64,000 nt of DNA from Microvirga vignae. Its GTDB lineage: Bacteria > Pseudomonadota > Alphaproteobacteria > Rhizobiales > Beijerinckiaceae. The position numbers were made by a program, and so were the translations under genes. The stretch covers positions 1-64,000 of the forward strand of contig NZ_LCYG01000062.1 of the NCBI RefSeq assembly GCF_001017175.1, read 5' to 3'. The notes below the pieces were generated by a model. That model ran no database searches and was not told where the DNA came from. It worked only from the letters and a program-made list of their open reading frames with translations. Numbering within the stretch: position 1 is the first letter of the stretch; the number at the start of each line of letters is the position of its first letter. Shown piece by piece: positions 1 through 64,000 of the stretch.

Positions 1-11
1 CTTTCTTCACT

Positions 12-23
12 TGTCAAAGAGCA
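12..23 (-). promoter_or_regulatory. boxA-like antitermination site of an rRNA operon leader
   Basis: On the minus strand this reads TGCTCTTTGACA, which matches the bacterial rrn boxA consensus. Such a site normally lies a short way upstream of the 16S rRNA gene, which would therefore lie left of the window and read leftwards. Together with the two promoters at 145-173 and 331-359 it marks 1-360 as an rRNA leader rather than protein-coding DNA. No rRNA gene sequence itself is visible. Confidence 0.7.
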
Positions 24-144
24 GCATCACAAGATGCAGTTTCCGAAGACAACAGCGCCTCAGTCCGGTTTTACCCGGCTTGAGCCGCCAGCCTGTCAGG
101 GAAACATCGGAGCCGCCATTCCCTGGCAGCGTCGCGATGAACCT

Positions 145-173
145 GATTTAGGATCATTCGTCTTCTTTGTCAA
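145..173 (-). promoter_or_regulatory. Proximal rRNA operon promoter
   Basis: The minus strand has a perfect -35 TTGACA (168-173), a 17-nt spacer and a -10 TAAATC (145-150). It lies about 120 nt before the boxA. Perfect -35 hexamers in tandem are expected for stable-RNA operons. Confidence 0.6.
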
Positions 174-330
174 CCCCGTTTTCGAGAAACCCGAGAACCG
201 AGCCAAACCTCACCCGAAGATGAGGCCTCCGGGGAACCTGCTTTTGCCCTGACTTGCGTCAGACCAAACAGCCTGCATTCCGAAGGGGTCTTGACGCCGT
301 CCGCAATCAGCGGCCGCGTCGATGGGCGGG

Positions 331-359
331 TTATAAGCCCGTGCTCTTTCGGCTGTCAA
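331..359 (-). promoter_or_regulatory. Distal rRNA operon promoter
   Basis: The minus strand has TTGACA (354-359), a 17-nt spacer and TTATAA (331-336), close to the sigma-70 consensus. With the promoter at 145-173 it forms a tandem pair reading out of the left edge of the window. Confidence 0.65.
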
Positions 360-360
360 C

Positions 361-620
361 ACGCTTATGAAAGTTTTTTGACGGCCTCCGGAAAACGCTC
401 AAGCTCGGCCTTTACCAGGACTACTGCACATGATTTCGTAGGCCTTGCCTCACTGCGGACACAGTGAGGATCGAAGCAGCGCTCCCGACGGTGCCTCATT
501 TCAGAGAGACAGTCCCGCGCAGGCTTCTCCTGTTAAGCCTGTGCCGGCGACCTCTGTTGTGCTAGAGCGCCTTCGGCACCTATGCAGTAAGATAACCAGT
601 CGACCGCGATAAAGATTGTC
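361..620. other. Intergenic region between rRNA leader and M23 peptidase gene
   Basis: No ORF, repeat or convincing promoter is visible here. It must hold the promoter of the peptidase gene starting at 621, but no strong -35/-10 pair stands out. Confidence 0.4.
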
Positions 621-2660
621 ATGAGCCATGTTCCTCCAGATGACAGCCTGCCGAGGGCTTCCCGACGGGAAGTCTTGCGCCTGTCGTCCGGGATTGAACT
701 CGGCCATGAGCCCGCTTTGAGCTCCAACGGTGCGACGGCTCCAGAACTGGACAAGTGGGACATCAACCTGCGCTGGCTCGGCGCCAGTATCCTGACGGGT
801 ATCACCGGCGCAGTTCTGATTGGCGCTTCGATCCATGTTGCGATCGAGGCCGCGACCACATCCGCTCAGCCTCCCGAGCGTGCGGCCCTGAATGCTCGGC
901 CTCAGTCCGATACGGGAGAAGAGCGCGCCTCAAATGTTGCCCGCAAGGGCGACAAGCTGAACATGACGGAGCTGACGGCGTCCGCGAAGCAGAGCTTCAA
1001 GGCTCCCATGACGATCCGCAATGGTGATCGCGAGGCCATCAAGGTTCGGCAGTTCGTCCGGGTTGCCACCAATCTCTCCCTGACGGCCGGCACCTACGCC
1101 TCCGACATTCCTCCTTTCAATCCTCTTCGCCTCTTTGCTGAGGATGTGCAGGAAAAGATTGACCAGGTGCCTGAAATCTCGGACGCGGATGTCTCCGTGG
1201 TCCGGCGGGACCTGGCTGCCATAGCCATTGAGGCCAGCGCGCCGTCTCTGACCGACAACGATGTCATGGCCATTCTGGAAGAGGAGCGCCGCGTTGCGGG
1301 CGAAACGGGGCGCCGCACCTCCGTTCCGATCCCGGCTCAGCAGATGCTGTCGCGTACCTTGCGCCAGCCCGATGGGCTCGGCGATGCTTTGGGCTATGCC
1401 CGCGTCGTCGATACCGCCTTCAGCACGATCGAAGTCCGGGTCATGCCGGAGAACGTCACCGAGTTGCCCAAGATCGAACAGAAGGCCATCGCGCCCCTGA
1501 TCGAGGAGCGCGATGTGGTTCTCCGGAAGGGCGAGACGCTGGAGACGGTCCTGCGCAGCTACGGAGCGACCCCGCAGCAGATCGCGGCGATCACCACGGC
1601 TCTGTCGGCACGGATGCAGGTTGCGGCGATGGCGGAAGGACAGCGCCTTCGCATTCTCATCGCGCCCGGTCCGCGCCTGGGCGACCCGAGGCAGATCGTG
1701 CGCGTCATCGCCTTTGGCGAAAAAGGGATCGAAGGAATTGCCGCCACGAATGACCGCGGCATCTTCGTATCCGTGACGCCTCCGGTGGATCCCTCCGACA
1801 GCAAGAGCAACGAGGCCCCCGAGGAGGACGATGTAGGCGAGGAAGAGGAACGCGGCGGCATCCGCCTCTACGAGAGCCTCTACGAGACCGCCCTCAAGAA
1901 CGACCTTCCGCGCCAAACCGTGGACGAGCTCGTGCGCATCTTCGGTTACGACATCGATTTCCAGCGCCGCGTCTCACAGGGGGACACCTTCGAGGTCTTC
2001 TTCGGTACGGATGACGATGGCGGGTCGCCGGAAGTTCTCTATGCCTCGCTGACAGTGGGCGGGGAACCGCGCAGCGTCTATCGCTACCAAGGCGATGACG
2101 GCACCATCGATTACTTCGACACGACCGGACGCTCCCTCAAGAAGTTCCTGATCCGCAAACCCATCTCCGATGGCATCCTGCGTTCGGGCTTCGGCTCGCG
2201 CTTCCATCCGATCCTCGGCTATTCGCGCCCGCATACGGGTGTCGACTGGGCCAACAGGATCGGCACGCCCATTCTCGCCGCCGGCAATGGCACGGTCATC
2301 AAGGCCGAGTGGGATTCAGGCTATGGCCGCCGCGTGGAGCTGCAGCACACCAACGGCTACGTGACCGCCTATTCCCACATGTCGGGCTTTGCCAAGGAAA
2401 TCGCACCCGGCAGAAAGGTGCGGCAGGGTCAGGTCATCGGGTACCTGGGTAACTCAGGCCTCTCCACGGGACCGCACCTCCATTACGAAGTCATTATCAA
2501 CGGCAGCTTCGTCGATCCGCTGAAGATCCGCCTGCCTCAAGGGCGTGAGCTCGATGGCCGCAGCCTTGCCGATTTCAAGCGCCAACGCGAGCAGGTGGAC
2601 GAGCTCATGGCCCATGCGGGCGCATCGGCGAGCCTCTCCCAGCGCGCAGACCTACGCTGA
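621..2660 (+). CDS. Membrane-anchored M23 family metallopeptidase
   Basis: Predicted peptidoglycan endopeptidase of the LytM/M23 family, 679 residues. A single membrane helix near residues 52-75 would leave a short cytoplasmic N-terminus and a long periplasmic region. The middle is a variable region with an acidic stretch near residue 400. The C-terminal M23 domain (about 520-640) has the zinc and catalytic signature: HxxxD with H538 and D542, and HLH with H619 and H621. All expected metal ligands are therefore present, so an active enzyme is likely, unlike the EnvC homologue at 45592-46947. The AEC transporter gene follows after 5 bp. The physiological partner is unknown. Confidence 0.88.
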   Translation: MSHVPPDDSLPRASRREVLRLSSGIELGHEPALSSNGATAPELDKWDINLRWLGASILTGITGAVLIGASIHVAIEAATTSAQPPERAALNARPQSDTGEERASNVARKGDKLNMTELTASAKQSFKAPMTIRNGDREAIKVRQFVRVATNLSLTAGTYASDIPPFNPLRLFAEDVQEKIDQVPEISDADVSVVRRDLAAIAIEASAPSLTDNDVMAILEEERRVAGETGRRTSVPIPAQQMLSRTLRQPDGLGDALGYARVVDTAFSTIEVRVMPENVTELPKIEQKAIAPLIEERDVVLRKGETLETVLRSYGATPQQIAAITTALSARMQVAAMAEGQRLRILIAPGPRLGDPRQIVRVIAFGEKGIEGIAATNDRGIFVSVTPPVDPSDSKSNEAPEEDDVGEEEERGGIRLYESLYETALKNDLPRQTVDELVRIFGYDIDFQRRVSQGDTFEVFFGTDDDGGSPEVLYASLTVGGEPRSVYRYQGDDGTIDYFDTTGRSLKKFLIRKPISDGILRSGFGSRFHPILGYSRPHTGVDWANRIGTPILAAGNGTVIKAEWDSGYGRRVELQHTNGYVTAYSHMSGFAKEIAPGRKVRQGQVIGYLGNSGLSTGPHLHYEVIINGSFVDPLKIRLPQGRELDGRSLADFKRQREQVDELMAHAGASASLSQRADLR

Positions 2661-2665
2661 ACCTC

Positions 2666-3583
2666 ATGCTTGACTCAGTTATGATCGTCTTCCCGGTCTT
2701 CGGCTTGATCGGGATCGGCTATATCGCGCGCCAGACGGGCTTCGTGTCCGAGCGCATGGGCGAGGGTCTCTCCGAATTCGTCTTCACCCTCTCCGTGCCA
2801 TGCCTGATCTTCCGCACTCTCGTGAAGGCCGAGATTCCCGCGGTGCAGCCCTGGGGGTATTGGATCTCCTACTTCGCAGGCGTGGCCGTGGTGTGGGTCC
2901 TGGCGACCTTCATCGGCAAACGCCTCTTCGGTATCAAAGGCGTGTCCGGCGTGGTGGCCGGTTTCTCGGCGGGCCAGGCCAATACCATCTTTGTCGGCGT
3001 GCCTATGATCCTCAAGGCTTATGGGGACGAGGGCGCGGTTCCGTTATTCATGCTGATCGCGGTGCATCTGCCCGTGACCATGACCCTGGCGACGGTGCTG
3101 GCGGAAGGGAGGCAGGCCTCCCCTCTCATCATCCTGCGCCGTCTTGCAACGCATCCCATCGTCATCGGCATTCTGGCTGGTTCGGCCTTCCGCCCCATTG
3201 CTCCCGTCGTCCCTGCACCGATCTGGCAGATCATGGACCTGCTTGCGAGCGCGGCCGTTCCTTGCGCGCTGATCTCCATGGGCATCGCGCTTCGCCGTTA
3301 CGGATTGAAGATGGGATGGAAGCTGCCGACCGCTATTTCCGTTCTCAAGCTCGTGGTACACCCGCTCGTGGTGTTGATGCTGGCCACGCAGGTCTTCGAG
3401 ATGCCGCCTGTCTGGGCAGGTGTGGCCGTGCTCTTCGCCTCATGTCCTTCAGGCATCAATGCTTATCTGTTCGCCGAACGCTATGGCGAAGGCGTGGCTC
3501 TGGCATCCAGTGCCGTCACGCTCTCCACCGTGCTGGCGCTGGGCACCACGCTCCTATGGCTCTACGTGCTCGGTGTGGGCTGA
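2666..3583 (+). CDS. AEC family transporter (auxin efflux carrier-like)
   Basis: A 305-residue polytopic inner-membrane protein made almost entirely of hydrophobic segments, with about ten predicted helices. The pattern GLIGIGYIARQTGF near the N-terminus and the internal FSAGQANTIFVGVP segment are typical of AEC permeases, which move small organic acids or similar anions. It starts 5 bp after the M23 peptidase stop, so co-transcription is likely. Its last 22 bp overlap the convergent gluQ gene. The substrate cannot be read from the sequence. Confidence 0.82.
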   Translation: MLDSVMIVFPVFGLIGIGYIARQTGFVSERMGEGLSEFVFTLSVPCLIFRTLVKAEIPAVQPWGYWISYFAGVAVVWVLATFIGKRLFGIKGVSGVVAGFSAGQANTIFVGVPMILKAYGDEGAVPLFMLIAVHLPVTMTLATVLAEGRQASPLIILRRLATHPIVIGILAGSAFRPIAPVVPAPIWQIMDLLASAAVPCALISMGIALRRYGLKMGWKLPTAISVLKLVVHPLVVLMLATQVFEMPPVWAGVAVLFASCPSGINAYLFAERYGEGVALASSAVTLSTVLALGTTLLWLYVLGVG

Positions 3584-4458
3584 GGCGCAAAGCCGAGCTT
3601 TTGCCTGATCTCGGCAGCCGACACACCTCGCGCCCGCAATTCGAACAAGGCTTCCGACCTTCTACTCTTTGCGAGCTTGTCCCCGCCCGGATCGAGGATC
3701 AGCCCGTGATGGTGGTAGAGCGGCGTACTCAAGCCGAGCAGTTTCTGCAGGAGCACGTGCAGATCGGTTGCGGCCTCGAGGTCCTGCCCGCGCACCACAT
3801 GAGTGACGCCCTGCAGCGCATCGTCCACGACAACGGAGAGATGATAGCTCGTCGGCACCTCCTTGCGCACGATCACGGCATCGCCCCAGCGCCAGGGATC
3901 GACTTCGACAATCTCTTCGTCGCCATCGAGAGAAAAACGCGTGAAGGGGTAAGGACCGGGAAAAAGTTTACGTACGGCCTCGCTGTCAATACGCAACGTA
4001 TGCGGCTCGCCAGCGCTGATCCTTCCCGCGACGTCCTCAGGAGAAAGCCCCTTGCAGGTGCCCGGATAAAGGGGAGCGCCGTCAGGATCACGCGGCCAAG
4101 CCTTGCCCCTCTGCGCCTCGACTGCCTCAACCTTATCCGCAATGTGCTTGCGGGAACAGAAGCACGGATAGACGAGCCCCCTCCCCTTCAACGTCTGGAA
4201 GGCGGTCCGGTAATCCGTAAAATGCTCCGCCTGGCGGCGGACCGGCTTTTCCCACTCCAGACCGAGCCAGACGAGATCCTCGTAAATCGCCCTCTCGTAT
4301 TCCGGACGGCAGCGTGCGATATCGATATCCTCAATGCGCAGCAGGAAGCGGCCATCGAACCGGCGGGCGAGCGCATCGTTGAGCAGGGCCGAATAGGCAT
4401 GGCCGAGATGAAGCCGTCCGTTGGGGCTAGGGGCAAATCGGAATACGGGCTTCGTCAC
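3562..4458 (-). CDS. gluQ: Glutamyl-Q tRNA(Asp) synthetase
   Basis: A 298-residue truncated glutamyl-tRNA synthetase paralogue. This family activates glutamate and loads it onto queuosine-34 of tRNA-Asp rather than onto the tRNA 3' end. Visible features are FRFAPSPNGRLHLGHAYS (HIGH-like HLGH at 17-20), a CFCSRK cysteine pair followed by a downstream cysteine in YPGTCKG (the family zinc site), and KLAKS (261-265) in place of KMSKS. It lacks the anticodon-binding domain of full GltX, as expected. It is convergent with the AEC gene and divergent from the glycosylase gene. Confidence 0.92.
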   Translation of the reverse strand: MTKPVFRFAPSPNGRLHLGHAYSALLNDALARRFDGRFLLRIEDIDIARCRPEYERAIYEDLVWLGLEWEKPVRRQAEHFTDYRTAFQTLKGRGLVYPCFCSRKHIADKVEAVEAQRGKAWPRDPDGAPLYPGTCKGLSPEDVAGRISAGEPHTLRIDSEAVRKLFPGPYPFTRFSLDGDEEIVEVDPWRWGDAVIVRKEVPTSYHLSVVVDDALQGVTHVVRGQDLEAATDLHVLLQKLLGLSTPLYHHHGLILDPGGDKLAKSRRSEALFELRARGVSAAEIRQKLGFAPQPTPST

Positions 4459-4487
4459 GGACGGCCTTCAAGAAGCAAGGAACAGAA

Positions 4488-5138
4488 TTGGTGGCCACCC
4501 TCCTCGAAACGGAAGCGGTTCTCAAGAGGGGACTGAAGGCGCTCGCCGAGGCCGACCCCGTCATGGCAGGACTTGTCGCCGATGGCGTCACCCCGAAGCT
4601 GCGCAAGCGCCCGCCGGGTTTCGAGGGCCTGGCCTGGATCATCGTCGGACAGCAGGTCTCGACGGCGAGCGCCGCGGCGATCTGGGGCCGGCTGAGAATG
4701 ATCCTCGATCCACCGAGCCCGGAAAGTTTCTTGAGCCTTTCGGACGAAGAGCTGCGTACGGCAGGCCTCTCGGCCATGAAGGTCAGAACGATCCGTGCAA
4801 CCGCCACCGCAATCGTGGAGGGATCACTGCCACTTGATCGGCTGCATGAGCTTCCTGCTGATGAGGCTCATAACATCCTCACTCAGGTGAAAGGCATCGG
4901 CCCCTGGACGGCGGACATCTACCTGCTCTTCTGCCTCGGCCATCCCGACGCCTTTCCGGGTGGGGATCTCGCCGTTCAGGAGGCTGCCCGGATCGCGTAT
5001 GGATTGGACGTGCGGCCTGATGCGAGGGCGTTGGCAGATCTTGCGGAGCGCTGGCGGCCTTGGCGGGGTGTGGCCGCCAAGGTGCTTTGGGCCTATTACC
5101 GCGTGGCCAAGGCGCGAGAGGGCAGCCCCGTCACGTAA
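4488..5138 (+). CDS. DNA-3-methyladenine glycosylase II (AlkA-like, HhH-GPD)
   Basis: Base-excision repair glycosylase removing alkylated purines. It is 216 residues, short because it lacks the N-terminal AlkA domain. The helix-hairpin-helix VKGIGPWTADIY lies at 135-146, followed by the GPD segment with the likely catalytic aspartate D160 in PGGDLAVQ. The listed start is a TTG; the GTG one codon later is an equally good candidate, since AAGGA lies 8-12 bases upstream. The gene is divergent from gluQ and is followed by a pair of palindromic repeats. Confidence 0.85.
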   Translation: MVATLLETEAVLKRGLKALAEADPVMAGLVADGVTPKLRKRPPGFEGLAWIIVGQQVSTASAAAIWGRLRMILDPPSPESFLSLSDEELRTAGLSAMKVRTIRATATAIVEGSLPLDRLHELPADEAHNILTQVKGIGPWTADIYLLFCLGHPDAFPGGDLAVQEAARIAYGLDVRPDARALADLAERWRPWRGVAAKVLWAYYRVAKAREGSPVT

Positions 5139-5145
5139 TGCGCTA

Positions 5146-5280
5146 GCGCATCGTGCGGACCCGAAGGGCCGCGTCAGCGAAAAGCGGACCCGGTTTTCCG
5201 CCCCAAACGATGCGCCAGTTAAGAAGGGAGCATCGGACGAGCCCCAAAAGTGCAAGTCCACTTTTGGGATTGATGCTCTA
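5146..5280. repeat. Two intergenic palindromic repeat units
   Basis: Unit one (5146-5215) begins GCGCATCGT and ends with the complement ACGATGCGC, enclosing the core AAAGCGGACCCGGTTTTCCG. Unit two (about 5227-5280) has AGCATC/GATGCT ends and an inner stem CCCAAAAGTG/CACTTTTGGG. This is the style of small palindromic intergenic repeats common in Hyphomicrobiales; related copies occur at 11718-11759 and 12638-12670. Confidence 0.7.
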
Positions 5281-6051
5281 GCCCTGCTGGGCCGCGGCCA
5301 GCGAGGCCTGGGCGCCGGCCCGCAGCATGCTGCTGTCGCTGCCGATGGAGACCATGTTGAAGCCTTTACGGGCGAGTTCCCCGGCGCGTGCGCCCGAAGA
5401 TGCATAGATGCCGGCGATTTTGTCGGCCGCCTTCACCCGGGCGAGCACGTGGTCCAGGGCCTTGTCGACCTCGGCACTGGCCGGGTCCACGCCCTTGCCG
5501 CCCGACAGCGCGATAGAGAGGTCCGCCGGGCCGACGAAGACGCCGTCAATACCGGGGACCTCCAAGATGTCGTCGAGAATGGCGAGCGCCTCCCGAGTCT
5601 CCACCATGGCGAAGGAGACGGTGAGATCATTGGCCTGGCGCAGGTACTCCGCCGGCTCCAGCCCTGAGAGGGAGATCGCCCCATAGGCGCCCCAGCTCCG
5701 CGCGCCCACGGGCGGGAACTTCATGAAGGAGGCGAAGCGCCGAGCATCCTCTATGGTGTTGATCATAGGCGCGATCACCCCCGAGACCCCGGCGTCCAGG
5801 AAGCGCGAGGCAGAGGCGAACTCGCCCACCGGAACCCGTACGAGTGCCGGCTTTCCGACCGCTGCGATCAGCGGCACGGCCCGGAGAGCGGCGGCAAAGT
5901 CGATGGTGCCGTGCTGCATGTCCATCACCACCGCATCGAACTCCTCCCGCGCGAGAAGCCCCGGAATGGAGGGCTCCGGAATGCCGCACCAGGCGGTGAG
6001 CAGGGGCGTGCCCCCTTTGAGGAGGTCGGGAAAGGATGGATTTGTCAGCAT
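5278..6051 (-). CDS. HpcH/HpaI aldolase family protein
   Basis: A 257-residue class II pyruvate aldolase-like protein, a family that cleaves 2-keto-hydroxy acids such as 4-hydroxy-2-oxoheptanedioate using a divalent metal. Family motifs are visible: VVMDMQHG (substrate and metal region), ALVRVPVG, DAGVSGVIAPMINT, and VFVGPADLS near the C-terminus. The start is set at the ATG at 6051; the open frame runs 32 codons further upstream but with arginine-rich, unconserved-looking sequence. The in vivo substrate is not determinable. Confidence 0.85.
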   Translation of the reverse strand: MLTNPSFPDLLKGGTPLLTAWCGIPEPSIPGLLAREEFDAVVMDMQHGTIDFAAALRAVPLIAAVGKPALVRVPVGEFASASRFLDAGVSGVIAPMINTIEDARRFASFMKFPPVGARSWGAYGAISLSGLEPAEYLRQANDLTVSFAMVETREALAILDDILEVPGIDGVFVGPADLSIALSGGKGVDPASAEVDKALDHVLARVKAADKIAGIYASSGARAGELARKGFNMVSIGSDSSMLRAGAQASLAAAQQG

Positions 6052-6115
6052 GATGCTCTTTTCTTGCAATGGCGTTTCTGTTCGGCCGAAGCGTAGCTTG
6101 AACGGCAGGCGGGGC

Positions 6116-6439
6116 TTATGACCCCGCCTTGATCTCCGCAATGGCACGGTCCGTCAGCTGCTGCACCTTAGCTCTAAGCTCGGCTTCGTCTATGGCTTTG
6201 CCGGCACTTTCGAGATCCTGCCGGATCTTCCGCAGCACGTCGGCATCCCCCGGCTCCTGGAAATCGGCCTGGACGACGGTTCTGGCATAGGCCTCAGCCT
6301 CAGGTCCGGTCTTGCCCAGCCGTTCGGCGACCCAGAGGCCCAAGAGCTTGTTGCGGCGGGCCGCGGCCTTGAAGCGAAGCTCCTCGTTATGGATGAACTG
6401 CTTCTCGAAAGCGTTTTCGCGCTCGTTGAAAAGGGTCAT
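6116..6439 (-). CDS. ATPase inhibitor subunit zeta (DUF1476)
   Basis: A 107-residue helical protein of the DUF1476 family, whose Paracoccus member is the zeta subunit that blocks ATP hydrolysis by the F1-ATPase. The N-terminal inhibitory segment is recognisable (FNERENAFEKQF, then RRNKLLGLWVAE). The start at 6439 is fixed by GGGAGGA seven bases upstream; the longer frame is not used. Its target would be the F1 sector on the cytoplasmic face. Confidence 0.88.
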   Translation of the reverse strand: MTLFNERENAFEKQFIHNEELRFKAAARRNKLLGLWVAERLGKTGPEAEAYARTVVQADFQEPGDADVLRKIRQDLESAGKAIDEAELRAKVQQLTDRAIAEIKAGS

Positions 6440-6499
6440 GAAGGATCCTCCCGTGGCTGCCCCCTTCATGCGATATATGGGCGCACTCGCGCCGCCGCC

Positions 6500-6541
6500 A
6501 TGTCATCCACATCTAAAGGCATGCCATCCATATCTAAAGGA
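6500..6541. repeat. 21-bp tandem repeat upstream of purC
   Basis: Two adjacent 21-bp units, ATGTCATCCACATCTAAAGG(c) and ATGCCATCCATATCTAAAGG(a), differ at three positions. They lie about 160 bp upstream of purC. The spacing of two helical turns would suit a regulator site, but chance duplication is possible. Confidence 0.5.
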
Positions 6542-6699
6542 AGGTGTTCAAAAAGGGCTCCAGGCCCTGATCCCTCCTCTGCGCGTTGTGCTCGTCCCCT
6601 TGATCGGATAGGTTGCCCTCAAGCGGAGCGCTGGTCTAAAGCCGCGCCTACGCCAGCCGCGGATCTGCACCATGTCTAGCCAGGAGAGCCCACGGCACA

Positions 6700-7494
6700 A
6701 TGGATTTTCTCAAACCACGGTACACGCCTATGAATCGTCGCCGTCGCGTCTATGAGGGCAAGGCGAAGGTCCTCTATGAGGGCCCCGAACCCGGAACGCT
6801 CATCCAGCACTTCAAGGATGATGCGACCGCCTTCAACGCCAAGAAACATGAAGTGATCGACGGCAAGGGCGTGCTGAACAACCGGATCTCGGAATTCCTC
6901 TTCCAGCATCTGAACGAGATCGGCGTCCCCACCCACTTCATCCGCCGCCTGAACATGCGCGAGCAGCTGATTCGCGAGGTGGAGATCATTCCTCTTGAGG
7001 TCGTCGTGCGGAACGTGGCGGCAGGCTCGCTCGCCAAGAGGCTCGGTCTCGAGGAGGGTACGCAGCTCCCCCGCTCGATCATCGAATTCTATTACAAGAA
7101 CGATGAGCTGGGCGATCCGATGGTCTCGGAAGAGCACATCACCGCCTTCGGCTGGGCCTCGCCCCAGGAAATCGACGACATCATGGCGCTCGCCATCCGC
7201 GTCAACGACTTCCTGTCCGGCCTCTTCCTCGGCGTCGGCATCCGCCTTGTCGACTTCAAGCTGGAGACGGGCCGCCTCTGGGAGGGCGAGCTGATGCGCA
7301 TCGTCGTTGCCGACGAGATCTCCCCCGATTCCTGCCGTCTCTGGGACATCAAGTCCAAGGACAAGCTCGACAAGGACCGCTTCCGCCGCGACATGGGCGG
7401 GCTGGTGGAGGCCTACACGGAGGTCGCTCGCCGCCTCGGCATCCTGGCCGAGAACGAGAGCATCATCACCGGCGGCCCGCGCCTCGTGCAGTGA
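6700..7494 (+). CDS. purC: Phosphoribosylaminoimidazole-succinocarboxamide synthase
   Basis: SAICAR synthetase of purine biosynthesis, joining CAIR and aspartate with ATP. It is 264 residues and matches the family throughout: [15 protein letters not shown] nucleotide loop, [13 protein letters not shown], and [10 protein letters not shown] with [12 protein letters not shown] near the C-terminus. The start at 6700 has AGGAGAG eleven bases upstream; homologues as I remember them often begin at the later MNRRRR (6730), so both are possible. The next gene starts inside its stop codon. Confidence 0.95.
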
Positions 7495-8063
7495 GCGCCC
7501 TGGCTCTTATAAAGAAGATGATCCAATGCCCGGCTCCGTGCCGGGCATTGTTGTTGGGGTTAGGCCTCGGCATCGGCCTCGTAGGCTGCGACTACATTCC
7601 CCGCACTGTCGCAGGCCTGCCGTCCGACACCTCCTGGGATGCCCTCCCTTTACGCAAGTGGCTCGCCGAGGACCGGGCGGAGCCCATCGCGCTCTCCTTC
7701 TGCGCTCCGCCCCAATGCAGCCCGGGGCTGGCCGTCAGCGTCATCCGCCTGAAGGGAAAGGACGCGCAAGTGACGGAGGCAATCCTCAAGGACCCGGAGC
7801 GCCTCGCGCGCGCCCTCCGTTCCCCTGCCGACCGGGAGAAACCAGTGCAGACGGAGGTTTCCGTGGAGCGCCTGGAGAATGCTCCCTATCCCGGCTTCAC
7901 GATCAGCCTGGCCCCCGTGGACGGCAAAAAGCCCCCCGCCTTCGGCGCTGCCCTGGGCCGCCGCTCCGGCAGGGATCTGGAGGTCGTCCTGGTGATCGGC
8001 CTCTCCTCCAAGGTGGTGCAACAGACTGTCCGTGAAGTCGCTGCCCGTGAATTGGGCTCCTAA
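7491..8063 (+). CDS. Putative lipoprotein between purC and purS
   Basis: A 190-residue unrecognised protein. It has a hydrophobic N-terminal segment ending in a lipobox LVGC with C33, so it is probably a lipoprotein. The GTG start overlaps the purC stop (GTGA), suggesting translational coupling; an alternative ATG at 7518 would still keep the signal peptide. The C-terminal half is hydrophilic and contains no motif I recognise. It sits inside a purine operon but nothing suggests a role in that pathway. Confidence 0.7.
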
Positions 8064-8128
8064 CCCGTTGTTTCTTGCGGCCAATGGCTTTATGGCGTGG
8101 GGCACATCTCAACAGCCTGAGGCCTCCC

Positions 8129-8368
8129 ATGAAAGCTCGCGTCACCGTCACCCTCAAGAACGGCGTTCTCGACCCCCAAGGCAAGGCCATCGAAGGGGCC
8201 TTGAAGTCCCTCGGCGTGGACGGCATCGCCGGTGTGCGCCAGGGCAAGGTCTTCGACATCGAGCTGGAAACCGCCGACAAGGTCCAGGCCGAAACCTCGC
8301 TGAAGGCGGCCTGCGAGAAGCTGCTCGCGAACACCGTCATCGAAAACTACCGCGTCGAACTGATCTGA
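8129..8368 (+). CDS. purS: FGAM synthase subunit PurS
   Basis: A 79-residue small subunit of the three-part formylglycinamidine ribonucleotide synthase PurSQL. It bridges PurQ and PurL and helps ammonia channelling. The MKARVTVTLKNGVLDPQG start is characteristic. The longer frame from 8075 is ignored because the conserved N-terminus begins at 8129. purQ follows after a 124-bp palindromic gap. Confidence 0.93.
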   Translation: MKARVTVTLKNGVLDPQGKAIEGALKSLGVDGIAGVRQGKVFDIELETADKVQAETSLKAACEKLLANTVIENYRVELI

Positions 8369-8369
8369 C

Positions 8370-8476
8370 CGTCATGCCCGGACTTGTTCCGGACCGGAAG
8401 GGCGCGCCAAAGGCGTGACTTCCACGTTTTCCCGCGCCTCAAGGCGTAAATGGCCGGGACGAGACCGGCCATGACG
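8370..8476. repeat. Palindromic intergenic repeat (CGTCATG...CATGACG)
   Basis: The gap between purS and purQ begins CGTCATGCCCGGACTTG and ends GGCCATGACG, the complementary ends of a repeat type widespread in Hyphomicrobiales (CGTCATGGCCGGGCTTGTCC). It lies inside an operon, so its transcript would fold into a hairpin between two subunits of one enzyme. Confidence 0.7.
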
Positions 8477-8492
8477 ATAGAAGGATGAAAAG

Positions 8493-9191
8493 ATGAGATC
8501 CGCTGTCATCGTCTTCCCCGGCTCCAATCGCGAAGGCGATGTGGTGCGGGCCCTCAAGCAGGCCGGCTCCGACGTCCAGAAGGTCTGGCATGCCGAACAC
8601 GAGCTGCCCAAGGGCACCGATCTCGTGGTCCTGCCGGGCGGCTTTTCTTATGGCGACTATCTGCGCTGCGGCGCCATCGCGGGCCGCGCAGCGGTCATGG
8701 ATGCAGTTCGCGCCCATGCGGCGCGCGGCGGCTTGGTGCTCGGCATCTGCAACGGCTTCCAGATCCTCTGCGAGTCGGGGCTTCTGCCTGGCATCCTGAT
8801 GCGCAACGCGAACCTCAAATTCATCTGCCATCGCCAGTTCTTGAAGGTCGAGCGCAACGACACCGCCTTCACCAAGGCTTACGTGCAGGATCAGGCCATC
8901 GATGTCTGCGTCGCGCATGGCGAGGGCAATTACACGGCGGACGTGGAGACGCTGAAGCGGCTCGAAGGCGAAGGCCTCGTCGCCTTCCGTTACTGCGATG
9001 CCCACGGCCATGTGACCGCCGATGCCAATCGCAACGGCTCGATGAACTCGATTGCCGGCATCTATTCCGACAACCTCAACGTGCTCGGCATGATGCCTCA
9101 TCCGGAAAACCTGATCGAAGATCTCGTGGGGGGCACCGATGGGCGTGGCCTGTTCGAGAGCCTCGTGTCGTCTTTCCCCCGCGCTGCCTGA
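8493..9191 (+). CDS. purQ: FGAM synthase glutaminase subunit PurQ
   Basis: A 232-residue class I glutamine amidotransferase supplying ammonia to PurL. The nucleophile is C86 in LGICNGFQ and the His-Glu pair is H203 and E205 in HPEN. GAAGGA lies 7-12 bases upstream of the ATG. It is full length and followed 23 bp later by purL. Confidence 0.95.
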
Positions 9192-9214
9192 TTTCTTCAA
9201 GAGACGAGACACTG

Positions 9215-11425
9215 ATGATCCGCAACGACGTCGCCATCACCCCGGAGCTGGTCAAGGAGCACGGGCTGAAGCCTGACGAATACGACCGCTTCGTGAAGCT
9301 GATCGGCCGCGAGCCGACGCTCACCGAGCTCGGCATCGTCTCCGCCATGTGGAACGAGCACTGCTCGTACAAATCCTCGCGCATCCATCTGCGCGGCCTG
9401 CCGACGAAGGCATCGTGGGTCATCCAGGGCCCGGGCGAGAATGCAGGCGTGATCGATATCGGCGATGGGCTGGCCTGCATCTTCAAGATGGAAAGCCACA
9501 ACCATCCGTCCTTCATCGAGCCCTATCAGGGCGCGGCGACGGGCGTCGGCGGCATTCTTCGCGACGTGTTCACCATGGGTGCGCGGCCGATTGCATCCCT
9601 CAACTTCCTGCGTTTCGGCGAGCCTGATCATCCGAAGACGCCGCACCTCGTGTCCGGTGTTGTTGCGGGCATCGGCGGCTACGGCAATTCGTTCGGCGTT
9701 CCCACCGTCGGCGGCAGCGTCGGCTTTGACAAGCGCTACAACGGCAACATCCTCGTCAACGCGATGGCGGTCGGCCTCGCGCGCACGGACGAGATCTTCT
9801 ACGCAAAGGCCACCGGGGTCGGAAATCCGATCGTCTATCTCGGCTCCAAGACCGGCCGCGACGGCATCCACGGCGCGACGATGGCGTCCGCCGAATTCGA
9901 CGATGCGTCGGAGGAGAAGCGCCCCACCGTGCAGGTGGGCGATCCCTTCGCCGAGAAGCTGCTGCTCGAAGCCTGCCTTGAGCTCATGAAGTCCGGTGCG
10001 GTGATCGCGATTCAGGACATGGGCGCGGCCGGTCTCACCAGCTCCGCGGTCGAGATGGGCGCGAAGGGCAATCTCGGCGTCGAGCTCGATCTCGACAAGG
10101 TGCCCTGCCGCGAAGAAGGCATGACGGCCTATGAGATGATGCTCTCCGAGAGTCAGGAGCGCATGCTCATGGTGCTCAAGCCCGGCATGGAAAAAGAAGC
10201 AGAGACCATCTTCCACAAGTGGGGTCTCGATTTCGCGGTGATCGGCAAGACCACCGACACGCTGCGCTTCGTCATCAAGCACCAGGGCGAGGTGAAGGCT
10301 GATCTTCCGATCAAGGAGCTCGGCGACGAGGCTCCGGTCTATGACCGTCCGTGGGTGGAAAGCCCGAAGCAGCCCGTGATCGAACCTTCGAGCGTGAAGG
10401 CTCCGATGTCGGAAGCGGAAGCGCTTCTGAAGCTCGTGGGCTCGCCGGACCAGTGCTCGAAGCGGTGGGTATGGGAGCAGTACGATCACCTCATCCTCGG
10501 CAACACGGTGCAGACGCCAGGCGGCGATGCCGCCATCGTGCGCATCGAGGACGGGCCGAAGGGCCTTGCGCTCACCACCGACGTGACCCCGCGCTATTGC
10601 GAGGCCGATCCCCTCGAGGGCGGCAAGCAGGCGGTGGCGGAAGCCTGGCGCAACATCACGGCGGTCGGTGGCCTGCCGCTTGCGCTCACCGACAACCTCA
10701 ACTTCGCAAGCCCCGAGCGGCCGGAATCCATGGGCCAGTTCGTGGGCTGCCTGAAGGGCATCGGCGAGGCCTGCCGTGCTCTCGACTTCCCCGTCGTGTC
10801 CGGCAACGTCTCGCTCTATAACGAGACCAACGGCCAGGGCATTCTCCCCACCCCTGCCATCGGCGGCGTTGGCCTCATCGACGACGTGACGGTGAATGCC
10901 TCCATCGCCTTCAAGAACGAGGGCGAGGCAATCATTCTGATCGGCGCCACGCAGGGCTGGCTCGGTCAGTCGATCTACCTCCGCGACGTCTGCGGCCGTG
11001 AGGAAGGGGCTCCGCCGCCGGTGGATCTCGCTGCGGAAAAGCGCAACGGCGACTTCATCCGCCAGCTCGTCCGCTCCGGTCAGGTGAAGACGGTGCACGA
11101 TTGCTCCGACGGCGGCCTTGCGCTCGCGCTCGCCGAGATGGCGATGGCAGGCAATGTCGGCGCGGAGATCACGGCGGTGCCGGAAGGCATGCCGCTCCAC
11201 GCCTTCCTCTTCGGCGAGGATCAGGCGCGCTATCTCATCGCCATCGATGAGGATGCGGCCGCCGACATTCTCTACGAGGCCGGCGCTGTCGGCATTCCCG
11301 CCGTGACGCTGGGCGTGACGGGCGGCGATTCGTTGATTCTGCCGGGTCAGCAGGCCATATCCGTGAAGCAGCTGAAGACTGCTCACGAATCCTGGCTGCC
11401 CGACTACATGGCCGGCAAGGCTTAA
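9215..11425 (+). CDS. purL: FGAM synthase subunit PurL
   Basis: A 736-residue small-type PurL, the synthetase subunit of the PurSQL complex that converts FGAR to FGAM. Recognisable are the N-terminal [20 protein letters not shown] and EHCSYKSS segments, the metal/ATP region [26 protein letters not shown], and a second AIRS-like half with a [13 protein letters not shown] motif. The length matches the small-type family (about 740). The long antisense frame here is a high-GC shadow. Confidence 0.96.
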
Positions 11426-11437
11426 GGAGTTTGATCC

Positions 11438-11674
11438 ATGGCAATGGATGCACGCGATATCGAGAGCATGATCAAGGCTGCCCTGCCGGATGCGATCGTC
11501 GAGATCAAGGATCTGGCGGGTGATGGCGACCATTATGCCGCCACCGTCACGTCGTCGGCCTTCAAGGGAAAATCCCGGGTCCAGCAACACCAGATGGTCT
11601 ATGCAGCGCTGCAGGGCCGCATGGGTGGTGCGCTCCATGCCCTTGCATTGACGACGCTGGCACCCGACAATTGA
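11438..11674 (+). CDS. BolA family protein
   Basis: A 78-residue BolA/IbaG-type protein. The family pairs with monothiol glutaredoxins to bind a [2Fe-2S] cluster through conserved histidines; here HHQMVY appears as QQHQMVYAAL. The gene sits between purL and the monothiol glutaredoxin grxD, the expected partnership. The start ATG at 11438 has AAGGAG about 9 bases upstream. Confidence 0.9.
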   Translation: MAMDARDIESMIKAALPDAIVEIKDLAGDGDHYAATVTSSAFKGKSRVQQHQMVYAALQGRMGGALHALALTTLAPDN

Positions 11675-11717
11675 GACACGAACCCGGCGCCTTGACCGCC
11701 CAAGGTGTTTTTTACTC

Positions 11718-11759
11718 GCATTTTCTTCGCAAAACCGGGACCACTTTTGCGGAAAATGC
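11718..11759. repeat. Palindromic repeat upstream of grxD
   Basis: GCATTTTC and GAAAATGC arms enclose a second stem CGCAAAA/TTTTGCG. It is similar in core sequence to the units at 5146-5280 and 12638-12670. It ends 19 bp before the grxD start and would fold in the bolA-grxD transcript. Confidence 0.65.
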
Positions 11760-11778
11760 TATGAGACAGGAGAAGTCC

Positions 11779-12114
11779 ATGGCTGACGCCAACCAGATCA
11801 TTGATAACGAAGTGAAGTCCAACGACGTCGTGCTGTTCATGAAGGGCACGCCGCAATTCCCCATGTGCGGGTTCTCGAGCCAAGTGGTCCAGATCCTCAA
11901 CTACCTGGGCGTGCCCTACAAGGGCATCAACGTGCTTGAGGACGAGACCATCCGCCAGGGCATCAAGGACTATTCCAACTGGCCGACCATTCCCCAGCTC
12001 TATGTGAAGGGCGAGTTCATCGGCGGCTGCGACATCACCCGTGAGATGTTCCAGGCCGGCGAGCTGCAGCAGCTCTTCGCCGACAAGGGCATCCAGGTTC
12101 AGCAGAGCGCCTGA
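11779..12114 (+). CDS. grxD: Monothiol glutaredoxin (Grx4 type)
   Basis: A 111-residue CGFS glutaredoxin that carries or transfers [2Fe-2S] clusters. CGFS is at residues 30-33, followed by WPTIPQLYVKGEFIGGCDI, the glutathione-binding loop. The start at 11779 is chosen because AGGAGA lies 6 bases upstream and the conserved sequence begins there. It is probably the last gene of the purC-to-grxD run, since a clear terminator follows. Confidence 0.95.
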   Translation: MADANQIIDNEVKSNDVVLFMKGTPQFPMCGFSSQVVQILNYLGVPYKGINVLEDETIRQGIKDYSNWPTIPQLYVKGEFIGGCDITREMFQAGELQQLFADKGIQVQQSA

Positions 12115-12140
12115 TCGGTCCTTATGGGACCAACACATGA

Positions 12141-12165
12141 AGGCGGGGCCTAGCCCCGCTTTTTT
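12141..12165 (+). terminator. Rho-independent terminator after grxD
   Basis: The stem GCGGGGC / GCCCCGC with a CTA loop is followed directly by TTTTTT, 27 bp after the grxD stop. Confidence 0.85.
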
Positions 12166-12315
12166 GTTGCCTCAATCGCCACGCTCTCCCGAACGGGAGC
12201 GTGTTTTGTCGCATTCCTTCAACAGCCACGTTTCCGGCACAATGGCTCTTCGTTCTTTTCCGAAGGCCGCGGCCATAACAACAGAATGCGGCGGCTTGAG
12301 ACGGGGGCCAATTTC

Positions 12316-12633
12316 ATGTTCGAGCCGGAGACGAATGTCGTCGCCTTCAAGCCGCGCGCGGCGGTGACGCATCATCCCAAAACCCTTCTGGAGCGGGTCT
12401 ATGCAGCCGGTTCAATCGCTGTGCGGGCGGACGATGTCGCCACCAAGATGGCATGCCTGATGCTGCAACGTCTCGGCTTTCTCGTGATCGAGGAAATTTT
12501 CGCCGACGGCACTCCACGCTTGCTGCAGAAGGGTGAAGCCCGGAAAGCCATGGAGCGGCCGTGGCGTCTTTCGAAGCCCGCTTTTTCCGGCGAGTTTGGT
12601 CTCCCTGACGGCGAAGGCGCTTTCCGGTGCTAG
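12316..12633 (+). CDS. Conserved-looking hypothetical protein
   Basis: A 105-residue soluble protein that I do not recognise. It has VAFKPRAAVTHHPKTLLERVYAAGS near the N-terminus and a helical middle. The start ATG at 12316 has GGGGG about 9 bases upstream; another in-frame ATG at 12286 lacks a ribosome site. The coding-type GC3 suggests a real gene. A perfect inverted repeat follows immediately. Confidence 0.6.
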   Translation: MFEPETNVVAFKPRAAVTHHPKTLLERVYAAGSIAVRADDVATKMACLMLQRLGFLVIEEIFADGTPRLLQKGEARKAMERPWRLSKPAFSGEFGLPDGEGAFRC

Positions 12634-12637
12634 AGCT

Positions 12638-12670
12638 TCATGCGGAAAACCGGCTCATTTTTCCGCATGA
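12638..12670. repeat. Perfect 12-bp inverted repeat between convergent genes
   Basis: TCATGCGGAAAA and TTTTCCGCATGA flank a 9-nt loop. It shares the GCGGAAAACCGG core with the other palindromic repeats. Between two convergent genes (ends 12633 and 12675) it could also work as a bidirectional terminator. Confidence 0.7.
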
Positions 12671-12674
12671 CGCG

Positions 12675-13334
12675 CTAAGAGCGTCCCAGCGCCGTGCGGA
12701 TAAAGGCCAGCGCATCGGGCGAGGCCCATTCCGCCGGACCTTTCAGGAGCGCGATCTCGCAACCCGTCGCATCGACGACAAGAGTCGTCGGCAGGCCGAC
12801 CACATGGCCCGACCTCTGCAGGACCTGGAGCAGCTTGCCTGCCGGATCGGCATAGTAAGCCAGGTTCTTGATGCCGTTCTCCTGCAGCCAAGCTTTCGGC
12901 TTGTCGGGATTGCGCGTATCCACGTTGATGGCGACCACCTGGAAATCGGCGCCGCCCAGCTCCGCCTGGAGCTTGTCGAGAGCCGGCATTTCTTCGCGAC
13001 AGGGCACGCACCAGGTCGCCCAAAGATTGACGAGGATCGTCTTGCCTTTGAAGTCGGCAAGGCCCATCGGCTGCCCGTCAGTGCCTGCAAAAGCGATCAC
13101 CGGCGGCGGCTTCGGTGCATTGCTGACACCGACGGCAGCCAACTCTCCCCTCGCCAGAGGCTTGAGACGCTCCGAAACAGCCTTGGAGGCGCGACATTCG
13201 CCAGCCTGAGCAAGATCGGTTCCGGTCCGGGAGACGCCGTACCAGGCAGCGCCTGCGCCTAAAACAGCGAGGACGGCAAGGCCGGCGAGCCAGAAGCGGT
13301 TGCGGGTTTTCGGGGTTTCCGGTGCATGCGACAT
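12675..13334 (-). CDS. tlpA: TlpA-like thiol:disulfide interchange protein
   Basis: A 219-residue periplasmic thioredoxin anchored by one N-terminal helix (about 14-33). The active site is WCVPC with C109 and C112, in VNLWATWCVPCREEM. Extra cysteines near 47 and in the C-terminal DATGC segment resemble the structural disulfide of Bradyrhizobium TlpA, which delivers reducing power for cytochrome oxidase copper-centre assembly. The start at 13334 is preferred over the upstream 13379, but neither has a strong ribosome site. Confidence 0.85.
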   Translation of the reverse strand: MSHAPETPKTRNRFWLAGLAVLAVLGAGAAWYGVSRTGTDLAQAGECRASKAVSERLKPLARGELAAVGVSNAPKPPPVIAFAGTDGQPMGLADFKGKTILVNLWATWCVPCREEMPALDKLQAELGGADFQVVAINVDTRNPDKPKAWLQENGIKNLAYYADPAGKLLQVLQRSGHVVGLPTTLVVDATGCEIALLKGPAEWASPDALAFIRTALGRS

Positions 13335-13503
13335 GGGCCCGATTTGGCCCTTTTTCGGCCAAGCCTCAAGCCCCGGCATGGGAATCTCCCATCACGATGC
13401 CGTGGAACGCTACAAGGACGGGACAGGACTACGTCCCCTCACCTTGCCTCTCGCGTTGGCCAACGCTTCCCGTTATGGTGCGGCCACGTTTCGGAGCCTT
13501 TGA

Positions 13504-13746
13504 ATGTCCACCTGCGTTTCTTTCTCCCGGGCGGCCCTGGTTGCTGGCCTCATCGTCCTCGGCCTCTCGGCTTGCGGCCGTCGCGGCGCGCTCGAGCCGC
13601 CGCCGGATGGGTCCGCTCCCCAGGCGCAGCCGCAGGGAGCCGCCGATCAGGCCACCCTCCCGTCCCCCGTCGGCACGCCCCGCTCAAGGCCCAATCGCGG
13701 CTATACCATCCCCAAAGAGCCCTTTATCCTCGACCCGCTGCTGTAA
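13504..13746 (+). CDS. LptM-like small lipoprotein
   Basis: An 80-residue lipoprotein: signal peptide, lipobox LSAC at about residue 24, then GRRGALEPPP. That matches the CGxKGPLxxP motif of LptM (formerly YifL), which assists maturation of the LPS translocon LptD. The rest is proline-rich and probably disordered. It lies 10 bp before lysA, the usual neighbourhood for this family. Confidence 0.8.
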   Translation: MSTCVSFSRAALVAGLIVLGLSACGRRGALEPPPDGSAPQAQPQGAADQATLPSPVGTPRSRPNRGYTIPKEPFILDPLL

Positions 13747-13756
13747 GGCTGGCCCG

Positions 13757-15025
13757 ATGCATCATTTTGCTTATCGCGATGGCGTCCTCCACGCGGAGGA
13801 TGTCAGCCTGCGCCGCCTCGCGGATGAGGTCGGAACCCCATTTTATTGCTATTCCACCGCCACTCTCGAGCGCCATTACCGGGTCTTTGCCGAAGCCTTC
13901 GCGGACACCGACGCTCTCGTCTGCTACGCCATGAAGGCGAATTCCAATCAGGCGGTGCTGAAGACGCTGGCGCGCCTGGGTGCCGGCATGGACATCGTCT
14001 CGGAAGGCGAGTTGCGCCGCGCGTTGGCCGCTGGCGTACCGGGCGAACGCGTGGTGTTCTCCGGCGTCGGCAAGACGAAGACTGAGATGGCCTTTGCCCT
14101 CGACAGCGGCATTCTCTGCTTCAACGTCGAATCCGAACCTGAGTTGGAAGCTCTCTCCGAGGTCGCGCTCTCCCAGGGGCGGCGCGCGCCGATCTCGATC
14201 CGCATCAACCCGGATGTGGATGCCAAGACGCACAAGAAGATTTCGACGGGCAAGTCCGAGAACAAGTTCGGCATTCCGATCTCCCGCGCCCGCGAAGTCT
14301 ATGCCCGCGCCGCCAAGCTGAAGGGCCTCGAGATCACCGGCGTCGACATGCATATCGGCAGCCAGATCACGGATCTTACGCCCTACGACAACGCCACCGC
14401 GCTTCTCGCCGAACTCGCCCGCGACCTGATGGCAGATGGGCACAAGCTCCATCACATCGATCTCGGCGGCGGTCTCGGCGTGCCCTATCGCGAGGACAAT
14501 GCGCCTCCGCCGGACCCGCAAGCCTATGCGCAGATCATCAAGCGCCACACGAAGGATCTCGGCCTCAGGCTCGTCTTCGAAATGGGCCGTCTGATCGCGG
14601 GCAATGCGGGCGTGCTGATCGCCCAGGTCGTCTACGTGAAGGAAGGTGCGGATCGCACCTTCGTGATCGTCGACGCGGCGATGAACGATCTCATTCGTCC
14701 GACGCTGTACGATGCCTTCCATAACATCAAGCCCGTGGTGGAGCCTTCGCCCAACACGCCACACATCGTCGCCGATGTGGTCGGCCCCGTGTGCGAGACG
14801 GGCGACTATCTCGCGCTTTCCCGTGACATGCCGGCGGTGAAGCCGGGAGATCTCATCGCCGTGATGACCGCAGGCGCCTATGGTGCTGTGCAGGCTACCA
14901 CCTACAACACGCGTCGGCTCGTGCCGGAAGTTCTGGTGCGCGGCGCGGAGAGTGCTGTGGTGCGGCCCCGTCCGTCCTACGAGGATCTGATCGGTCTCGA
15001 CCGGGTTCCCGATTGGCTGGCTTAA
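13757..15025 (+). CDS. lysA: Diaminopimelate decarboxylase
   Basis: A 422-residue fold-III PLP enzyme making lysine from meso-DAP in the cytoplasm. The PLP lysine is K60 in CYAMKANSN; HIGSQI, the glycine-rich HIDLGGGLGVPY and the catalytic-site VGPVCETGD are all present. The true start is 13757, well inside a longer open frame that begins at 13322 and overlaps lptM. Confidence 0.96.
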   Translation: MHHFAYRDGVLHAEDVSLRRLADEVGTPFYCYSTATLERHYRVFAEAFADTDALVCYAMKANSNQAVLKTLARLGAGMDIVSEGELRRALAAGVPGERVVFSGVGKTKTEMAFALDSGILCFNVESEPELEALSEVALSQGRRAPISIRINPDVDAKTHKKISTGKSENKFGIPISRAREVYARAAKLKGLEITGVDMHIGSQITDLTPYDNATALLAELARDLMADGHKLHHIDLGGGLGVPYREDNAPPPDPQAYAQIIKRHTKDLGLRLVFEMGRLIAGNAGVLIAQVVYVKEGADRTFVIVDAAMNDLIRPTLYDAFHNIKPVVEPSPNTPHIVADVVGPVCETGDYLALSRDMPAVKPGDLIAVMTAGAYGAVQATTYNTRRLVPEVLVRGAESAVVRPRPSYEDLIGLDRVPDWLA

Positions 15026-15202
15026 GGCTCTTGGCTTCGAACCGGGGATCAGGCTCCGCCGTTGTCTTGGCACTGACGAGGATGTGAGGCGGGAAAATCC
15101 CCTTGCGGCGCTTTATGCCCATTTGACGGCTGGTCATCCGGGCATGTCGTGCTAGCTTCTCGACGGGGGCGTTAGCACAGACGTGCTACGGAGACTTTTG
15201 GC

Positions 15203-17785
15203 ATGAGCGAAGGCCCGAACCCGTCGCCTGCGCAGAGTAACCTGAGCAAGAGGTTCGGGCGCCTGATCACGCATGCGCGCTGGTCGCTGTGGTGGGAGGA
15301 TGCCTGGCCCCGGCTGTGGCTGCCGCTCGCCATCGTTCTTCTCTTCCTCACGCTGTCCTGGTTCGGCCTCTGGCTCGATATTGCGCCTTTCTGGCGCTCG
15401 GTGGGGCTGGGCCTCTTCACCGCCGCTTTTCTCCTGTCTCTGTGGCCCCTGCTGCGCCTGCGCATGCCCAGCCGCACGCGCGCTCTCGACCGTCTCGACC
15501 GAGACACCGGTCTGAGCCACGGCCCCGCGCGCGTGCTCGACGATACCCTGGCGCTCGGCTCAACCGATCCCGGCACGCGGGCCCTCTGGTCCCTTCATCG
15601 CAAGCGGGCTGAAGAGGCTATCGGCCGGATGCGGGTTGCCCCGCCCCGCCCGGACATGCCCCGGCGCGACCGTTATGCGCTTCGGGCGGCGGGGATTCTT
15701 GCTCTCGTGACGAGCGCCTTCGTGGCAGGACCCGAGATCGGCTCGCGCCTCAAGGCGGCCTTCGACTGGCGGGAAGCATCGGCCTCGGCGCCCGCCTTCC
15801 GCATCGACGGTTGGATCGATCCGCCGCTCTACACTCGCACGCCCCCGCTCATGATCGATCTGGCCAAGGGCCAGGACCTCCGCGCGCCGATCCGCTCCAC
15901 CGTCGTCATTCGCGTCGCTGGCGACGGCACGGCGGAAATCAAGCCTGGTAAGGGCCTTACTCCTCTGCCCCCCAAGGGCAACCAGCGCGCGGATCTGCGC
16001 GAGGAGCGCTATACGCTCGACGGCAGCACCGAGCTGACCGTCAGCACAGGCTTTGCCCACAGCGTGACGCTTAAATTGGAAGCCATTCCCGACCGCATGC
16101 CTGAGATCGCCTTCACCGGCCCGCCCGAGATCAATGTGCGCGGCACCTTCACCCTCGTCTACAAGGGCAGGGACGATTACGGCATTACCTCCCTCGAAGG
16201 CTTGGTGGAGAAGGCCGACGGCAGCAAGGGCCGCTCCCTGGTTCCGGTCCCCTCGCTCACGCTGACCCTCCCGAGTCACGAGGAGAATGCGCCCGACACC
16301 CGCTCTCCGGTCGATCTCACGAACCATCCCTGGGCCGGCGCGCCGGTGACCATCAGGCTCAAGGCCAAGGACGAAGCGGGCCAGGAAGCGACGAGCGAGG
16401 CCATCACCCTCACCCTGCCGCAGCGTCCCTTCACCAATCCGCTCGCGAAAGCCCTCGTCGAGCAACGACGCAATCTCGTGCTTGCTCCCGATGACCGCAA
16501 GCGTGTGCAGATCGCCCTCGATGCCCTTCTGATCGCCCCTGAGGAATTCACGCCGCAATGGGGCGTGTTCATGGGTCTGCGCACCGCCGCCGAGCGTCTG
16601 CGTGTCGCGAAGACCGACGAGGCGCTGATTGAAGTCGCCGACTGGCTCTGGTCCATGGCACTGCAGATCGAGGACGGGAACCTCTCCGATGCGGAGCGGG
16701 AACTGCGTGCTGCCCAAGAACGCCTGAAAGAGGCCATGGAGCGCGGTGCGACGGACGACGAGATCCGGCGCCTCACGGACGAATTGCGTCAGGCCATGGA
16801 CAAGTTCCTGCGCGAGTTCGCCCAGCGGATGCAGCAGAACCAGCAGACCGAGAACCAGAACCAGCGCGCCCCCGATCGGATGATCACGCAGGATGATCTC
16901 AACCGCATGCTGCAGCAGATGGAGGACGCCATGCGCCGCGGCGACATGGCGGAGGCGCAGCGGCTCCTTGAGCAATTGCGCAACATCCTCGAAAATCTCC
17001 AGACGGCGCAGCCCAACAGCCGCATGACCGACCCGCTCTCGCGGGAGATGAACCAGGCCATGCGCGATCTCGAAGACATGGCGCGCGAGCAGCAGAACCT
17101 GCGTGACGAAACGTTCCGCGAGGGCCAGAACCGGCGCATGCAGCAAGGCGACCGCAACGCTCCCCGCCAGGGACAGCGACAAGGCCAGCGTCAGCAGGGA
17201 CAGCGCCAGCAAGGCCAACGGGGGCAGCAGGGCGAAGGCCAGGAGCAGGGCGAAAACGGCACCCCGGACCAGCAAGGCCTTCAGCAGAGGCAGCAGGCGC
17301 TGCGCGAGCGGCTTCAGGAACTGCAGCGGCGCATGGAGGGCATGGGCATGCAGAGCGAGCAGGGCTTCGGCGAGGCTGAAGAAGCCATGCGCGAGGCTGA
17401 AGGAGCTCTCGGCCAAGGACAGGACGGACCTGCCGTCGATGCGCAAGGGCGCGCCCTCGAAAATCTTCGACGCGGCATGCAGGGCATGGCTCAACAGATG
17501 CAGCAAATGCAGCAAGGCCAGGGCAACGAGCAGGCGGGCGATCAACCCGGTCAGGGCGAACCGCAGGGTCAGAATCAGGCCGGACAGCAGAACAACGATC
17601 CTTTAGGCCGTCCCACCCGGAACAGGGGCTACGTGGACAATACGCGGGACGGCGTCCCTAACGTCAATGAATCGCCTGCCCAGCGGGCTCAGCGCATCCT
17701 GGAAGAGCTTCGACGCAAGCTCGGCGACCCGATGCGGCCGCAGGAGGAGCTCGACTACTTCGAGCGCCTGCTTCGCAGGAACTAG
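15203..17785 (+). CDS. TIGR02302 / DUF4175 family membrane protein
   Basis: An 860-residue protein restricted, as I know the family, to alphaproteobacteria, with unknown function. Two membrane helices at about 38-58 and 66-86 and a third near 155 are followed by a large periplasmic region. The C-terminal third is charged and glutamine-rich, with helical heptad-like stretches and, near 655-700, a short-period Q/G/R repeat (RQGQRQ, QQGQRG). It ends in a conserved-looking EELDYFERLLRRN. It is probably an envelope protein; no catalytic motif is visible. Confidence 0.82.
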   Translation: MSEGPNPSPAQSNLSKRFGRLITHARWSLWWEDAWPRLWLPLAIVLLFLTLSWFGLWLDIAPFWRSVGLGLFTAAFLLSLWPLLRLRMPSRTRALDRLDRDTGLSHGPARVLDDTLALGSTDPGTRALWSLHRKRAEEAIGRMRVAPPRPDMPRRDRYALRAAGILALVTSAFVAGPEIGSRLKAAFDWREASASAPAFRIDGWIDPPLYTRTPPLMIDLAKGQDLRAPIRSTVVIRVAGDGTAEIKPGKGLTPLPPKGNQRADLREERYTLDGSTELTVSTGFAHSVTLKLEAIPDRMPEIAFTGPPEINVRGTFTLVYKGRDDYGITSLEGLVEKADGSKGRSLVPVPSLTLTLPSHEENAPDTRSPVDLTNHPWAGAPVTIRLKAKDEAGQEATSEAITLTLPQRPFTNPLAKALVEQRRNLVLAPDDRKRVQIALDALLIAPEEFTPQWGVFMGLRTAAERLRVAKTDEALIEVADWLWSMALQIEDGNLSDAERELRAAQERLKEAMERGATDDEIRRLTDELRQAMDKFLREFAQRMQQNQQTENQNQRAPDRMITQDDLNRMLQQMEDAMRRGDMAEAQRLLEQLRNILENLQTAQPNSRMTDPLSREMNQAMRDLEDMAREQQNLRDETFREGQNRRMQQGDRNAPRQGQRQGQRQQGQRQQGQRGQQGEGQEQGENGTPDQQGLQQRQQALRERLQELQRRMEGMGMQSEQGFGEAEEAMREAEGALGQGQDGPAVDAQGRALENLRRGMQGMAQQMQQMQQGQGNEQAGDQPGQGEPQGQNQAGQQNNDPLGRPTRNRGYVDNTRDGVPNVNESPAQRAQRILEELRRKLGDPMRPQEELDYFERLLRRN

Positions 17786-17882
17786 GTTTAGGGTTAAGAC
17801 AGGATCGGCTTCACGCGAGTAAGCTCCTTTCCCGTCCAAAGGGTCCGAATCGCCGGCCCCTTTCTCCGCCTGTGGAATCCCG

Positions 17883-18074
17883 ATGACCAGCTTTGCCGAC
17901 CTCCTTGTCCCGATTGCCGTTCTGGCCGTTGCCTTCGTGCTGCTTCTCGGCCTCATCAACATGCTTCGTGGCGGCAGCGCCAACCGGTCGCAGCACCTCA
18001 TGAGAATGCGTGTGCTGCTTCAATTTCTCGCCATCATCGTCATCATGGGCGTGATCTGGTGGAGAGCAGCTTAG
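17883..18074 (+). CDS. Twin transmembrane small protein
   Basis: A 63-residue inner-membrane protein with two helices (about 6-27 and 42-60) joined by MLRGGSANRSQHLMRMR. This matches the small twin-transmembrane/HIG1-like proteins found beside the cobalamin adenosyltransferase gene in Hyphomicrobiales. Its function is unknown. Confidence 0.75.
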   Translation: MTSFADLLVPIAVLAVAFVLLLGLINMLRGGSANRSQHLMRMRVLLQFLAIIVIMGVIWWRAA

Positions 18075-18085
18075 CCGTCCCTGTA

Positions 18086-18115
18086 TTGACACTTTTTCGC
18101 CACGGTTTGTATTAA
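18086..18115 (+). promoter_or_regulatory. Promoter of the PagL-like gene
   Basis: TTGACA (18086-18091), an 18-nt spacer and TATTAA (18110-18115) lie 65 bp before the start at 18180. Confidence 0.55.
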
Positions 18116-18179
18116 GAGAACATTAGCCATAGCGGGCGTAGCCTGGTGGCCTCATTCATTGAGCGGTGGATTCTCTTAA

Positions 18180-18770
18180 ATGCGCGTCAGCAAAGCCTTA
18201 GGCTTTAGCCTTCTGGTCCTGTTCATAGGATCGACGAGCCTTTTTGCTGCCGATGCCAAGAAGCCCCTCTCCGCCGCCTCGGCCCAGCCGAGCCTTCTCT
18301 CGGAATTCCGCATCGGCTTTTCTGCGCAGGACCCGTGGGGTCCCGAGGGCGAGGACGGGTCGGCCAATCTCACCGGCGAAATTCTCCTCGCAAAGCCCTT
18401 CACGGCCTCGGATCTGTTCACGAGCTACTTCATCCCCCGCCCCCATTTCGGCGGAAGCCTGAACTTCGATGGTCGGACAAGCTTCGCCTATACGGGCCTC
18501 ACCTGGACGATTGACGTCACGCCTGATGTCTTCGTGGAAGGCAGCGTGGGTGGCGCCTTCCATAACGGCAAGGACAAGGTCAACGACCCCTTCTCGGACC
18601 GTCAGGCCCTGGGCTGCTCGCCCCTGTTTCGTGAATCCGGCTCCGTGGGCGTGCGTCTCTCCGCCAACTGGAGCGTAATGGCCACCATCGAGCATCTCTC
18701 CAATGCCGGTACCTGCTCCGACAATCGGGGCTTGACGAATGTCGGCGCACGGGTTGGGTATTCGTTCTGA
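18180..18770 (+). CDS. Acyloxyacyl hydrolase / PagL-like lipid A 3-O-deacylase
   Basis: A 196-residue outer-membrane beta-barrel enzyme removing the 3-O-acyl chain of lipid A. It has a signal peptide ending near LFAADA, alternating beta-strand sequence, and the catalytic EHLSNAG motif (H172, S174) typical of PagL. It ends in the aromatic outer-membrane signature GYSF. The catalytic acidic residue cannot be assigned by eye. Confidence 0.8.
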   Translation: MRVSKALGFSLLVLFIGSTSLFAADAKKPLSAASAQPSLLSEFRIGFSAQDPWGPEGEDGSANLTGEILLAKPFTASDLFTSYFIPRPHFGGSLNFDGRTSFAYTGLTWTIDVTPDVFVEGSVGGAFHNGKDKVNDPFSDRQALGCSPLFRESGSVGVRLSANWSVMATIEHLSNAGTCSDNRGLTNVGARVGYSF

Positions 18771-18796
18771 TCTAATCCTCGAAACCCGGGCCCTTC

Positions 18797-19372
18797 ATGG
18801 TCGTTCTCAATCGCATCTACACCCGCACCGGGGATAAGGGCACGACAGCCCTGGCCGCCGGCGGACGCCGCCCCAAGCACGACCTGCGCATCGAAGCCTT
18901 CGGCACGGTGGACGAAACCAATGCCTGCATCGGCATGGTTCGCCTGCACACGAAAGACCTGCCCATCGATGCGATGCTGAACCGGATTCAGAACGATCTC
19001 TTCGATCTCGGCGCCGATCTTGCCACCGTCGAGACCGACAAGCCCCTTCCCTATGAGCCTTTGCGAATCACGCAAGGTCAGGTGGACCGCCTGGAGCGGG
19101 AGATCGACGAGTTGAATGCTGAGCTTAGCCCCCTCCGCTCTTTCGTCCTGCCGGGCGGAACGCCCGCCGCCACCGCCCTGCATCTCGCCCGCACTGTCTG
19201 CCGCCGGGCCGAGCGCAATGTGGTGGAGCTCACCGGTAAGCCGAACGAGAAGGTGTCTCCCGAGGCGGTGAAATACCTCAACCGGCTCTCCGATTTTCTT
19301 TTCGTCGCCTCACGCTACGTTAACGACAAGGGCGCCTTGGACGTTCTCTGGATTCCTGGCCAGAACCGTTGA
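18797..19372 (+). CDS. PduO-type cob(I)alamin adenosyltransferase
   Basis: A 191-residue ATP:cob(I)alamin adenosyltransferase making adenosylcobalamin. The N-terminal ATP loop IYTRTGDKGTTALAAGGR and the later LPGGTPAATALHLARTVCRRAER signature are complete. It lies 9 bp before the rhomboid gene. Confidence 0.93.
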   Translation: MVVLNRIYTRTGDKGTTALAAGGRRPKHDLRIEAFGTVDETNACIGMVRLHTKDLPIDAMLNRIQNDLFDLGADLATVETDKPLPYEPLRITQGQVDRLEREIDELNAELSPLRSFVLPGGTPAATALHLARTVCRRAERNVVELTGKPNEKVSPEAVKYLNRLSDFLFVASRYVNDKGALDVLWIPGQNR

Positions 19373-19381
19373 GGACGGGCC

Positions 19382-20131
19382 ATGTTTCTTCCGCTTCACG
19401 ACGGCGTTCCTCTCCAGCATATGAAGACGCCGGTCGTGGCGCGGTCCCTGATCGTGGCCTGCACGCTCATCCATCTCGTCTTCGTTTTGGGGCCGTTGAG
19501 TCAGGATGAAATGGTGGGTGGTCTCGGTCTCATCCCCGCCGTTCTCTTCGGCCTCGAGTTCCTGCCCGAGGGCTATCCCTTCGTGCCGGTGTGGATGACG
19601 CTGTTCACCAACATCTTCCTGCACGGATCGTGGTTTCACCTGATCGGCAACATGCTGTTCCTCTGGGTGTTCGGCGACAACGTGGAAGACGCGATGGGGC
19701 ACTTACGCTTTCTCGTGTTCTTCGTGCTCTGCGGCGCCATCGCCAGTTTCGTGCACGCCGTCGCCTCCTTCACCATCGTGGGTGCGGGCACGCCGGAGAG
19801 TTTCATGCTGCCGACACCGCAACGTCCTCTCATCGGCGCCTCCGGTGGCGTGGCGGGAGTCGTAGCTGCCTACGTGATCCTTTATCCGCGCGTGCGGATC
19901 TGGGCTCTCTTCCTCGGCGGAATTCCGTTGCGGCTTCCGGCCTACTGGGCCATCGGCTTCTGGTTGGCCGTGCAGCTTGCCTCCGCCATTCTCGGCAGCG
20001 ACGACGGGGTGGGCTGGTTTGCCCATCTTGGCGGGTTCGTTGCGGGCGCTATCCTCATTCCCCTCATGCGTCACCGCTACGATCCGGTTCTGGCCCGCGC
20101 CGCGGCGCAAGAATTGCAGACGCCGCGTTGA
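19382..20131 (+). CDS. Rhomboid family intramembrane serine protease
   Basis: A 249-residue six-helix membrane protein. The nucleophile is S154 in IGASGGVAG and the partner H215 is in WFAHLGGF. HGSWFHLIGNM near residue 81 is the conserved rhomboid loop region. Both catalytic residues are present, so it is probably active. Substrate unknown. Confidence 0.9.
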   Translation: MFLPLHDGVPLQHMKTPVVARSLIVACTLIHLVFVLGPLSQDEMVGGLGLIPAVLFGLEFLPEGYPFVPVWMTLFTNIFLHGSWFHLIGNMLFLWVFGDNVEDAMGHLRFLVFFVLCGAIASFVHAVASFTIVGAGTPESFMLPTPQRPLIGASGGVAGVVAAYVILYPRVRIWALFLGGIPLRLPAYWAIGFWLAVQLASAILGSDDGVGWFAHLGGFVAGAILIPLMRHRYDPVLARAAAQELQTPR

Positions 20132-20235
20132 CTTTCGAAGGCTTGAGGCTACGGTCCCATCCGCCTTTTTCCTATCTGTCCGGAGAGCTTGTCATGGGCC
20201 ATATCCGGACCTGACCTTCAATTGAGGACAGACGA

Positions 20236-20985
20236 ATGAAGCTTCTTGTGTGTGTGAAGCGGGTTGTTGATTTCAACGTGAAGATCCGCGTGAAGGGTGA
20301 CGGGTCTGGGGTCGAGCTGGCCAACGTCAAGATGTCGATGAACCCCTTCGACGAGATCGCCGTCGAGGAGGCCGTGCGCCTCAAAGAGCAGGGCAAGGCC
20401 ACCGAGATCGTTGCCGTCTCCATTGGCCCGAGCCAAGCGGCTGAGACGCTGCGCACGGCGCTTGCCATGGGCGCCGACCGCGGCCTCTTGGTCAAGACCG
20501 ATGCGGCTGTCGAGCCGCTCGCCGTGGCCAAGATCCTCAAGGGCGTGATCGCGCAGGAACAGCCCGATCTCGTGATCATGGGCAAGCAGGCCATCGACGA
20601 CGATGCCAACCAGACCGGCCAGATGCTCGCCGCCCTGCTCGGCTGGCCGCAGGGCACCTTCGCCTTCAAGGTAAATGTGGGCGAGGGCGCGGTGGATGTC
20701 ACCCGCGAGGTCGATGGCGGCCTGCAGACGGTGGGCCTCAAGCTGCCCGCCATCGTCACCACGGACCTGCGCCTCAACGAGCCGCGCTATGCCAGCCTCC
20801 CCAACATCATGAAGGCCAAGAAGAAGCCGCTCGACGAGACCTCGCCCGAGGCGCTCGGCATCGACGTCTCGCCGCGCCTGAAGGTGCTCAAGACCGCCGA
20901 GCCCGGCGGCCGCAAGGCCGGCGTGAAGGTCGGCTCGGTGGCCGAACTCGTGCAGAAGCTCAAGACCGAAGCCGGCGTGCTCTAA
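20236..20985 (+). CDS. etfB: Electron transfer flavoprotein beta subunit
   Basis: A 249-residue ETF beta subunit, the AMP-binding part of the heterodimer that passes electrons from acyl-CoA dehydrogenases to ETF-ubiquinone oxidoreductase. It begins [12 protein letters not shown] and carries the family signature [25 protein letters not shown], seen here as [20 protein letters not shown]. etfA follows after 15 bp. Confidence 0.96.
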
Positions 20986-21000
20986 GGGAGAACAAGAACA

Positions 21001-21942
21001 ATGACCACGTTGCTGATTGCCGAGCACGACAACGCTCACCTGAAGGACGCCACCCACAAGGCGCTCTCGGCCGCCAAGGCGCTCGGCGCGCCCGTGCATG
21101 TGCTGGTCGCCGGTGCCAACGCCCGTGCGGCCGCCGAGGCCGCGGCGAAGTTGGAAGGCGTCGAAAAGGTGCTGCTGGCCGAGAGCCCTGCTTATGAGCA
21201 CCAGCTCGCCGAGCCGACCGCCGCGCTGATCGTGTCGCTCGCCTCCTCCTACGATGCGCTGGTGGCGCCCTCGACCTCGAACGGCAAGAACATCATGCCG
21301 CGCGTGGCCGCCCTGCTCGACGTGATGCAGGTCTCCGACATCATCAAGGTGGTGTCACCCGATACCTTCGAGCGGCCGATCTATGCCGGCAATGCCCTCC
21401 AGACCGTGCAGGCCACCGATGCCAAGAAGGTGATCACGGTGCGCACGGCCGCCTTCCCGGCGGCGGGCGAAGGCGGCTCGGCCTCGATCGAGACCGTGAA
21501 TGCCGCGAGCGATCCTCAGGTATCGAGCTTCAAGGGCGAGGAGATCGCCAAGTCGGACCGGCCCGAGCTGACTTCGGCCCGGATCATCATCTCCGGGGGC
21601 CGTTCGCTCGGCTCGGCCGAGAACTTCAAGCAGTATATCGAGCCGATCGCCGACACGCTCGGCGCGGCCATGGGCGCCTCGCGCGCGGCCGTCGATGCGG
21701 GCTACGCGCCCAATGACTGGCAGGTCGGCCAGACCGGCAAGGTGGTGGCGCCCGATCTCTACATCGCGGTGGGGATTTCAGGGGCCATTCAGCATCTGGC
21801 TGGTATGAAGGATTCCAAGGTGATCGTGGCGATCAACAAGGACGAGGAGGCCCCGATCTTCCAGGTGGCCGATTACGGCCTCGTCGGCGACCTCTTCCAG
21901 ATCCTTCCTGAACTGAAGGATGAGTTGACCAAGGCCGGTTAA
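21001..21942 (+). CDS. etfA: Electron transfer flavoprotein alpha subunit
   Basis: A 313-residue FAD-binding ETF subunit. The C-terminal domain has [12 protein letters not shown] and [20 protein letters not shown] with QHLAGM, the FAD site. It forms an operon with etfB; hbd follows 85 bp later, giving a fatty-acid or hydroxybutyrate oxidation cluster. Confidence 0.96.
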
Positions 21943-22027
21943 TCGGTCCAGGAATAAGTACGATGATTGCAATCCGGGCGGGAAGGCTTGCCCGGACAAT
22001 TTGGGCATGGATGTCAGGCGAAGTCAG

Positions 22028-22909
22028 ATGGGCATTGAGATCAAAACGGTTGGCGTGATCGGCGCGGGACAGATGGGCAGTGGCATTGCTCATGTCTGTT
22101 CGCTCGCGGGCTTCAGCGTCCGGCTCAACGATCTCTCGGAGGAACGCATCAATGCGGGCCTCGCCACCATCACCGGCAACATGGCCCGCAAGGTCGCCAA
22201 GGGCGCCATCACCGATGCCGACCGTCAGGCTGCGCTCGAGCGCATCAAGCCCGCGCTCGGCTATGACGACCTGTCCACCTGCGACATCGTGATCGAGGCC
22301 GCGACCGAAAACGAGGAGGTGAAGCGCAAGATCTTCACCAATCTCTGCCCCTCGCTGCGCCCGGACGCGATGGTCGCGACCAATACGTCGTCGATCTCCA
22401 TCACCCGCCTTGCCGCTTCCACGGACCGTCCGGAAAAGTTCATCGGCATCCACTTCATGAACCCGGTGCCCGTGATGCAGCTCGTGGAGCTGATCCGTGG
22501 TATCGCAACTGATGATCCCACCTACGAATCCGCCAAGGAATTCATCGGCAAGCTCGGCAAGACCGCAACGGCTTCGGAAGATTTCCCGGCCTTCATCGTC
22601 AACCGCATCCTGCTGCCGATGATCAACGAGGCGATCTACACCCTCTACGAGGGCGTGGGCTCGGTGGATGCCATCGATACGGCCATGCGCCTTGGCGCGA
22701 ATCACCCCATGGGCCCGCTGCAGCTCGCCGACTTCATCGGCCTCGATACCTGCCTGTCGATCATGCAGGTGCTCTACGAAGGCTTGGCCGATTCCAAGTA
22801 TCGCCCCTGCCCGCTTCTCGTGAAATACGTCGAGGCCGGCTGGCTTGGCCGCAAGACCAAGCGCGGCTTCTACGATTATCGCGGCGAGCACCCGGTTCCG
22901 ACCCGCTAA
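22028..22909 (+). CDS. hbd: 3-hydroxybutyryl-CoA dehydrogenase
   Basis: A 293-residue NAD(P)-dependent dehydrogenase interconverting acetoacetyl-CoA and 3-hydroxybutyryl-CoA. The Rossmann motif [13 protein letters not shown], the catalytic-region [13 protein letters not shown] and the C-terminal [16 protein letters not shown] are intact. The start ATG at 22028 is where the conserved sequence begins. Confidence 0.94.
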
Positions 22910-23044
22910 AGGACTTTGCCCGAAAGGTTGTTCACCGAAATCAGCCCGGGTGCGTCACAAACGTCCCGCGTGCGCGCTTCACAACAGCGTCACGATCCCT
23001 ATAGTCTAATCGGACGGGACTACTCTTCTTGAAGAGGAGGTGAT

Positions 23045-23614
23045 GTGACGATCCACGTCCAGCCTGTTGTGAGGCCGGAGGCCTGTCCGGCCCTTGTTCT
23101 CAATGCCGATTACCGGCCCTTGAGTTACTACCCCTTGTCCATCTGGTGTTGGCAGGATGCGATCAAGGCGGTGTTCCTGGACCGGGTGAACATCGTCTCC
23201 GAATACGACAAAGTCGTGCGAAGTCCGAGCTTCGAAGTCCGTCTCCCCTCGGTCATCTCTCTCAAGACCTACGTTCAGCCCTCGCGGCACCCCGCCTTTA
23301 CCCGCTTCAACGTTTTCCTGCGCGACCGTTTCAGCTGCCAATATTGCGGCGCTCGCGATGATCTGACCTTCGACCACGTCGTCCCCCGCTCCAAGGGCGG
23401 ACAGACCACCTGGGAAAACGTCGTCGCCGCCTGCGCTCCCTGCAATTTGAAAAAAGGGGACAAGATGCCCCGCGAAGTGGAAATGTGGCCGCGCCAGCAT
23501 CCCTTCGCCCCCACCGTCCACGATCTGCACTCGAACGGACGCCTCTTCCCGCCGAACTACCTGCACGAAAGCTGGATGGACTATCTCTACTGGGACAGCG
23601 AGCTGGAACCGTAA
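23045..23614 (+). CDS. HNH endonuclease (chromosomal alphaproteobacterial type)
   Basis: A 189-residue protein with a C-terminal HNH domain: CQYCG (zinc pair), LTFDHVVPRSKGG and a second CAPCN pair followed by NLKKG. The GTG start is fixed by GAGGAGG 5-11 bases upstream. This form is common in alphaproteobacterial chromosomes outside islands. Its biological role is not established as far as I know. Confidence 0.88.
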   Translation: MTIHVQPVVRPEACPALVLNADYRPLSYYPLSIWCWQDAIKAVFLDRVNIVSEYDKVVRSPSFEVRLPSVISLKTYVQPSRHPAFTRFNVFLRDRFSCQYCGARDDLTFDHVVPRSKGGQTTWENVVAACAPCNLKKGDKMPREVEMWPRQHPFAPTVHDLHSNGRLFPPNYLHESWMDYLYWDSELEP

Positions 23615-23621
23615 GAGTCCC

Positions 23622-24122
23622 TCACCGGCCGATCGCAAGTCCCTTATCCACCGCAGCCTTGGCCGCGAAAGCGGCTAGCGCGAGCGAGATCAGCACGTTC
23701 CATCCAGCCAGCGACAGCCCGAGGAACCGCCATGCGGCCTCCGTGCAGCTCACCACGCGCGTGTTCTGCAGTTGATTGAGGAAATCGCCCACGTTGCCCG
23801 CGCCTGCCCCTGCCCCGCCGCCGCAATCGCTAGGCCCTGCGAAGAAACCCCACTCGACGCCCGAATGATAGGCGCCAAGTCCCGCGCTCACGAGGAAGAT
23901 GAGCGCGATGAGCCACAGCCCCACCCGCGTCCAGCGCGGCGGCAGAAAGGCCGCCACGAGCCCCAGCGGCATGGCGATGTAATAGGGATTACGCTGAATG
24001 AGGCACAGCTTGCAGGGCACATAACCGAACACGTGCTCGAACACGAGCGCGCCGCCGATCGTGGCAGCGGCGCCGAGAACGACTGCGAGAGCGGCTTGGC
24101 GCAGGTTGAGGCGAAGGCTCAT
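23622..24122 (-). CDS. dsbB: Disulfide bond formation protein B
   Basis: A 166-residue four-helix inner-membrane protein that reoxidises DsbA with quinone. The first cysteine pair is CKLC in YVPCKLCLIQR; the second periplasmic loop holds cysteines in PSDCGGG and VVSCTEA. The ATG at 24122 with AAGGG upstream is preferred to a TTG two codons earlier. It is adjacent to the YqaA gene in the same direction. Confidence 0.9.
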   Translation of the reverse strand: MSLRLNLRQAALAVVLGAAATIGGALVFEHVFGYVPCKLCLIQRNPYYIAMPLGLVAAFLPPRWTRVGLWLIALIFLVSAGLGAYHSGVEWGFFAGPSDCGGGAGAGAGNVGDFLNQLQNTRVVSCTEAAWRFLGLSLAGWNVLISLALAAFAAKAAVDKGLAIGR

Positions 24123-24134
24123 CGCCAATTCCCT

Positions 24135-24716
24135 TTAGAACAGGTAGCGGAAGGCCACGAAGCCACCGATGAAGGCAACGATGGCCAGCGTCGCCACAAC
24201 ATTGAAGTTGTTGTCGATGATCGACTTGATGCGCGGCCCGAACTTGCTCATCAGCAACGCGATGATGAAGAAACGGGCGCCACGGGTCAGGATTGAGAGC
24301 AGGATGAACCAGCCCAGATGATACCCGGCAAAGCCCGACGTGATCGTCACGAGCTTGTAGGGGATCGGCGTGAGGCCCTTCAACAGGATCACCCAATGGC
24401 CGTAGGTGGCGTAGGCATGCCGGAACGTCTCCGCGCCCTCCGTGAGGCCATAGAGCTGGAAAAGCCAGGCTCCGATGGAATCGTAGAGCGCCAAGCCGAT
24501 CACATAGCCCAGGACACCCCCTACGACCGAGGTGATCGTGCAGATCAGCGCATAAGACCAGGCCCGATCGGGCCGCGCCAACATCATGGGCACGAGCATG
24601 ACATCCGGCGGAACGGGAAAGAACGAGCTTTCCGCGAAGGAGACGGCCGCCAGCGCGTAGGGTGCCGAAGGCCGGGCCGCGAGGGAAAGGGTCCAGTCGT
24701 AGAGGCGTCTGAGCAT
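24135..24716 (-). CDS. YqaA family membrane protein (VTT/DedA superfamily)
   Basis: A 193-residue protein with SSFFPVPPDVMLVPM, KGLTPIPYKLVTITSG and about five helices, matching YqaA, a small branch of the VTT (SNARE-associated/DedA) superfamily. It lies 12 bp upstream of dsbB. A lipid scrambling or transport role is known for some superfamily members but not shown for this one. Confidence 0.87.
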   Translation of the reverse strand: MLRRLYDWTLSLAARPSAPYALAAVSFAESSFFPVPPDVMLVPMMLARPDRAWSYALICTITSVVGGVLGYVIGLALYDSIGAWLFQLYGLTEGAETFRHAYATYGHWVILLKGLTPIPYKLVTITSGFAGYHLGWFILLSILTRGARFFIIALLMSKFGPRIKSIIDNNFNVVATLAIVAFIGGFVAFRYLF

Positions 24717-24868
24717 AGGATCCCAGCAATTTCATGGGCAACAGGGCTGCGCGCTAAGGCCTCTTTGAGCACAAGCCGGCCGGAATAGCGAGAGGCAAGC
24801 CTTGCGGCGTGGCTTCACATCTCTCCGATTGACCGGGCTTCATCCCTCATGGTACTTCGCAGGTCCTT

Positions 24869-24953
24869 GCCCCTGTGGCGGAATTGGTAGACGCGCTCGA
24901 CTCAAAATCGAGTTCCGCAAGGAGTGCTGGTTCGATCCCGGCCAGGGGCACCA
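24869..24953 (+). tRNA. tRNA-Leu(CAA)
   Basis: An 85-nt class II tRNA with acceptor GCCCCTG/CAGGGGC, encoded CCA, a D-arm with GGTAGAC, and anticodon stem CTCGA/TCGAG with loop CTCAAAA (anticodon CAA). The variable arm and T-loop TTCGATC are present. Its last bases form the left attachment site of the element that follows. Confidence 0.95.
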
Positions 24954-24954
24954 T
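24940..24954. repeat. attL, left end of the tRNA-Leu integrated element
   Basis: GGCCAGGGGCACCAT, the tRNA-Leu 3' end plus one base, recurs exactly at 35544-35558 next to the integrase gene. Everything between the two copies has lower GC and mobile-element genes. Confidence 0.88.
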
Positions 24955-25255
24955 CCCTTTTCAGATGGTACGGCAGAAAGCCGAAGAAATATCAACGAAA
25001 TCAGAGCTTAAGCCTACAGAGGCTAGTCGGATGGCAAGACACTGGCAAGCCCATCTTTGTACGTCCTTTTGTACCACCGAATGCTGTTTCCTTAGCTTAG
25101 CTCCAGCATCCCGTCATGCCAGGAAATATCCTTTAGAGAATCACATGGGCTGAGCTTCTGGGTTCCCAGCTCAAGTTCAGCGAGATGCCACAGAAAAAAT
25201 TCTAAATTCTTCTGAAAAAATTCTGCACATCCCTTGAAACCGCTAAGCTTGGTAC
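24955..25255. other. Gene-free left end of the element with possible integrase arm sites and A-tract repeats
   Basis: No gene is visible. CTTTGTAC (25055) and TTTTGTACC (25067) resemble CTTGTACC and CTTTGTACC beside attR (35459-35478), so they may be integrase arm sites. Two exact 11-bp repeats GAAAAAATTCT (25193-25203, 25214-25224) sit 21 bp apart just before TTGAAA at 25234-25239, a possible -35 for the non-coding RNA region; no good -10 is seen. Confidence 0.45.
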
Positions 25256-25390
25256 TTACCTCAGCTTGGCCGTCAGGATTGGCTGATCGGTGCGACTGTT
25301 GAGACCGTCAAGTTCGTTGACGATCCAGGTGACGACGACTTCGATGAAGATCGCCGACACAAGGTGAAGCAGGGATGCGACGCCGGGCAT
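25256..25390 (-). CDS. Small hydrophobic peptide ORF antisense to the RT leader
   Basis: A 44-residue ORF on the strand opposite to the reverse transcriptase. GAGGAGG (25399-25405) lies 8 nt before the ATG, the best Shine-Dalgarno in the element, and its codons have high GC3. The peptide begins MPGVASLLHLVSAIFIEVVV, contains a likely membrane or amphipathic helix and ends at TAA. The reading frame is open upstream as far as 25585. It could be a free-standing small protein, a toxin-like peptide, or the start and body of a repeat ORF assembled by the reverse transcriptase. No match is known to me. Confidence 0.45.
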   Translation of the reverse strand: MPGVASLLHLVSAIFIEVVVTWIVNELDGLNSRTDQPILTAKLR

Positions 25391-25560
25391 AGCTCGGACC
25401 TCCTCGGTTACAATATACCGCATAGCGTTTATTAGGCCCGCACTTGTGAGAGCTTGATGCGACACGTCAGGAAGGATCTGGTGGATTATGGTGTGCGTTC
25501 GAGGGACGCTCAGGGTTTCCTGAAGTCCCGGGCTAGGACTAGTCCCTCGAACTCTGCTAT
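25259..25560 (+). ncRNA. Candidate structured non-coding RNA / template region of the DRT2-like system
   Basis: About 300 nt directly upstream of the reverse transcriptase gene, where DRT2 systems carry their template RNA. Visible structure: hairpin CGTCAA-GTTCG-TTGACG (25306-25322); a long stem GTTCGAGGGAC (25497-25507) with GTCCCTCGAAC (25542-25552) enclosing two small hairpins (TCAGG/CCTGA and GTCC/GGAC), a three-way junction ending 17 nt before the RT start. CGACAC occurs at 25355-25360 and 25460-25465, exactly 105 nt apart. Boundaries and identity are inferred from position and folding only. Confidence 0.5.
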
Positions 25561-25569
25561 GAGGTTTCT

Positions 25570-26805
25570 GTGAAGCCTCACTGGTTTAAGCCGCGCAATT
25601 ACAGGCACTTTGATGTCCCAGTGGGGATTGGCTTCGCGGAGAAAGTCGTTGCAACTGACTTCGCAGCCCAGCATCCGTTCTCTCCTCACATCTCCTATAT
25701 CAAGAGCGACAAGCGTTATCGGCTCGATCCGAAGAATCCGCATCTTGGGCGTCAGATAAAGATCAAGACCCGCGAGATTATGTATGCGTCCCATCGCGAC
25801 GCCTGTATTCTTGGGTATTATTCCGCGCAGCTTGGGCTACGTCTAGAAAAGTTATACGCAGAGTCAGCGCTTGGTGACAATGTCATTGCCTACCGTGCTC
25901 TCGGAAAGGCGAACTATCATTTCTCTGCTGAAGCACTTCGGTACGCAGAGGCGAATGCGCCCTGCATGATACTTGCGTACGATGTATCTGGTTTCTTCGA
26001 CAGCCTTGATCACGGCATTCTGAAACAGCGGCTCAAGGACATCTTAGAGGTCTCTGAACTTTCTCCCGACTGGTACGCTGTCTTTCGACAAGTCACTAAG
26101 TTCCGCAAGATCGCTCTCGACGACCTCAAGGCGCATTCCACCTTTGGGGCGCGGATCAAGGATAAGGCACGTCGGCCCATCGCTACGGTCGCGGAGGTCA
26201 AAGCCGCGGGTATTACAATCACGCCAAATCCCAATCAGCATGGTATCCCACAGGGTACCCCGATAAGTAGCACCTTTGCGAACCTCTATATGATTGAGGT
26301 TGATCGCAAGATTGCATCTGCTTGCACGAAGGCCGGAGCATTTTATCGACGGTACTCAGATGACATCCTGATCATTTGTAAGCCCGAGGATGCACTACGG
26401 TTAGAGTCAGTTGTGCTTGATGCAGTTGATAATGAGCGATTGGCGCTCAATACCGACAAGATTGAACGCACACTGTTTGACCGCGCTAATTATCGAAGCG
26501 CTCAGTACCTCGGGTTTTTGCTTAATCCTAAGGGCGCGGCTATCCGCCCAAGTTCCCTATCGCGACAATGGCGGAAGCTAAGACAAGCCGCAAAACGGAT
26601 TGAGAAAGCCGGTAACGAAGCTATCGCCGCTGGTCGCGCGAAGAAGATTTATACACGGAAGCTACGTAAGAGGTTCGCGCCCTTGCCCCTGCGCAACTTC
26701 TCATCATATGCCCGACGAGCCGCTGAGGAGCTTAGGTCCAAGGTCGTCCGGCGACAAGCAAGGCGGATTGAGCGGGAACTAGAGAAGATAATCAGCCGCT
26801 TCTAG
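25570..26805 (+). CDS. Reverse transcriptase, DRT2 (UG2)-like antiviral type
   Basis: A 411-residue reverse transcriptase. The N-terminal WFKPRNYRHFD and the segments YASHRDACILGYY and AYRALGKANYHFS match what I recall of Drt2 proteins. The RT core has the catalytic aspartate D138 in AYDVSGFFDSLDH, GIPQGTPISSTFANLYM (225-241), the YSDD box (262-265) and YLGF (313-316). There is no maturase, HNH or protease domain, and the C-terminus is a basic helical thumb. GTG start with GAGG 5 bases upstream. In known DRT2, the enzyme copies a neighbouring RNA into tandem cDNA repeats that encode a toxic repetitive protein during phage infection. Assignment to DRT2 rather than another UG class is from memory, not a search. 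Confidence 0.75.
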   Translation: MKPHWFKPRNYRHFDVPVGIGFAEKVVATDFAAQHPFSPHISYIKSDKRYRLDPKNPHLGRQIKIKTREIMYASHRDACILGYYSAQLGLRLEKLYAESALGDNVIAYRALGKANYHFSAEALRYAEANAPCMILAYDVSGFFDSLDHGILKQRLKDILEVSELSPDWYAVFRQVTKFRKIALDDLKAHSTFGARIKDKARRPIATVAEVKAAGITITPNPNQHGIPQGTPISSTFANLYMIEVDRKIASACTKAGAFYRRYSDDILIICKPEDALRLESVVLDAVDNERLALNTDKIERTLFDRANYRSAQYLGFLLNPKGAAIRPSSLSRQWRKLRQAAKRIEKAGNEAIAAGRAKKIYTRKLRKRFAPLPLRNFSSYARRAAEELRSKVVRRQARRIERELEKIISRF

Positions 26806-27250
26806 TCGACGAACACTTTTTATCAACACTGAAACATGCCTTGAGATTTTGCCGAAAAATTTGTGAGCCTATTCGATAACGGCCCCTGAAGTAGAATCCC
26901 CCGGTGGCCAGGTCCTGCTTTTCATAGGCTCAGCGGTGTGATCGAGGAAATGAACCGCTGAGGTGACTCGGTTCATCCTCACAACACGATCTGGCCGACT
27001 ATTCTTCAAGAGTCTGACGCCAATGATCGGGAGCAGCCGCCCATTCTATCTTTGAGGCTTGGTCAAAAAGAGGGACCAGAAGCGGGGGCAGCTCCTGATC
27101 CCAAGGTAGTGAACAGTGATCCATCTAGGGGCAGCTGATGGTACTGTTCGTGTAAGAAGCTGACCGCTAAGCTTGCTTCTGTCATTGGAAATAGAGTCCT
27201 AACCCATTAGTGACTCTAGCTTCTCATCATCTCAATAGGTCCTGCCCCAG
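26806..27250. other. Gene-free stretch between RT and resolvase
   Basis: I see no ORF of coding character. There is no intron domain V-like hairpin after the RT, arguing against a group II intron. Composition is intermediate in GC. Confidence 0.4.
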
Positions 27251-27348
27251 TGATAGCCGATCCAAGCTCGTCCATAACCTATCATATAAATCCATGTTGA
27301 CATTTTGATAGGCACCGATCACATCTTCTTCGAGTCTATTGATAGGCA
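27251..27348. promoter_or_regulatory. Probable resolvase binding/res region
   Basis: TGATAG-type motifs cluster before the resolvase gene: TGATAG (27251), the inverse CCTATCAT (27278-27285), and two identical 10-mers TTGATAGGCA (27305-27314 and 27339-27348), 34 bp apart. A TTGACA (27297-27302) overlaps them. This layout fits a recombination site that also autoregulates the resolvase promoter. Confidence 0.5.
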
Positions 27349-27357
27349 GAGGCTGAC

Positions 27358-27915
27358 ATGATCATTGGATATGCAAGGACCAGCACGACAGACCAGAAAG
27401 CCGGATTAGAGGCGCAGGAGCGCGATCTTAGGGCCGCTGGCGTGGAACGACTCTATCAGGAGCAGACAAGCGCCACAGGGCCGCGCAAGGCGCTGGCTGA
27501 GGCTATCGACTACGCAAGACATGGCGACACCCTTGTTGTCACCAAGCTCGACAGGCTTGCCCGGTCTGTCGCTGAACTGGTGAGCATCACCAAGCAACTT
27601 GAAGCTAAGGGCGCATCCTTGCGTGTCCTCAACCTGAATCTGGACACTGAAACCCCAACCGGAAAGCTGATGCTGAATATGCTTGGCTCAATCGCTCAGT
27701 TTGAGCGTGAGCTGATGCTTGAGCGTCAGCGTGAAGGAATCGCTAAGGCTAAGGGTGAAGGCAAATACAAGGGCCGTAAACCCACAGCTAGGGCCAAGGC
27801 TGATGAGGTTATGCGCTTGGCTGAGACAGGTCTGAGCCGTGAGCAGATAGCCAAAGAGCTTGGGATAGGTGTTGCCAGTGTTTATCGGGTGTTGGCATCT
27901 ACCCGCCATCAGTAA
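27358..27915 (+). CDS. Serine recombinase (resolvase/invertase family)
   Basis: A 185-residue small serine recombinase. The nucleophile is S9 in GYARTST, with arginines in TKLDRLARS, the long helix containing GSIAQFERELMLERQREGI, and a C-terminal helix-turn-helix (LSREQIAKELGIGVASVYRVL). It is complete. It probably acts on the TGATAG repeat region upstream, for multimer resolution or inversion of part of the element. Confidence 0.9.
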   Translation: MIIGYARTSTTDQKAGLEAQERDLRAAGVERLYQEQTSATGPRKALAEAIDYARHGDTLVVTKLDRLARSVAELVSITKQLEAKGASLRVLNLNLDTETPTGKLMLNMLGSIAQFERELMLERQREGIAKAKGEGKYKGRKPTARAKADEVMRLAETGLSREQIAKELGIGVASVYRVLASTRHQ

Positions 27916-28081
27916 AAGTGCCCGTCGGAAGTCCGGCCCAATCAAGTATTCGTACGCTACGACATAGGATCTAATTCAGGAGGTTCATCTCGGAATGTGG
28001 CGTCTCTAATCCTTAATCCTATGCAGTTCTGTGTAGCGTTACGCGGTATGTTAGATGAGAGCTTATCTGGTGAGGCAGATC

Positions 28082-28390
28082 ATGGCCGGATCAATAGGCG
28101 GCGGAATTGAGCATGAAGAAGAGCAGAAAAGGCGCGACTTCCTCGCTGACATAAAGTCTAGCATTGCACATGCCGTAACGGGCGATGCCTTTGATCCGAA
28201 GCTGATCTTCCGGTTCTTCGAGATAGGTGGAGCAGCAACAGCAATCATCGGGTCCCTGCTAATTGTATATGGCCACTACGAGAACCAAGAATTCCATCAA
28301 TATGCCGTTGGCTTCGGATTCATTGCTGTTGGCATACTAGCGTATATTGTTCCACAGCTTGCAGAAATTTGGGGCGATCCCAATGGATAG
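28082..28390 (+). CDS. Small membrane protein, first of an overlapping pair
   Basis: A 102-residue protein with a charged N-terminal helix (HEEEQKRRDFLADIK) and two membrane helices (about 48-66 and 74-94). The start at 28082 has GTGAGG 6 bases upstream. Its last 8 bp overlap the next gene, implying coupled expression. I do not recognise the family. Confidence 0.6.
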   Translation: MAGSIGGGIEHEEEQKRRDFLADIKSSIAHAVTGDAFDPKLIFRFFEIGGAATAIIGSLLIVYGHYENQEFHQYAVGFGFIAVGILAYIVPQLAEIWGDPNG

Positions 28391-28802
28391 CTTCCTAAAT
28401 GCTTTCGCAACCTCCGCGATATGGGCCTTTATTGTTCTGGTTCTTGCAACCTCGCTCCTTATGTTATTTGACAAAAACTATGCGATAGCCGCTTGGTTCA
28501 CCGAGGGTGCTCTTTACATCATTGTAGCCACATGGGGAAAAAAGTTAGCCATCAGCTTCTACCTCCGAGTTAACGGCAAGGCAGATATTTCGGGTCAATT
28601 CTCTTCCGCTGACCAAGATCCTTTTGCAGGGCTTACTGCTATTGCTGGAATTGTTGCTTGCGGGATATTCGCTTCGCTAATGATGATTCTTCGACATAGC
28701 TATGAACTTCAGAAGTTGAAACTACAGCACGGTTCCGGTGCCTTGCCACCAGCTCCTCCAACTACCCATGCGGCACCGGGTGGACCAAGCCCTTCAGGGT
28801 AA
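28383..28802 (+). CDS. Small membrane protein, second of an overlapping pair
   Basis: A 139-residue protein with membrane helices near 10-30, 38-58 and 83-104 and a proline-rich, probably disordered tail. It starts within the previous gene (28383 versus stop 28388-28390). The pair may form one membrane complex. Family and function are unknown. Confidence 0.6.
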   Translation: MDSFLNAFATSAIWAFIVLVLATSLLMLFDKNYAIAAWFTEGALYIIVATWGKKLAISFYLRVNGKADISGQFSSADQDPFAGLTAIAGIVACGIFASLMMILRHSYELQKLKLQHGSGALPPAPPTTHAAPGGPSPSG

Positions 28803-29060
28803 ATTACGGCAACTATGACAGTTAGCATTGGCCCTGACGCTTCCTATTAGGACTAAGCCAATGATTTTCCTCGCCCTATAGAAAAACTCATTAGTGCATA
28901 TATCCTATAATTGTCAGGATAGTTTTATTGATATGCTTAAATATAAGTTCTCGAATTGTTTTAACTATGTTTATACTAAGTATTGACTAATAAATACTTT
29001 CCGTGCCAATCCGCATTTGTTTCGTTCTGTCTGTTCGGGTGTGGATACGGAAAAGGAATA
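28803..29060. other. AT-rich gap before the replication-like genes
   Basis: A distinctly AT-rich stretch (many TATA and TTAA steps between 28870 and 28990) with no coding ORF. Its position before a polymerase-like operon makes it a candidate promoter or origin, but no repeated iteron is visible. Confidence 0.35.
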
Positions 29061-29726
29061 ATGTTTTACATTTGCCAAGCGCCGGGATGTGGCTCCCGCG
29101 CTGCTACTCGTTACGGCATTTATTGCTCTTCTCATAAGGCTCAGCTCAGGCGGCACGGGGCTATCGGCCAAAGAGCGATTACCAAGGCTGACTTGAAGCT
29201 CTACCGGGCTTTGGTCGCAGCACGGCTTGAGAAGAACAAGGACAAGCCTCTTCTGACGCAGCTTGAAGCTCGTTGGGGAGCAGTCCTCACCTATGCCGAA
29301 AGTGTCCGTGAAGAGGCGCGGCGAAAGCCTATGGTTCGGTATAGACGTGAAGCCGCGATTGAAATGCTGAGGATCGGCAAGAACGTTCAGCCGGGGGATG
29401 TGATCGAAACCGTCTTGGCAATGTACGTGATGCAAGATCAACAGCCTCGCTGCTTCAAAAGCGATCAGGCGTTCAGGACACAAAAGGTCCGTAGAGTCCG
29501 AGGTCTGACTCGGCTCAACGCCGACGCATGGACTGATGCGAAGACCGGAAAGAGGAAGCTCGTCTATCGTGACCTGGGCCAGCGTACCGTGACCATCATG
29601 GGTGGCTGGATTGCTGAGGCTTTGGGTCCAGCGGGGATCATGTTCGCTCGGCTTGAACGCAAGGATCATGAGAAGAAGCAAGAGGCGTTGCTGGCCTTTC
29701 GTGATGCGTTAGGGAGCATGGAATGA
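29061..29726 (+). CDS. Zinc-finger protein of mobile-element type
   Basis: A 221-residue protein with an N-terminal metal-binding cluster C5, C10, C22 and H25 in CQAPGC...YCSSH, followed by a basic helical body. The start at 29061 has AAAAGGA upstream; the longer TTG frame lacks one. It overlaps the next gene by ATGA, so the two are probably translated together. It may be a DNA-binding partner of the polymerase-like protein; this is inference from coupling. Confidence 0.6.
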   Translation: MFYICQAPGCGSRAATRYGIYCSSHKAQLRRHGAIGQRAITKADLKLYRALVAARLEKNKDKPLLTQLEARWGAVLTYAESVREEARRKPMVRYRREAAIEMLRIGKNVQPGDVIETVLAMYVMQDQQPRCFKSDQAFRTQKVRRVRGLTRLNADAWTDAKTGKRKLVYRDLGQRTVTIMGGWIAEALGPAGIMFARLERKDHEKKQEALLAFRDALGSME

Positions 29727-31087
29727 CGCTTCCTGCCATCGAGTTTGATGAGACCCAGACGAACGAGCAAGATGAGGACAGGTTCTTTGATCCGTGGAGA
29801 ATCCCGCGGTCAGAAGGAACGAAGACGCTTATCTGCAAGATCATCGGCAACGTCCAAGTTTATGAGGAGTATTACAACCTTCGTCAGCGAAAGCGCAGAA
29901 GGAAGGATCAGGAGACACATGAGGCGACCGTCTCAGCGGTGATGTGCGACCTGATGCACGCCGTTCTCATGCAGGATCAGCGAGGTATTGCAATCCCACG
30001 GTCCAACCAAGTGCTGGGCAGGGGTGATCGATACCAAGCTCCTGCTGAGAACCGTCAGCTTCCTTACGTTCTTGATGCGCTTGGGAGCAATGCCTTGGAA
30101 TGGCTTGTCGAGGAACGTGGGTACATCAATCACTTTGGGCGCAATCAACGGACGCTTATCAAGCCCACGCAACGCCTCGTCGACAACATGAAAGAGTTTG
30201 AAGTCGAGTTGCGCGGCCTTGGGCGCTGTAAGACCGAGGAAGTCATCATCCTCAAAGCCGAGAAGGAGGACTATTGGGATAAGGGAGCATACCTCCCCTA
30301 CGATGATACGGCGCTGACCAACCGCTATCGTGAGGAAATGCGTATCATCAACTCATGGCTTGCTGGGGCAAGCATTGAGTTTGACGAGGCTGCGCTTGAA
30401 CGAGACCGCCCTATCGACACAGGCAACCTCACGCTCAGGCGCTATTTCAGCCAAGGGTCGTTCGAAAGTGGAGGAAGACTGTTCGGCGGGTTCTGGCAAG
30501 GGTTGAGCGAGGAGGAGCGCCTTGAAGGACTCATCATCAATGGTGAGAACGTTGTGGGTTTAGACTACGGACAAATGGCCCCCCGCATCTTGTACGGGCT
30601 TGCAAAGGCTCAACCACCAGAAGGCGACCTATACGACATTCCCGGCCTAACCACGGTCAACGGACGATCGTACAGGGAAGGCGTAAAGAAGGTGATGAAC
30701 GCCCTGATGTTCTCCGATGGTTTACCCAAGCGTAAGCCGATGGAGACTAAGAGCATCCTTCCACCTGACTTGTCTATTCAGGAGGTAGTTGACCTCATCC
30801 TGCAAGCCCATCCTGCTATCGCTCACCTTCTTGGAACTGAGGTTGGACACAAGGCTCAGTTCATTGAGAGTCAGGTGATGGTGAAGGTGCTTCTCAGGCT
30901 GAGGGAGCAGTCTATCGTGGCTTTGCCTATTCATGACGGGTTGGTCATACCAAGTGAGGCTGAGGCTAAAGCTGTGATGATAGATACATTCAAGGATGAG
31001 GTTGGAGTTGATTGTCCTGTATCTGTTGAATTGAGTAAGGATCGTCACCCACTGTTTAACATCAATGGTCTATTACAGGTGGGATAA
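29723..31087 (+). CDS. Polymerase-like protein with family-A-type motifs
   Basis: A 454-residue protein. The C-terminal half has three segments in the order of family A DNA polymerases: VVGLDYGQMAPRILYG around D281 (like motif A DYSQIELR), GRSYREGVKKVMNALMF around R318-K323 (like the O-helix RxxxK), and ALPIHDGLVIP with H404 and D405 (like motif C VHDEL). A RLFGGFWQG segment precedes motif A. There is no room for an exonuclease domain. It follows the zinc-finger gene with an ATGA overlap and precedes RNase HI, suggesting replication of the element. The assignment is by eye and needs a profile search. Confidence 0.55.
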   Translation: MTLPAIEFDETQTNEQDEDRFFDPWRIPRSEGTKTLICKIIGNVQVYEEYYNLRQRKRRRKDQETHEATVSAVMCDLMHAVLMQDQRGIAIPRSNQVLGRGDRYQAPAENRQLPYVLDALGSNALEWLVEERGYINHFGRNQRTLIKPTQRLVDNMKEFEVELRGLGRCKTEEVIILKAEKEDYWDKGAYLPYDDTALTNRYREEMRIINSWLAGASIEFDEAALERDRPIDTGNLTLRRYFSQGSFESGGRLFGGFWQGLSEEERLEGLIINGENVVGLDYGQMAPRILYGLAKAQPPEGDLYDIPGLTTVNGRSYREGVKKVMNALMFSDGLPKRKPMETKSILPPDLSIQEVVDLILQAHPAIAHLLGTEVGHKAQFIESQVMVKVLLRLREQSIVALPIHDGLVIPSEAEAKAVMIDTFKDEVGVDCPVSVELSKDRHPLFNINGLLQVG

Positions 31088-31186
31088 GAAAGAGGATAGT
31101 CACCCATCCTGTATAACTACCTATCTAACCATCTCCTTTATAGGGCGTCGTAAGGCCCCCTGATCTTCAATTTACAATGAGAACAC

Positions 31187-31666
31187 ATGACACAAGAAGC
31201 AACTGGACAAGCCATTGTCTTCACCGATGGCGCTTGCCTGAAGAACCCCGGACCAGGAGGTTATGCCGCCCTGATCCTTATCGATGGCGAGGAGAAAGTT
31301 ATTACCGGAGGCGATCCGGCCACGACTAACAATCGCATGGAAATGACCGCAGCCATCAAGGCGCTTGAGGCCCTTCCTGCTGGCGCGAAAGCGATCCTTC
31401 ACAGCGATAGCCAGATCGTCATCAAGGGGATGAACGAATGGCTCACAGGATGGAAGGCGAAGGGCTGGAAAAATGCGGCACGTCAGCCTGTCGCAAACCG
31501 TGAGCTATGGGAGGTTTTAGATAGGCTCAACGTTGAGCGACAGATCACTTGGCAATGGGTCAAGGGTCATGCTGGGCATGAGCAGAACGAGCGGGTTGAT
31601 AGACTTGCTAATGCTGAGGCTGAGAAAGCGGCTGAGGCGCTAAGGCAAGGTGTAGGGATGCAATAA
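31187..31666 (+). CDS. Ribonuclease HI
   Basis: A 159-residue RNase H with the DEDD residues visible: D14 in FTDGACLKNPG, E52 in NNRMEMTA, D74 in LHSDSQIVIKG and D138 near ERVDRLAN, plus the GHAGH loop. It would remove RNA from RNA-DNA hybrids. Its place in an element that also encodes a reverse transcriptase and a polymerase is notable; it lies 99 bp after the polymerase gene. Confidence 0.92.
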   Translation: MTQEATGQAIVFTDGACLKNPGPGGYAALILIDGEEKVITGGDPATTNNRMEMTAAIKALEALPAGAKAILHSDSQIVIKGMNEWLTGWKAKGWKNAARQPVANRELWEVLDRLNVERQITWQWVKGHAGHEQNERVDRLANAEAEKAAEALRQGVGMQ

Positions 31667-32010
31667 CGGCTTCCTACCGCTTAACGATCACTCTCTTGGA
31701 AGCTAACCACCGCAACCGAGAGGGATTCTGATCTGTGGGCTTGTCCAGGTATTTTCTTGGGGTAAGTGACCATAAGCCGGACAGTATCAGGTCAGTCCTC
31801 GTCCAACATGCCTATGCACTGCGAATCCACGGGTAGGTAGGTAAAGTCTAGCCCGTGGCTTACGATGATCGCTACATCCCACTTTCGATGCTATAATTAG
31901 CATTAATGCAACACATTTGCGACTTCTTGGCTGAACATCTGCTGGAAAGCATGAGGTGCATTGCCTTCATCGCACACTCATTGAGCTAGAACTCCCTCGG
32001 AAAGCCCAGG
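31667..32010. other. Intergenic region before the TIR gene
   Basis: No ORF of coding character. It contains an inverted repeat CCACGGG...CCCGTGG (about 31827-31858) that could terminate the RNase H transcript or regulate the next gene, and a TATAAT-like box near 31890 without a clear -35. Confidence 0.4.
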
Positions 32011-32865
32011 ATGGCGGATATTTTCATCAGCTATGCCAGAGAGGATCGGGATAGGATCATTCCTTTTGTTCGCCTCCTTGAAGCCCAGGGATGGACCGTA
32101 TGGTGGGATCGAAAAATTCCAGTCGGGAAAACCTTTGAGCAGGTGATTAAAGAACAGCTTGCCACAGCCCGCTGCGTTATTGTCGTCTGGTCTACCGAGG
32201 CTCTCGGCTCTGGCTGGGTTATTGATGAGGCCGGAGAGGGACGCAAGCGCGACATCCTGTTACCAGTTCTCTTTGATCGGGTAGAGCCGCCGTTTGGCTT
32301 CCGTCAACTCCAATCTGCCAACCTATCAGACTGGCACGGGCAAGCTGATCATCCTGAATGCCAGCAACTTATCGCAGACATCAGTGGGCTCCTAGGCGGT
32401 GGATCCAAGTCTTCGTATCCATTGCCGGAACCGAGAGCTGAAGATTATTACACTAGCATGGACGACGACAATTATAGTATAGTGATGTCTATGCTTCCAT
32501 TGATTACAGCGTTTATCACTTTTCTCCTAATTTCTATTGTGGCACTAATCATCGCAAGTCAAGCAGATATCAGTGACGATTCCTTAGTTGTGCTGGTTTC
32601 ATTGATAGGATTTGCATTGAATATCCTATCATTTGTTTTAACATGGGCACTAAGGCATAGACTCGATCAATTCCGACCAGGGCTAATGAGCATATGGGTT
32701 AATTTTAACATCATATTTTTCGCATTCTTAGCCATGCTTCACAATCTAGGTACTGACAGCCAAGTCATGCGGACTGTCTTTATTTTGATCGGCTTCCATT
32801 CAATGCTTAGTGTGGCTATTTTATATTTAGTCACGCGACTGGGTAGAGGAACAGTGCCAAATTAG
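32011..32865 (+). CDS. TIR domain protein with four C-terminal membrane helices
   Basis: A 284-residue protein. Residues 1-130 form a TIR_2 domain: DIFISYAREDRD, GWTVWWDRKIPVGKTF, VIVVWSTEALGSGWVIDEA. Helices follow at about 160-183, 191-214, 227-245 and 254-275. At the position where NADase TIRs usually carry the catalytic glutamate (before the conserved G39) there is P37-V38, so NAD hydrolysis is doubtful and a scaffold or signalling role is possible. TIR-membrane fusions occur in phage defence; involvement here is inferred from context. Confidence 0.8.
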   Translation: MADIFISYAREDRDRIIPFVRLLEAQGWTVWWDRKIPVGKTFEQVIKEQLATARCVIVVWSTEALGSGWVIDEAGEGRKRDILLPVLFDRVEPPFGFRQLQSANLSDWHGQADHPECQQLIADISGLLGGGSKSSYPLPEPRAEDYYTSMDDDNYSIVMSMLPLITAFITFLLISIVALIIASQADISDDSLVVLVSLIGFALNILSFVLTWALRHRLDQFRPGLMSIWVNFNIIFFAFLAMLHNLGTDSQVMRTVFILIGFHSMLSVAILYLVTRLGRGTVPN

Positions 32866-33054
32866 TGTGAAACGAGAAGCCTATTTATACACAGACCCAC
32901 ATTTCATCTGTCAAAATCCGCAATAGCGGCGGTTAAACCCATTCGTGTTCAACCTCCTCAGCCTCACTTCTCCTCTGCCATTGACGACAATCACGAAGCA
33001 ACAAGCGTAGCCATTCCCTTGGGTCACGCTATAGTCCCCGTATGGGGGAGTTGA

Positions 33055-33447
33055 ATGAAGAAGACGCCGAGTCCTTGGAGCGTTCACCAAGGCCGTGATC
33101 CTGAGGCAGAGCTACGCCGTCTCAAAGGTCGCTTTCAGAAGGTATCAAACCGCTACTTCCGCAGCCTTAAACTCCGGCGGTCCTACCGCTTTGCGACCCT
33201 AGCCATACTGCTTATGGTCGGCTCATTCGCCGTGACTTGGGGCTTGCTGACCTTCAAACCGTGGTCAGTCCTATCGTCTAGCTCTTGGACTGTGGCAATG
33301 ATGGCGAAGCACATCGCGGCCTTCCCCAACTGTTCCGCCGCTCGTCTAGTCGGATTAGCCCCAGCCTACATGGGTCAGCCGGGATACTGGCCGCAGCATG
33401 ACCGGGATAGCGATGGCTGGGCCTGTGAGCCCTATCCCCGTAGGTAG
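33055..33447 (+). CDS. Membrane protein with C-terminal Excalibur calcium-binding domain
   Basis: A 130-residue protein: basic N-terminus, one helix (46-66) and a C-terminal Excalibur domain with NCSAAR and the calcium motif DRDSDGWACEP (116-126). The C93-C124 pair probably forms the domain disulfide outside the membrane. Ribosome site GGGGGAG lies upstream of the ATG. Confidence 0.82.
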   Translation: MKKTPSPWSVHQGRDPEAELRRLKGRFQKVSNRYFRSLKLRRSYRFATLAILLMVGSFAVTWGLLTFKPWSVLSSSSWTVAMMAKHIAAFPNCSAARLVGLAPAYMGQPGYWPQHDRDSDGWACEPYPRR

Positions 33448-33449
33448 CG

Positions 33450-33486
33450 TCCCGCGTGTAACAAACTTCCAAGATCACACGCGGGA
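33450..33486. terminator. Hairpin between convergent genes
   Basis: Perfect 10-bp arms TCCCGCGTGT (33450-33459) and ACACGCGGGA (33477-33486) lie between two convergent gene ends. There is no long T run, so it is called with moderate confidence. Confidence 0.5.
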
Positions 33487-33497
33487 TTGAAGATCCA

Positions 33498-33833
33498 TTA
33501 GTTGCAGCGACGAATCCGCCGCGTCACAGTGCGACCCCAGCGGTCCTGTTCTTCAATGGTGATGTTTCGGCAGCGTTCTTCATAAGCACCATAGCGCCGC
33601 TCACGCTCAGCATCACGCCGTCCCTGCTCGTATGCCCGTGCGCGTTCCGCCTCCCGCCGCTGACGCCAACGCTCACGACGCTCATATTCCTCCTGCTGAG
33701 GATCACGAACCCCGATCTGAGGGCGACCGTCTGAACCAATGCCAAACTGGAGTGTCGGCTGAGCCATTGAGGGCGATGCGATGCAAAGGCTAGACCCAAG
33801 CGCAACCGCAGCAAGCAATACAATTCTTTTCAT
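33498..33833 (-). CDS. Secreted, arginine-rich hypothetical protein
   Basis: A 111-residue protein with a clear signal peptide (cleavage near SMAQ) and a mature part dominated by an RRERWRQRREAERARAYEQ-type charged helix, ending in CRNITIEEQDRW...RRCN with two cysteines that may pair. No known family. Confidence 0.65.
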   Translation of the reverse strand: MKRIVLLAAVALGSSLCIASPSMAQPTLQFGIGSDGRPQIGVRDPQQEEYERRERWRQRREAERARAYEQGRRDAERERRYGAYEERCRNITIEEQDRWGRTVTRRIRRCN

Positions 33834-34097
33834 AAAGGGCGATTCCTATTCGACAGTCGCGGCCATTGGTTTCAAGCTTAACCTTCGCGACGCGCGGCAC
33901 CTCCCCCTACATCAAGGCAAAAAAATGGCTTTGTACCGCATTTGGCCATTTGACCCGGCCCATGAAGCCCACCATGCTCTGAGGTTTGTTTCAAAAATCT
34001 CTGAGCCTATCGCTCAACCCGTGTTCAGCGCTGTTCCCCCTTGGGGTGGTCCTCCGAATGCCTCATCTTAAAGAGTTCAGAGGACCATCACAAACTG
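33834..34097. other. Gap between secreted protein and integrase genes
   Basis: A 48-codon ORF on the plus strand (ATG at 33925 with AAGG upstream, beginning MALYRIWPFD) is possible but has little to support it, and I do not call it. Nothing else is visible. Confidence 0.3.
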
Positions 34098-35468
34098 TTA
34101 GAGCAACGGCTGAATAGATCGCTGTAGCGCCTCGGCAAGTACCTTCAGGTCATACCCTTTGCCATAGTTGGCGCTCACTCCCCCGCCAGAATGACCAAGG
34201 ATGCGATCCTGTACGTCGGAGGGTACGTTAGCGTTCCGCATCAGGTCTTTCACCGTATGACGCCAACTATGCCAAACCACACGACGATCTTTAATCCCTG
34301 CCCTCTCGCGAAGCATCTTCATGAGCGCGGCTGACGCCGCTGTAGCTCCCTTGGCTCCCTCAGCATAGCGAGGAAACAGCGGCCCGGTTGGATTCTCCTC
34401 CTTCGCTTCTATGAGCGCCGTCAGAGCAGGCCCAACAGGAGCGATGATCCGGCGGCTCGACTTATTCTTCACCGTTCTGATTCCGTTTGGATAGATGGTC
34501 AGCGAAGGCACATCGCACGTCAGGTTCACATCCTCTGCAAGAAGTCCCGTTACTTCTTTAAGCCGTGCACCTGTAAGGGCTGAGACAAGCCCGATCCTTT
34601 GCAAGTCCGTGTTTGCCGTATCAAGGCAAGCAATGACTGCTCGTCCTTGTTCAAGGGTGAATGAGTCTCGCTTATCCCGGTCAGGCACATCATCATGCGC
34701 CCTCAACCCATCCCAAGGATTAGTCTTGTCCAACTCCAACTCACGGAAAGCAGCGGCAAACACAGCTTTGAACAGATATATTTCCTTGTTTACTGTTTCA
34801 GGCTTGAAGCGAGTCTTCACCTCATCGAAGTACGCACGGGCTTCAATACGGGACACATCACCCACGAACTTATCTGTTCCAAGGTGAGCGATCAGCCGAT
34901 CAATCGACCGTCCACGATCTTTCTCGAACTTTTTCCTGTTGTCCTTTCCTTTATCGGAGCGATCACGAAGATAGAGTTTGAGAGCATCCCGTATCGTGAG
35001 ACGCGGCGTAACCTTACTGCCTTCTGCAAGGGCAACAGCCTTGCTGACAATATCGAACTCGATGTTTCGTGGCGCTCGCCTCTCCCAATCGTCAACGTCT
35101 GAGTACCCATGACGCTGAACCACCCAATCACCCGCCCAAATCTTCAGTTCGTCAGGGTACGGCCCAAGAGCAGTCACCAGCTCCCGCGCCTTTTCAAACT
35201 TCTCAAGCTCACCAATCAGCTTGGCTTGATCAAACCTGAGCCTACGGAAAAGCTCATCGTACTGCTTATCCAAGGGCATAGCTCTCATCAAAGCAATCCG
35301 CTCATCTTTAGTATTAAGGGTCTTCAGAATCTCCCTCTTACCAATAATCTTACGTAATTCAGCAGGAACAGTCTTACGGTAGCGGTAAATTCCAGCCTTA
35401 GTCTTCTGAATGTTAGTCATATTTATGAAATTGCCACGAGAAAGCTTACGAGTTTGACCTTGTACCAT
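34098..35468 (-). CDS. Tyrosine recombinase, integrase of the tRNA-Leu element
   Basis: A 456-residue phage-type integrase. The catalytic residues are visible: R302 in TGARLKEV, H400 and R403 in WHSWRHTVKD, H426 in LGHSGGG and the nucleophile Y435 (or Y439) in ANYGKGY. AGGAGG eight bases upstream fixes the start at 35468. It reads inward 76 bp from attR, the classic arrangement for an element in a tRNA gene. Confidence 0.92.
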   Translation of the reverse strand: MVQGQTRKLSRGNFINMTNIQKTKAGIYRYRKTVPAELRKIIGKREILKTLNTKDERIALMRAMPLDKQYDELFRRLRFDQAKLIGELEKFEKARELVTALGPYPDELKIWAGDWVVQRHGYSDVDDWERRAPRNIEFDIVSKAVALAEGSKVTPRLTIRDALKLYLRDRSDKGKDNRKKFEKDRGRSIDRLIAHLGTDKFVGDVSRIEARAYFDEVKTRFKPETVNKEIYLFKAVFAAAFRELELDKTNPWDGLRAHDDVPDRDKRDSFTLEQGRAVIACLDTANTDLQRIGLVSALTGARLKEVTGLLAEDVNLTCDVPSLTIYPNGIRTVKNKSSRRIIAPVGPALTALIEAKEENPTGPLFPRYAEGAKGATAASAALMKMLRERAGIKDRRVVWHSWRHTVKDLMRNANVPSDVQDRILGHSGGGVSANYGKGYDLKVLAEALQRSIQPLL

Positions 35469-35543
35469 GCTTTGTACCTCCTAATTAAGGCAAAGCTCTG
35501 GACTCGTTGATTTTTATAGCCTTCTATACCTCAGTTAGACAGA

Positions 35544-35558
35544 GGCCAGGGGCACCAT
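35544..35558. repeat. attR, right end of the tRNA-Leu integrated element
   Basis: An exact 15-bp copy of the tRNA-Leu 3' end (GGCCAGGGGCACCAT). With attL at 24940 it delimits about 10.6 kb. Confidence 0.88.
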
Positions 35559-35773
35559 TCTGATGTTATTGCTGGATTTTCCCTCACTTGGTGGGCCCTT
35601 TTTTATGTGTAGCCTCCCGTGTCGGCACGATGTCGGCACGAGATGGAAAAGAGCCGAAGTTGATTCGTCCCGGGCCGCTCGATGTTGGCCCCGAGCCCGA
35701 GGCGCCATGGTACCAGGGCATCAAGCAGATAGCGGGGAGAGGCTCTCAAACTCCTGCAGGGCAGTCCTGTCGA
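35559..35773. other. Gap right of attR
   Basis: Plus-strand frames run through here (for example from 35588, beginning MVGPFLCV, and a nearby MSARDGKEPKL start), but they lack family resemblance and continue antisense into the next gene. They may be a remnant of an older integration or chance. Not called as a gene. Confidence 0.3.
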
Positions 35774-36343
35774 TCACCTGACGGGAACTCCGGGTGCCGG
35801 GGGCGAGACAGGTGGCATGCCAGGTGGCGGAGGGGCGACGTTGGTACTTGACCGCGTCGTGTTGACGACGTTGCCCTGAGCATCACGGGTCTCATAAGTC
35901 GTCGTATATTGACTGGTCGGCACCGGTCTGGGATCTCCGATGCATTCCGGGGTGCAAGAGTAGGTCTGCATTTGGTCTCCGTAGAAGGCTTGGATCCGGT
36001 GTGCGCGGGGCCCAACCTGCACCGTGGCCTGCAGAAGCTCGGCATTGTTCTCGTCGAGGAGGATCAAATTGGTCGTGCCGGCGGCCTTGGCAGTCAGAGC
36101 GAGTGTTTTGTCATCAACCAGGGTGGTGTCGAGAACGCCAGGATTGCCAATAAGGACTGTGCGCACAGGACGTGTGATGCGCAGGATGTTGGTGATGCCC
36201 GGTGCCATCGTGATCGTGCCGCCCGAGTCGGTTTCGACCTCGGCTATCTGCGATTGATCAGCGAGAACAGCTGGAGCTTGCGATAGATCAGCGGCGAGAA
36301 CTGTGGACGACAGGGCGAAAATCGCAATGGCACGAAAGAGCAT
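35774..36343 (-). CDS. Pilus assembly/secretin N-terminal domain protein
   Basis: A 189-residue exported protein. After a signal peptide, the region ITMAPGITNILRITRPVRTVLIGNPGVLD ... LALTAKAAGTTNLILLDENN matches the N-terminal domain of CpaC-type secretins (T2SS-T3SS_pil_N). There is no secretin domain, so it is a stand-alone domain, followed by a proline-rich tail. The start at 36343 is chosen over 36361 because GGAG lies 8 bases before it. Confidence 0.78.
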   Translation of the reverse strand: MLFRAIAIFALSSTVLAADLSQAPAVLADQSQIAEVETDSGGTITMAPGITNILRITRPVRTVLIGNPGVLDTTLVDDKTLALTAKAAGTTNLILLDENNAELLQATVQVGPRAHRIQAFYGDQMQTYSCTPECIGDPRPVPTSQYTTTYETRDAQGNVVNTTRSSTNVAPPPPGMPPVSPPAPGVPVR

Positions 36344-36463
36344 AAAGATCTCCAATTTCATGGATATTGCCCAGCATCTGGAAAACCAGACGATGATCTA
36401 CCGGGATCTGCTACGGGCTTCCTATGTGCCTCGGCCATCTTCTTGCTATGAGAGGAGCCTCCT

Positions 36464-37015
36464 CTACCGCACCGGGAAATCGGCAACTGGCCCGTCCGTT
36501 GTCTCGCCCGTGCTGCCCGAAATCCATTTGCTCGGGGACTGTTGGGACTGCTGCGACAGGATTCTATAGCCCGTCGCCACAAGGGGGCGAATCTCGCTCG
36601 TCTTGTTGTCGAGAGCATAATCTCCCTTGTTCGTTCGGGCGACGAGAACCGCATGCGGCTCCCCCGCTGCAGTTTGGACAGCAGTCACGAGAAGCGTCGC
36701 GTTGGGCCAGCCACGTTCTGTTAGCAGCTTGCGCTTGAGCAGAGCGAAATCCTCGCAGTCCCCTTTGCCACTGGCGGGAAGAGTCCACACGTCCTCTTGC
36801 CCGTACTGCTCCCAATCGGAAACTTCCGTTATGGTGCGATTCACATGTTGATTGACCTGCCGCAGCACAGCCAAGCGCTGCGCCGTCAAAACGACATGTG
36901 TTGTTGGTCCCAGCGCCCTCTCGGATTTTGTCGCCGCCTGAGGCGAACCTGAATGCCCGGGATTGGCGAGCAGCAACGCGGCTATCGCCAATCCGCACCG
37001 TCCCGGGATTGCCAT
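36464..37015 (-). CDS. BTLCP (transglutaminase-like) periplasmic cysteine protease
   Basis: A 183-residue exported protein of the bacterial transglutaminase-like cysteine proteinase family, which includes LapG. The catalytic triad appears as C87 in GKGDCEDFAL, H121 in GEPHAVL and D136 in YALDNK. AGGAGG seven bases upstream fixes the start at 37015. No LapD or adhesin partner is visible nearby, so its substrate is unknown. Confidence 0.83.
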   Translation of the reverse strand: MAIPGRCGLAIAALLLANPGHSGSPQAATKSERALGPTTHVVLTAQRLAVLRQVNQHVNRTITEVSDWEQYGQEDVWTLPASGKGDCEDFALLKRKLLTERGWPNATLLVTAVQTAAGEPHAVLVARTNKGDYALDNKTSEIRPLVATGYRILSQQSQQSPSKWISGSTGETTDGPVADFPVR

Positions 37016-37150
37016 TTGCCGCCTCCTTGATCGTCCTTGGAACTGTTCAATCATTGATTAAGGATCGCGCGATGTCGGGAGATTCCTCATTCGCTTTATC
37101 TCATCTGCCCTCGCGCCTCAGCTCCGGCTGGGGCATTGCTCTTTGCGCTG

Positions 37151-37318
37151 TCATGGCAGCCGCGTGAGGAGTTGCGACCAATATTCAGGCAAAGCCTCTT
37201 GGATCGAGTTCTCGTATACCCGCGCGAGTTCTTCGCCCAGATGAGCCATGAGATCCCCATAGCCGGTGGGCGGGGGAGTGTAGAGCCGTCTGCTCCAAAT
37301 GCTCTCCTTCACCAGCAT
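37151..37318 (-). CDS. NepR-like anti-sigma factor (small)
   Basis: A 55-residue ORF too short for usual calling. Its C-terminal half, LMAHLGEELARVYENSIQEA followed by LPEYWSQLLTRL, fits the NepR helix pattern (IGxxLRxxYxxxxxxxvPxxhxxLLxxL) closely. NepR proteins sequester the general stress sigma factor EcfG and are released by phosphorylated PhyR. No ecfG or phyR is in the window, so this would be an orphan. The ribosome site is weak. Confidence 0.6.
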   Translation of the reverse strand: MLVKESIWSRRLYTPPPTGYGDLMAHLGEELARVYENSIQEALPEYWSQLLTRLP

Positions 37319-37714
37319 GGCTGTACCACTTACCTGGGATTTCCAATTCGCAGGTACGGGCAGGCAAGCCGCACCTACGCCGAGTTAACCCCTAAGAGAA
37401 GAAAGGGTTTCACCTTGACCGAGCGAAGGCAGTTTGGGTCGATACTATTTTTATCTTGGTCACTACTGAGCTGCGGCCGGTCGAGTTTTGTGGACACGAT
37501 CCGAACAACAAATAAATAGTCGCTTATACTCAGTTGAGCAGGAACGCCACTGTTGAGGTTTGCTGGGCTAACGAAGAGACCAACATTCCGCTTCCATTCC
37601 CAACCTGTAATACTTTGTGGCTACTTCCTTGTGAAGATTTGTCGGAACTTCCAGCGTATTTTCCTACTTTTCCTGGGCGGGGGCCCTGAACCGCTTGTCC
37701 ATGGGAGAGTGGAA
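37319..37714. other. Intergenic region before the glycine-repeat gene
   Basis: Plus-strand frames here (for example 37136-37519) overlap the NepR-like gene antisense and look spurious. I see no clear promoter. Confidence 0.35.
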
Positions 37715-38521
37715 ATGAGTTCGTCTAAGTTGCTGTGCCGCCATCGCCGAGAAGTAATTTATGGTGCGGCAGTAATCCTCGTAGCCTGCTTAGCTTCGGA
37801 GCCCTCCATTGGACAGGTCAGTGTCGGGGGCGGAGCAAGCATTGGAGGCTCCGACGGGGTCAATGCCGGCGCTGGGGCCAACATCGGTGGTTCTGATGGC
37901 GTTAGCGCCGGAGCAGGTGCCAGCATTGGCGGATCGGGCGGCACCAGTGCGGGCGCTGGAGCGAATGTCGGTGGATCGGGTGGGCTCTCCGCAGGTGGGG
38001 GAGCAAGCCTGGGTAGCTCCACCGGCGCCACCGCTGGAGCAGGTGCCAGCCTGGGCGGCTCAGACGGCGTAGCGGCCGGCGGCGGTGCCAGTCTCGGCGG
38101 ATCTAATGGAGCCAGCGCTGGTGTGGGAGCCGATATCGGCGGATCTGGCGGCGTCGACGTCGGCCTTGGTGCCAGCATCGGTGGAGCGAGTGGTGCGACT
38201 GCCGGGGTAGGAGCCAGCATTGGCGGCAGTTCCGGCGGAGCTTCGCCGGGAAATGTTGGTGGGGGCGGCTTCTCCCCTCCTGCGCAGCCCGGAGGCATTC
38301 GTAATCCCGCCACGACAGGCAGCATTAACCCCGGCCTGGCGTCACCAGGGACGGTTGATCGAGCAACAACGGCTCGCCTCACGGCCGAACTGAATCGTAT
38401 GAGTGAACCCCAACGGCAGCAACTGCGCCGCAGTTGTGCGAGTGTGCTTGCGTCTCCCGATAATTACGAGGCGGACATGACGGCTCTGTGCAACCTGATG
38501 AGCCGAATGTCCTCACGGTAG
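37715..38521 (+). CDS. Exported glycine-rich protein with 14-residue tandem repeats
   Basis: A 268-residue protein. A signal-like segment (IYGAAVILVACLASEPSIGQ) is followed by nearly ten copies of a 14-residue repeat with consensus GAsiGGSdGvsAGa (about residues 40-175), then a PPAQPGG linker and a small helical C-terminal domain with two cysteines. The regular glycine spacing suggests a repetitive beta or surface fold. The start at 37715 has GGGAGAG upstream; the longer frame is not used. Confidence 0.75.
   Translation: MSSSKLLCRHRREVIYGAAVILVACLASEPSIGQVSVGGGASIGGSDGVNAGAGANIGGSDGVSAGAGASIGGSGGTSAGAGANVGGSGGLSAGGGASLGSSTGATAGAGASLGGSDGVAAGGGASLGGSNGASAGVGADIGGSGGVDVGLGASIGGASGATAGVGASIGGSSGGASPGNVGGGGFSPPAQPGGIRNPATTGSINPGLASPGTVDRATTARLTAELNRMSEPQRQQLRRSCASVLASPDNYEADMTALCNLMSRMSSR
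37830..38245 (+). repeat. 42-bp coding tandem repeat array
   Basis: About ten 42-bp units coding for the 14-residue glycine repeat. Units vary mainly at third codon positions and at residues 7-12 of the unit, so they have diverged in sequence while keeping frame. Confidence 0.75.
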
Positions 38522-38529
38522 AGACGCGG

Positions 38530-38561
38530 AGCGGGTGGAGAGGGGCCTCCACCCGCTTTCT
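38530..38561 (+). terminator. Terminator after the glycine-repeat gene
   Basis: Perfect 11-bp arms AGCGGGTGGAG and CTCCACCCGCT with a 6-nt loop, followed by TTCTCTAT, lie 9 bp after the stop. Confidence 0.7.
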
Positions 38562-38622
38562 CTATAGAACAGCAGAGGCGCAAGCAGCATTGTGCGGGCT
38601 TGCTTCAAGGGAAATGCCACAG

Positions 38623-38964
38623 ATGCGCTGCTATTTTCATCTCGTGAGCTATCACGATGCCATCTTTGACGAGACCGGCATTGAAGTCACGGACCTCGAG
38701 ACAGCGGAAGCTGAAGCGTTGAAGGCAATCAACGAACTCCGAGAGGACGACAGCGCAGCCAACGAAGACTGGCAGGACTGGCAACTCAATGTCACCGACA
38801 GATCAGGACAAGTCCTCCTGTCCATTCCACTTGATGCCGCGCCGGGGCAGGAGTCGCCGAAGAGGTTTCAGCACACCACGCTGAGACGAACTACTCAAAT
38901 CCACGGCCTGCTGATCGGCATTGGTGCCGCGATGGATCACCTGAACCTGCTTCTGCGGCATTGA
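38623..38964 (+). CDS. DUF6894 family protein
   Basis: A 113-residue protein beginning MRCYFHLVSYHDAIFDETGI, the DUF6894 pattern (MRYFFHLxxxxxxxxDxxGxEv), with LETAEAEALKAINELRED. These small proteins are abundant in Hyphomicrobiales; function unknown. AAGGGA lies 10 bases before the ATG at 38623; an ATG at 38614 is too close to it. The C-terminal third is less typical. Confidence 0.75.
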   Translation: MRCYFHLVSYHDAIFDETGIEVTDLETAEAEALKAINELREDDSAANEDWQDWQLNVTDRSGQVLLSIPLDAAPGQESPKRFQHTTLRRTTQIHGLLIGIGAAMDHLNLLLRH

Positions 38965-39249
38965 TGGAACCATCAACGAGCGGACGTGCGGAAAAATGAT
39001 TAAGACTTTCCTGGTTTTCTATTTAAGTTCAGCCCCTTAGAGCTACACAGGTGCACTCGTGGTGATACACGCTTTGCACCAGGAGGGTGGCAGTTTACGA
39101 AAATATTGCCGCCTAGCGTGTGCTTGGTAGAGGCCCAGGGTAAGACATAGGACACGGCACCTGAGCCGAATAACCTGCTCTACCCCTAAGTTTCATATGG
39201 CCCTGCGGATAGCGGAGAGACATCCTTCCTGGCAGAAAGGATGGCTATC

Positions 39250-39690
39250 ATGCGACCAACAATCATTGCCGCAATCGGTGTGTCGATGGTGAGCGGGTTT
39301 GGGGTTTTGGCCCAGCAGGGCGATCCTATCCGACAGCGCCAAGATTTGATGAAAAGCAATCAGGAGCAGGTGCGCTTGTTGACCGGAATGTCCCGAGGAC
39401 AGGTTCCGTTCAACGCGACGCAGGCCCAAGCCGCTCTCCAACGCATCGAGCAGAACGCTCAGCAAATTCCTATGCTGTTCCCGGCAAACTCGCAGCAGGG
39501 CAAGACCAGTGCCCTCCCGGTCATCTGGGAGCGAAAAGCCGACTTTGACGCACGTGCGACCAAGCTCGGACAGGATGCCAAGGCGGCTCAGAACGGGATC
39601 ACGGATCAGGCCAGCTTGCAAGGTGCAGTCCAGAGGGTCGGCCAGAATTGTGGCGGCTGCCATGAGACCTACCGCAAGAAGGAAACCTGA
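39250..39690 (+). CDS. Cytochrome c' family protein
   Basis: A 146-residue periplasmic four-helix cytochrome c. Signal peptide, then helices, then the C-terminal haem motif CGGCH (C134, C137, H138) followed by ETYRKK, the cytochrome c' signature. The family binds NO and other small ligands. The start at 39250 has AAAGGA eight bases upstream. Confidence 0.88.
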   Translation: MRPTIIAAIGVSMVSGFGVLAQQGDPIRQRQDLMKSNQEQVRLLTGMSRGQVPFNATQAQAALQRIEQNAQQIPMLFPANSQQGKTSALPVIWERKADFDARATKLGQDAKAAQNGITDQASLQGAVQRVGQNCGGCHETYRKKET

Positions 39691-39742
39691 TAAGACGAGT
39701 GGGGGCTGAAGAGACAGTGGGTTTTTGCTGGGAGAGGTCGCC

Positions 39743-40585
39743 ATGCGACATCCCAAGACTTTGTGGCTGCTCCCCGTTCTCCTCACGGGACTTCTGACCC
39801 TTACCCCTGCTTGGCACCGCGCTCCCACCGAGGTTGATCTCGCTCTTGTCCTGGCCGTCGATGTCTCCACCTCCATGGACCCGGACGAGCAAGCCCTCCA
39901 GAGACAGGGCTATGTCGAAGCGTTCCGCTCTCCCTTGGTCCATCAGGCGATTCGCACCGGCATGCTCGGACGCATCGCGGTGACCTACGTGGAATGGGCA
40001 GGAGCTCATCCGCACTTCCAGAGAGTTATCGTGCCCTGGGTCGTCTTGGACGATCCCAAGGACAGCATCTCCTTCGCCGACCGGCTGGCCCACGCCCCTA
40101 TTCACCGTGCGGCAGGCACCTCGATCTCACAGGTCATTGATTTCAGCATGGCCCTGTTTTCATCCGGTCACTTTCGGGCCGCACGGCAGGTAATCGACAT
40201 TTCAGGGGATGGTTCAAACAACCAGGGACGCCTCGTGACGGAGGCTCGCGACAATGCCATTGCGCGAGGTGTCACCATCAATGGCCTCCCCATCCTGCTC
40301 AAGGCCCCTGATCGGCGGGAGAACGCTACGATCGACGCATACTACCGCGACTGCGTGATTGGAGGTTCAGGTGCTTTCATGATCCCGATCCGCGAGCGCG
40401 AGCGGCTACTGACAGAGACCAAGAACAAGATTGTTCGTGAGATCGCAGGTATGGAGATGCCCGGCGCGCCGATCAAGCCTGTACGGGGACAACCGGGAAC
40501 CGACTGCGACACCAGTGAGGATCTCTGGGACGAGCTGATCCCCGAGCCTCATCCACCCGCAGGTGGCATCGGACAGGAACTGTAG
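39743..40585 (+). CDS. DUF1194 family exported protein (VWA-like)
   Basis: A 280-residue exported protein with a von Willebrand A-like fold; the metal site DVSTSMD and later DISGDGSNNQG are clear. The family (DUF1194) is of unknown function. GGAGAGG upstream sets the start at 39743. It lies 52 bp downstream of the cytochrome c' gene. Confidence 0.82.
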   Translation: MRHPKTLWLLPVLLTGLLTLTPAWHRAPTEVDLALVLAVDVSTSMDPDEQALQRQGYVEAFRSPLVHQAIRTGMLGRIAVTYVEWAGAHPHFQRVIVPWVVLDDPKDSISFADRLAHAPIHRAAGTSISQVIDFSMALFSSGHFRAARQVIDISGDGSNNQGRLVTEARDNAIARGVTINGLPILLKAPDRRENATIDAYYRDCVIGGSGAFMIPIRERERLLTETKNKIVREIAGMEMPGAPIKPVRGQPGTDCDTSEDLWDELIPEPHPPAGGIGQEL

Positions 40586-40713
40586 GCGAGCGTTACGCGG
40601 ATGCGCTCATGAGCAGCTGGGCGACATTCGTGACGCCTTTTGCAGCATCATTCTCAATACCGCGAAAAGGTGATGTGAGCGCGTCCTAACCTGTTTCTGT
40701 GAGGCGCAAGCGG

Positions 40714-40977
40714 CTACGGCTCGTCCTCGACGACAGGCTCACTGGAGGTGTCCTCTATCGGTCCCGCCTCTTCGCTCCTGTGCACTTTCGGATGGCTCTT
40801 CGCAGGTGACGACGGATCGGCTCCTGCTCGTCCATGCGCCGCGGCGAGGTCGGTTTCCGCCTGTCGCTTTGCCTCAGCGGCATCCAGTTCCTGCTTCGTG
40901 CGCACGTAATCGACCGCTGGCGCACTTTCCGATGCCGCGCCTTCTTGCGGTTTTGTGTCCTGAGATTTTTTCGCCAT
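40714..40977 (-). CDS. Small charged hypothetical protein
   Basis: An 87-residue hydrophilic, probably disordered protein (MAKKSQDTKPQEGAASE...) rich in lysine, glutamate and alanine. GGAGG seven bases upstream fixes the start at 40977. Not recognised. Confidence 0.6.
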   Translation of the reverse strand: MAKKSQDTKPQEGAASESAPAVDYVRTKQELDAAEAKRQAETDLAAAHGRAGADPSSPAKSHPKVHRSEEAGPIEDTSSEPVVEDEP

Positions 40978-41191
40978 GGGAGAACCTCCGAGCCAGACGA
41001 GAGGCCGCGAACCGCCTCCCGCCCAATCATTCACGTCATTCTCGAAGTTCGTTGCGAACCCGGCCCCCACTTCGGAAGCCTTATGAATCAAACATGCGGG
41101 ACCGGCATGCGTTCCGCATACCGTGCAAGCCTTCGACGAAGCAGCCCGAGGCATTGCGATTCCGAGGCGTCGTTCTCATCCACTCACTGGC

Positions 41192-41946
41192 ATGAGGTAC
41201 CGACCGTGGCATTCTCCGCCTCCTCTGTTTCATACCGTTGGCGCAGAGTTTCCTCCCATTAAGACGGCGTTGCCGGATGGGCGCTTCGTCGCTTTGTGGC
41301 CGGATGTCGGCCCGCCTGGCGTCACGATCCGCCTGAATGTGTACGGGCAGATCTTCGGCTCGCGCACGGCAGCCGTGACATTCACCGGCACTGATGGTGA
41401 TGATGATTATATCGGCTCGCGTTTTGCCGATACCCTTCGTGGCGGGCTGGGAGATGACAGCCTGCGTGGCGAGGATGGCTCCGACCTGCCTTATGGCGGC
41501 GCTGACAATGACAGCCTCGAAGGTGGCGCGGTTATGATGAGCTGCATGATGGCGTGCCGGTGATGACGAGATGAACGGCGATGAGGGCGCCGATACCTGT
41601 TTTCCTCGCTCCGGGTGATGGCCGCGATACCATCTCAGGCTTCGATGCCGACGATCGTCTCGATCTGACAATCTATGGCTTCACCTCAATCGCCGAGGTC
41701 ATCTCCGCCTATGATCCCGATAGCGGCGTGCTCTGGCTCGACATCAATAGCAGCGTCCAGATTCAGGATGAGGAACTGAGCCCTGACCGCATCATCATCG
41801 GGCCGCCTAGTTTCGCAGGCACTCCGCCAGCTGAGAGTACAGGAGGCAACGAGGATTGCCCCGTTAACCTCACCTTCGGCCAGAATCCGGATCTCATTAT
41901 CCGAGGTGAGATTCCGATCATCGTCTCTGGCCCGAAGCATGTTTGA
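41192..41946 (+). pseudogene. Decayed RTX / hemolysin-type calcium-binding protein gene
   Basis: Frame one gives ALPDGRFVALWPDVG, FTGTDGDDDYIGSRFADTL and the RTX nonapeptides GGLGDDSLRGEDGSD, then breaks near 41530. In another frame GDDEMNGDEGADT continues (about 41563-41610), and in a third frame FLAPGDGRDTISGFDADD runs to 41946. At least two frameshifts separate parts that belong to one RTX domain, so this is a pseudogene unless the breaks are sequencing errors. Downstream residues (VLWLDINSSVQIQD) match the usual RTX C-terminal part. Confidence 0.72.
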
Positions 41947-42197
41947 TATCGAGCCCCGCTGGAACTAACGGCGGGCCCCTATCCGAAAAACCCAATTCGT
42001 TCTAAGACCGAGAGGGCCTCGGCCGAACGGCCTAGAACCGTTGAGCTACCCCTTTTGCACCTTTGCCAAATCGGGAACCTTTGGCGCAAATGATCCCGTC
42101 GAACGGCATAGCCCCCTGCCCTGCTAGCATTCAAGACCAAGAAGCGGGCCGCAGGGAAGCCGCAAGAATCAATCACCTTGTTACAAGGGGCATTACC

Positions 42198-42389
42198 ATG
42201 GACCAAGAAGTCGAATTTGTCGCTCGTGCCCTCTATGAAGCCGAGGACGATGCGTTGATTTGGGAAGCCGAGCCCGAGATCCTGAAAGAGGAGTTCCGCC
42301 GCTATGCCCGCGCAGCCATTGCGATGCTGCCCCGGCAGGAGCGAGACGCCCCCGAGGCCCAAAAGCACGCGTTCCCATACGCAGCCTGA
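42198..42389 (+). CDS. Small conserved-type hypothetical protein
   Basis: A 63-residue soluble acidic protein beginning MDQEVEFVARALYEAEDDAL and containing EILKEEFRRYARAAIAML. AAGGGG lies nine bases before the ATG. I recall similar short proteins in Methylobacteriaceae, without known function. Confidence 0.65.
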   Translation: MDQEVEFVARALYEAEDDALIWEAEPEILKEEFRRYARAAIAMLPRQERDAPEAQKHAFPYAA

Positions 42390-42428
42390 TTTCACGCAAC
42401 ACGCAACCGTCTTGCCGCCATAGAAGAA

Positions 42429-42456
42429 CGCCCGTGACGCTCATCCGCCACGGGCG
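42429..42456. terminator. Bidirectional hairpin between convergent genes
   Basis: Arms CGCCCGTG (42429-42436) and CACGGGCG (42449-42456). On the minus strand it is followed by TTCTTCT. It lies between the genes ending at 42389 and 42483. Confidence 0.5.
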
Positions 42457-42482
42457 CTGCTGTATCGGCCCTTTCGAAAGAC

Positions 42483-43136
42483 TCAGCCGCGACGCTCGAT
42501 GACCGTCACGATCCGCCGGGTCTTAGGCTCAACGATCACCACCTGATCGCGAACGATCACATAGCGGCATTCAGGCAATCCTTGCAGGATGCGAATGACC
42601 TCGTTCGGACATGCCTCCAGGCGAGTGATGACCGTGTCAGGCACCACCGTGCCCACACTGACCGAGAAGTTCACATCGTTCAGCGGCTGAGTTCTGACGC
42701 TGCTGAAGGCGCGCGTAATCTCGGTGCGCTGCTCGGTCGTTACGTTGATATTGGTCGAGCTGGAGGTGCTGCCGGTCGTGCTGGCTGAGCCGCCTGTCGT
42801 GCTGGACGTTCCACTCGTCGTGCCCGATGCGGCACCACCCGAGGTGCCTGATGTACCACCGCTAGGGGTGCTGCCGGAAGTCCCACCGGACGTACCGGAT
42901 GAGGCTCCGCCCGACGTGGTGCCGGAGCTCGTCCCCGACGCACCGCTCGAGGTTCCCGACGTCGTACCTGAAGTGCCGCCGGACGCACCGCCCGAAGCGC
43001 CGCCGGAAACGCTACCAGACGTGCCACCCGAGGTTCCTCCCGTGCTGCCGCCAGAGCCACCGCTCGTCTGTGCGATGGCAGCCATACTCAAGGACAAAGC
43101 GGCTGCGGCAACGGTCGTCAACAAAGCTACACGCAT
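42483..43136 (-). CDS. DUF1236 family exported protein with Ser/Gly/Thr linker
   Basis: A 217-residue exported protein. The signal peptide is followed by about 100 residues composed almost only of S, G, T and A (TSGGTSG, SSGTTSGG), then a DUF1236 domain (VNFSVSVGTVVPDTVITRLEACPNEV ... YVIVRDQVVIVEPKTRRIVTVIE). An EcfG-type promoter lies upstream, suggesting general-stress control. Confidence 0.8.
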   Translation of the reverse strand: MRVALLTTVAAAALSLSMAAIAQTSGGSGGSTGGTSGGTSGSVSGGASGGASGGTSGTTSGTSSGASGTSSGTTSGGASSGTSGGTSGSTPSGGTSGTSGGAASGTTSGTSSTTGGSASTTGSTSSSTNINVTTEQRTEITRAFSSVRTQPLNDVNFSVSVGTVVPDTVITRLEACPNEVIRILQGLPECRYVIVRDQVVIVEPKTRRIVTVIERRG

Positions 43137-43190
43137 AGAGAACCCTCCGATTGACGAGGAGCAGATCCTTGCCCCTCTGGTGATCGTATC

Positions 43191-43215
43191 AACGGGAAGC
43201 GTTCGTGAGGGTTCC
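43191..43215 (-). promoter_or_regulatory. EcfG-type general stress promoter
   Basis: On the minus strand GGAAC (43211-43215), a 16-nt spacer and CGTT (43191-43194) match the alphaproteobacterial EcfG consensus exactly. The gene start is 55 bp downstream. A second GGAAC lies directly upstream (43216-43220). Confidence 0.62.
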
Positions 43216-43241
43216 GTTCCTATTACGGCCCCGCATCGGCA

Positions 43242-43457
43242 CTAGATCGGCGAAATTCCGTATTTGAAGTTCGCATAAAGAATGACGCCGCCCGCGCAAG
43301 CGAGCAGCAGCAAGCTGAGAGACAATGCGACGAGGGATCCAGGATCAAGAAAGATCCGGAAATCGTTGACCAAAGGATTGCGCGGATCGTGGTTGAGAGG
43401 CGCCTTCGACAAGGCTGAGCTCGGCAGTTCTGGAAAGGCCGGAAATAACTGCTTCAT
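43242..43457 (-). CDS. Small single-helix membrane protein
   Basis: A 71-residue protein with a soluble N-terminus and one membrane helix (LVALSLSLLLLACAGGVILYA) near the C-terminus. Not recognised. Confidence 0.55.
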   Translation of the reverse strand: MKQLFPAFPELPSSALSKAPLNHDPRNPLVNDFRIFLDPGSLVALSLSLLLLACAGGVILYANFKYGISPI

Positions 43458-43510
43458 CCAGACTTTATTCCTGCAAAGGGGAAGGGAATCTTTGCAAACT
43501 CGGCCCGTGC

Positions 43511-44050
43511 TCAGGCTTTCGTTTCCTGCACGGATAAATGACTGAACGCTGCAACCACGCTCTCATAAACTCCACGCTTGAAGGGAATGATCAGCTCCGG
43601 CAGACGGTGCATGTCTTCCCAGCGCCACTCGTCGAATTCCGGCTTGTGATGACCGCCACCGGGCTGCGTGATGTTGATCTCGCTGTCGTCGCCTTCGAAC
43701 CGAAAAGCGAACCATTTCTGGACTTGTCCCCGATAGCGGCCGCGCCAAGCGCGACCTGCCACCATAGAGGGTAGATCGTAGGAGTACCATTCAGGCGCTT
43801 CCGCCAAGAGGCTCACGGAGCGCACGCTGGTTTCTTCGTACAGCTCGCGCAGGGCTGCCTGATAAGGATCCTCGCCTGGATCGATTCCGCCTTGTGGCAT
43901 CTGCCACGCATAGCCGTCGGCAACATGATCGCCGGAATTGGAATGACGCCGCCCGATGAAAACCCGGCCCTGCTTGTTCAGCAGCATGACGCCGACGCAG
44001 GAGCGATAGGGCAATTCCTTCCTGCTCTGCGGGCTTTTGGCGTTTCTCAT
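43511..44050 (-). CDS. rppH: RNA pyrophosphohydrolase
   Basis: A 179-residue Nudix hydrolase that removes pyrophosphate from mRNA 5' ends and so starts decay. The Nudix box [17 protein letters not shown] followed by YEETSV spans 54-76. The N-terminal [11 protein letters not shown] and the C-terminal [11 protein letters not shown] are typical. The start at 44050 is where the conserved part begins. Confidence 0.93.
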
Positions 44051-44198
44051 CCGACACTCACTCCCTTGCCTCGCCCCCACGTTTGCCGATCATTTCAAGT
44101 ATCGTCGGCTTTTGTCGATGGTTCCAAAGGTTAGGGCCAAAGAGTGCCGCGTCATAAAAGCCAGCACAAGCCGTTACGTGCGGTTGTCAAAGCCTCAA

Positions 44199-44238
44199 TG
44201 AAAAAGCCTGGCGGCTGATGGGCTGCCAGGCTTCCTTT
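44199..44238. terminator. Bidirectional terminator downstream of ctpA
   Basis: Arms AAGCCTGGC (44204-44212) and GCCAGGCTT (44225-44233); T runs exist on both strands (TTTTTC on minus, CCTTTTT on plus). It ends the envC-ctpA transcript. Confidence 0.75.
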
Positions 44239-44278
44239 TTCGTCATGCCGCTGAGAAGAGCAGCAGAGCCGTTAAACT

Positions 44279-45592
44279 TTAGTTCGGAGACGTCGTGGTG
44301 TTGGCGGCACCCTTGCGGACACCGTGGAGCAGGTCATAGGCAGCCAGCAGCTGCTTGTCCTTGGTCGGATCCGGCGGAACGTAAGCGGAGGAACCACCGC
44401 GTTCTTCCTTCTCTCCACCATTCTGCAGGTGGCCGCGAAGACCGGCTTCGCCCTTGGTCTCGTCCTTGCCCTTCAGCTCCTCAGGCACGTCCTGCAGTAC
44501 CTCGATATCCGGATCGATGCCCTTGGCCTGGATCGAGCGGCCGGACGGCGTGTAGTAGCGCGCCGTGGTCAGGCGAACAGCGCCATTGCCGCCGAGCGGG
44601 ATGATGGTCTGCACCGAGCCCTTGCCGAAGGAGCGGGTGCCGAGCACCGTCGCACGCTTGTGGTCCTGGAGAGCACCGGCCACGATCTCGGACGCGGAAG
44701 CCGAACCGCCGTTCACGAGCACGACGAGAGACTTGCCCTTCGTCAGATCGCCTGCCTTGGCGCTGAAGCGCTGCGTATCCTCGGCATTGCGGCTGCGGGT
44801 CGAAACGATCTCGCCGCGATCGAGGAAAGCATCGGACACCATGATGGCCTGATCGAGCAGGCCGCCCGGGTTATTGCGCAGGTCGATGACGAAGCCCGCC
44901 ACCTTGTCCGCACCGATGTCCTGGGTGAGCTTGTCGATGCCGGTGCGCAGGGCCTCATAGGTCTGCTCGTTGAACTGCGTGACGCGCAGAACACCGATAT
45001 CGCCCTCGACGCGGGCACGCACCGGGCGAACCTTGATGGTCTCGCGGGTGAGCTTCACTTCGATCGGATCCTTGGCTTCCTTGCGCTGGATCTTCAGCGT
45101 GACCGAGGAATTGACCGGGCCGCGCATCTTGTCGACAGCCTGATTCAGGTTGAGACCCTGAACGGGCTCGTTGTCGATATGCGTGATGACGTCATTCGCC
45201 AGAACGCCAGCGCGGGAAGCAGGCGTATCGTCGATGGGCGTCACCACCTTCACGAGGCCTTCTTCCATAGTGACCTCGATACCGAGACCACCGAACTCAC
45301 CGCGGGTCTGAACCTGCATATCTCGGAAGCTCTTGGAGTCCATGTAGCTCGAATGTGGATCGAGCGAGGTCAGCATGCCATTGATGGCCGACTCGATGAG
45401 TTTCGATTCTTCAGGCTTTTCAACATAATCCGTGCGGACCTTTTCGAAGACGTCTCCGAAAAGGCTCAGCTGTCGGTACGTATCGGCCGAGGCGGCAACC
45501 GCCCCTGAGGACATCAGGCTCGTCTGCGACACCATGGTCGCGCTGCCTGCGCCGATAGCCGCACCGAGAATCAATAGGGAGATTTTGCGCAT
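44279..45592 (-). CDS. ctpA: Carboxy-terminal processing protease (S41)
   Basis: A 437-residue periplasmic serine protease with signal anchor, PDZ domain (about 100-180) and the S41 catalytic dyad S299 in GGSASASE and K324 in SFGKGSVQ. The start ATG shares its A with the envC stop codon (TAATG), so the two are translationally coupled. The family trims periplasmic and cell-wall proteins. Confidence 0.93.
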   Translation of the reverse strand: MRKISLLILGAAIGAGSATMVSQTSLMSSGAVAASADTYRQLSLFGDVFEKVRTDYVEKPEESKLIESAINGMLTSLDPHSSYMDSKSFRDMQVQTRGEFGGLGIEVTMEEGLVKVVTPIDDTPASRAGVLANDVITHIDNEPVQGLNLNQAVDKMRGPVNSSVTLKIQRKEAKDPIEVKLTRETIKVRPVRARVEGDIGVLRVTQFNEQTYEALRTGIDKLTQDIGADKVAGFVIDLRNNPGGLLDQAIMVSDAFLDRGEIVSTRSRNAEDTQRFSAKAGDLTKGKSLVVLVNGGSASASEIVAGALQDHKRATVLGTRSFGKGSVQTIIPLGGNGAVRLTTARYYTPSGRSIQAKGIDPDIEVLQDVPEELKGKDETKGEAGLRGHLQNGGEKEERGGSSAYVPPDPTKDKQLLAAYDLLHGVRKGAANTTTSPN

Positions 45593-46947
45593 TATCCGCG
45601 AACCTTTTCGCTTTGCGATTTCGCCCACCAGGGACCTGGGTCGATCGAACCGCCGTCTTTCCTGAACTCAACATAGAGGACGGGATTGTTCTTTTCTATG
45701 GCACCGCCGGTCAAACTCATGAGAGGAGTATCTCCCATGATTGCGACTGGCTCACCAGCGAGCACGAATTGCCCGACATCGACGTTGATTTGGTCCATAC
45801 CGGCCAAGAGAATATAATATCCCCCGCCCGCGTTGATGATCAAGAGTCGACCATAGGATCGGAAGGGCCCCGCGAAGGCCACCCAGCCGTCCGCTGGTGA
45901 TACAACAGCCGCCTTCGGACGGGTCGTGATCGAAATGCCGCGCGTCGTTCCGCCATAGCCGTCTGCAGCGCCGAAATCCAGCGCAATGTCGCCGCTGACC
46001 GGCTTCGGCAGCAGGCCCTTGGCCTCGGAGAACGGAATTTTGGGCACGAGCCGCGCCGGATCGCGGAAGGCTGCCTGGGCGAAGCGTTCCTTGGCCTCAC
46101 GTTCCTGCGCTTCCGTAGCCTTGCGCGCCTCCTCGGCGGCCCTCTGGGCGCCTGCGATCTCCGCCTCCATCCGGTCGATCAACTCTTTGAGAGTGCCGGC
46201 CTTGCGGGCGAGTTCCGCCGCCTTATCCCGCTCGGCTCCCATGCTGCGTTCCACCTCGACCATCCGGCTCTGGCGGGCTGCCATGAGAGCCGTCAGGCGC
46301 TGCTGCTCGCTATTGAGAGCGCCGAGTTCGGCGTTGAGGGTGGACCGGTCGGTGGCGATGGCCTCCTTGAGACGCACCAGTTCGGCAAGATCGGAGGCCA
46401 GAATCTCGGCTTCGACCCGAAGTTCGGGGAGCACCGCCCCCAGCATGATGGAGGCCCGCACCGCCTCGAGCATGTCCTCCGGACGGACCAGAACGGCGGG
46501 CGGTGGGCGGCGGCCCATGCGCTGAAGGGAGGCGAAAACCTCGACGATCACGCCCCGGCGGCTCTCCAGCGAGCGGCGGATCGCCGTTTCCGATGCGGTA
46601 AGGGTCTGAAGCCGCTGCTCCAGGCCACGAATCCGGTCCTCGGTGTCCCGGACCCGACCAGCGGTCTCGATCAACGTGGCATTGAGCTTCGCCCGGTCCG
46701 TCCTGATCTCGTCGATTTCCGCCTGAAGGCGCTTTTGAGCCTCGGCGTTCGCATTCATCGCATCTTCCAGAACCTTGAGGTCGTTCTGGCGCTTCTGCCT
46801 CTGCTCCAACGTCTCCGGCGCGACCTGGGGCGTCCCGGCCGCAGACGCAGGCGCCTGCTGGGCCTGCACGGGACCCAGGGCGGACACAGCGAGCATTACG
46901 GCAAGACCCAAGGCCCTGCGGGGGAGAACGGTTTGAGAGCAGATCAT
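45592..46947 (-). CDS. envC: Murein hydrolase activator EnvC
   Basis: A 451-residue periplasmic protein with signal peptide, two long coiled-coil stretches (about 45-125 and 185-300) and a C-terminal LytM domain that lacks the M23 zinc ligands (no HxxxD, no HLH). This is the degenerate form that activates cell-division amidases rather than cutting peptidoglycan. It overlaps ctpA by one base. Confidence 0.9.
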   Translation of the reverse strand: MICSQTVLPRRALGLAVMLAVSALGPVQAQQAPASAAGTPQVAPETLEQRQKRQNDLKVLEDAMNANAEAQKRLQAEIDEIRTDRAKLNATLIETAGRVRDTEDRIRGLEQRLQTLTASETAIRRSLESRRGVIVEVFASLQRMGRRPPPAVLVRPEDMLEAVRASIMLGAVLPELRVEAEILASDLAELVRLKEAIATDRSTLNAELGALNSEQQRLTALMAARQSRMVEVERSMGAERDKAAELARKAGTLKELIDRMEAEIAGAQRAAEEARKATEAQEREAKERFAQAAFRDPARLVPKIPFSEAKGLLPKPVSGDIALDFGAADGYGGTTRGISITTRPKAAVVSPADGWVAFAGPFRSYGRLLIINAGGGYYILLAGMDQINVDVGQFVLAGEPVAIMGDTPLMSLTGGAIEKNNPVLYVEFRKDGGSIDPGPWWAKSQSEKVRG

Positions 46948-46950
46948 TCG

Positions 46951-47445
46951 TCAGGAATCATCGTGACCGGCGCGATGATAAGGGTGTCCGGCAATGATTG
47001 TCAGTGCCCTATAAAGCTGCTCGGCCACGAGCGCCCGGACGATCTGGTGCGGCATAGTGAGCGCACCGAAGGAAACCACCATTTCCGCCCGCTGGCGGAT
47101 CTTGGGATCGAGCCCGTCAGGCCCGCCGATGACGCAGGCCACACCAGCCCGCCCCTCGTCACGCCATTGCCTGATTCGCTCGGCGAAGGCTTCGCTGGAG
47201 GGGCTCTTGCCGCGCTCGTCGAAGACGATCAGCACGGAGGACTCGGCCTTTTCCAGAAGCGCGGCCGCCTCTTCCGCACGGCGGTCGTCATCCCGGCGCG
47301 CCCGGCTCTCCGGGAGCTCGACAATGTCGAGCCCGGCCAAGCCCAAGGCCCGGCCCATGCCTTCGACTCTCTGCCTGTATCGCTCGACCAGCTCCCGTTC
47401 GGGGCCGCTCTTGAGACGGCCCACGGCCAGCAAGCTCAGTCGCAA
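46951..47445 (-). CDS. rlmH: 23S rRNA pseudouridine-1915 N3-methyltransferase
   Basis: A 164-residue SPOUT methyltransferase. GGPDGLDPKIR, the knot region SFGALTMPHQIVRALVAEQLYRA and the terminal HPYHR are characteristic. It lies between rsfS and envC, the usual order. Confidence 0.95.
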   Translation of the reverse strand: MRLSLLAVGRLKSGPERELVERYRQRVEGMGRALGLAGLDIVELPESRARRDDDRRAEEAAALLEKAESSVLIVFDERGKSPSSEAFAERIRQWRDEGRAGVACVIGGPDGLDPKIRQRAEMVVSFGALTMPHQIVRALVAEQLYRALTIIAGHPYHRAGHDDS

Positions 47446-47460
47446 CGGTTCAGGCCTTCT

Positions 47461-47877
47461 TCAGCTCGCGCGGTCCTGAGGACGATCGGCGCCCCACATC
47501 TTCTCGAGGTTGTAGAAACCACGCACCTCGGGACGGAAAATGTGAACGAGAATGTCGCCAGCATCGATCAGCACCCAATCGCAGGCAGGCAGGCCTTCCA
47601 CGCGCGGAGTGCCGAACCCCTTGTCCTTGAGGTCCTTGACCAGACGGTCGGCAATCGCGCCCACGTGACGGTGGGAACGGCCCGATGTAACGATCATGGT
47701 GTCTGCAAGCGAGGTCTTACCGGCCAAGTCGATCTCGACCGTGTTTTCGGCCTTCATGTCCTCGATAGAAGCCAGGGCGACGGCCCGGATATCCTCATCC
47801 TGCGGAGCAGTCGCTCCGGAGAGAGGGGGAAGCGTGTTCGTGTCCGCTTCGACAGAATTCAGTCGGTTCAGGTTCAA
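47461..47877 (-). CDS. rsfS: Ribosomal silencing factor RsfS
   Basis: A 138-residue protein of the RsfS/Iojap family that blocks subunit joining by binding L14. MIVTSGRSHRHVGAIADRL, GLPACDWVLIDAGDILVHIF and FYNLEKMW are diagnostic. It is followed by rlmH 15 bp later. Confidence 0.95.
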   Translation of the reverse strand: MNLNRLNSVEADTNTLPPLSGATAPQDEDIRAVALASIEDMKAENTVEIDLAGKTSLADTMIVTSGRSHRHVGAIADRLVKDLKDKGFGTPRVEGLPACDWVLIDAGDILVHIFRPEVRGFYNLEKMWGADRPQDRAS

Positions 47878-47943
47878 GCCCTTTCTAAGCAGCGCTCATA
47901 GGATGGCGCCGACCCTTAAGATAAGATCGAACGCTCCCATTTT

Positions 47944-48597
47944 TCAACGTCCCCCGGAAGGAGAAGTTCGCCCCATTCGCCGCAGCATGGTGGAGGAGAG
48001 GTGCGAGCGCGGCCCGTGCAGGAAGACCCAGGCGGGCGGCCTGAGACCTGCCAGAGCCGGTGCCCTGCCCTCGCTGATTCGGCCTGACGATAGGGCAACG
48101 GCAGTACGGGAGCGCATCGCCTTCAGGGTCCAGCCGGGGCGGTCGATGATGGCCATCGGCATCATCCGGGCGATGCGCCGCCAGCCGCGCCAGCGATGGA
48201 AGCCTGCGAGATTATCCGCCCCCATCACCCACACGAAATGCACACCCGGGAAACGCCGCTTGAGATAAGCGAGCGTATCGATGGTGTAGCGCGCGCAGAT
48301 CTCCCCTTCGAAGGCCGTCACATCGATGCGCGGATCCTCGGCCATTTCCTTTGCCTGCTTCACGCGCATGGCGGTGGAGGCAAGCTCTCCCGTATCTTTC
48401 AACGGATTGCCGGGCGTCACGACCCACCAGAGGCGATCGAGCCTCAAACGCTTGAGCGCCATCAGGCTCACATGCCGGTGCCCCGCATGGGCGGGATTGA
48501 AGGAGCCGCCATAAAGCCCGATGCGCATGCCGGGCGCAGCCGGCGGCAGGCGAACAAGACCCGAAGGCCTGATGCGGAAAGAGGGGGGAGAACTCAC
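47944..48597 (-). CDS. nadD: Nicotinate-nucleotide adenylyltransferase
   Basis: A 217-residue NaMN adenylyltransferase of NAD synthesis. The nucleotide motif [16 protein letters not shown] (HAGH as HxGH) and [13 protein letters not shown] are clear. The GTG start overlaps the proA stop (GTGA), so coupling is likely; a later ATG at codon 24 is where the conserved part begins. The C-terminal S-rich motif with STMLRRM is slightly unusual. Confidence 0.92.
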
Positions 48598-49931
48598 GGG
48601 CGCGTCTGACCCGAACCGTGGATGCGATATTTGAACGAGGTCAGCTGCTCCACGCCCACGGGTCCCCGCGCATGCATGCGGCCCGTGGCGATGCCGATCT
48701 CGGCGCCGAAGCCGAACTCGCCGCCATCAGCGAATTGCGTTGAGGCATTGTGGAGCACGATGGCGGAATCGACTTCCGCCAGGAAGCGCTCCGCAGCGGC
48801 CGGATCATCCGTGACGATGGAATCGGTGTGATGCGAGCCGTAAGTCTCGACATGTGCGATGGCTTCATCCAAGCCGTTAACGACACGCACGGAGATGATC
48901 GCATCGAGATATTCAGTGCGCCAATCCTGTTCCGTCGCAGCCGTCACGCGCGGATCAGCGGCCTGAACAGTCTCATCGCCACGGATGGCGCAACCTGCAT
49001 CAAGGAGTATCGCTGCGAGCGGCTTGAGATGGGTTGGAGCGCAGGCGCGATCCACGAGAAGCGTCTCCGCCGAACCGCACACGCCGGTGCGGCGCATCTT
49101 GGCATTCAGCACGATCCTCTTGGCCATCGCGAGATCGGCCTTCTCGTGCACGAACACATGGCAGATGCCCTCAAGATGCGCGAAGACAGGCACGCGCGCT
49201 TCTTCCTGCACACGCGCCACGAGGCTTTTGCCGCCTCGGGGCACAATGACATCGATATTGCCATTGAGGCCCGAGAGCATCGCGCCCACTGCCGCGCGAT
49301 CTCGCGTCGGCACGAGGCGAATGGCGTCGGCAGGCAAGCCTGCCTTCTCCAATCCCTCGCTCATCGCCTCGGCGATCGCGAGCGCGGAACGGAAGCTCTC
49401 CGAACCCGTGCGCAGGATCGCGGCATTGCCTGCTTTCAAGCAAAGTGCACCCGCATCCGCCGTGACATTCGGCCGGCTTTCGAAGATCACGCCGATGACG
49501 CCAAGCGGCGTTGCCACGCGCTCGATCTGCAATCCATTGGGGCGCTCGAACTTCGCCAGCACGCGTCCGACCGGGTCGGGCAAAACGGCAACGCTCTCCA
49601 CCGCTGCTGCAATGGCTTCGAGACGTTCGCCATTGAGAGTGAGACGATCAATAAAGGCCGCTGTCTGCCCCTTGGCTTTGGCCTCGGCGAGGTCCTCGGC
49701 ATTTGCGGCAAGAATGGCTGATGCGCGCGCCCGAATGCGTGCGGCCATGGCGCGCAAGGCAGTGTTCTTCTGCTCGTCCGAGGCCAGGGCGACGCGCCGG
49801 GCGGCTTGACGGGCGCGGCGGCCCAGATCGGCCATAAGAGCCGGGACATCCGGATGCTCAACCGACGCTGCACCTGACGCGTTGAGATGTTCAGCGAGCG
49901 AATTTGCGCTCAAGGCTCGAGTGTCATCCAT
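48594..49931 (-). CDS. proA: Gamma-glutamyl phosphate reductase
   Basis: A 445-residue proline-pathway enzyme. The catalytic cysteine is in [21 protein letters not shown] and the C-terminal [19 protein letters not shown] are conserved. The start ATG at 49931 is preferred to a TTG two codons upstream. It overlaps the divergent DUF72 gene by two bases at its 5' end. Confidence 0.95.
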
Positions 49932-50771
49932 GTCCAAGTCCCAACCCTCTGATCTCCAGAGGGAAACCTACCATTCGCAATCCATAGCACGCCGGGCCGC
50001 CCCGGGGCCAAGCTATTCCATACGACCTGACGCAACGCACCCCGAGATCCGGGTGGGAACCTCAGGCTGGCATTATCGATCCTGGCACGGACCTTTCTAC
50101 CCGAAGGACTTAAAGATCAAGGATTTCCTATCCTACTATGTCGGGCAATTCGATACGGCGGAGATCAACAATTCCTTCTACCGGCTGCCGACCGAACAGG
50201 CCGTCCGAGCGTGGCAGAAGAGCGTGCCCGAAGGATTTCTCTTCGCTTGGAAAGCCTCACGCTTCATCACGCATATGAAAAAACTCAAAGACATTGAGGA
50301 GAGCATCAATCTCGTGTTCGGCCGAATGGGGGGCCTGGGCGACACCTTCGGGCCTGTCCTGTTCCAGCTTCCGCCGATGCTCAAGGCCAATGGCGAGACG
50401 CGGGAGCGGGTGGCACGATGCCTGTCGCTTGTGCCACCCGATCGGCGCATCGCTTTCGAGTTCCGGCATCCGAGCTGGTACGAGGAAACCACTTTTCGCA
50501 TCTTGCACGACCACAACGCAGCGCTCTGCCTGTCCGATCACGCCGATGCGCCCGCGCCGTGGGTAACTACTGCTGATTTCGTTTATGTTAGAGGTCACGG
50601 CACCAACGGACGCTATGCCGGAAGCTACAGCGAAGAGACGCTGCAGAACTGGGCCCACCAGATCGCAGAGTGGCGGCAGAAGGGGCGTGATGTTTACGTC
50701 TATTTCGACAACGACATCAAAAGCGCCGCGCCTGGCGACGCTCGAACTTTGTTGAGACTATTGAAAGACGG

Positions 50772-52933
<2,162 letters not shown>

Positions 52934-52967
52934 TTAGGGGACAACATGGGCGCGAGCAACGCAGACA

Positions 52968-53001
52968 AAAGAGAAGCGCCCCCGAATGGTTTCGGGAGCG
53001 C
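52968..53001 (-). terminator. Terminator after the GNAT gene
   Basis: Arms GCGCCCCCGAA (52976-52986) and TTCGGGAGCGC (52991-53001) with one mismatch; the minus strand continues TTCTCTTTT. Confidence 0.65.
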
Positions 53002-53021
53002 CTCAGGATTTTAAGCCCTGG

Positions 53022-53672
53022 TTAGCTCGCGAGCGAGATGGAGCGGTCCATCTCGACCTCGACGGAGGCGGGCTCAGGGATGAAGCCCGTATGCCCCCAG
53101 GCCTTCAGGCTCTCCCAGGTTCGCCGGTCGAGACGGAAATGGTCGACCGGATAGAGGCCGCACCGGGCGGGCAGTTGCGAGAGCCCCGCGCCCTGGTAGG
53201 CAAAGCCGCACTTCTCCAGCACACGCCGGGACGCCGGGTTGATCACCCGGGCGCAGGCCGTGATCTCGTCCCCCTCGCCATAGGCGAAGAAGGCATCGAT
53301 CAAAGCGCGCGCCGCTTCCGTGGCATAGCCCTGGCCCCATGAGGGCATCCCGAGCCAATAGCCGAGATTGGGCTTGCCCGTCTCGGGGTCAGGGCCGATG
53401 CCCACCATGCCGATGAGACTGTTGGGCTTGCCCTTGGGGGTGATCGCTAGCTGCAGCCCCTCGCCGTTAGCGTTGGACCGCCGGGCCTGGAAGATGAACC
53501 TCTCGGCTTGGTCCGGGTGGTACGGATGCGGAATTCGGGCCGTCATGTCCGCGACAGCTTTCTCACCGGCAAGGCGTACGACGGCTTGTGCATCCGCAAG
53601 GCGAGGCCAACGCAGCCACAGGCGGCGAGTCTCGAGACGGAAAACATCGTCACGGGTGAGGTCGGGAAACAT
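53022..53672 (-). CDS. GNAT family N-acetyltransferase (RimJ-like)
   Basis: A 216-residue acetyltransferase. LETRRLWLRWPRLADAQAV is the RimJ/RimL-type opening, YWLGMPSWGQGYATEAARALI the acetyl-CoA site and NPASRRVLEKCGF the C-terminal motif. The start at 53672 is chosen as the conserved part begins there. Substrate unknown. Confidence 0.87.
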   Translation of the reverse strand: MFPDLTRDDVFRLETRRLWLRWPRLADAQAVVRLAGEKAVADMTARIPHPYHPDQAERFIFQARRSNANGEGLQLAITPKGKPNSLIGMVGIGPDPETGKPNLGYWLGMPSWGQGYATEAARALIDAFFAYGEGDEITACARVINPASRRVLEKCGFAYQGAGLSQLPARCGLYPVDHFRLDRRTWESLKAWGHTGFIPEPASVEVEMDRSISLAS

Positions 53673-53720
53673 GGTTCTTGCTCCGATCCGAATTGGGCCT
53701 CCCTGGCCCGGAAAACACGA

Positions 53721-53746
53721 AGGGGAGGTGGACATCCCACCTCCCC
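53721..53746 (-). terminator. Terminator after rpmA
   Basis: Perfect 10-bp arms GGGGAGGTGG (53722-53731) and CCACCTCCCC (53737-53746); on the minus strand it is followed by TTCGTGTTTTC. It ends the rplU-rpmA transcript. Confidence 0.65.
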
Positions 53747-53851
53747 TGTTGGTTTTCGGATCTGAGCTTGGCTTTTTGGGCCTATTTGGAGCTTTAGATC
53801 CGCCGGGTCGGTGTGATGCCGGCGGGAGCTCCTTCGTTTTGCTCTCGCCGT

Positions 53852-54118
53852 TTACTCTGCGGCCTCTTGGGCCGGAATGACCGATACGAATGCTCGGCCC
53901 TGACGCGTAAGGAATCGGACGCGACCGTCAGCCGTAGCAAAGAGCGTGTGATCTTTGCCCATGCCAACGTTGGCGCCCGCATGCCATTTCGTGCCGCGCT
54001 GACGAATGATGATGTTGCCGGCGACAACCTGTTGATCGCCGAACTTCTTGACGCCGAGACGACGGCCTTCGGAGTCGCGACCGTTGCGAGACGAACCGCC
54101 TGCTTTTTTGTGAGCCAT
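53852..54118 (-). CDS. rpmA: 50S ribosomal protein L27
   Basis: An 88-residue L27. [20 protein letters not shown] and [13 protein letters not shown] are invariant. It lies downstream of rplU in the universal order. Confidence 0.97.
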
Positions 54119-54154
54119 GGGTGTACTCCCGTGTTCTGTGTCAGTTGCCTACGC

Positions 54155-54547
54155 TTATTCAGCGGTGGCCGGCGCAGCGTCTTCTGCCGCAGCCTTGGTG
54201 GTCTTCTTGGCGGCCGCCTTCTTGGGCTTCGCGCCACCGGCGAGGATCTCAGTGATCCGCACCACGGTGTAGTCCTGGCGATGCCCGCGCTTGCGGCGCG
54301 AATTCTGCCGACGGCGCTTCTTGAAGGAGATGACCTTCTCGCCGCGGGTGTGCTCCACCACCTCGCCGGCCACGGTCACGCCCTCGACGAGGGGGGCGCC
54401 CACCTGGGTCGTGCCGTCGTTGGTGACCATGAGAACCTGGTCGAACGTAACGGCGGTGCCCGGCTCGCCCGCGAGCGTGGCGACGGTGATGACGTCGTTG
54501 GCGGCAACGCGATACTGCTTGCCGCCGGTCTTGATCACTGCGAACAT
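54155..54547 (-). CDS. rplU: 50S ribosomal protein L21
   Basis: A 130-residue L21. [14 protein letters not shown] and [20 protein letters not shown] are conserved. An alanine/lysine-rich tail of about 27 residues extends beyond the usual end, as in many alphaproteobacteria. Confidence 0.96.
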
Positions 54548-54823
54548 CTTGATCCTCGTGTTCTAACCCAAATCTCGACGAGGCTTTTGGCCCGCAGGAT
54601 TGGCTTTTTGGCAGTTTCCGGCTTCGTTTCACGGCCGCTTGGCACAGCCGCATGGATACGAGCAGGCACTCGTACCCGCTCATAGAGGACGCCTATCTAC
54701 GGGCTGCCCTGAGCTTTGTCAATCAAAAAGGCCGCAAAAACATGCCTCAAGGTGCTTGAAGAGCCGCCGAGCCCATGATATCCACCCGGCCTCAACCAGC
54801 GGGTCCCAAGGCCTTCGCACCCC
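54548..54823. other. Gap between rplU and tRNA-Ser
   Basis: Must contain the rplU promoter (minus) and the tRNA promoter (plus). I see no strong consensus hexamers, repeat or ORF. Confidence 0.35.
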
Positions 54824-54913
54824 GGAGAGGTGGCAGAGTGGTTGAATGCACCGCACTCGAAATGCGGCATACGGGCAACCGTATCGGGAGTTCGAATCTC
54901 CCCCTCTCCGCCA
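54824..54913 (+). tRNA. tRNA-Ser(CGA)
   Basis: A 90-nt class II tRNA. Acceptor GGAGAGG/CCTCTCC with encoded CCA, anticodon stem CCGCA/TGCGG with loop CTCGAAA (anticodon CGA), a long variable arm (ACGGGCAACCGT) and TTCGAAT in the T-loop. It borders the second island. Confidence 0.95.
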
Positions 54914-55187
54914 TTTAAGTTAATATATTCAACATCTTAGCTGCTGCCACTTCTGCCTAAGGGTTGAAGTATGAGCGGCTATTTGCTGTTTGGTGTGCGA
55001 CGGCCACAATCGCGGCACGCCTGAGACGGCCCTTCCCTCGAGGCCACTTTTGGCCAGAACGAGCCCCCAGTTGCTGGATCTGTGAACCCAAATTAGAGCA
55101 AAGCGAGAAGACCCCCGTCCCGATGTAAAGCCAAGCAGCAGGGTGACCGGCGTGGCCCCGCTGCCTTGAATTTTTCAGTCGGCCTGG
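54914..55187. other. Left end of the tRNA-Ser island, no gene
   Basis: No ORF of coding character is visible, and I see no second copy of the tRNA 3' end anywhere in the window. Confidence 0.35.
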
Positions 55188-55667
55188 TCATCGCTCCCAG
55201 CTATACAACTCAGCGAGGGAACCTTGCGGTGACGCAACATAATCCAGGCATGTAAAATCGACTTTGACCGGATGCTCCTCAAACGAATTCAGCCACCTGA
55301 CCCGTCCACAATATGTATGCGGTCGCGTGACATTAGGAGCGGCATACTGAGTAACCCGGCAGAAAAGCATGCTCTCTACAGAACCGGTCTTGAGGATCTC
55401 TAGGACCGGCGCATCTTTACCGTGGCGACGCTGAGACTCCCAACGAAATCTCTTTCCACCCATAAAAAAGTAGTCATAGTAATCGTAGTCCTCTTGAATA
55501 GTCGTCTTATCTAATGTGACCAGTAATATCACACCCTGGGGAGATCCAATTGGTCCTGGTATTACTTCTATTCCGGTGGGATACTTGCTGTCGATCGGGT
55601 ATTCAACAATCTCAGATATGTCGGAACGCGTATATTCCTCTCCGACCGTAAACCGCTCGTGCAACAT
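55188..55667 (-). CDS. Stand-alone DUF3427-like / restriction-associated domain protein
   Basis: A 159-residue protein. FTVGEEYTRSDISEIV, a segment with GVILLVTLDKTTIQEDYDYY and the block FRWESQRRHGKD resemble the domain found in DUF3427 helicases and in front of HNH nucleases. No catalytic motif is visible. AT-richer than the chromosome. The assignment is tentative. Confidence 0.5.
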   Translation of the reverse strand: MLHERFTVGEEYTRSDISEIVEYPIDSKYPTGIEVIPGPIGSPQGVILLVTLDKTTIQEDYDYYDYFFMGGKRFRWESQRRHGKDAPVLEILKTGSVESMLFCRVTQYAAPNVTRPHTYCGRVRWLNSFEEHPVKVDFTCLDYVASPQGSLAELYSWER

Positions 55668-55775
55668 CCTATGCCCTCTTCTCCGAACTGACCAGGCCTC
55701 GGCGAGAGGAGACCATTGTGATCACCTAATGGGGAGATTATCATCATCAGGTGATCTTAAACAAGGGGCCTTGCC

Positions 55776-56141
55776 ATGACTGACGACGAGTTCCGCCAGG
55801 TTGTAGCCGAGATGCTGCGAGGTGTTGCAAGAGTGCTGATGGAAGGAGCCAGCAGGATTTCGCTAGATACGACCAATCGCCCTGAAGAAGCCGTCGATTT
55901 GGTTGCACAGCCCCACTCCCGTGCTTCCCCAGACGAGGTGCTTAAGGCCCTGAAGAAAACGACCCACAGCAGCTGGACAATGTTGAGCAAGGGATTGCGA
56001 GACTTAGCGGGACTGCCTGTCGAGCATTCAACCGAGAACGTTGCAAATTCATCCCGTTCGTTTGCTCGCCGTGCGGTGGCCGCAACAGGCTTGAGCGCTG
56101 AGGAATTGCTTGATCTGCTTGCTAAAAAGCGGTGGGCGTGA
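55776..56141 (+). CDS. Hypothetical helical protein
   Basis: A 121-residue soluble protein, mostly amphipathic helix (MTDDEFRQVVAEMLRGVARV; AVAATGLSAEELLDLLAKK). Not recognised; it lies between the DUF3427-like and nuclease-like genes. Confidence 0.55.
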   Translation: MTDDEFRQVVAEMLRGVARVLMEGASRISLDTTNRPEEAVDLVAQPHSRASPDEVLKALKKTTHSSWTMLSKGLRDLAGLPVEHSTENVANSSRSFARRAVAATGLSAEELLDLLAKKRWA

Positions 56142-56323
56142 GGATTAACGCAGTGCGAGCGAGACAAGTAAAGTTAGAGTCACCTAATAACATCTTCATG
56201 CCCCGGCGGGCGTCCCCGAGAATTTGGGCCAGACAACCGGGACAGCGCTGACGTAGCTGTCGTCAGAGCAGCTTGGCTCTTTCTTGAGGGAGCGTTAGAG
56301 CGGCGCATCAAAAAGGGCCCGAA

Positions 56324-57058
56324 ATGCAACTTGATAGCAATCACTTGACCGCACTCGAACAGATTCGCCTCGGAATCGAAACTTCAAAGCAACTGATGGT
56401 CTTCCAAACAGAGTATCATGGCGGCCCTGTTCAGACAGAGTATATCCTCACTACGGACGCCGCCCGATCGCTTGCCGAGATATTTAGCACTGATGTTGCG
56501 GTAGAGTGCCCATACAAGGATCTCGTAAATCTCCTGAATGCTCAGCAGGTCAAGAAGTCCGTTTTTCGGGGAACAAGAGCCGACATCACGGTCAAGGATT
56601 CGCTCAACCCGCCCATTGCCGTGATCGAGTTCAAGATCAGGGTTCGGCGCTTTGCAGATATTCAGGGAGACATATCAAAGATTTCTCGCCTTCTGACGGC
56701 TTTCAAACCGCAGATTTGTGACCGGACCCTCGGAATAGTTGCCTTTCAAGTCCATGTGCCAGCTCGCGAAAACTGGATCACAGAGGATCGTGTGCTCGCA
56801 AAGGCCAAGGCAGTCGAAAGCAATCTTAAAGCAGCCCTGGGGACATACGCGGCACAGCACCCAGGCTTCATGTTTGATTGGCATGAGTTCCAAGGCGCGG
56901 ACGAGGGAGCTGTAGGCAGGCAATTAGACGGCCACCCTGATGACCCGGATGCGGCATGGGGAAAGAAAGGGCACGCAACGCGATATCATGCCGTCCTCAT
57001 ACAGCGGATACGCTCAGTGCCCGCTACCCAGCCATCCCCCTTCAAAAAGCCGATTTAA
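56324..57058 (+). CDS. Possible PD-(D/E)xK nuclease-like protein
   Basis: A 244-residue protein. TRADITVKDS followed by IAVIEFKIRV has the D...ExK spacing (residues about 88 and 105-107) of the PD-(D/E)xK fold, with FRG before it. The remainder is unremarkable. It could be a restriction-type nuclease or a Holliday-junction-like fold; other explanations remain open. GGGCCCGAA precedes the start. Confidence 0.5.
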   Translation: MQLDSNHLTALEQIRLGIETSKQLMVFQTEYHGGPVQTEYILTTDAARSLAEIFSTDVAVECPYKDLVNLLNAQQVKKSVFRGTRADITVKDSLNPPIAVIEFKIRVRRFADIQGDISKISRLLTAFKPQICDRTLGIVAFQVHVPARENWITEDRVLAKAKAVESNLKAALGTYAAQHPGFMFDWHEFQGADEGAVGRQLDGHPDDPDAAWGKKGHATRYHAVLIQRIRSVPATQPSPFKKPI

Positions 57059-57214
57059 GGCCAGCAACTTGTATGGGGAAGGCATGAGCTGCCTCGGCAT
57101 TCCCCTGACGTTTCAATGGCGCCATTCACAACGAATGTGTAGCTCAAACGATTTGCTGTTGCGCCCGATCAACAGGACAATAATCTACCCTTAAAGACTT
57201 TGATGGGGGCGGGA

Positions 57215-58171
57215 ATGCCAAAAGCGGTGCTACAAAGGATTTGTTGGAACACAAGCGGATGGCAGCGCCCAGACGGCTCCGCAAAACTCGACAAGGGCTA
57301 CGCGGGAGCTCATGGATATGCCCATGAGGAATGGAACTTCCAGTTATCCGACGCCTACAAGGGCCATGTATACGGCTACGTGTATACAGCCCCGCGAGTA
57401 AAAGCAGGGCAGACCTTTGATATTCTGTTCTACGCAATAAACCCCGCGAATAAAGAAAAGCGTATCGTAGGTGCCTACAATGGCGCGACACTTGTAGACG
57501 CCAGCGACTATAAGGGTCTTCTCAACCACTTCGAAAATTCAGGCATACTCGCCAGACGCACATCGGAATTAGCTGCAGCGAAGCTCGCCAGCGCCAGGAT
57601 CAGCCCGGCCGCGGACGTTCGCCGAAGCATAACAAAGAAGTGGTTAAAGATTAAATGCCCAGTCGATAAAGTAATCATGTTCCCAAACTCAATATTGCTT
57701 AGCGATATTATTGGAGCGAGAACAGTAGGGCATCATTTTACAACCTACACGTCGATTGATATTTCTCCTGAATTTTGGGAGAGTATTCTAGGTATAGCTA
57801 GCGACGAAGAAAACGATGTTCCTGATAACATCTCGGTAACTGAAAAGCGCCGATATCGGGTCCACAAGCGGATCGAGAGAAACCCTGCGGCTAGCACAGC
57901 GGCGAAGGCGTTTCACGGCTTTAAGTGCCAAGCATGCGACTTTGACTATTCCGACTTTTACGGGGATCTCGGCACCGGGTTCATCGAAGCCCACCACTTG
58001 CGGCCTATTTCAACACTCCAGATAGGCGAGAGCGTGGACTACAACGCCGCCACTGATTTTGCGGTGCTCTGCTCTAATTGCCACAGGATGATCCACAGAA
58101 TGGATAATCCCAGCGATGTGGCAGGCTTGCGGGCGCTGATCCAAAAGCGATCACAGCGGCATGCGGCCTGA
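57215..58171 (+). CDS. HNH endonuclease, McrA-like
   Basis: A 318-residue protein. The N-terminal half contains RICWNTSGWQRPDG and HGYAHEEWNFQ, a module often fused to restriction nucleases. The C-terminal HNH domain (about 245-305) shows CQACDFD, FIEAHHLRPIS and LCSNCHRMIHR, the McrA/ScoMcrA type that cuts modified DNA. Both zinc pairs and the HH are intact. The start at 57215 is chosen over 57200. Confidence 0.78.
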   Translation: MPKAVLQRICWNTSGWQRPDGSAKLDKGYAGAHGYAHEEWNFQLSDAYKGHVYGYVYTAPRVKAGQTFDILFYAINPANKEKRIVGAYNGATLVDASDYKGLLNHFENSGILARRTSELAAAKLASARISPAADVRRSITKKWLKIKCPVDKVIMFPNSILLSDIIGARTVGHHFTTYTSIDISPEFWESILGIASDEENDVPDNISVTEKRRYRVHKRIERNPAASTAAKAFHGFKCQACDFDYSDFYGDLGTGFIEAHHLRPISTLQIGESVDYNAATDFAVLCSNCHRMIHRMDNPSDVAGLRALIQKRSQRHAA

Positions 58172-58568
58172 ACATTGCCACATCGAAAGCAGCTCAACCC
58201 GCGACGGCAATGAATCACTAGCTGTGAACCGCATTCGAAGTGCGGCATACGCAAATACTCGCGCACCTATGGCGCCCAGCCTAAACCTTTGAGTTGATAG
58301 GGCTTTTGGGGCCGTAATCCCTGGGCGGACTGTGCTAGATCAAGTTTGTGATTGGGGAGGCGCATTCGCGGCGCTTCCGGAACAACTCTTTAAGCGGGCC
58401 AATAGCACCCGTGCCCTTCCTCCTAAGAGCCTGCTCACCTGCCACCCTTCCCTGTCCTTGCGAACATTATCCCCTCAAGCTAGACAGCAAATCGTGCCCT
58501 CTTAGGTTGGCCTGAAGTGGGCTCGAGAAGAATGTTATGAAGTTTATAGGGCAACAGGGGCAACAATA
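58172..58568. other. Gene-free region with tRNA-Ser anticodon-arm remnant
   Basis: No ORF. It contains the 23-nt copy of the tRNA-Ser anticodon arm described at 58229-58251. The remainder shows no repeat or promoter that I can defend. Confidence 0.45.
58229..58251 (+). repeat. Partial copy of the tRNA-Ser anticodon arm
   Basis: CCGCATTCGAAGTGCGGCAT followed by ACG, matching 54851-54873 of tRNA-Ser(CGA) in 21 of 23 positions, with the stem preserved. Anticodon arms are common integrase crossover sites, so this may be an old attachment site. Confidence 0.6.
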
Positions 58569-59246
58569 GTGAGAGTGCTATCTTTCGTCGTAGGCACTGC
58601 ATTGATCAGTCTTTCAACTGCATGCGCTCCGACCATCACCTTACCCGTTGCGGTCACGACCTCGAAAGGCGAGGTGTTCCGCGGTCGCACAGAAGGACCA
58701 CCGTTCTCCGGAGTCGTTAAGGTCTCAAATACAAAAGGCACCACGTGCGAGGGCAACTACACAACAGATAACAGCCGCACGATCCACGCGCCCGACGTCC
58801 ATTGCAGCGATGGACGCACTGCCTCGTTTACGGCGCTCCTCCAGCCGGACCTCGTGTCTGCGCGTGGGACTGCCAAATTCTCAGATGGATCATCAGCTGA
58901 GGTCGGAGTCGGCCAGCTGGCTGGCGCGAACGGACCACTTGCCGTTGAACAGGCAAACCGCCCACCGTCGAACTACAAGCAACTTGTCGTTGCATACGTG
59001 CGGGAGAGTTACTTTGATCCCTACAGCATTCGCGATGCTGCGATCACAGAGCCTGTGATGAGCAGCTACGCCGGCCTCCCAGCATGGTTGGTCTGCGTCA
59101 GAGCGAACGCAAAGAATCGGATGGGTGCCTATACAGGCAGGAAGTCAACGGCAATCTACATCCGCAATGGACAGGTTGTTGGGTCAGATGAGACATGTCT
59201 CGTCTCCGGATCACAGCGCCCGTTCCCAGAGCTCGAGAGCCTCTAA
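58569..59246 (+). CDS. Lipoprotein of unknown function
   Basis: A 225-residue lipoprotein: GTG start, signal peptide with lipobox STAC (C19), then a beta-rich domain (VAVTTSKGEVFRGRTEG; DGRTASFTAL) and a C-terminal domain with AYTGRKSTAIYIRNGQVV. Not recognised. Confidence 0.65.
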   Translation: MRVLSFVVGTALISLSTACAPTITLPVAVTTSKGEVFRGRTEGPPFSGVVKVSNTKGTTCEGNYTTDNSRTIHAPDVHCSDGRTASFTALLQPDLVSARGTAKFSDGSSAEVGVGQLAGANGPLAVEQANRPPSNYKQLVVAYVRESYFDPYSIRDAAITEPVMSSYAGLPAWLVCVRANAKNRMGAYTGRKSTAIYIRNGQVVGSDETCLVSGSQRPFPELESL

Positions 59247-59333
59247 GAACTCCCCCTGCAGTCCCGCCGGGAAAATCCTTGGCGGGCCTGCACCGGCGTC
59301 CTACGCATTCTGAACTGATCCGTTGAGGGTGCG

Positions 59334-60326
59334 ATGGCAACAATTCGAAAGTTACGTGGGCGCTGGCAGGCTGCGGTTCGCCGCAAAGGCATGAAGCCAA
59401 GAGCCAAGTCGTTTGACACCAAAGCAGAAGCCGAACGTTGGGCGCGAGAACTTGAGGCGGAGGTCGACCGCTTCGGGCGCGCGCCTGACACTCGTCCTGC
59501 CGAGAACATCACCTTGGGCGCCCTCCTCACCCGCTATCGCGATGAGGTCTCCCCAACCAAGAGAGGGGCACAGCAGGAAATCGAGCGCATTGATGTCCTG
59601 GTCCGCCATGATGTCTGTCATCGCACCCTTGCTGGCCTTAGCAGCGCGGACATCGCTAGTTACCGGGACGAGCGCATAAAGGCAGTGGCACCCTCGACAG
59701 TCGTCCGAGAGCTCGCCATCATCTCCCACGCTGTTGAAGTCGCTCAGCGCGAGTGGGGCTATCACCTTCCCTTCAATCCGGTGAAGCGGATTCGACGACC
59801 CACGATAGCAAACGCTCGCAACCGGAGGCTAGAAAGCAATGAAGAGCAGCGGCTCCTCGATGCGTGCGATACGGGCCGGACACCTTGCCTCAAGTCACTT
59901 CTGATCGTCGCAATTGAGACTGGGATGCGCAGAGGAGAGCTATTGTCCCTGGCGTGGACCGACATCGATCTTCAGGCGCGAGTTGCCCACCTGGAGATCA
60001 CAAAGAACGGCAGCAGCCGCGATGTGCCACTTTCTATGAGGGCTACTGAGGCGTTCCAAGCTCTCTACCATAAGATGGCCGGACCGAACGATCGTCCATT
60101 CCCGCTAACCGAGGGCGCTCTCGAGCAAGCCTGGATTCGGCTGAAAGCCCGAGCTGGTGTGCAGGGCCTCCGTTTCCACGACCTACGCCATGAAGCAATC
60201 TCACGCCTTTTCGAGAAGAACTTGAACGTGGTCGAGGTCAGCACAATCAGCGGCCACAAAGAGATGCGCATGCTGAGCCGATATACTCACCTCCGGGCCG
60301 TCGATCTCCTAGCTCGCATTGGCTGA
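59334..60326 (+). CDS. Tyrosine recombinase / integrase
   Basis: A 330-residue phage-type integrase with AP2-like N-terminus (IRKLRGRWQAAVRRKG), a core-binding domain and the catalytic set: R199 in ETGMRRGE, H282 and R285 in FHDLRHEA, H308 in SGHKEM and Y317 in RYTHL. Complete. It reads rightwards, away from the tRNA-Ser, so its own attachment site is uncertain. Confidence 0.9.
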   Translation: MATIRKLRGRWQAAVRRKGMKPRAKSFDTKAEAERWARELEAEVDRFGRAPDTRPAENITLGALLTRYRDEVSPTKRGAQQEIERIDVLVRHDVCHRTLAGLSSADIASYRDERIKAVAPSTVVRELAIISHAVEVAQREWGYHLPFNPVKRIRRPTIANARNRRLESNEEQRLLDACDTGRTPCLKSLLIVAIETGMRRGELLSLAWTDIDLQARVAHLEITKNGSSRDVPLSMRATEAFQALYHKMAGPNDRPFPLTEGALEQAWIRLKARAGVQGLRFHDLRHEAISRLFEKNLNVVEVSTISGHKEMRMLSRYTHLRAVDLLARIG

Positions 60327-60491
60327 TATTGTGCCATCGGTCAGGAATTTGGCAAAACATATTATATAACTACGATTTCGTGGCTATGCGCGACTATATT
60401 TGCATACCCGGCTTGCGGCACATTTTGAGCCCCAAGCCGCATAGCCGCCTATCGGCCGTTATGTAGACATCATCCACAATGGAGTTTGATG

Positions 60492-61229
60492 ATGTCCTAC
60501 TATGACGATGATGAAGACTACGTAGATTATGAAGCCTATGTAGATTATGGCGATTACGCGAGCCGCGATTCCTACCGCAATAAGCTCCCCTACTCTTACC
60601 TTACAGAGAAGGATTTGGAGGAGCTATTAACCCTCGACTTGGACCTAGCAGAAGAGTTTTCTTGGATCTGGAGCCGCGCCATCAACAATATGTGCCGGGA
60701 GTTTGAGAGGAAGCTCAAGACAGTGGAAGCGGTTCGCCTCGCGCTAACCCATCCTTACAAGTCGTATCTGGAATGGTGGGAGACGGAGCAGAAAATCAAG
60801 AGTAAGAACCGCAAAGCTCGCAGAGACGCCGCTCGCAACGAAGCCAAGAAGGAAGCCAAGCGCGCTGAGCGAGAGACTGAGGAGTATAAAGCTCTCGACG
60901 CGATCAAACGTGAAAGCGTGCTGCGCCTGAGGCTGCTTCGTGCTGGCACAAAGAAACCTCGCGGCGACAAGTGCGTGGAGCAGCTCCCTGGTAACGAGGA
61001 GATTTACGTCAAAGCGTGGAAGGCTCGTCAGCTGGCTCATCGCAAATATGGTCCGAAGGCGAGCCCTGCTAAGATCGCGCAAGTCTACAACGAGAGCTAT
61101 CCCAGGGAGTCAGTTACTCGCCACCAGATCCGCGCATGGAGCAAGGTGATCCTCCATCTGGAGAAGCCGGGTGGTATCTGGGATCCGGACAAGCTGACAA
61201 GACGCTTGGATAGGGGCAAGACTGCGTGA
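60492..61229 (+). CDS. Hypothetical protein with acidic tyrosine-rich N-terminus
   Basis: A 245-residue protein. The first 30 residues alternate D, Y and E (SYYDDDEDYVDYEAYVDYGD), the middle is a long basic/acidic helix (RKARRDAARNEAKKEAKRAE), and the C-terminus may hold a helix-turn-helix (SPAKIAQVYNESYPRESVTRHQIRAW). GGAG lies 7 bases before the ATG at 60492. Not recognised. Confidence 0.6.
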   Translation: MSYYDDDEDYVDYEAYVDYGDYASRDSYRNKLPYSYLTEKDLEELLTLDLDLAEEFSWIWSRAINNMCREFERKLKTVEAVRLALTHPYKSYLEWWETEQKIKSKNRKARRDAARNEAKKEAKRAERETEEYKALDAIKRESVLRLRLLRAGTKKPRGDKCVEQLPGNEEIYVKAWKARQLAHRKYGPKASPAKIAQVYNESYPRESVTRHQIRAWSKVILHLEKPGGIWDPDKLTRRLDRGKTA

Positions 61230-61283
61230 TCCAAGTCGCTCAGCCTAACGCACCCTGACCTTCGGCGCTCGGCCTGACCCTGC

Positions 61284-61314
61284 GTGACCCAAGACGAGCA
61301 AGTCCTTGGGTCAC
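61284..61314. repeat. Perfect 10-bp inverted repeat
   Basis: GTGACCCAAG (61284-61293) and CTTGGGTCAC (61305-61314) around an 11-nt loop, 55 bp after the preceding gene. It could be a terminator or regulator site; no T run follows. Confidence 0.6.
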
Positions 61315-62331
61315 ATAGCTTTTCCGAAACTCCGGGACATTCGCCATTCCTTTATATAGACTATATAAACAGTAGAAGAGTATATAGATATATTAACGAC
61401 GTTTCCCCTTTCACGGCGAGCTTCGCTCGCCAACGACGATCCTGGTCGCTTCGCTCCCGGATCGTCACTCGTTTGAACATTCTCTCCGGAGAGGTTAACA
61501 AGGAAAAAGAGGTAGATGATACTTTAGCCCTCCTCGCGGGCTTTGCCCTCTCGGCTCCCTAATCTGAAAGTAGCACTACTCCGGATTACCAGGCGTCTGA
61601 TCCCGCTTTGCGCCTTCTCAACCTTTGGGCTCGAACCTCCGGTTTCGGAGCTCGGGTTTCTGCGATGACGTGCGGGGCATGCCTTCCACATGTGAAGTTG
61701 CTTCAGGAAAGCACGAGGAGAGTCGTGGTGCTTCGCGGGCGGGTAGGTAGCCCAAGCGCCAGAAAACGCACTCAGCGGCTCTTAGAATGGATTCTACGGG
61801 CTGTGTGCGTGTGAGACTTACCTCCAGCGCGTCAGTCGTGGTGCGAGAGAGCCAAACAAGGCGAAGTCCTAGAAGGAGTGATGCTGCTCGGAGGCCTTCG
61901 GCTATGAGTCCAGCACCTCCTCGGCGCTCGTCCTAGGAGGTCATCCTAAGCAATATTGTCGAGCGACCCGCCGGTTAAAGCAGGTTAACGCCGGTCGCGG
62001 TTAAAGGAGCTTCCTGAAAAAACATTGCCTTGTCGAGGAATATCCTTAGTCAGTCGCGCCGGTGATTTTCTTTGCGCATACTCTGTGCCACGCCCTGGAG
62101 TCCTGTGAAAATGACCAGGATCAAGCGTTCCGACACTGCCGAGACGCAAAAGAAGTTCACTTCCGTCGAATCCGGACAATCGGGCGGGGCTCCAACCGGT
62201 TAAAGCGAGTTGAAGGCGAGTTAAGTTAAAACAGCCTCTCCGACGTTTTTTGACCAATCCGGCACTTAGTTCGATGCTCGTTACCGAGGACCACCCTTGA
62301 CCAAATCCGCTGGACGCTTCTTTCCTGTTCT
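61315..62331. other. One-kilobase gene-free region with AT tract, hairpins and GGTTAA repeats
   Basis: A very AT-rich tract (about 61352-61402) is followed by two strong hairpins: GGCGAGC-TTC-GCTCGCC (about 61417-61433) and GACGATCC...GGATCGTC (about 61435-61466). Further on GGTTAA motifs cluster at about 61972-62005 (three copies) and CCGGTTAAAGC recurs near 62198 with GAGTTAAGTTAA. Short frames in this region lack coding character. An origin, transfer site or termination region is possible. Confidence 0.5.
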
Positions 62332-62472
62332 CTAGACAGGGGATTTCCTTACCTCATTCCAACGATGGTTCAAATCAATCACAGCCTTGATCGCGGTCTC
62401 ATCCTCAATGGCCATCCCATACTTGTTGAGCCACTTGTAGAACCCGGGGCGAGTCCTTCCATTCTCTGTCAT
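62332..62472 (-). CDS. 46-residue small protein
   Basis: An ORF below the usual length limit, beginning MTENGRTRPGFYKWLNKYGM and ending KSPV. GGAG lies 5 nt before the ATG. Composition (W, Y, K, E) looks like a real soluble peptide, perhaps DNA-binding. Not recognised. Confidence 0.5.
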   Translation of the reverse strand: MTENGRTRPGFYKWLNKYGMAIEDETAIKAVIDLNHRWNEVRKSPV

Positions 62473-62639
62473 GAAGCTCCAGCCTCAGAGGGACCCATAT
62501 AGCCCCAGCGCGGCCCAATATCTTCGTTCTTCCAATATTGAACCACGTGACCGCGCCTGGCTTAGTCTCTAGTTGCCTTGGCCTAGAACATGAGCTGTGG
62601 CAACCTCGGAACCTGCAAAGACGACTTTCGGAGCTTAGG

Positions 62640-63278
62640 ATGACGGTTCCGTTTCACGACTTCTATACGGAGATACTTGAGGGATACCACGGTGCGAAGG
62701 TCAGAAATGAGCCAGGCTGCCGGCCCAGGGGCACCTTCACCCGCGCAAAGCCAGGATCCCTCAAATGGGTGTTCGTTTTGCAGAATCCAGGCGATCCTGT
62801 CTTGAAAGAGAAAAGCCTTGAAGCTGGGGCAACGCCCCGTCAATTAGTTGAGAGGCTCTGGAAACTTTCCGGGGAAATCCTAGAGAGGGATAATCCGTTC
62901 TCCAACACACTTTCAACGGCTCGGATCGAGGCATGCCGCTTGTGTCGCTTATCACCGTTAGAGCTTACGCAGCAGGTCATATTCACGAATATGGTTCGTT
63001 GCACAACCTTCAAAAAAGCAGGGAAGGAAGCCGAAAAGCCCAATGCTGAAGCAATCGAGCTGGGTGCTAACTGGCTTAAGAGAGAGATCGCCTTTTGGCA
63101 GCCTCAGATAATCATTGCTTATGGAAGCGTCGCTCGCGACGGCATGGCCAAATACGATATACCTTTTGATGATGACCTGCCGCACCCAACGGCGCAAGGT
63201 ATATGGCTAAACCAAAATCTGCGACGTCAACGGATTGAGGAGGTCCGCGAAGGATTGAGGATCCTGAAGAAGCTCTAG
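62640..63278 (+). CDS. Uracil-DNA glycosylase superfamily-like protein
   Basis: A 212-residue protein. VFVLQNPGDPVLKE (glycosylase active-site loop-like), FTNMVRCTTFKK, QPQIIIAYGSVARDG and LPHPTAQG occur in the order expected for the UDG fold (families 4/5 and relatives). The iron-sulfur cysteines of family 4 are only partly evident (CRLCRLS). GGAG six bases before ATG 62640 supports this start. It precedes a probable HNH nuclease, so a defence rather than repair role is possible. Confidence 0.6.
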   Translation: MTVPFHDFYTEILEGYHGAKVRNEPGCRPRGTFTRAKPGSLKWVFVLQNPGDPVLKEKSLEAGATPRQLVERLWKLSGEILERDNPFSNTLSTARIEACRLCRLSPLELTQQVIFTNMVRCTTFKKAGKEAEKPNAEAIELGANWLKREIAFWQPQIIIAYGSVARDGMAKYDIPFDDDLPHPTAQGIWLNQNLRRQRIEEVREGLRILKKL

Positions 63279-63399
63279 GCAGAACCCGCGGACATGAACA
63301 ATAATCTTCACTTTCACAAGAGGCTCACAGCTTCTGCTGGGGTAGCAAGTAGTATTGTGGATTCAACCTATCTGTATCAGCTTCTATGCGGTTACCTCT

Positions 63400-64000
63400 A
63401 TGACGAGACACTTTCTCGATCTTGAGCCCACACTCGAAAATCAATGGCGAGCTATCATCCTCTTTGGACGTAACGCCGCCTCATACAAATTTGCCTTGTC
63501 AAAAGCGCTGCTGTCACTTTCGCCGTCCGGTGAATTGATCAAGTTAGAGGAGCTTGCGCTACCTTTCGCACGTGAAGTTTGTGCTCACCTCAAGATTGCA
63601 CCGCGCCAGGCAACCAACTCCTCGAGCCGCTTCCTTGAGGCTTGCAAGCGATGGAACGCCGGGGAGCTAACAGACGATCAACTGCGCAACGCGACAGCGA
63701 AACTCGGGTTCGTGAACGTCATAGATGCCTTCCACAATCTCGATGCTCGCGAGCTTCCAAATCGGTTCTTTGTGGATGAGCGACGAACCAATGGCGGTAT
63801 TCGCTTAACAGACGATTTCTGGCGTCTCAACAGTGCCTCATCACCCGAGGGGCTGAAACATGAAACAGAGTCTCGTTGGCGGCTGGTTGAGACTGCCTGG
63901 GAGCTCGGCCTCAGTCGATCCCTAATCGCCTTCGATGATCAGACAGAGGACCTCTTCGTCAGCCAGTCACATAGGCGGCAGGCCGTCACTTCGTGCCGCC
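63400..64000 (+). CDS. Probable HNH nuclease, N-terminal part, cut by window edge
   Basis: The frame stays open from ATG 63400 to the end of the window (about 200 residues, stop not reached). The sequence includes TLENQWRAIILFGRNAASYK, LGFVNVIDAFHN, RFFVDERRTNGGIRLTDDFW and ends RRQAVTSCR. This matches my recollection of a family whose C-terminus is an HNH nuclease (R..VTS.R..L..Y....CFYC). The HNH itself would lie to the right of the window. No strong ribosome site is seen, so the start could be slightly upstream. Confidence 0.6.
   Translation, partial: MTRHFLDLEPTLENQWRAIILFGRNAASYKFALSKALLSLSPSGELIKLEELALPFAREVCAHLKIAPRQATNSSSRFLEACKRWNAGELTDDQLRNATAKLGFVNVIDAFHNLDARELPNRFFVDERRTNGGIRLTDDFWRLNSASSPEGLKHETESRWRLVETAWELGLSRSLIAFDDQTEDLFVSQSHRRQAVTSCR

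Follow-up and report, generated by a model that had tools for sequence, protein, structure and literature searches.

A probable DRT2-type system from a divergent alphaproteobacterial clade in Microvirga vignae, with GUU words as the predicted jump anchors

Does the DNA upstream of a reverse transcriptase (RT) gene in Microvirga vignae act as the template of a stop-less repeated gene, as in DRT2 systems, and where would the repeat unit begin and end? In the characterised DRT2 clade, the template is bracketed by two copies of the word ACA, ACA-1 and ACA-2, as described in PMC12039810 and PMC11100668; in the former, this bracketing was used to infer ccDNA units for 42 close homologues. For divergent DRT2 clades, PMC11100668 describes the annotation of Neo as more challenging and suggests possible alternative mechanisms. 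The stretch analysed here (the window) comprises positions 1 to 64,000 of contig NZ_LCYG01000062.1 (assembly GCF_001017175.1). A preliminary description made from the window alone had proposed a divergent DRT2 locus with a 105-nt repeat unit. We found that the unit is better placed between two GUU words, and, with a probability of roughly 0.8, we regard the locus as a complete abortive-infection system of the DRT2 type from a divergent alphaproteobacterial clade, a reading that combines comparative sequence evidence with analogy to KpDRT2.

The RT gene lies at 25570-26805 on the forward strand (411 amino acids, GTG start), as had been described. The top PADLOC profiles for its product were those of Drt2 (1.1e-120 and 2.6e-93); the next family was RT_UG17 (8.7e-26), and the Drt9 profile matched at 2e-15 only. 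The score against the NCBIfam Drt2 model (NF041746) was 362.9, which is under the cut-off of 390 and counts against a DRT2 explanation. Among six relatives from the same clade, however, two scored above this cut-off (L036, 402.1; L066, 396.3) and four below it; the cut-off is a naming threshold that the clade straddles and no trait of the system. Pfam gave RVT_1 only, with no effector domain, and KpDRT2 likewise consists of one RT with no additional Pfam domain (PMC12039810, PMC11100668; PDB 9c0i). The best solved relatives of the window RT were KpDRT2-type chains (chain 9c0i, 8.6e-57). An AlphaFold2 model, with 26 sequences from the window and the relatives' loci as input, had a mean pLDDT of 93.9, and a Foldseek search with this model gave 9c0i first (TM 0.89, E 3.6e-34, 421 columns) and DRT9 second (TM 0.48). 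By its profiles and its predicted fold, the window RT is a DRT2/UG2 enzyme.

We placed the enzyme in a quick tree of 83 RTs, with SH-aLRT as the sole support and three short-frame loci excluded. The window fell within a 44-row clade (SH-aLRT 100, stem 1.09), the titled members of which are alphaproteobacteria or are labelled proteobacteria only, and KpDRT2 fell in a separate 11-row clade (SH-aLRT 98). In the structural alignment, the window RT is 30% identical to KpDRT2. On this tree, the window RT belongs to a divergent alphaproteobacterial clade, apart from the Klebsiella-type clade; profile search, tree and fold agree with the divergent DRT2/UG2 enzyme proposed at the outset.

The locus lies just downstream of a tRNA-Leu gene (24869-24953). 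Fifteen base pairs at 24940-24954, consisting of the tRNA end and the following base, are repeated at 35544-35558, and a gene for a phage-type integrase (34098-35468) adjoins this second copy. Because the tRNA-end repeat recurs beside an integrase, the DRT2 locus is probably inside a 10.6-kb integrated island.

For the comparative analysis, the best 80 of 136 relatives were kept. The 46 leaders studied were those of the window, of L026 and L027 (two plasmid relatives), and of 43 of the best 80 relatives (L028-L066, L068-L070 and L072; identity at least 43%). L067 was excluded since a contig end cuts its leader, and the remaining kept relatives were excluded as outside the clade; L001-L003 and L023-L025 are duplicates of kept loci or of the window. 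As many Rhodobacteraceae rows are near copies and the sampling of relatives is uneven, we also used a 23-row non-redundant set, from which leaders at 86% identity or more had been removed. In viral contigs, no relatives were found by either a protein query or a profile query; three distant matches in phage records were left unused.

Early stops occur in the RT reading frames at three of the 46 loci (L041, L060 and L072), which would fit a degenerate or inactive locus. In the window, by contrast, the RT frame is uninterrupted and carries the YSDD motif, and the RNA and the unit described below are intact; we regard inactivity of this locus as very unlikely.

The leader was predicted to encode a DRT2-type ncRNA of about 295 nt (25266-25560, forward strand, approximate ends; 23 non-redundant leaders aligned), consisting of a template with 5' and 3' scaffolds. 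A 5' handle hairpin (SL1-like) occupies 25270-25290, with two-sided changes at six of the seven pairs of helix 1 and 88.1% of the cells paired. A helix predicted to close the template has its 5' strand at 25294-25298 and its partner at 25405-25409 (93.0% of cells paired, two-sided changes at three of five pairs). The 3' scaffold (25491-25557) is a full-length match to the Rfam family RT-13 (RF03017; 75.4 bits, gathering score 69.1); this model spans only the last 67 nt of the leader RNA, and the predicted template lies upstream, outside it. The ncRNA of KpDRT2, as described, has the same order of parts (about 280-295 nt, upstream of the RT, with a 5' handle, a central template and a large 3' scaffold), and there too a helix closes the template and the upstream flank pairs with the region beside the -10 box.

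The consensus of the 23 leaders has 53 pairs, 39 of them with a compensatory change; with four extra pairs of the 5' hairpin, two-sided (compensatory) changes were found in 43 of 57. In this alignment, 93.1% of the cells were paired, against 81.7% in shuffled alignments and 30-47% when the partners were slid, and none of 500 shuffles attained any of five covariation measures, although the consensus was derived from the same alignment as the pair counts, which favours structure. The folding energy of the window RNA was not unusual (z -0.46; 60 of 200 shuffles were at least as stable). The leader had been called structured, which is borne out by covariation in the relatives but not by folding energy. 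The conserved leader RNA that had been expected in homologues is seen both in the covariance comparison of leaders and in the RT-13 match; at the level of sequence comparison, the leader is a conserved, covarying ncRNA.

RT-13 was also located upstream of the RT in all nine further clade members scanned, seven of which exceeded the gathering score. In a sample of 385 genomes of the class, three matched RT-13 at E up to 0.001, the window's own included, and two passed the cut-off; none of 14 control genomes matched. Unlike the window, seven Klebsiella-type members (L071, L073, L074, L078, L079, L082 and L108) all carry RT-12, and in five the match exceeds the gathering score; the same scan showed RT-6 in Faecalibacterium L098 and no RT family in Dyella L084. 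Our own RNA model of the clade, R1, reached 263.8 bits in the window, itself a training row of the model, and did not match the seven Klebsiella-type leaders at E up to 1. As R1 misses these leaders, the homology of the RNAs of the two clades is argued from their position and their RTs, not from a model score.

The antisense frame across the leader had been described as open from 25585 down to 25259, and this is correct (bounding stops at 25588 and 25258). The open frame alone is weak evidence. CGACAC at 25355 and 25460, and an 8-bp word, GATGCGAC, at 25374 and 25456, are also at the positions given. A 105-nt unit bounded by CGACAC has in its favour that this is the longest repeat pair in the window that gives an endless frame. 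It is, however, one of 110 such pairs in 25259-25585 (words of at least 3 nt, 60-180 nt apart, the distance a multiple of three), and for this reason the pair is uninformative by itself. A CGACAC unit would have no junction promoter, would exclude the conserved -35 box and the 5' GUU described below, and is absent from L028, a 79%-identical relative that has CGCCAC and TGACAC. The copies of GATGCGAC are 82 nt apart, which is not a multiple of three, and they were rejected as boundaries. That the unit is bounded by either of these words seems highly improbable.

The alignment points to other boundaries. GUU occurs at 25298-25300, the place of ACA-1 and the first bases of the predicted template (GTT in 44 of 46 leaders, GTC in two), and again at 25427-25429, the place of ACA-2 (GTT in 44, GTA in two); the two words are identical in 42 of the 46. 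The unit boundaries were obtained by carrying these two GTT columns from the window to 45 relatives by alignment. The idea itself arose from a first set of seven leaders. Six agreed with it immediately and L025 (later L058) did not; the 66-nt unit that L058 receives is implausibly short. From the aligned leaders, the template lies between the two GUU words, and the predicted neo repeat unit is 25298-25426, read on the reverse strand as 43 stop-less codons (129 nt); the position of the joint is resolved only to within the shared word. All 46 unit lengths are divisible by three: 129 nt in 34 leaders, 132 in six, 123 in two, and 126, 120, 114 and 66 in one each. That a single length is common to 34 of the 46 weakens this test of the boundaries. 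The unit had been thought unusually short; at 129 nt, it falls inside the DRT2 range of 111-129 nt given in PMC12039810, and the KpDRT2 unit, for comparison, is 120 nt.

When the units are joined, antisense frame 0 has no stop in any of the 46 leaders, and the remaining two antisense frames are open in none and in two of the 46, respectively. The strand of the repeat product, about which the preliminary description was unsure, is that opposite the ncRNA in the characterised systems (PMC12039810, PMC11100668), and the predicted unit of the window follows them. The 129-nt unit has a GC3 of 0.70 (GC1 0.65, GC2 0.33), in keeping with the coding-type GC3 noticed earlier.

Joining the units also assembles a putative promoter. 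A -35-like box, TTGACG, lies on the reverse strand at 25306-25311 (TTG in 46 of 46 leaders, exact TTGACA in 30) and is usable only across a repeat junction. A -10-like box, TATATT, lies at 25412-25417, reverse strand (at least four of six matches to TATAAT in 45 leaders, exact in 23), and is 17 bp from the -35-like box once joined. The distance from the TTG box to the -10-like place across the junction is 17 bp in all 46 leaders. The window joint on the antisense strand reads TTGACG GTCTCAAC, followed across the joint by GCTATGCGG TATATT, and after TATATT it continues as GTAACC GAGGAGG TCCGAGCT ATG. GAGGAGG, a Shine-Dalgarno-like (SD-like) word at 25399-25405, is placed eight nt before the predicted neo start codon, ATG at 25388-25390 (both reverse strand). 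This pair had been picked out from the window alone, and it is conserved in relatives: an SD-like word with a start codon was found in 44 of the 46 leaders, and an in-frame Met at unit residues 8-16 also in 44. KpDRT2 is described as having the same features, namely an antisense stop-less unit divisible by three and a junction promoter with a 17-bp spacer, whose -10 box is followed by SD and ATG.

The antisense frame might instead be an ordinary small gene, as is annotated in the two plasmid relatives, where there are antisense hypothetical ORFs at 2177-2305 of L026 (129 nt) and 2171-2305 of L027 (135 nt). The order of the -10 and -35 boxes, however, is wrong unless units are joined, the conserved length is the distance between two GUU words, and the sequence covaries as an RNA of the other strand. 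A small gene of this kind is extremely unlikely.

An independent check came from a caller that works without an alignment. It seeks -35 and -10 boxes 16-18 bp apart across a joint and accepts a unit only if its frame is open, its length is a multiple of three and there is a shared word of three or more letters; the presence of SD and start is recorded as well. Units that had SD and start were called in 47 of 83 leaders, many of which are near copies, against one of the 83 opposite strands and 17 of the 3320 dinucleotide shuffles; when SD and start were not demanded, the counts were 57, nine and 216, respectively. In the window leader, a single unit was called, the 129-nt GTT unit; among 3000 shuffles of this leader, a unit of any kind arose in 125, and one that also had SD and start in 18. 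In these sequences, it is the conserved arrangement, and not the open antisense frame alone, that exceeds chance. The RT family, the conserved RNA, the boundaries, the promoter geometry and the open frame can all be read from the window and its relatives.

The caller did not recover every unit of the clade. With the default boxes, there was no call in L029, L037, L042, L043, L061-L064 and L066, a different unit (117 nt) was called in L032, and in L030, L058 and L059 the aligned length was called with another shared word. With relaxed boxes on L029, L037, L042, L043, L061 and L066, only the 132-nt unit of L037 was recovered, and L061 gave a 60-nt call. For the clade members missed by the caller, the units rely on the alignment. 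Among leaders from outside the clade, those of a second Rhodobacteraceae clade (L092, L095, L096, L100 and L106) and of L087 gave no call, relaxed boxes included; under relaxed boxes, two calls with SD were obtained in each of L075 and L077, and two and six without SD in L088 and L105, none consistent. Shuffles gave SD calls at 1 to 7 per 100 for these ten leaders. Since the ten gave no consistent call, the rule does not span all DRT2-like loci. When a Bacteroidetes-type promoter rule was applied to six leaders, only L090 yielded a call (75 nt), which we take as no result; shuffles gave calls in 0 to 5 of 200 per leader.

The joined units of the window would encode repeats of AMRYIVTEEVRAMPGVASLLHLVSAIFIEVVVTWIVNELDGLN. 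This Neo unit is hydrophobic (GRAVY 0.93); over 23 units, the mean was 0.62 (range -0.76 to 1.06), against -0.22 for shuffles. Purifying selection on Neo residues was not seen in 14 close pairs, which contained 84 nonsynonymous and 34 synonymous codon changes, and the nonsynonymous share, 0.71, is near the 0.72 expected from random stop-avoiding changes. As the residues seem to change neutrally, the case for a protein lies in the lack of stops, the unit lengths and the start signals rather than in residue conservation.

This neutrality also suits another reading of the leader, in which it is a DRT2 scaffold and template whose product acts as DNA or RNA, the open frame being a GC-rich by-product; the alternative mechanisms raised in PMC11100668 for divergent clades would be of use to it. 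In the joined units, frames in the ncRNA sense are often open too (11, 14 and none of the 23 non-redundant leaders for the three frames), which counts against a protein, and after dinucleotide shuffling the mean probability that frame 0 of a unit is open is 0.23. Against a DNA or RNA product, however, stand the lengths divisible by three and the same antisense frame open, both in 46 of 46 leaders, the SD and start in 44, and the promoter spacing fixed at 17 bp. We consider a product acting as DNA or RNA unlikely, and prefer a translated Neo.

How the DRT2-type system might work is inferred from KpDRT2, which supplies the model for RNA binding, jumping, second-strand synthesis, transcription, toxicity and the phage trigger. 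The RT would bind the ncRNA (about 25266-25560) via the 3' scaffold and copy the template from 25426 to 25298, as far as the 5' GUU. There, AAC-3', the end of the nascent cDNA, could re-pair with the 3' GUU (25427-25429) and let copying resume; repeated jumping would yield 129-bp tandem repeats. Every junction would create a sigma70-like promoter (TTGACG, 17 bp, TATATT), from which an antisense stop-less mRNA with GAGGAGG eight nt before ATG may be transcribed. Its translation would give a hydrophobic polypeptide, Neo, to which each unit contributes 43 residues and which would arrest the infected cell. By the same analogy, the concatemeric cDNA would be phage-triggered, and Neo and defence would follow. 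Among DRTs, DRT9 and DRT10 likewise have an ncRNA and synthesise repetitive DNA; unlike the repeats predicted for the window, the product of DRT9 is poly-dA (PMC12483538) and that of DRT10 is protein-primed tandem-repeat DNA.

The mechanism suggested is thus the known DRT2 one, and what is new, as judged from the leaders, is a divergent clade with a clade-specific jump anchor: GUU in the window, unlike the ACA described for KpDRT2. For the clade of KpDRT2, ten leaders of relatives were given to the caller, the leader of KpDRT2 itself not being among them, and TGT (ACA on the RNA) was called in nine (L071, L073, L074 and L078-L083; L078, L081 and L083 without SD); the call in L108 was ATCT. Further calls were CAA, TGCAAT and GTAAT in Dyella (spacer 18 bp), CAAT and CAATC in two Firmicutes, ACTAA in Companilactobacillus and, without SD, TTAAC in a Bdellovibrionia MAG and ATCAAC in an Acidobacteriaceae MAG. 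Weaker calls outside the clade, without SD and start, were obtained in L076, L102, L085, L093 and L107. Eighteen calls sit within about 10 bases after the 5' hairpin, as judged by eye from the printed flanks.

These calls incline us, somewhat cautiously, to the view that the DRT2 jump anchor is a lineage-specific word, both copies of which change together, and not a fixed ACA code. The Klebsiella-type clade would use ACA, the alphaproteobacterial clade and the long-branch relatives L076 and L102 would use GUU, and Dyella and the two Firmicutes would use words of the AUU/UUG type. All that would be required is the identity of the two copies at a conserved place after the 5' handle, which would liken the DRT2 anchor to the alignment region of telomerase RNA. 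As the two copies mostly match (42 of 46 in the window's clade) while the word differs between clades, the observation is relevant to the proposal that the nascent cDNA end re-pairs with another copy of the template end. GUU-type DRT2 was not found in the literature searched, and may in part be described already in supplements or in the final Science version of the paper by Tang and colleagues.

If the GUU anchors are real, the ACA bracketing rule of the literature would miss the hidden genes of GUU-type loci, and one divergent DRT2 clade would fit the known mechanism with a change of the jump word. The Rfam family RT-13 would have a proposed role, as the 3' scaffold of this clade's RNA. Hidden genes of this kind may then be sought by a rule that needs no ACA: a repeated word, a promoter with a 17-bp spacer across the joint and a length divisible by three.

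The region from 24940 to 35558 of the window is probably an integrated island, judging from its sequence. The 3' end of tRNA-Leu recurs as a 15-bp repeat, with copies at 24940-24954 and 35544-35558, and DRT2 is the first locus inside the probable island, which also contains genes for a resolvase (27358-27915), an RNase H (31187-31666), and, on the reverse strand, an integrase (34098-35468). The 454-amino acid protein encoded at 29723-31087 matched the phage family phrog_4756 (2.6e-30); its upstream neighbor, a 247-amino acid ORF (28983-29726), had no match in Pfam, PADLOC, or PHROGs. A TIR-domain protein is encoded in the same island at 32011-32865. Its C-terminal half, as judged by eye, is membrane-like, and the ThsB, SAVED-TIR, and PDC-S66 models matched it weakly; from its sequence, the gene is possibly a second defence gene beside DRT2.

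In the leaders of the relatives, we predicted the stop-less antisense repeat unit (neo unit) by an alignment-free procedure. The DRT2 leaders from Dyella and Firmicutes (L084, L086, L091, L097, and L098) gave calls with the shared words CAA, CAAT, or TAAT, which are of the AUU/UUG type on the RNA, and the Dyella calls had an 18-bp spacer. In the second Rhodobacteraceae DRT2-like clade (L092, L095, L096, L100, and L106), no call was obtained with default or relaxed promoter boxes. By leader alignment, L058, a member of the window's clade, has a unit of only 66 nt between the anchor words, half the usual length, which is stop-less and divisible by three. Short antisense hypothetical proteins annotated inside the ncRNA leaders of L026 (2177-2305) and L027 (2171-2305) overlap the predicted unit.

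Among the scanned loci, the Rfam RT-associated RNA families track the DRT2 clades: RT-13 was found in the window's clade, RT-12 in the Klebsiella-type clade (L071, L073, L074, L078, L079, L082, and L108), and RT-6 in Faecalibacterium L098 (2642-2716).

In 4 of the 21 scanned relatives, tRNA genes lie no more than about 800 bases away from the RT or its leader, namely in L028 (4435-4510), L032 (4309-4384), L061 (2216-2305), and L062 (2501-2590), and these are mostly different tRNAs; L034 has two tRNA genes at a greater distance. The nearby tRNA genes fit the carriage of the DRT2 relatives on islands.
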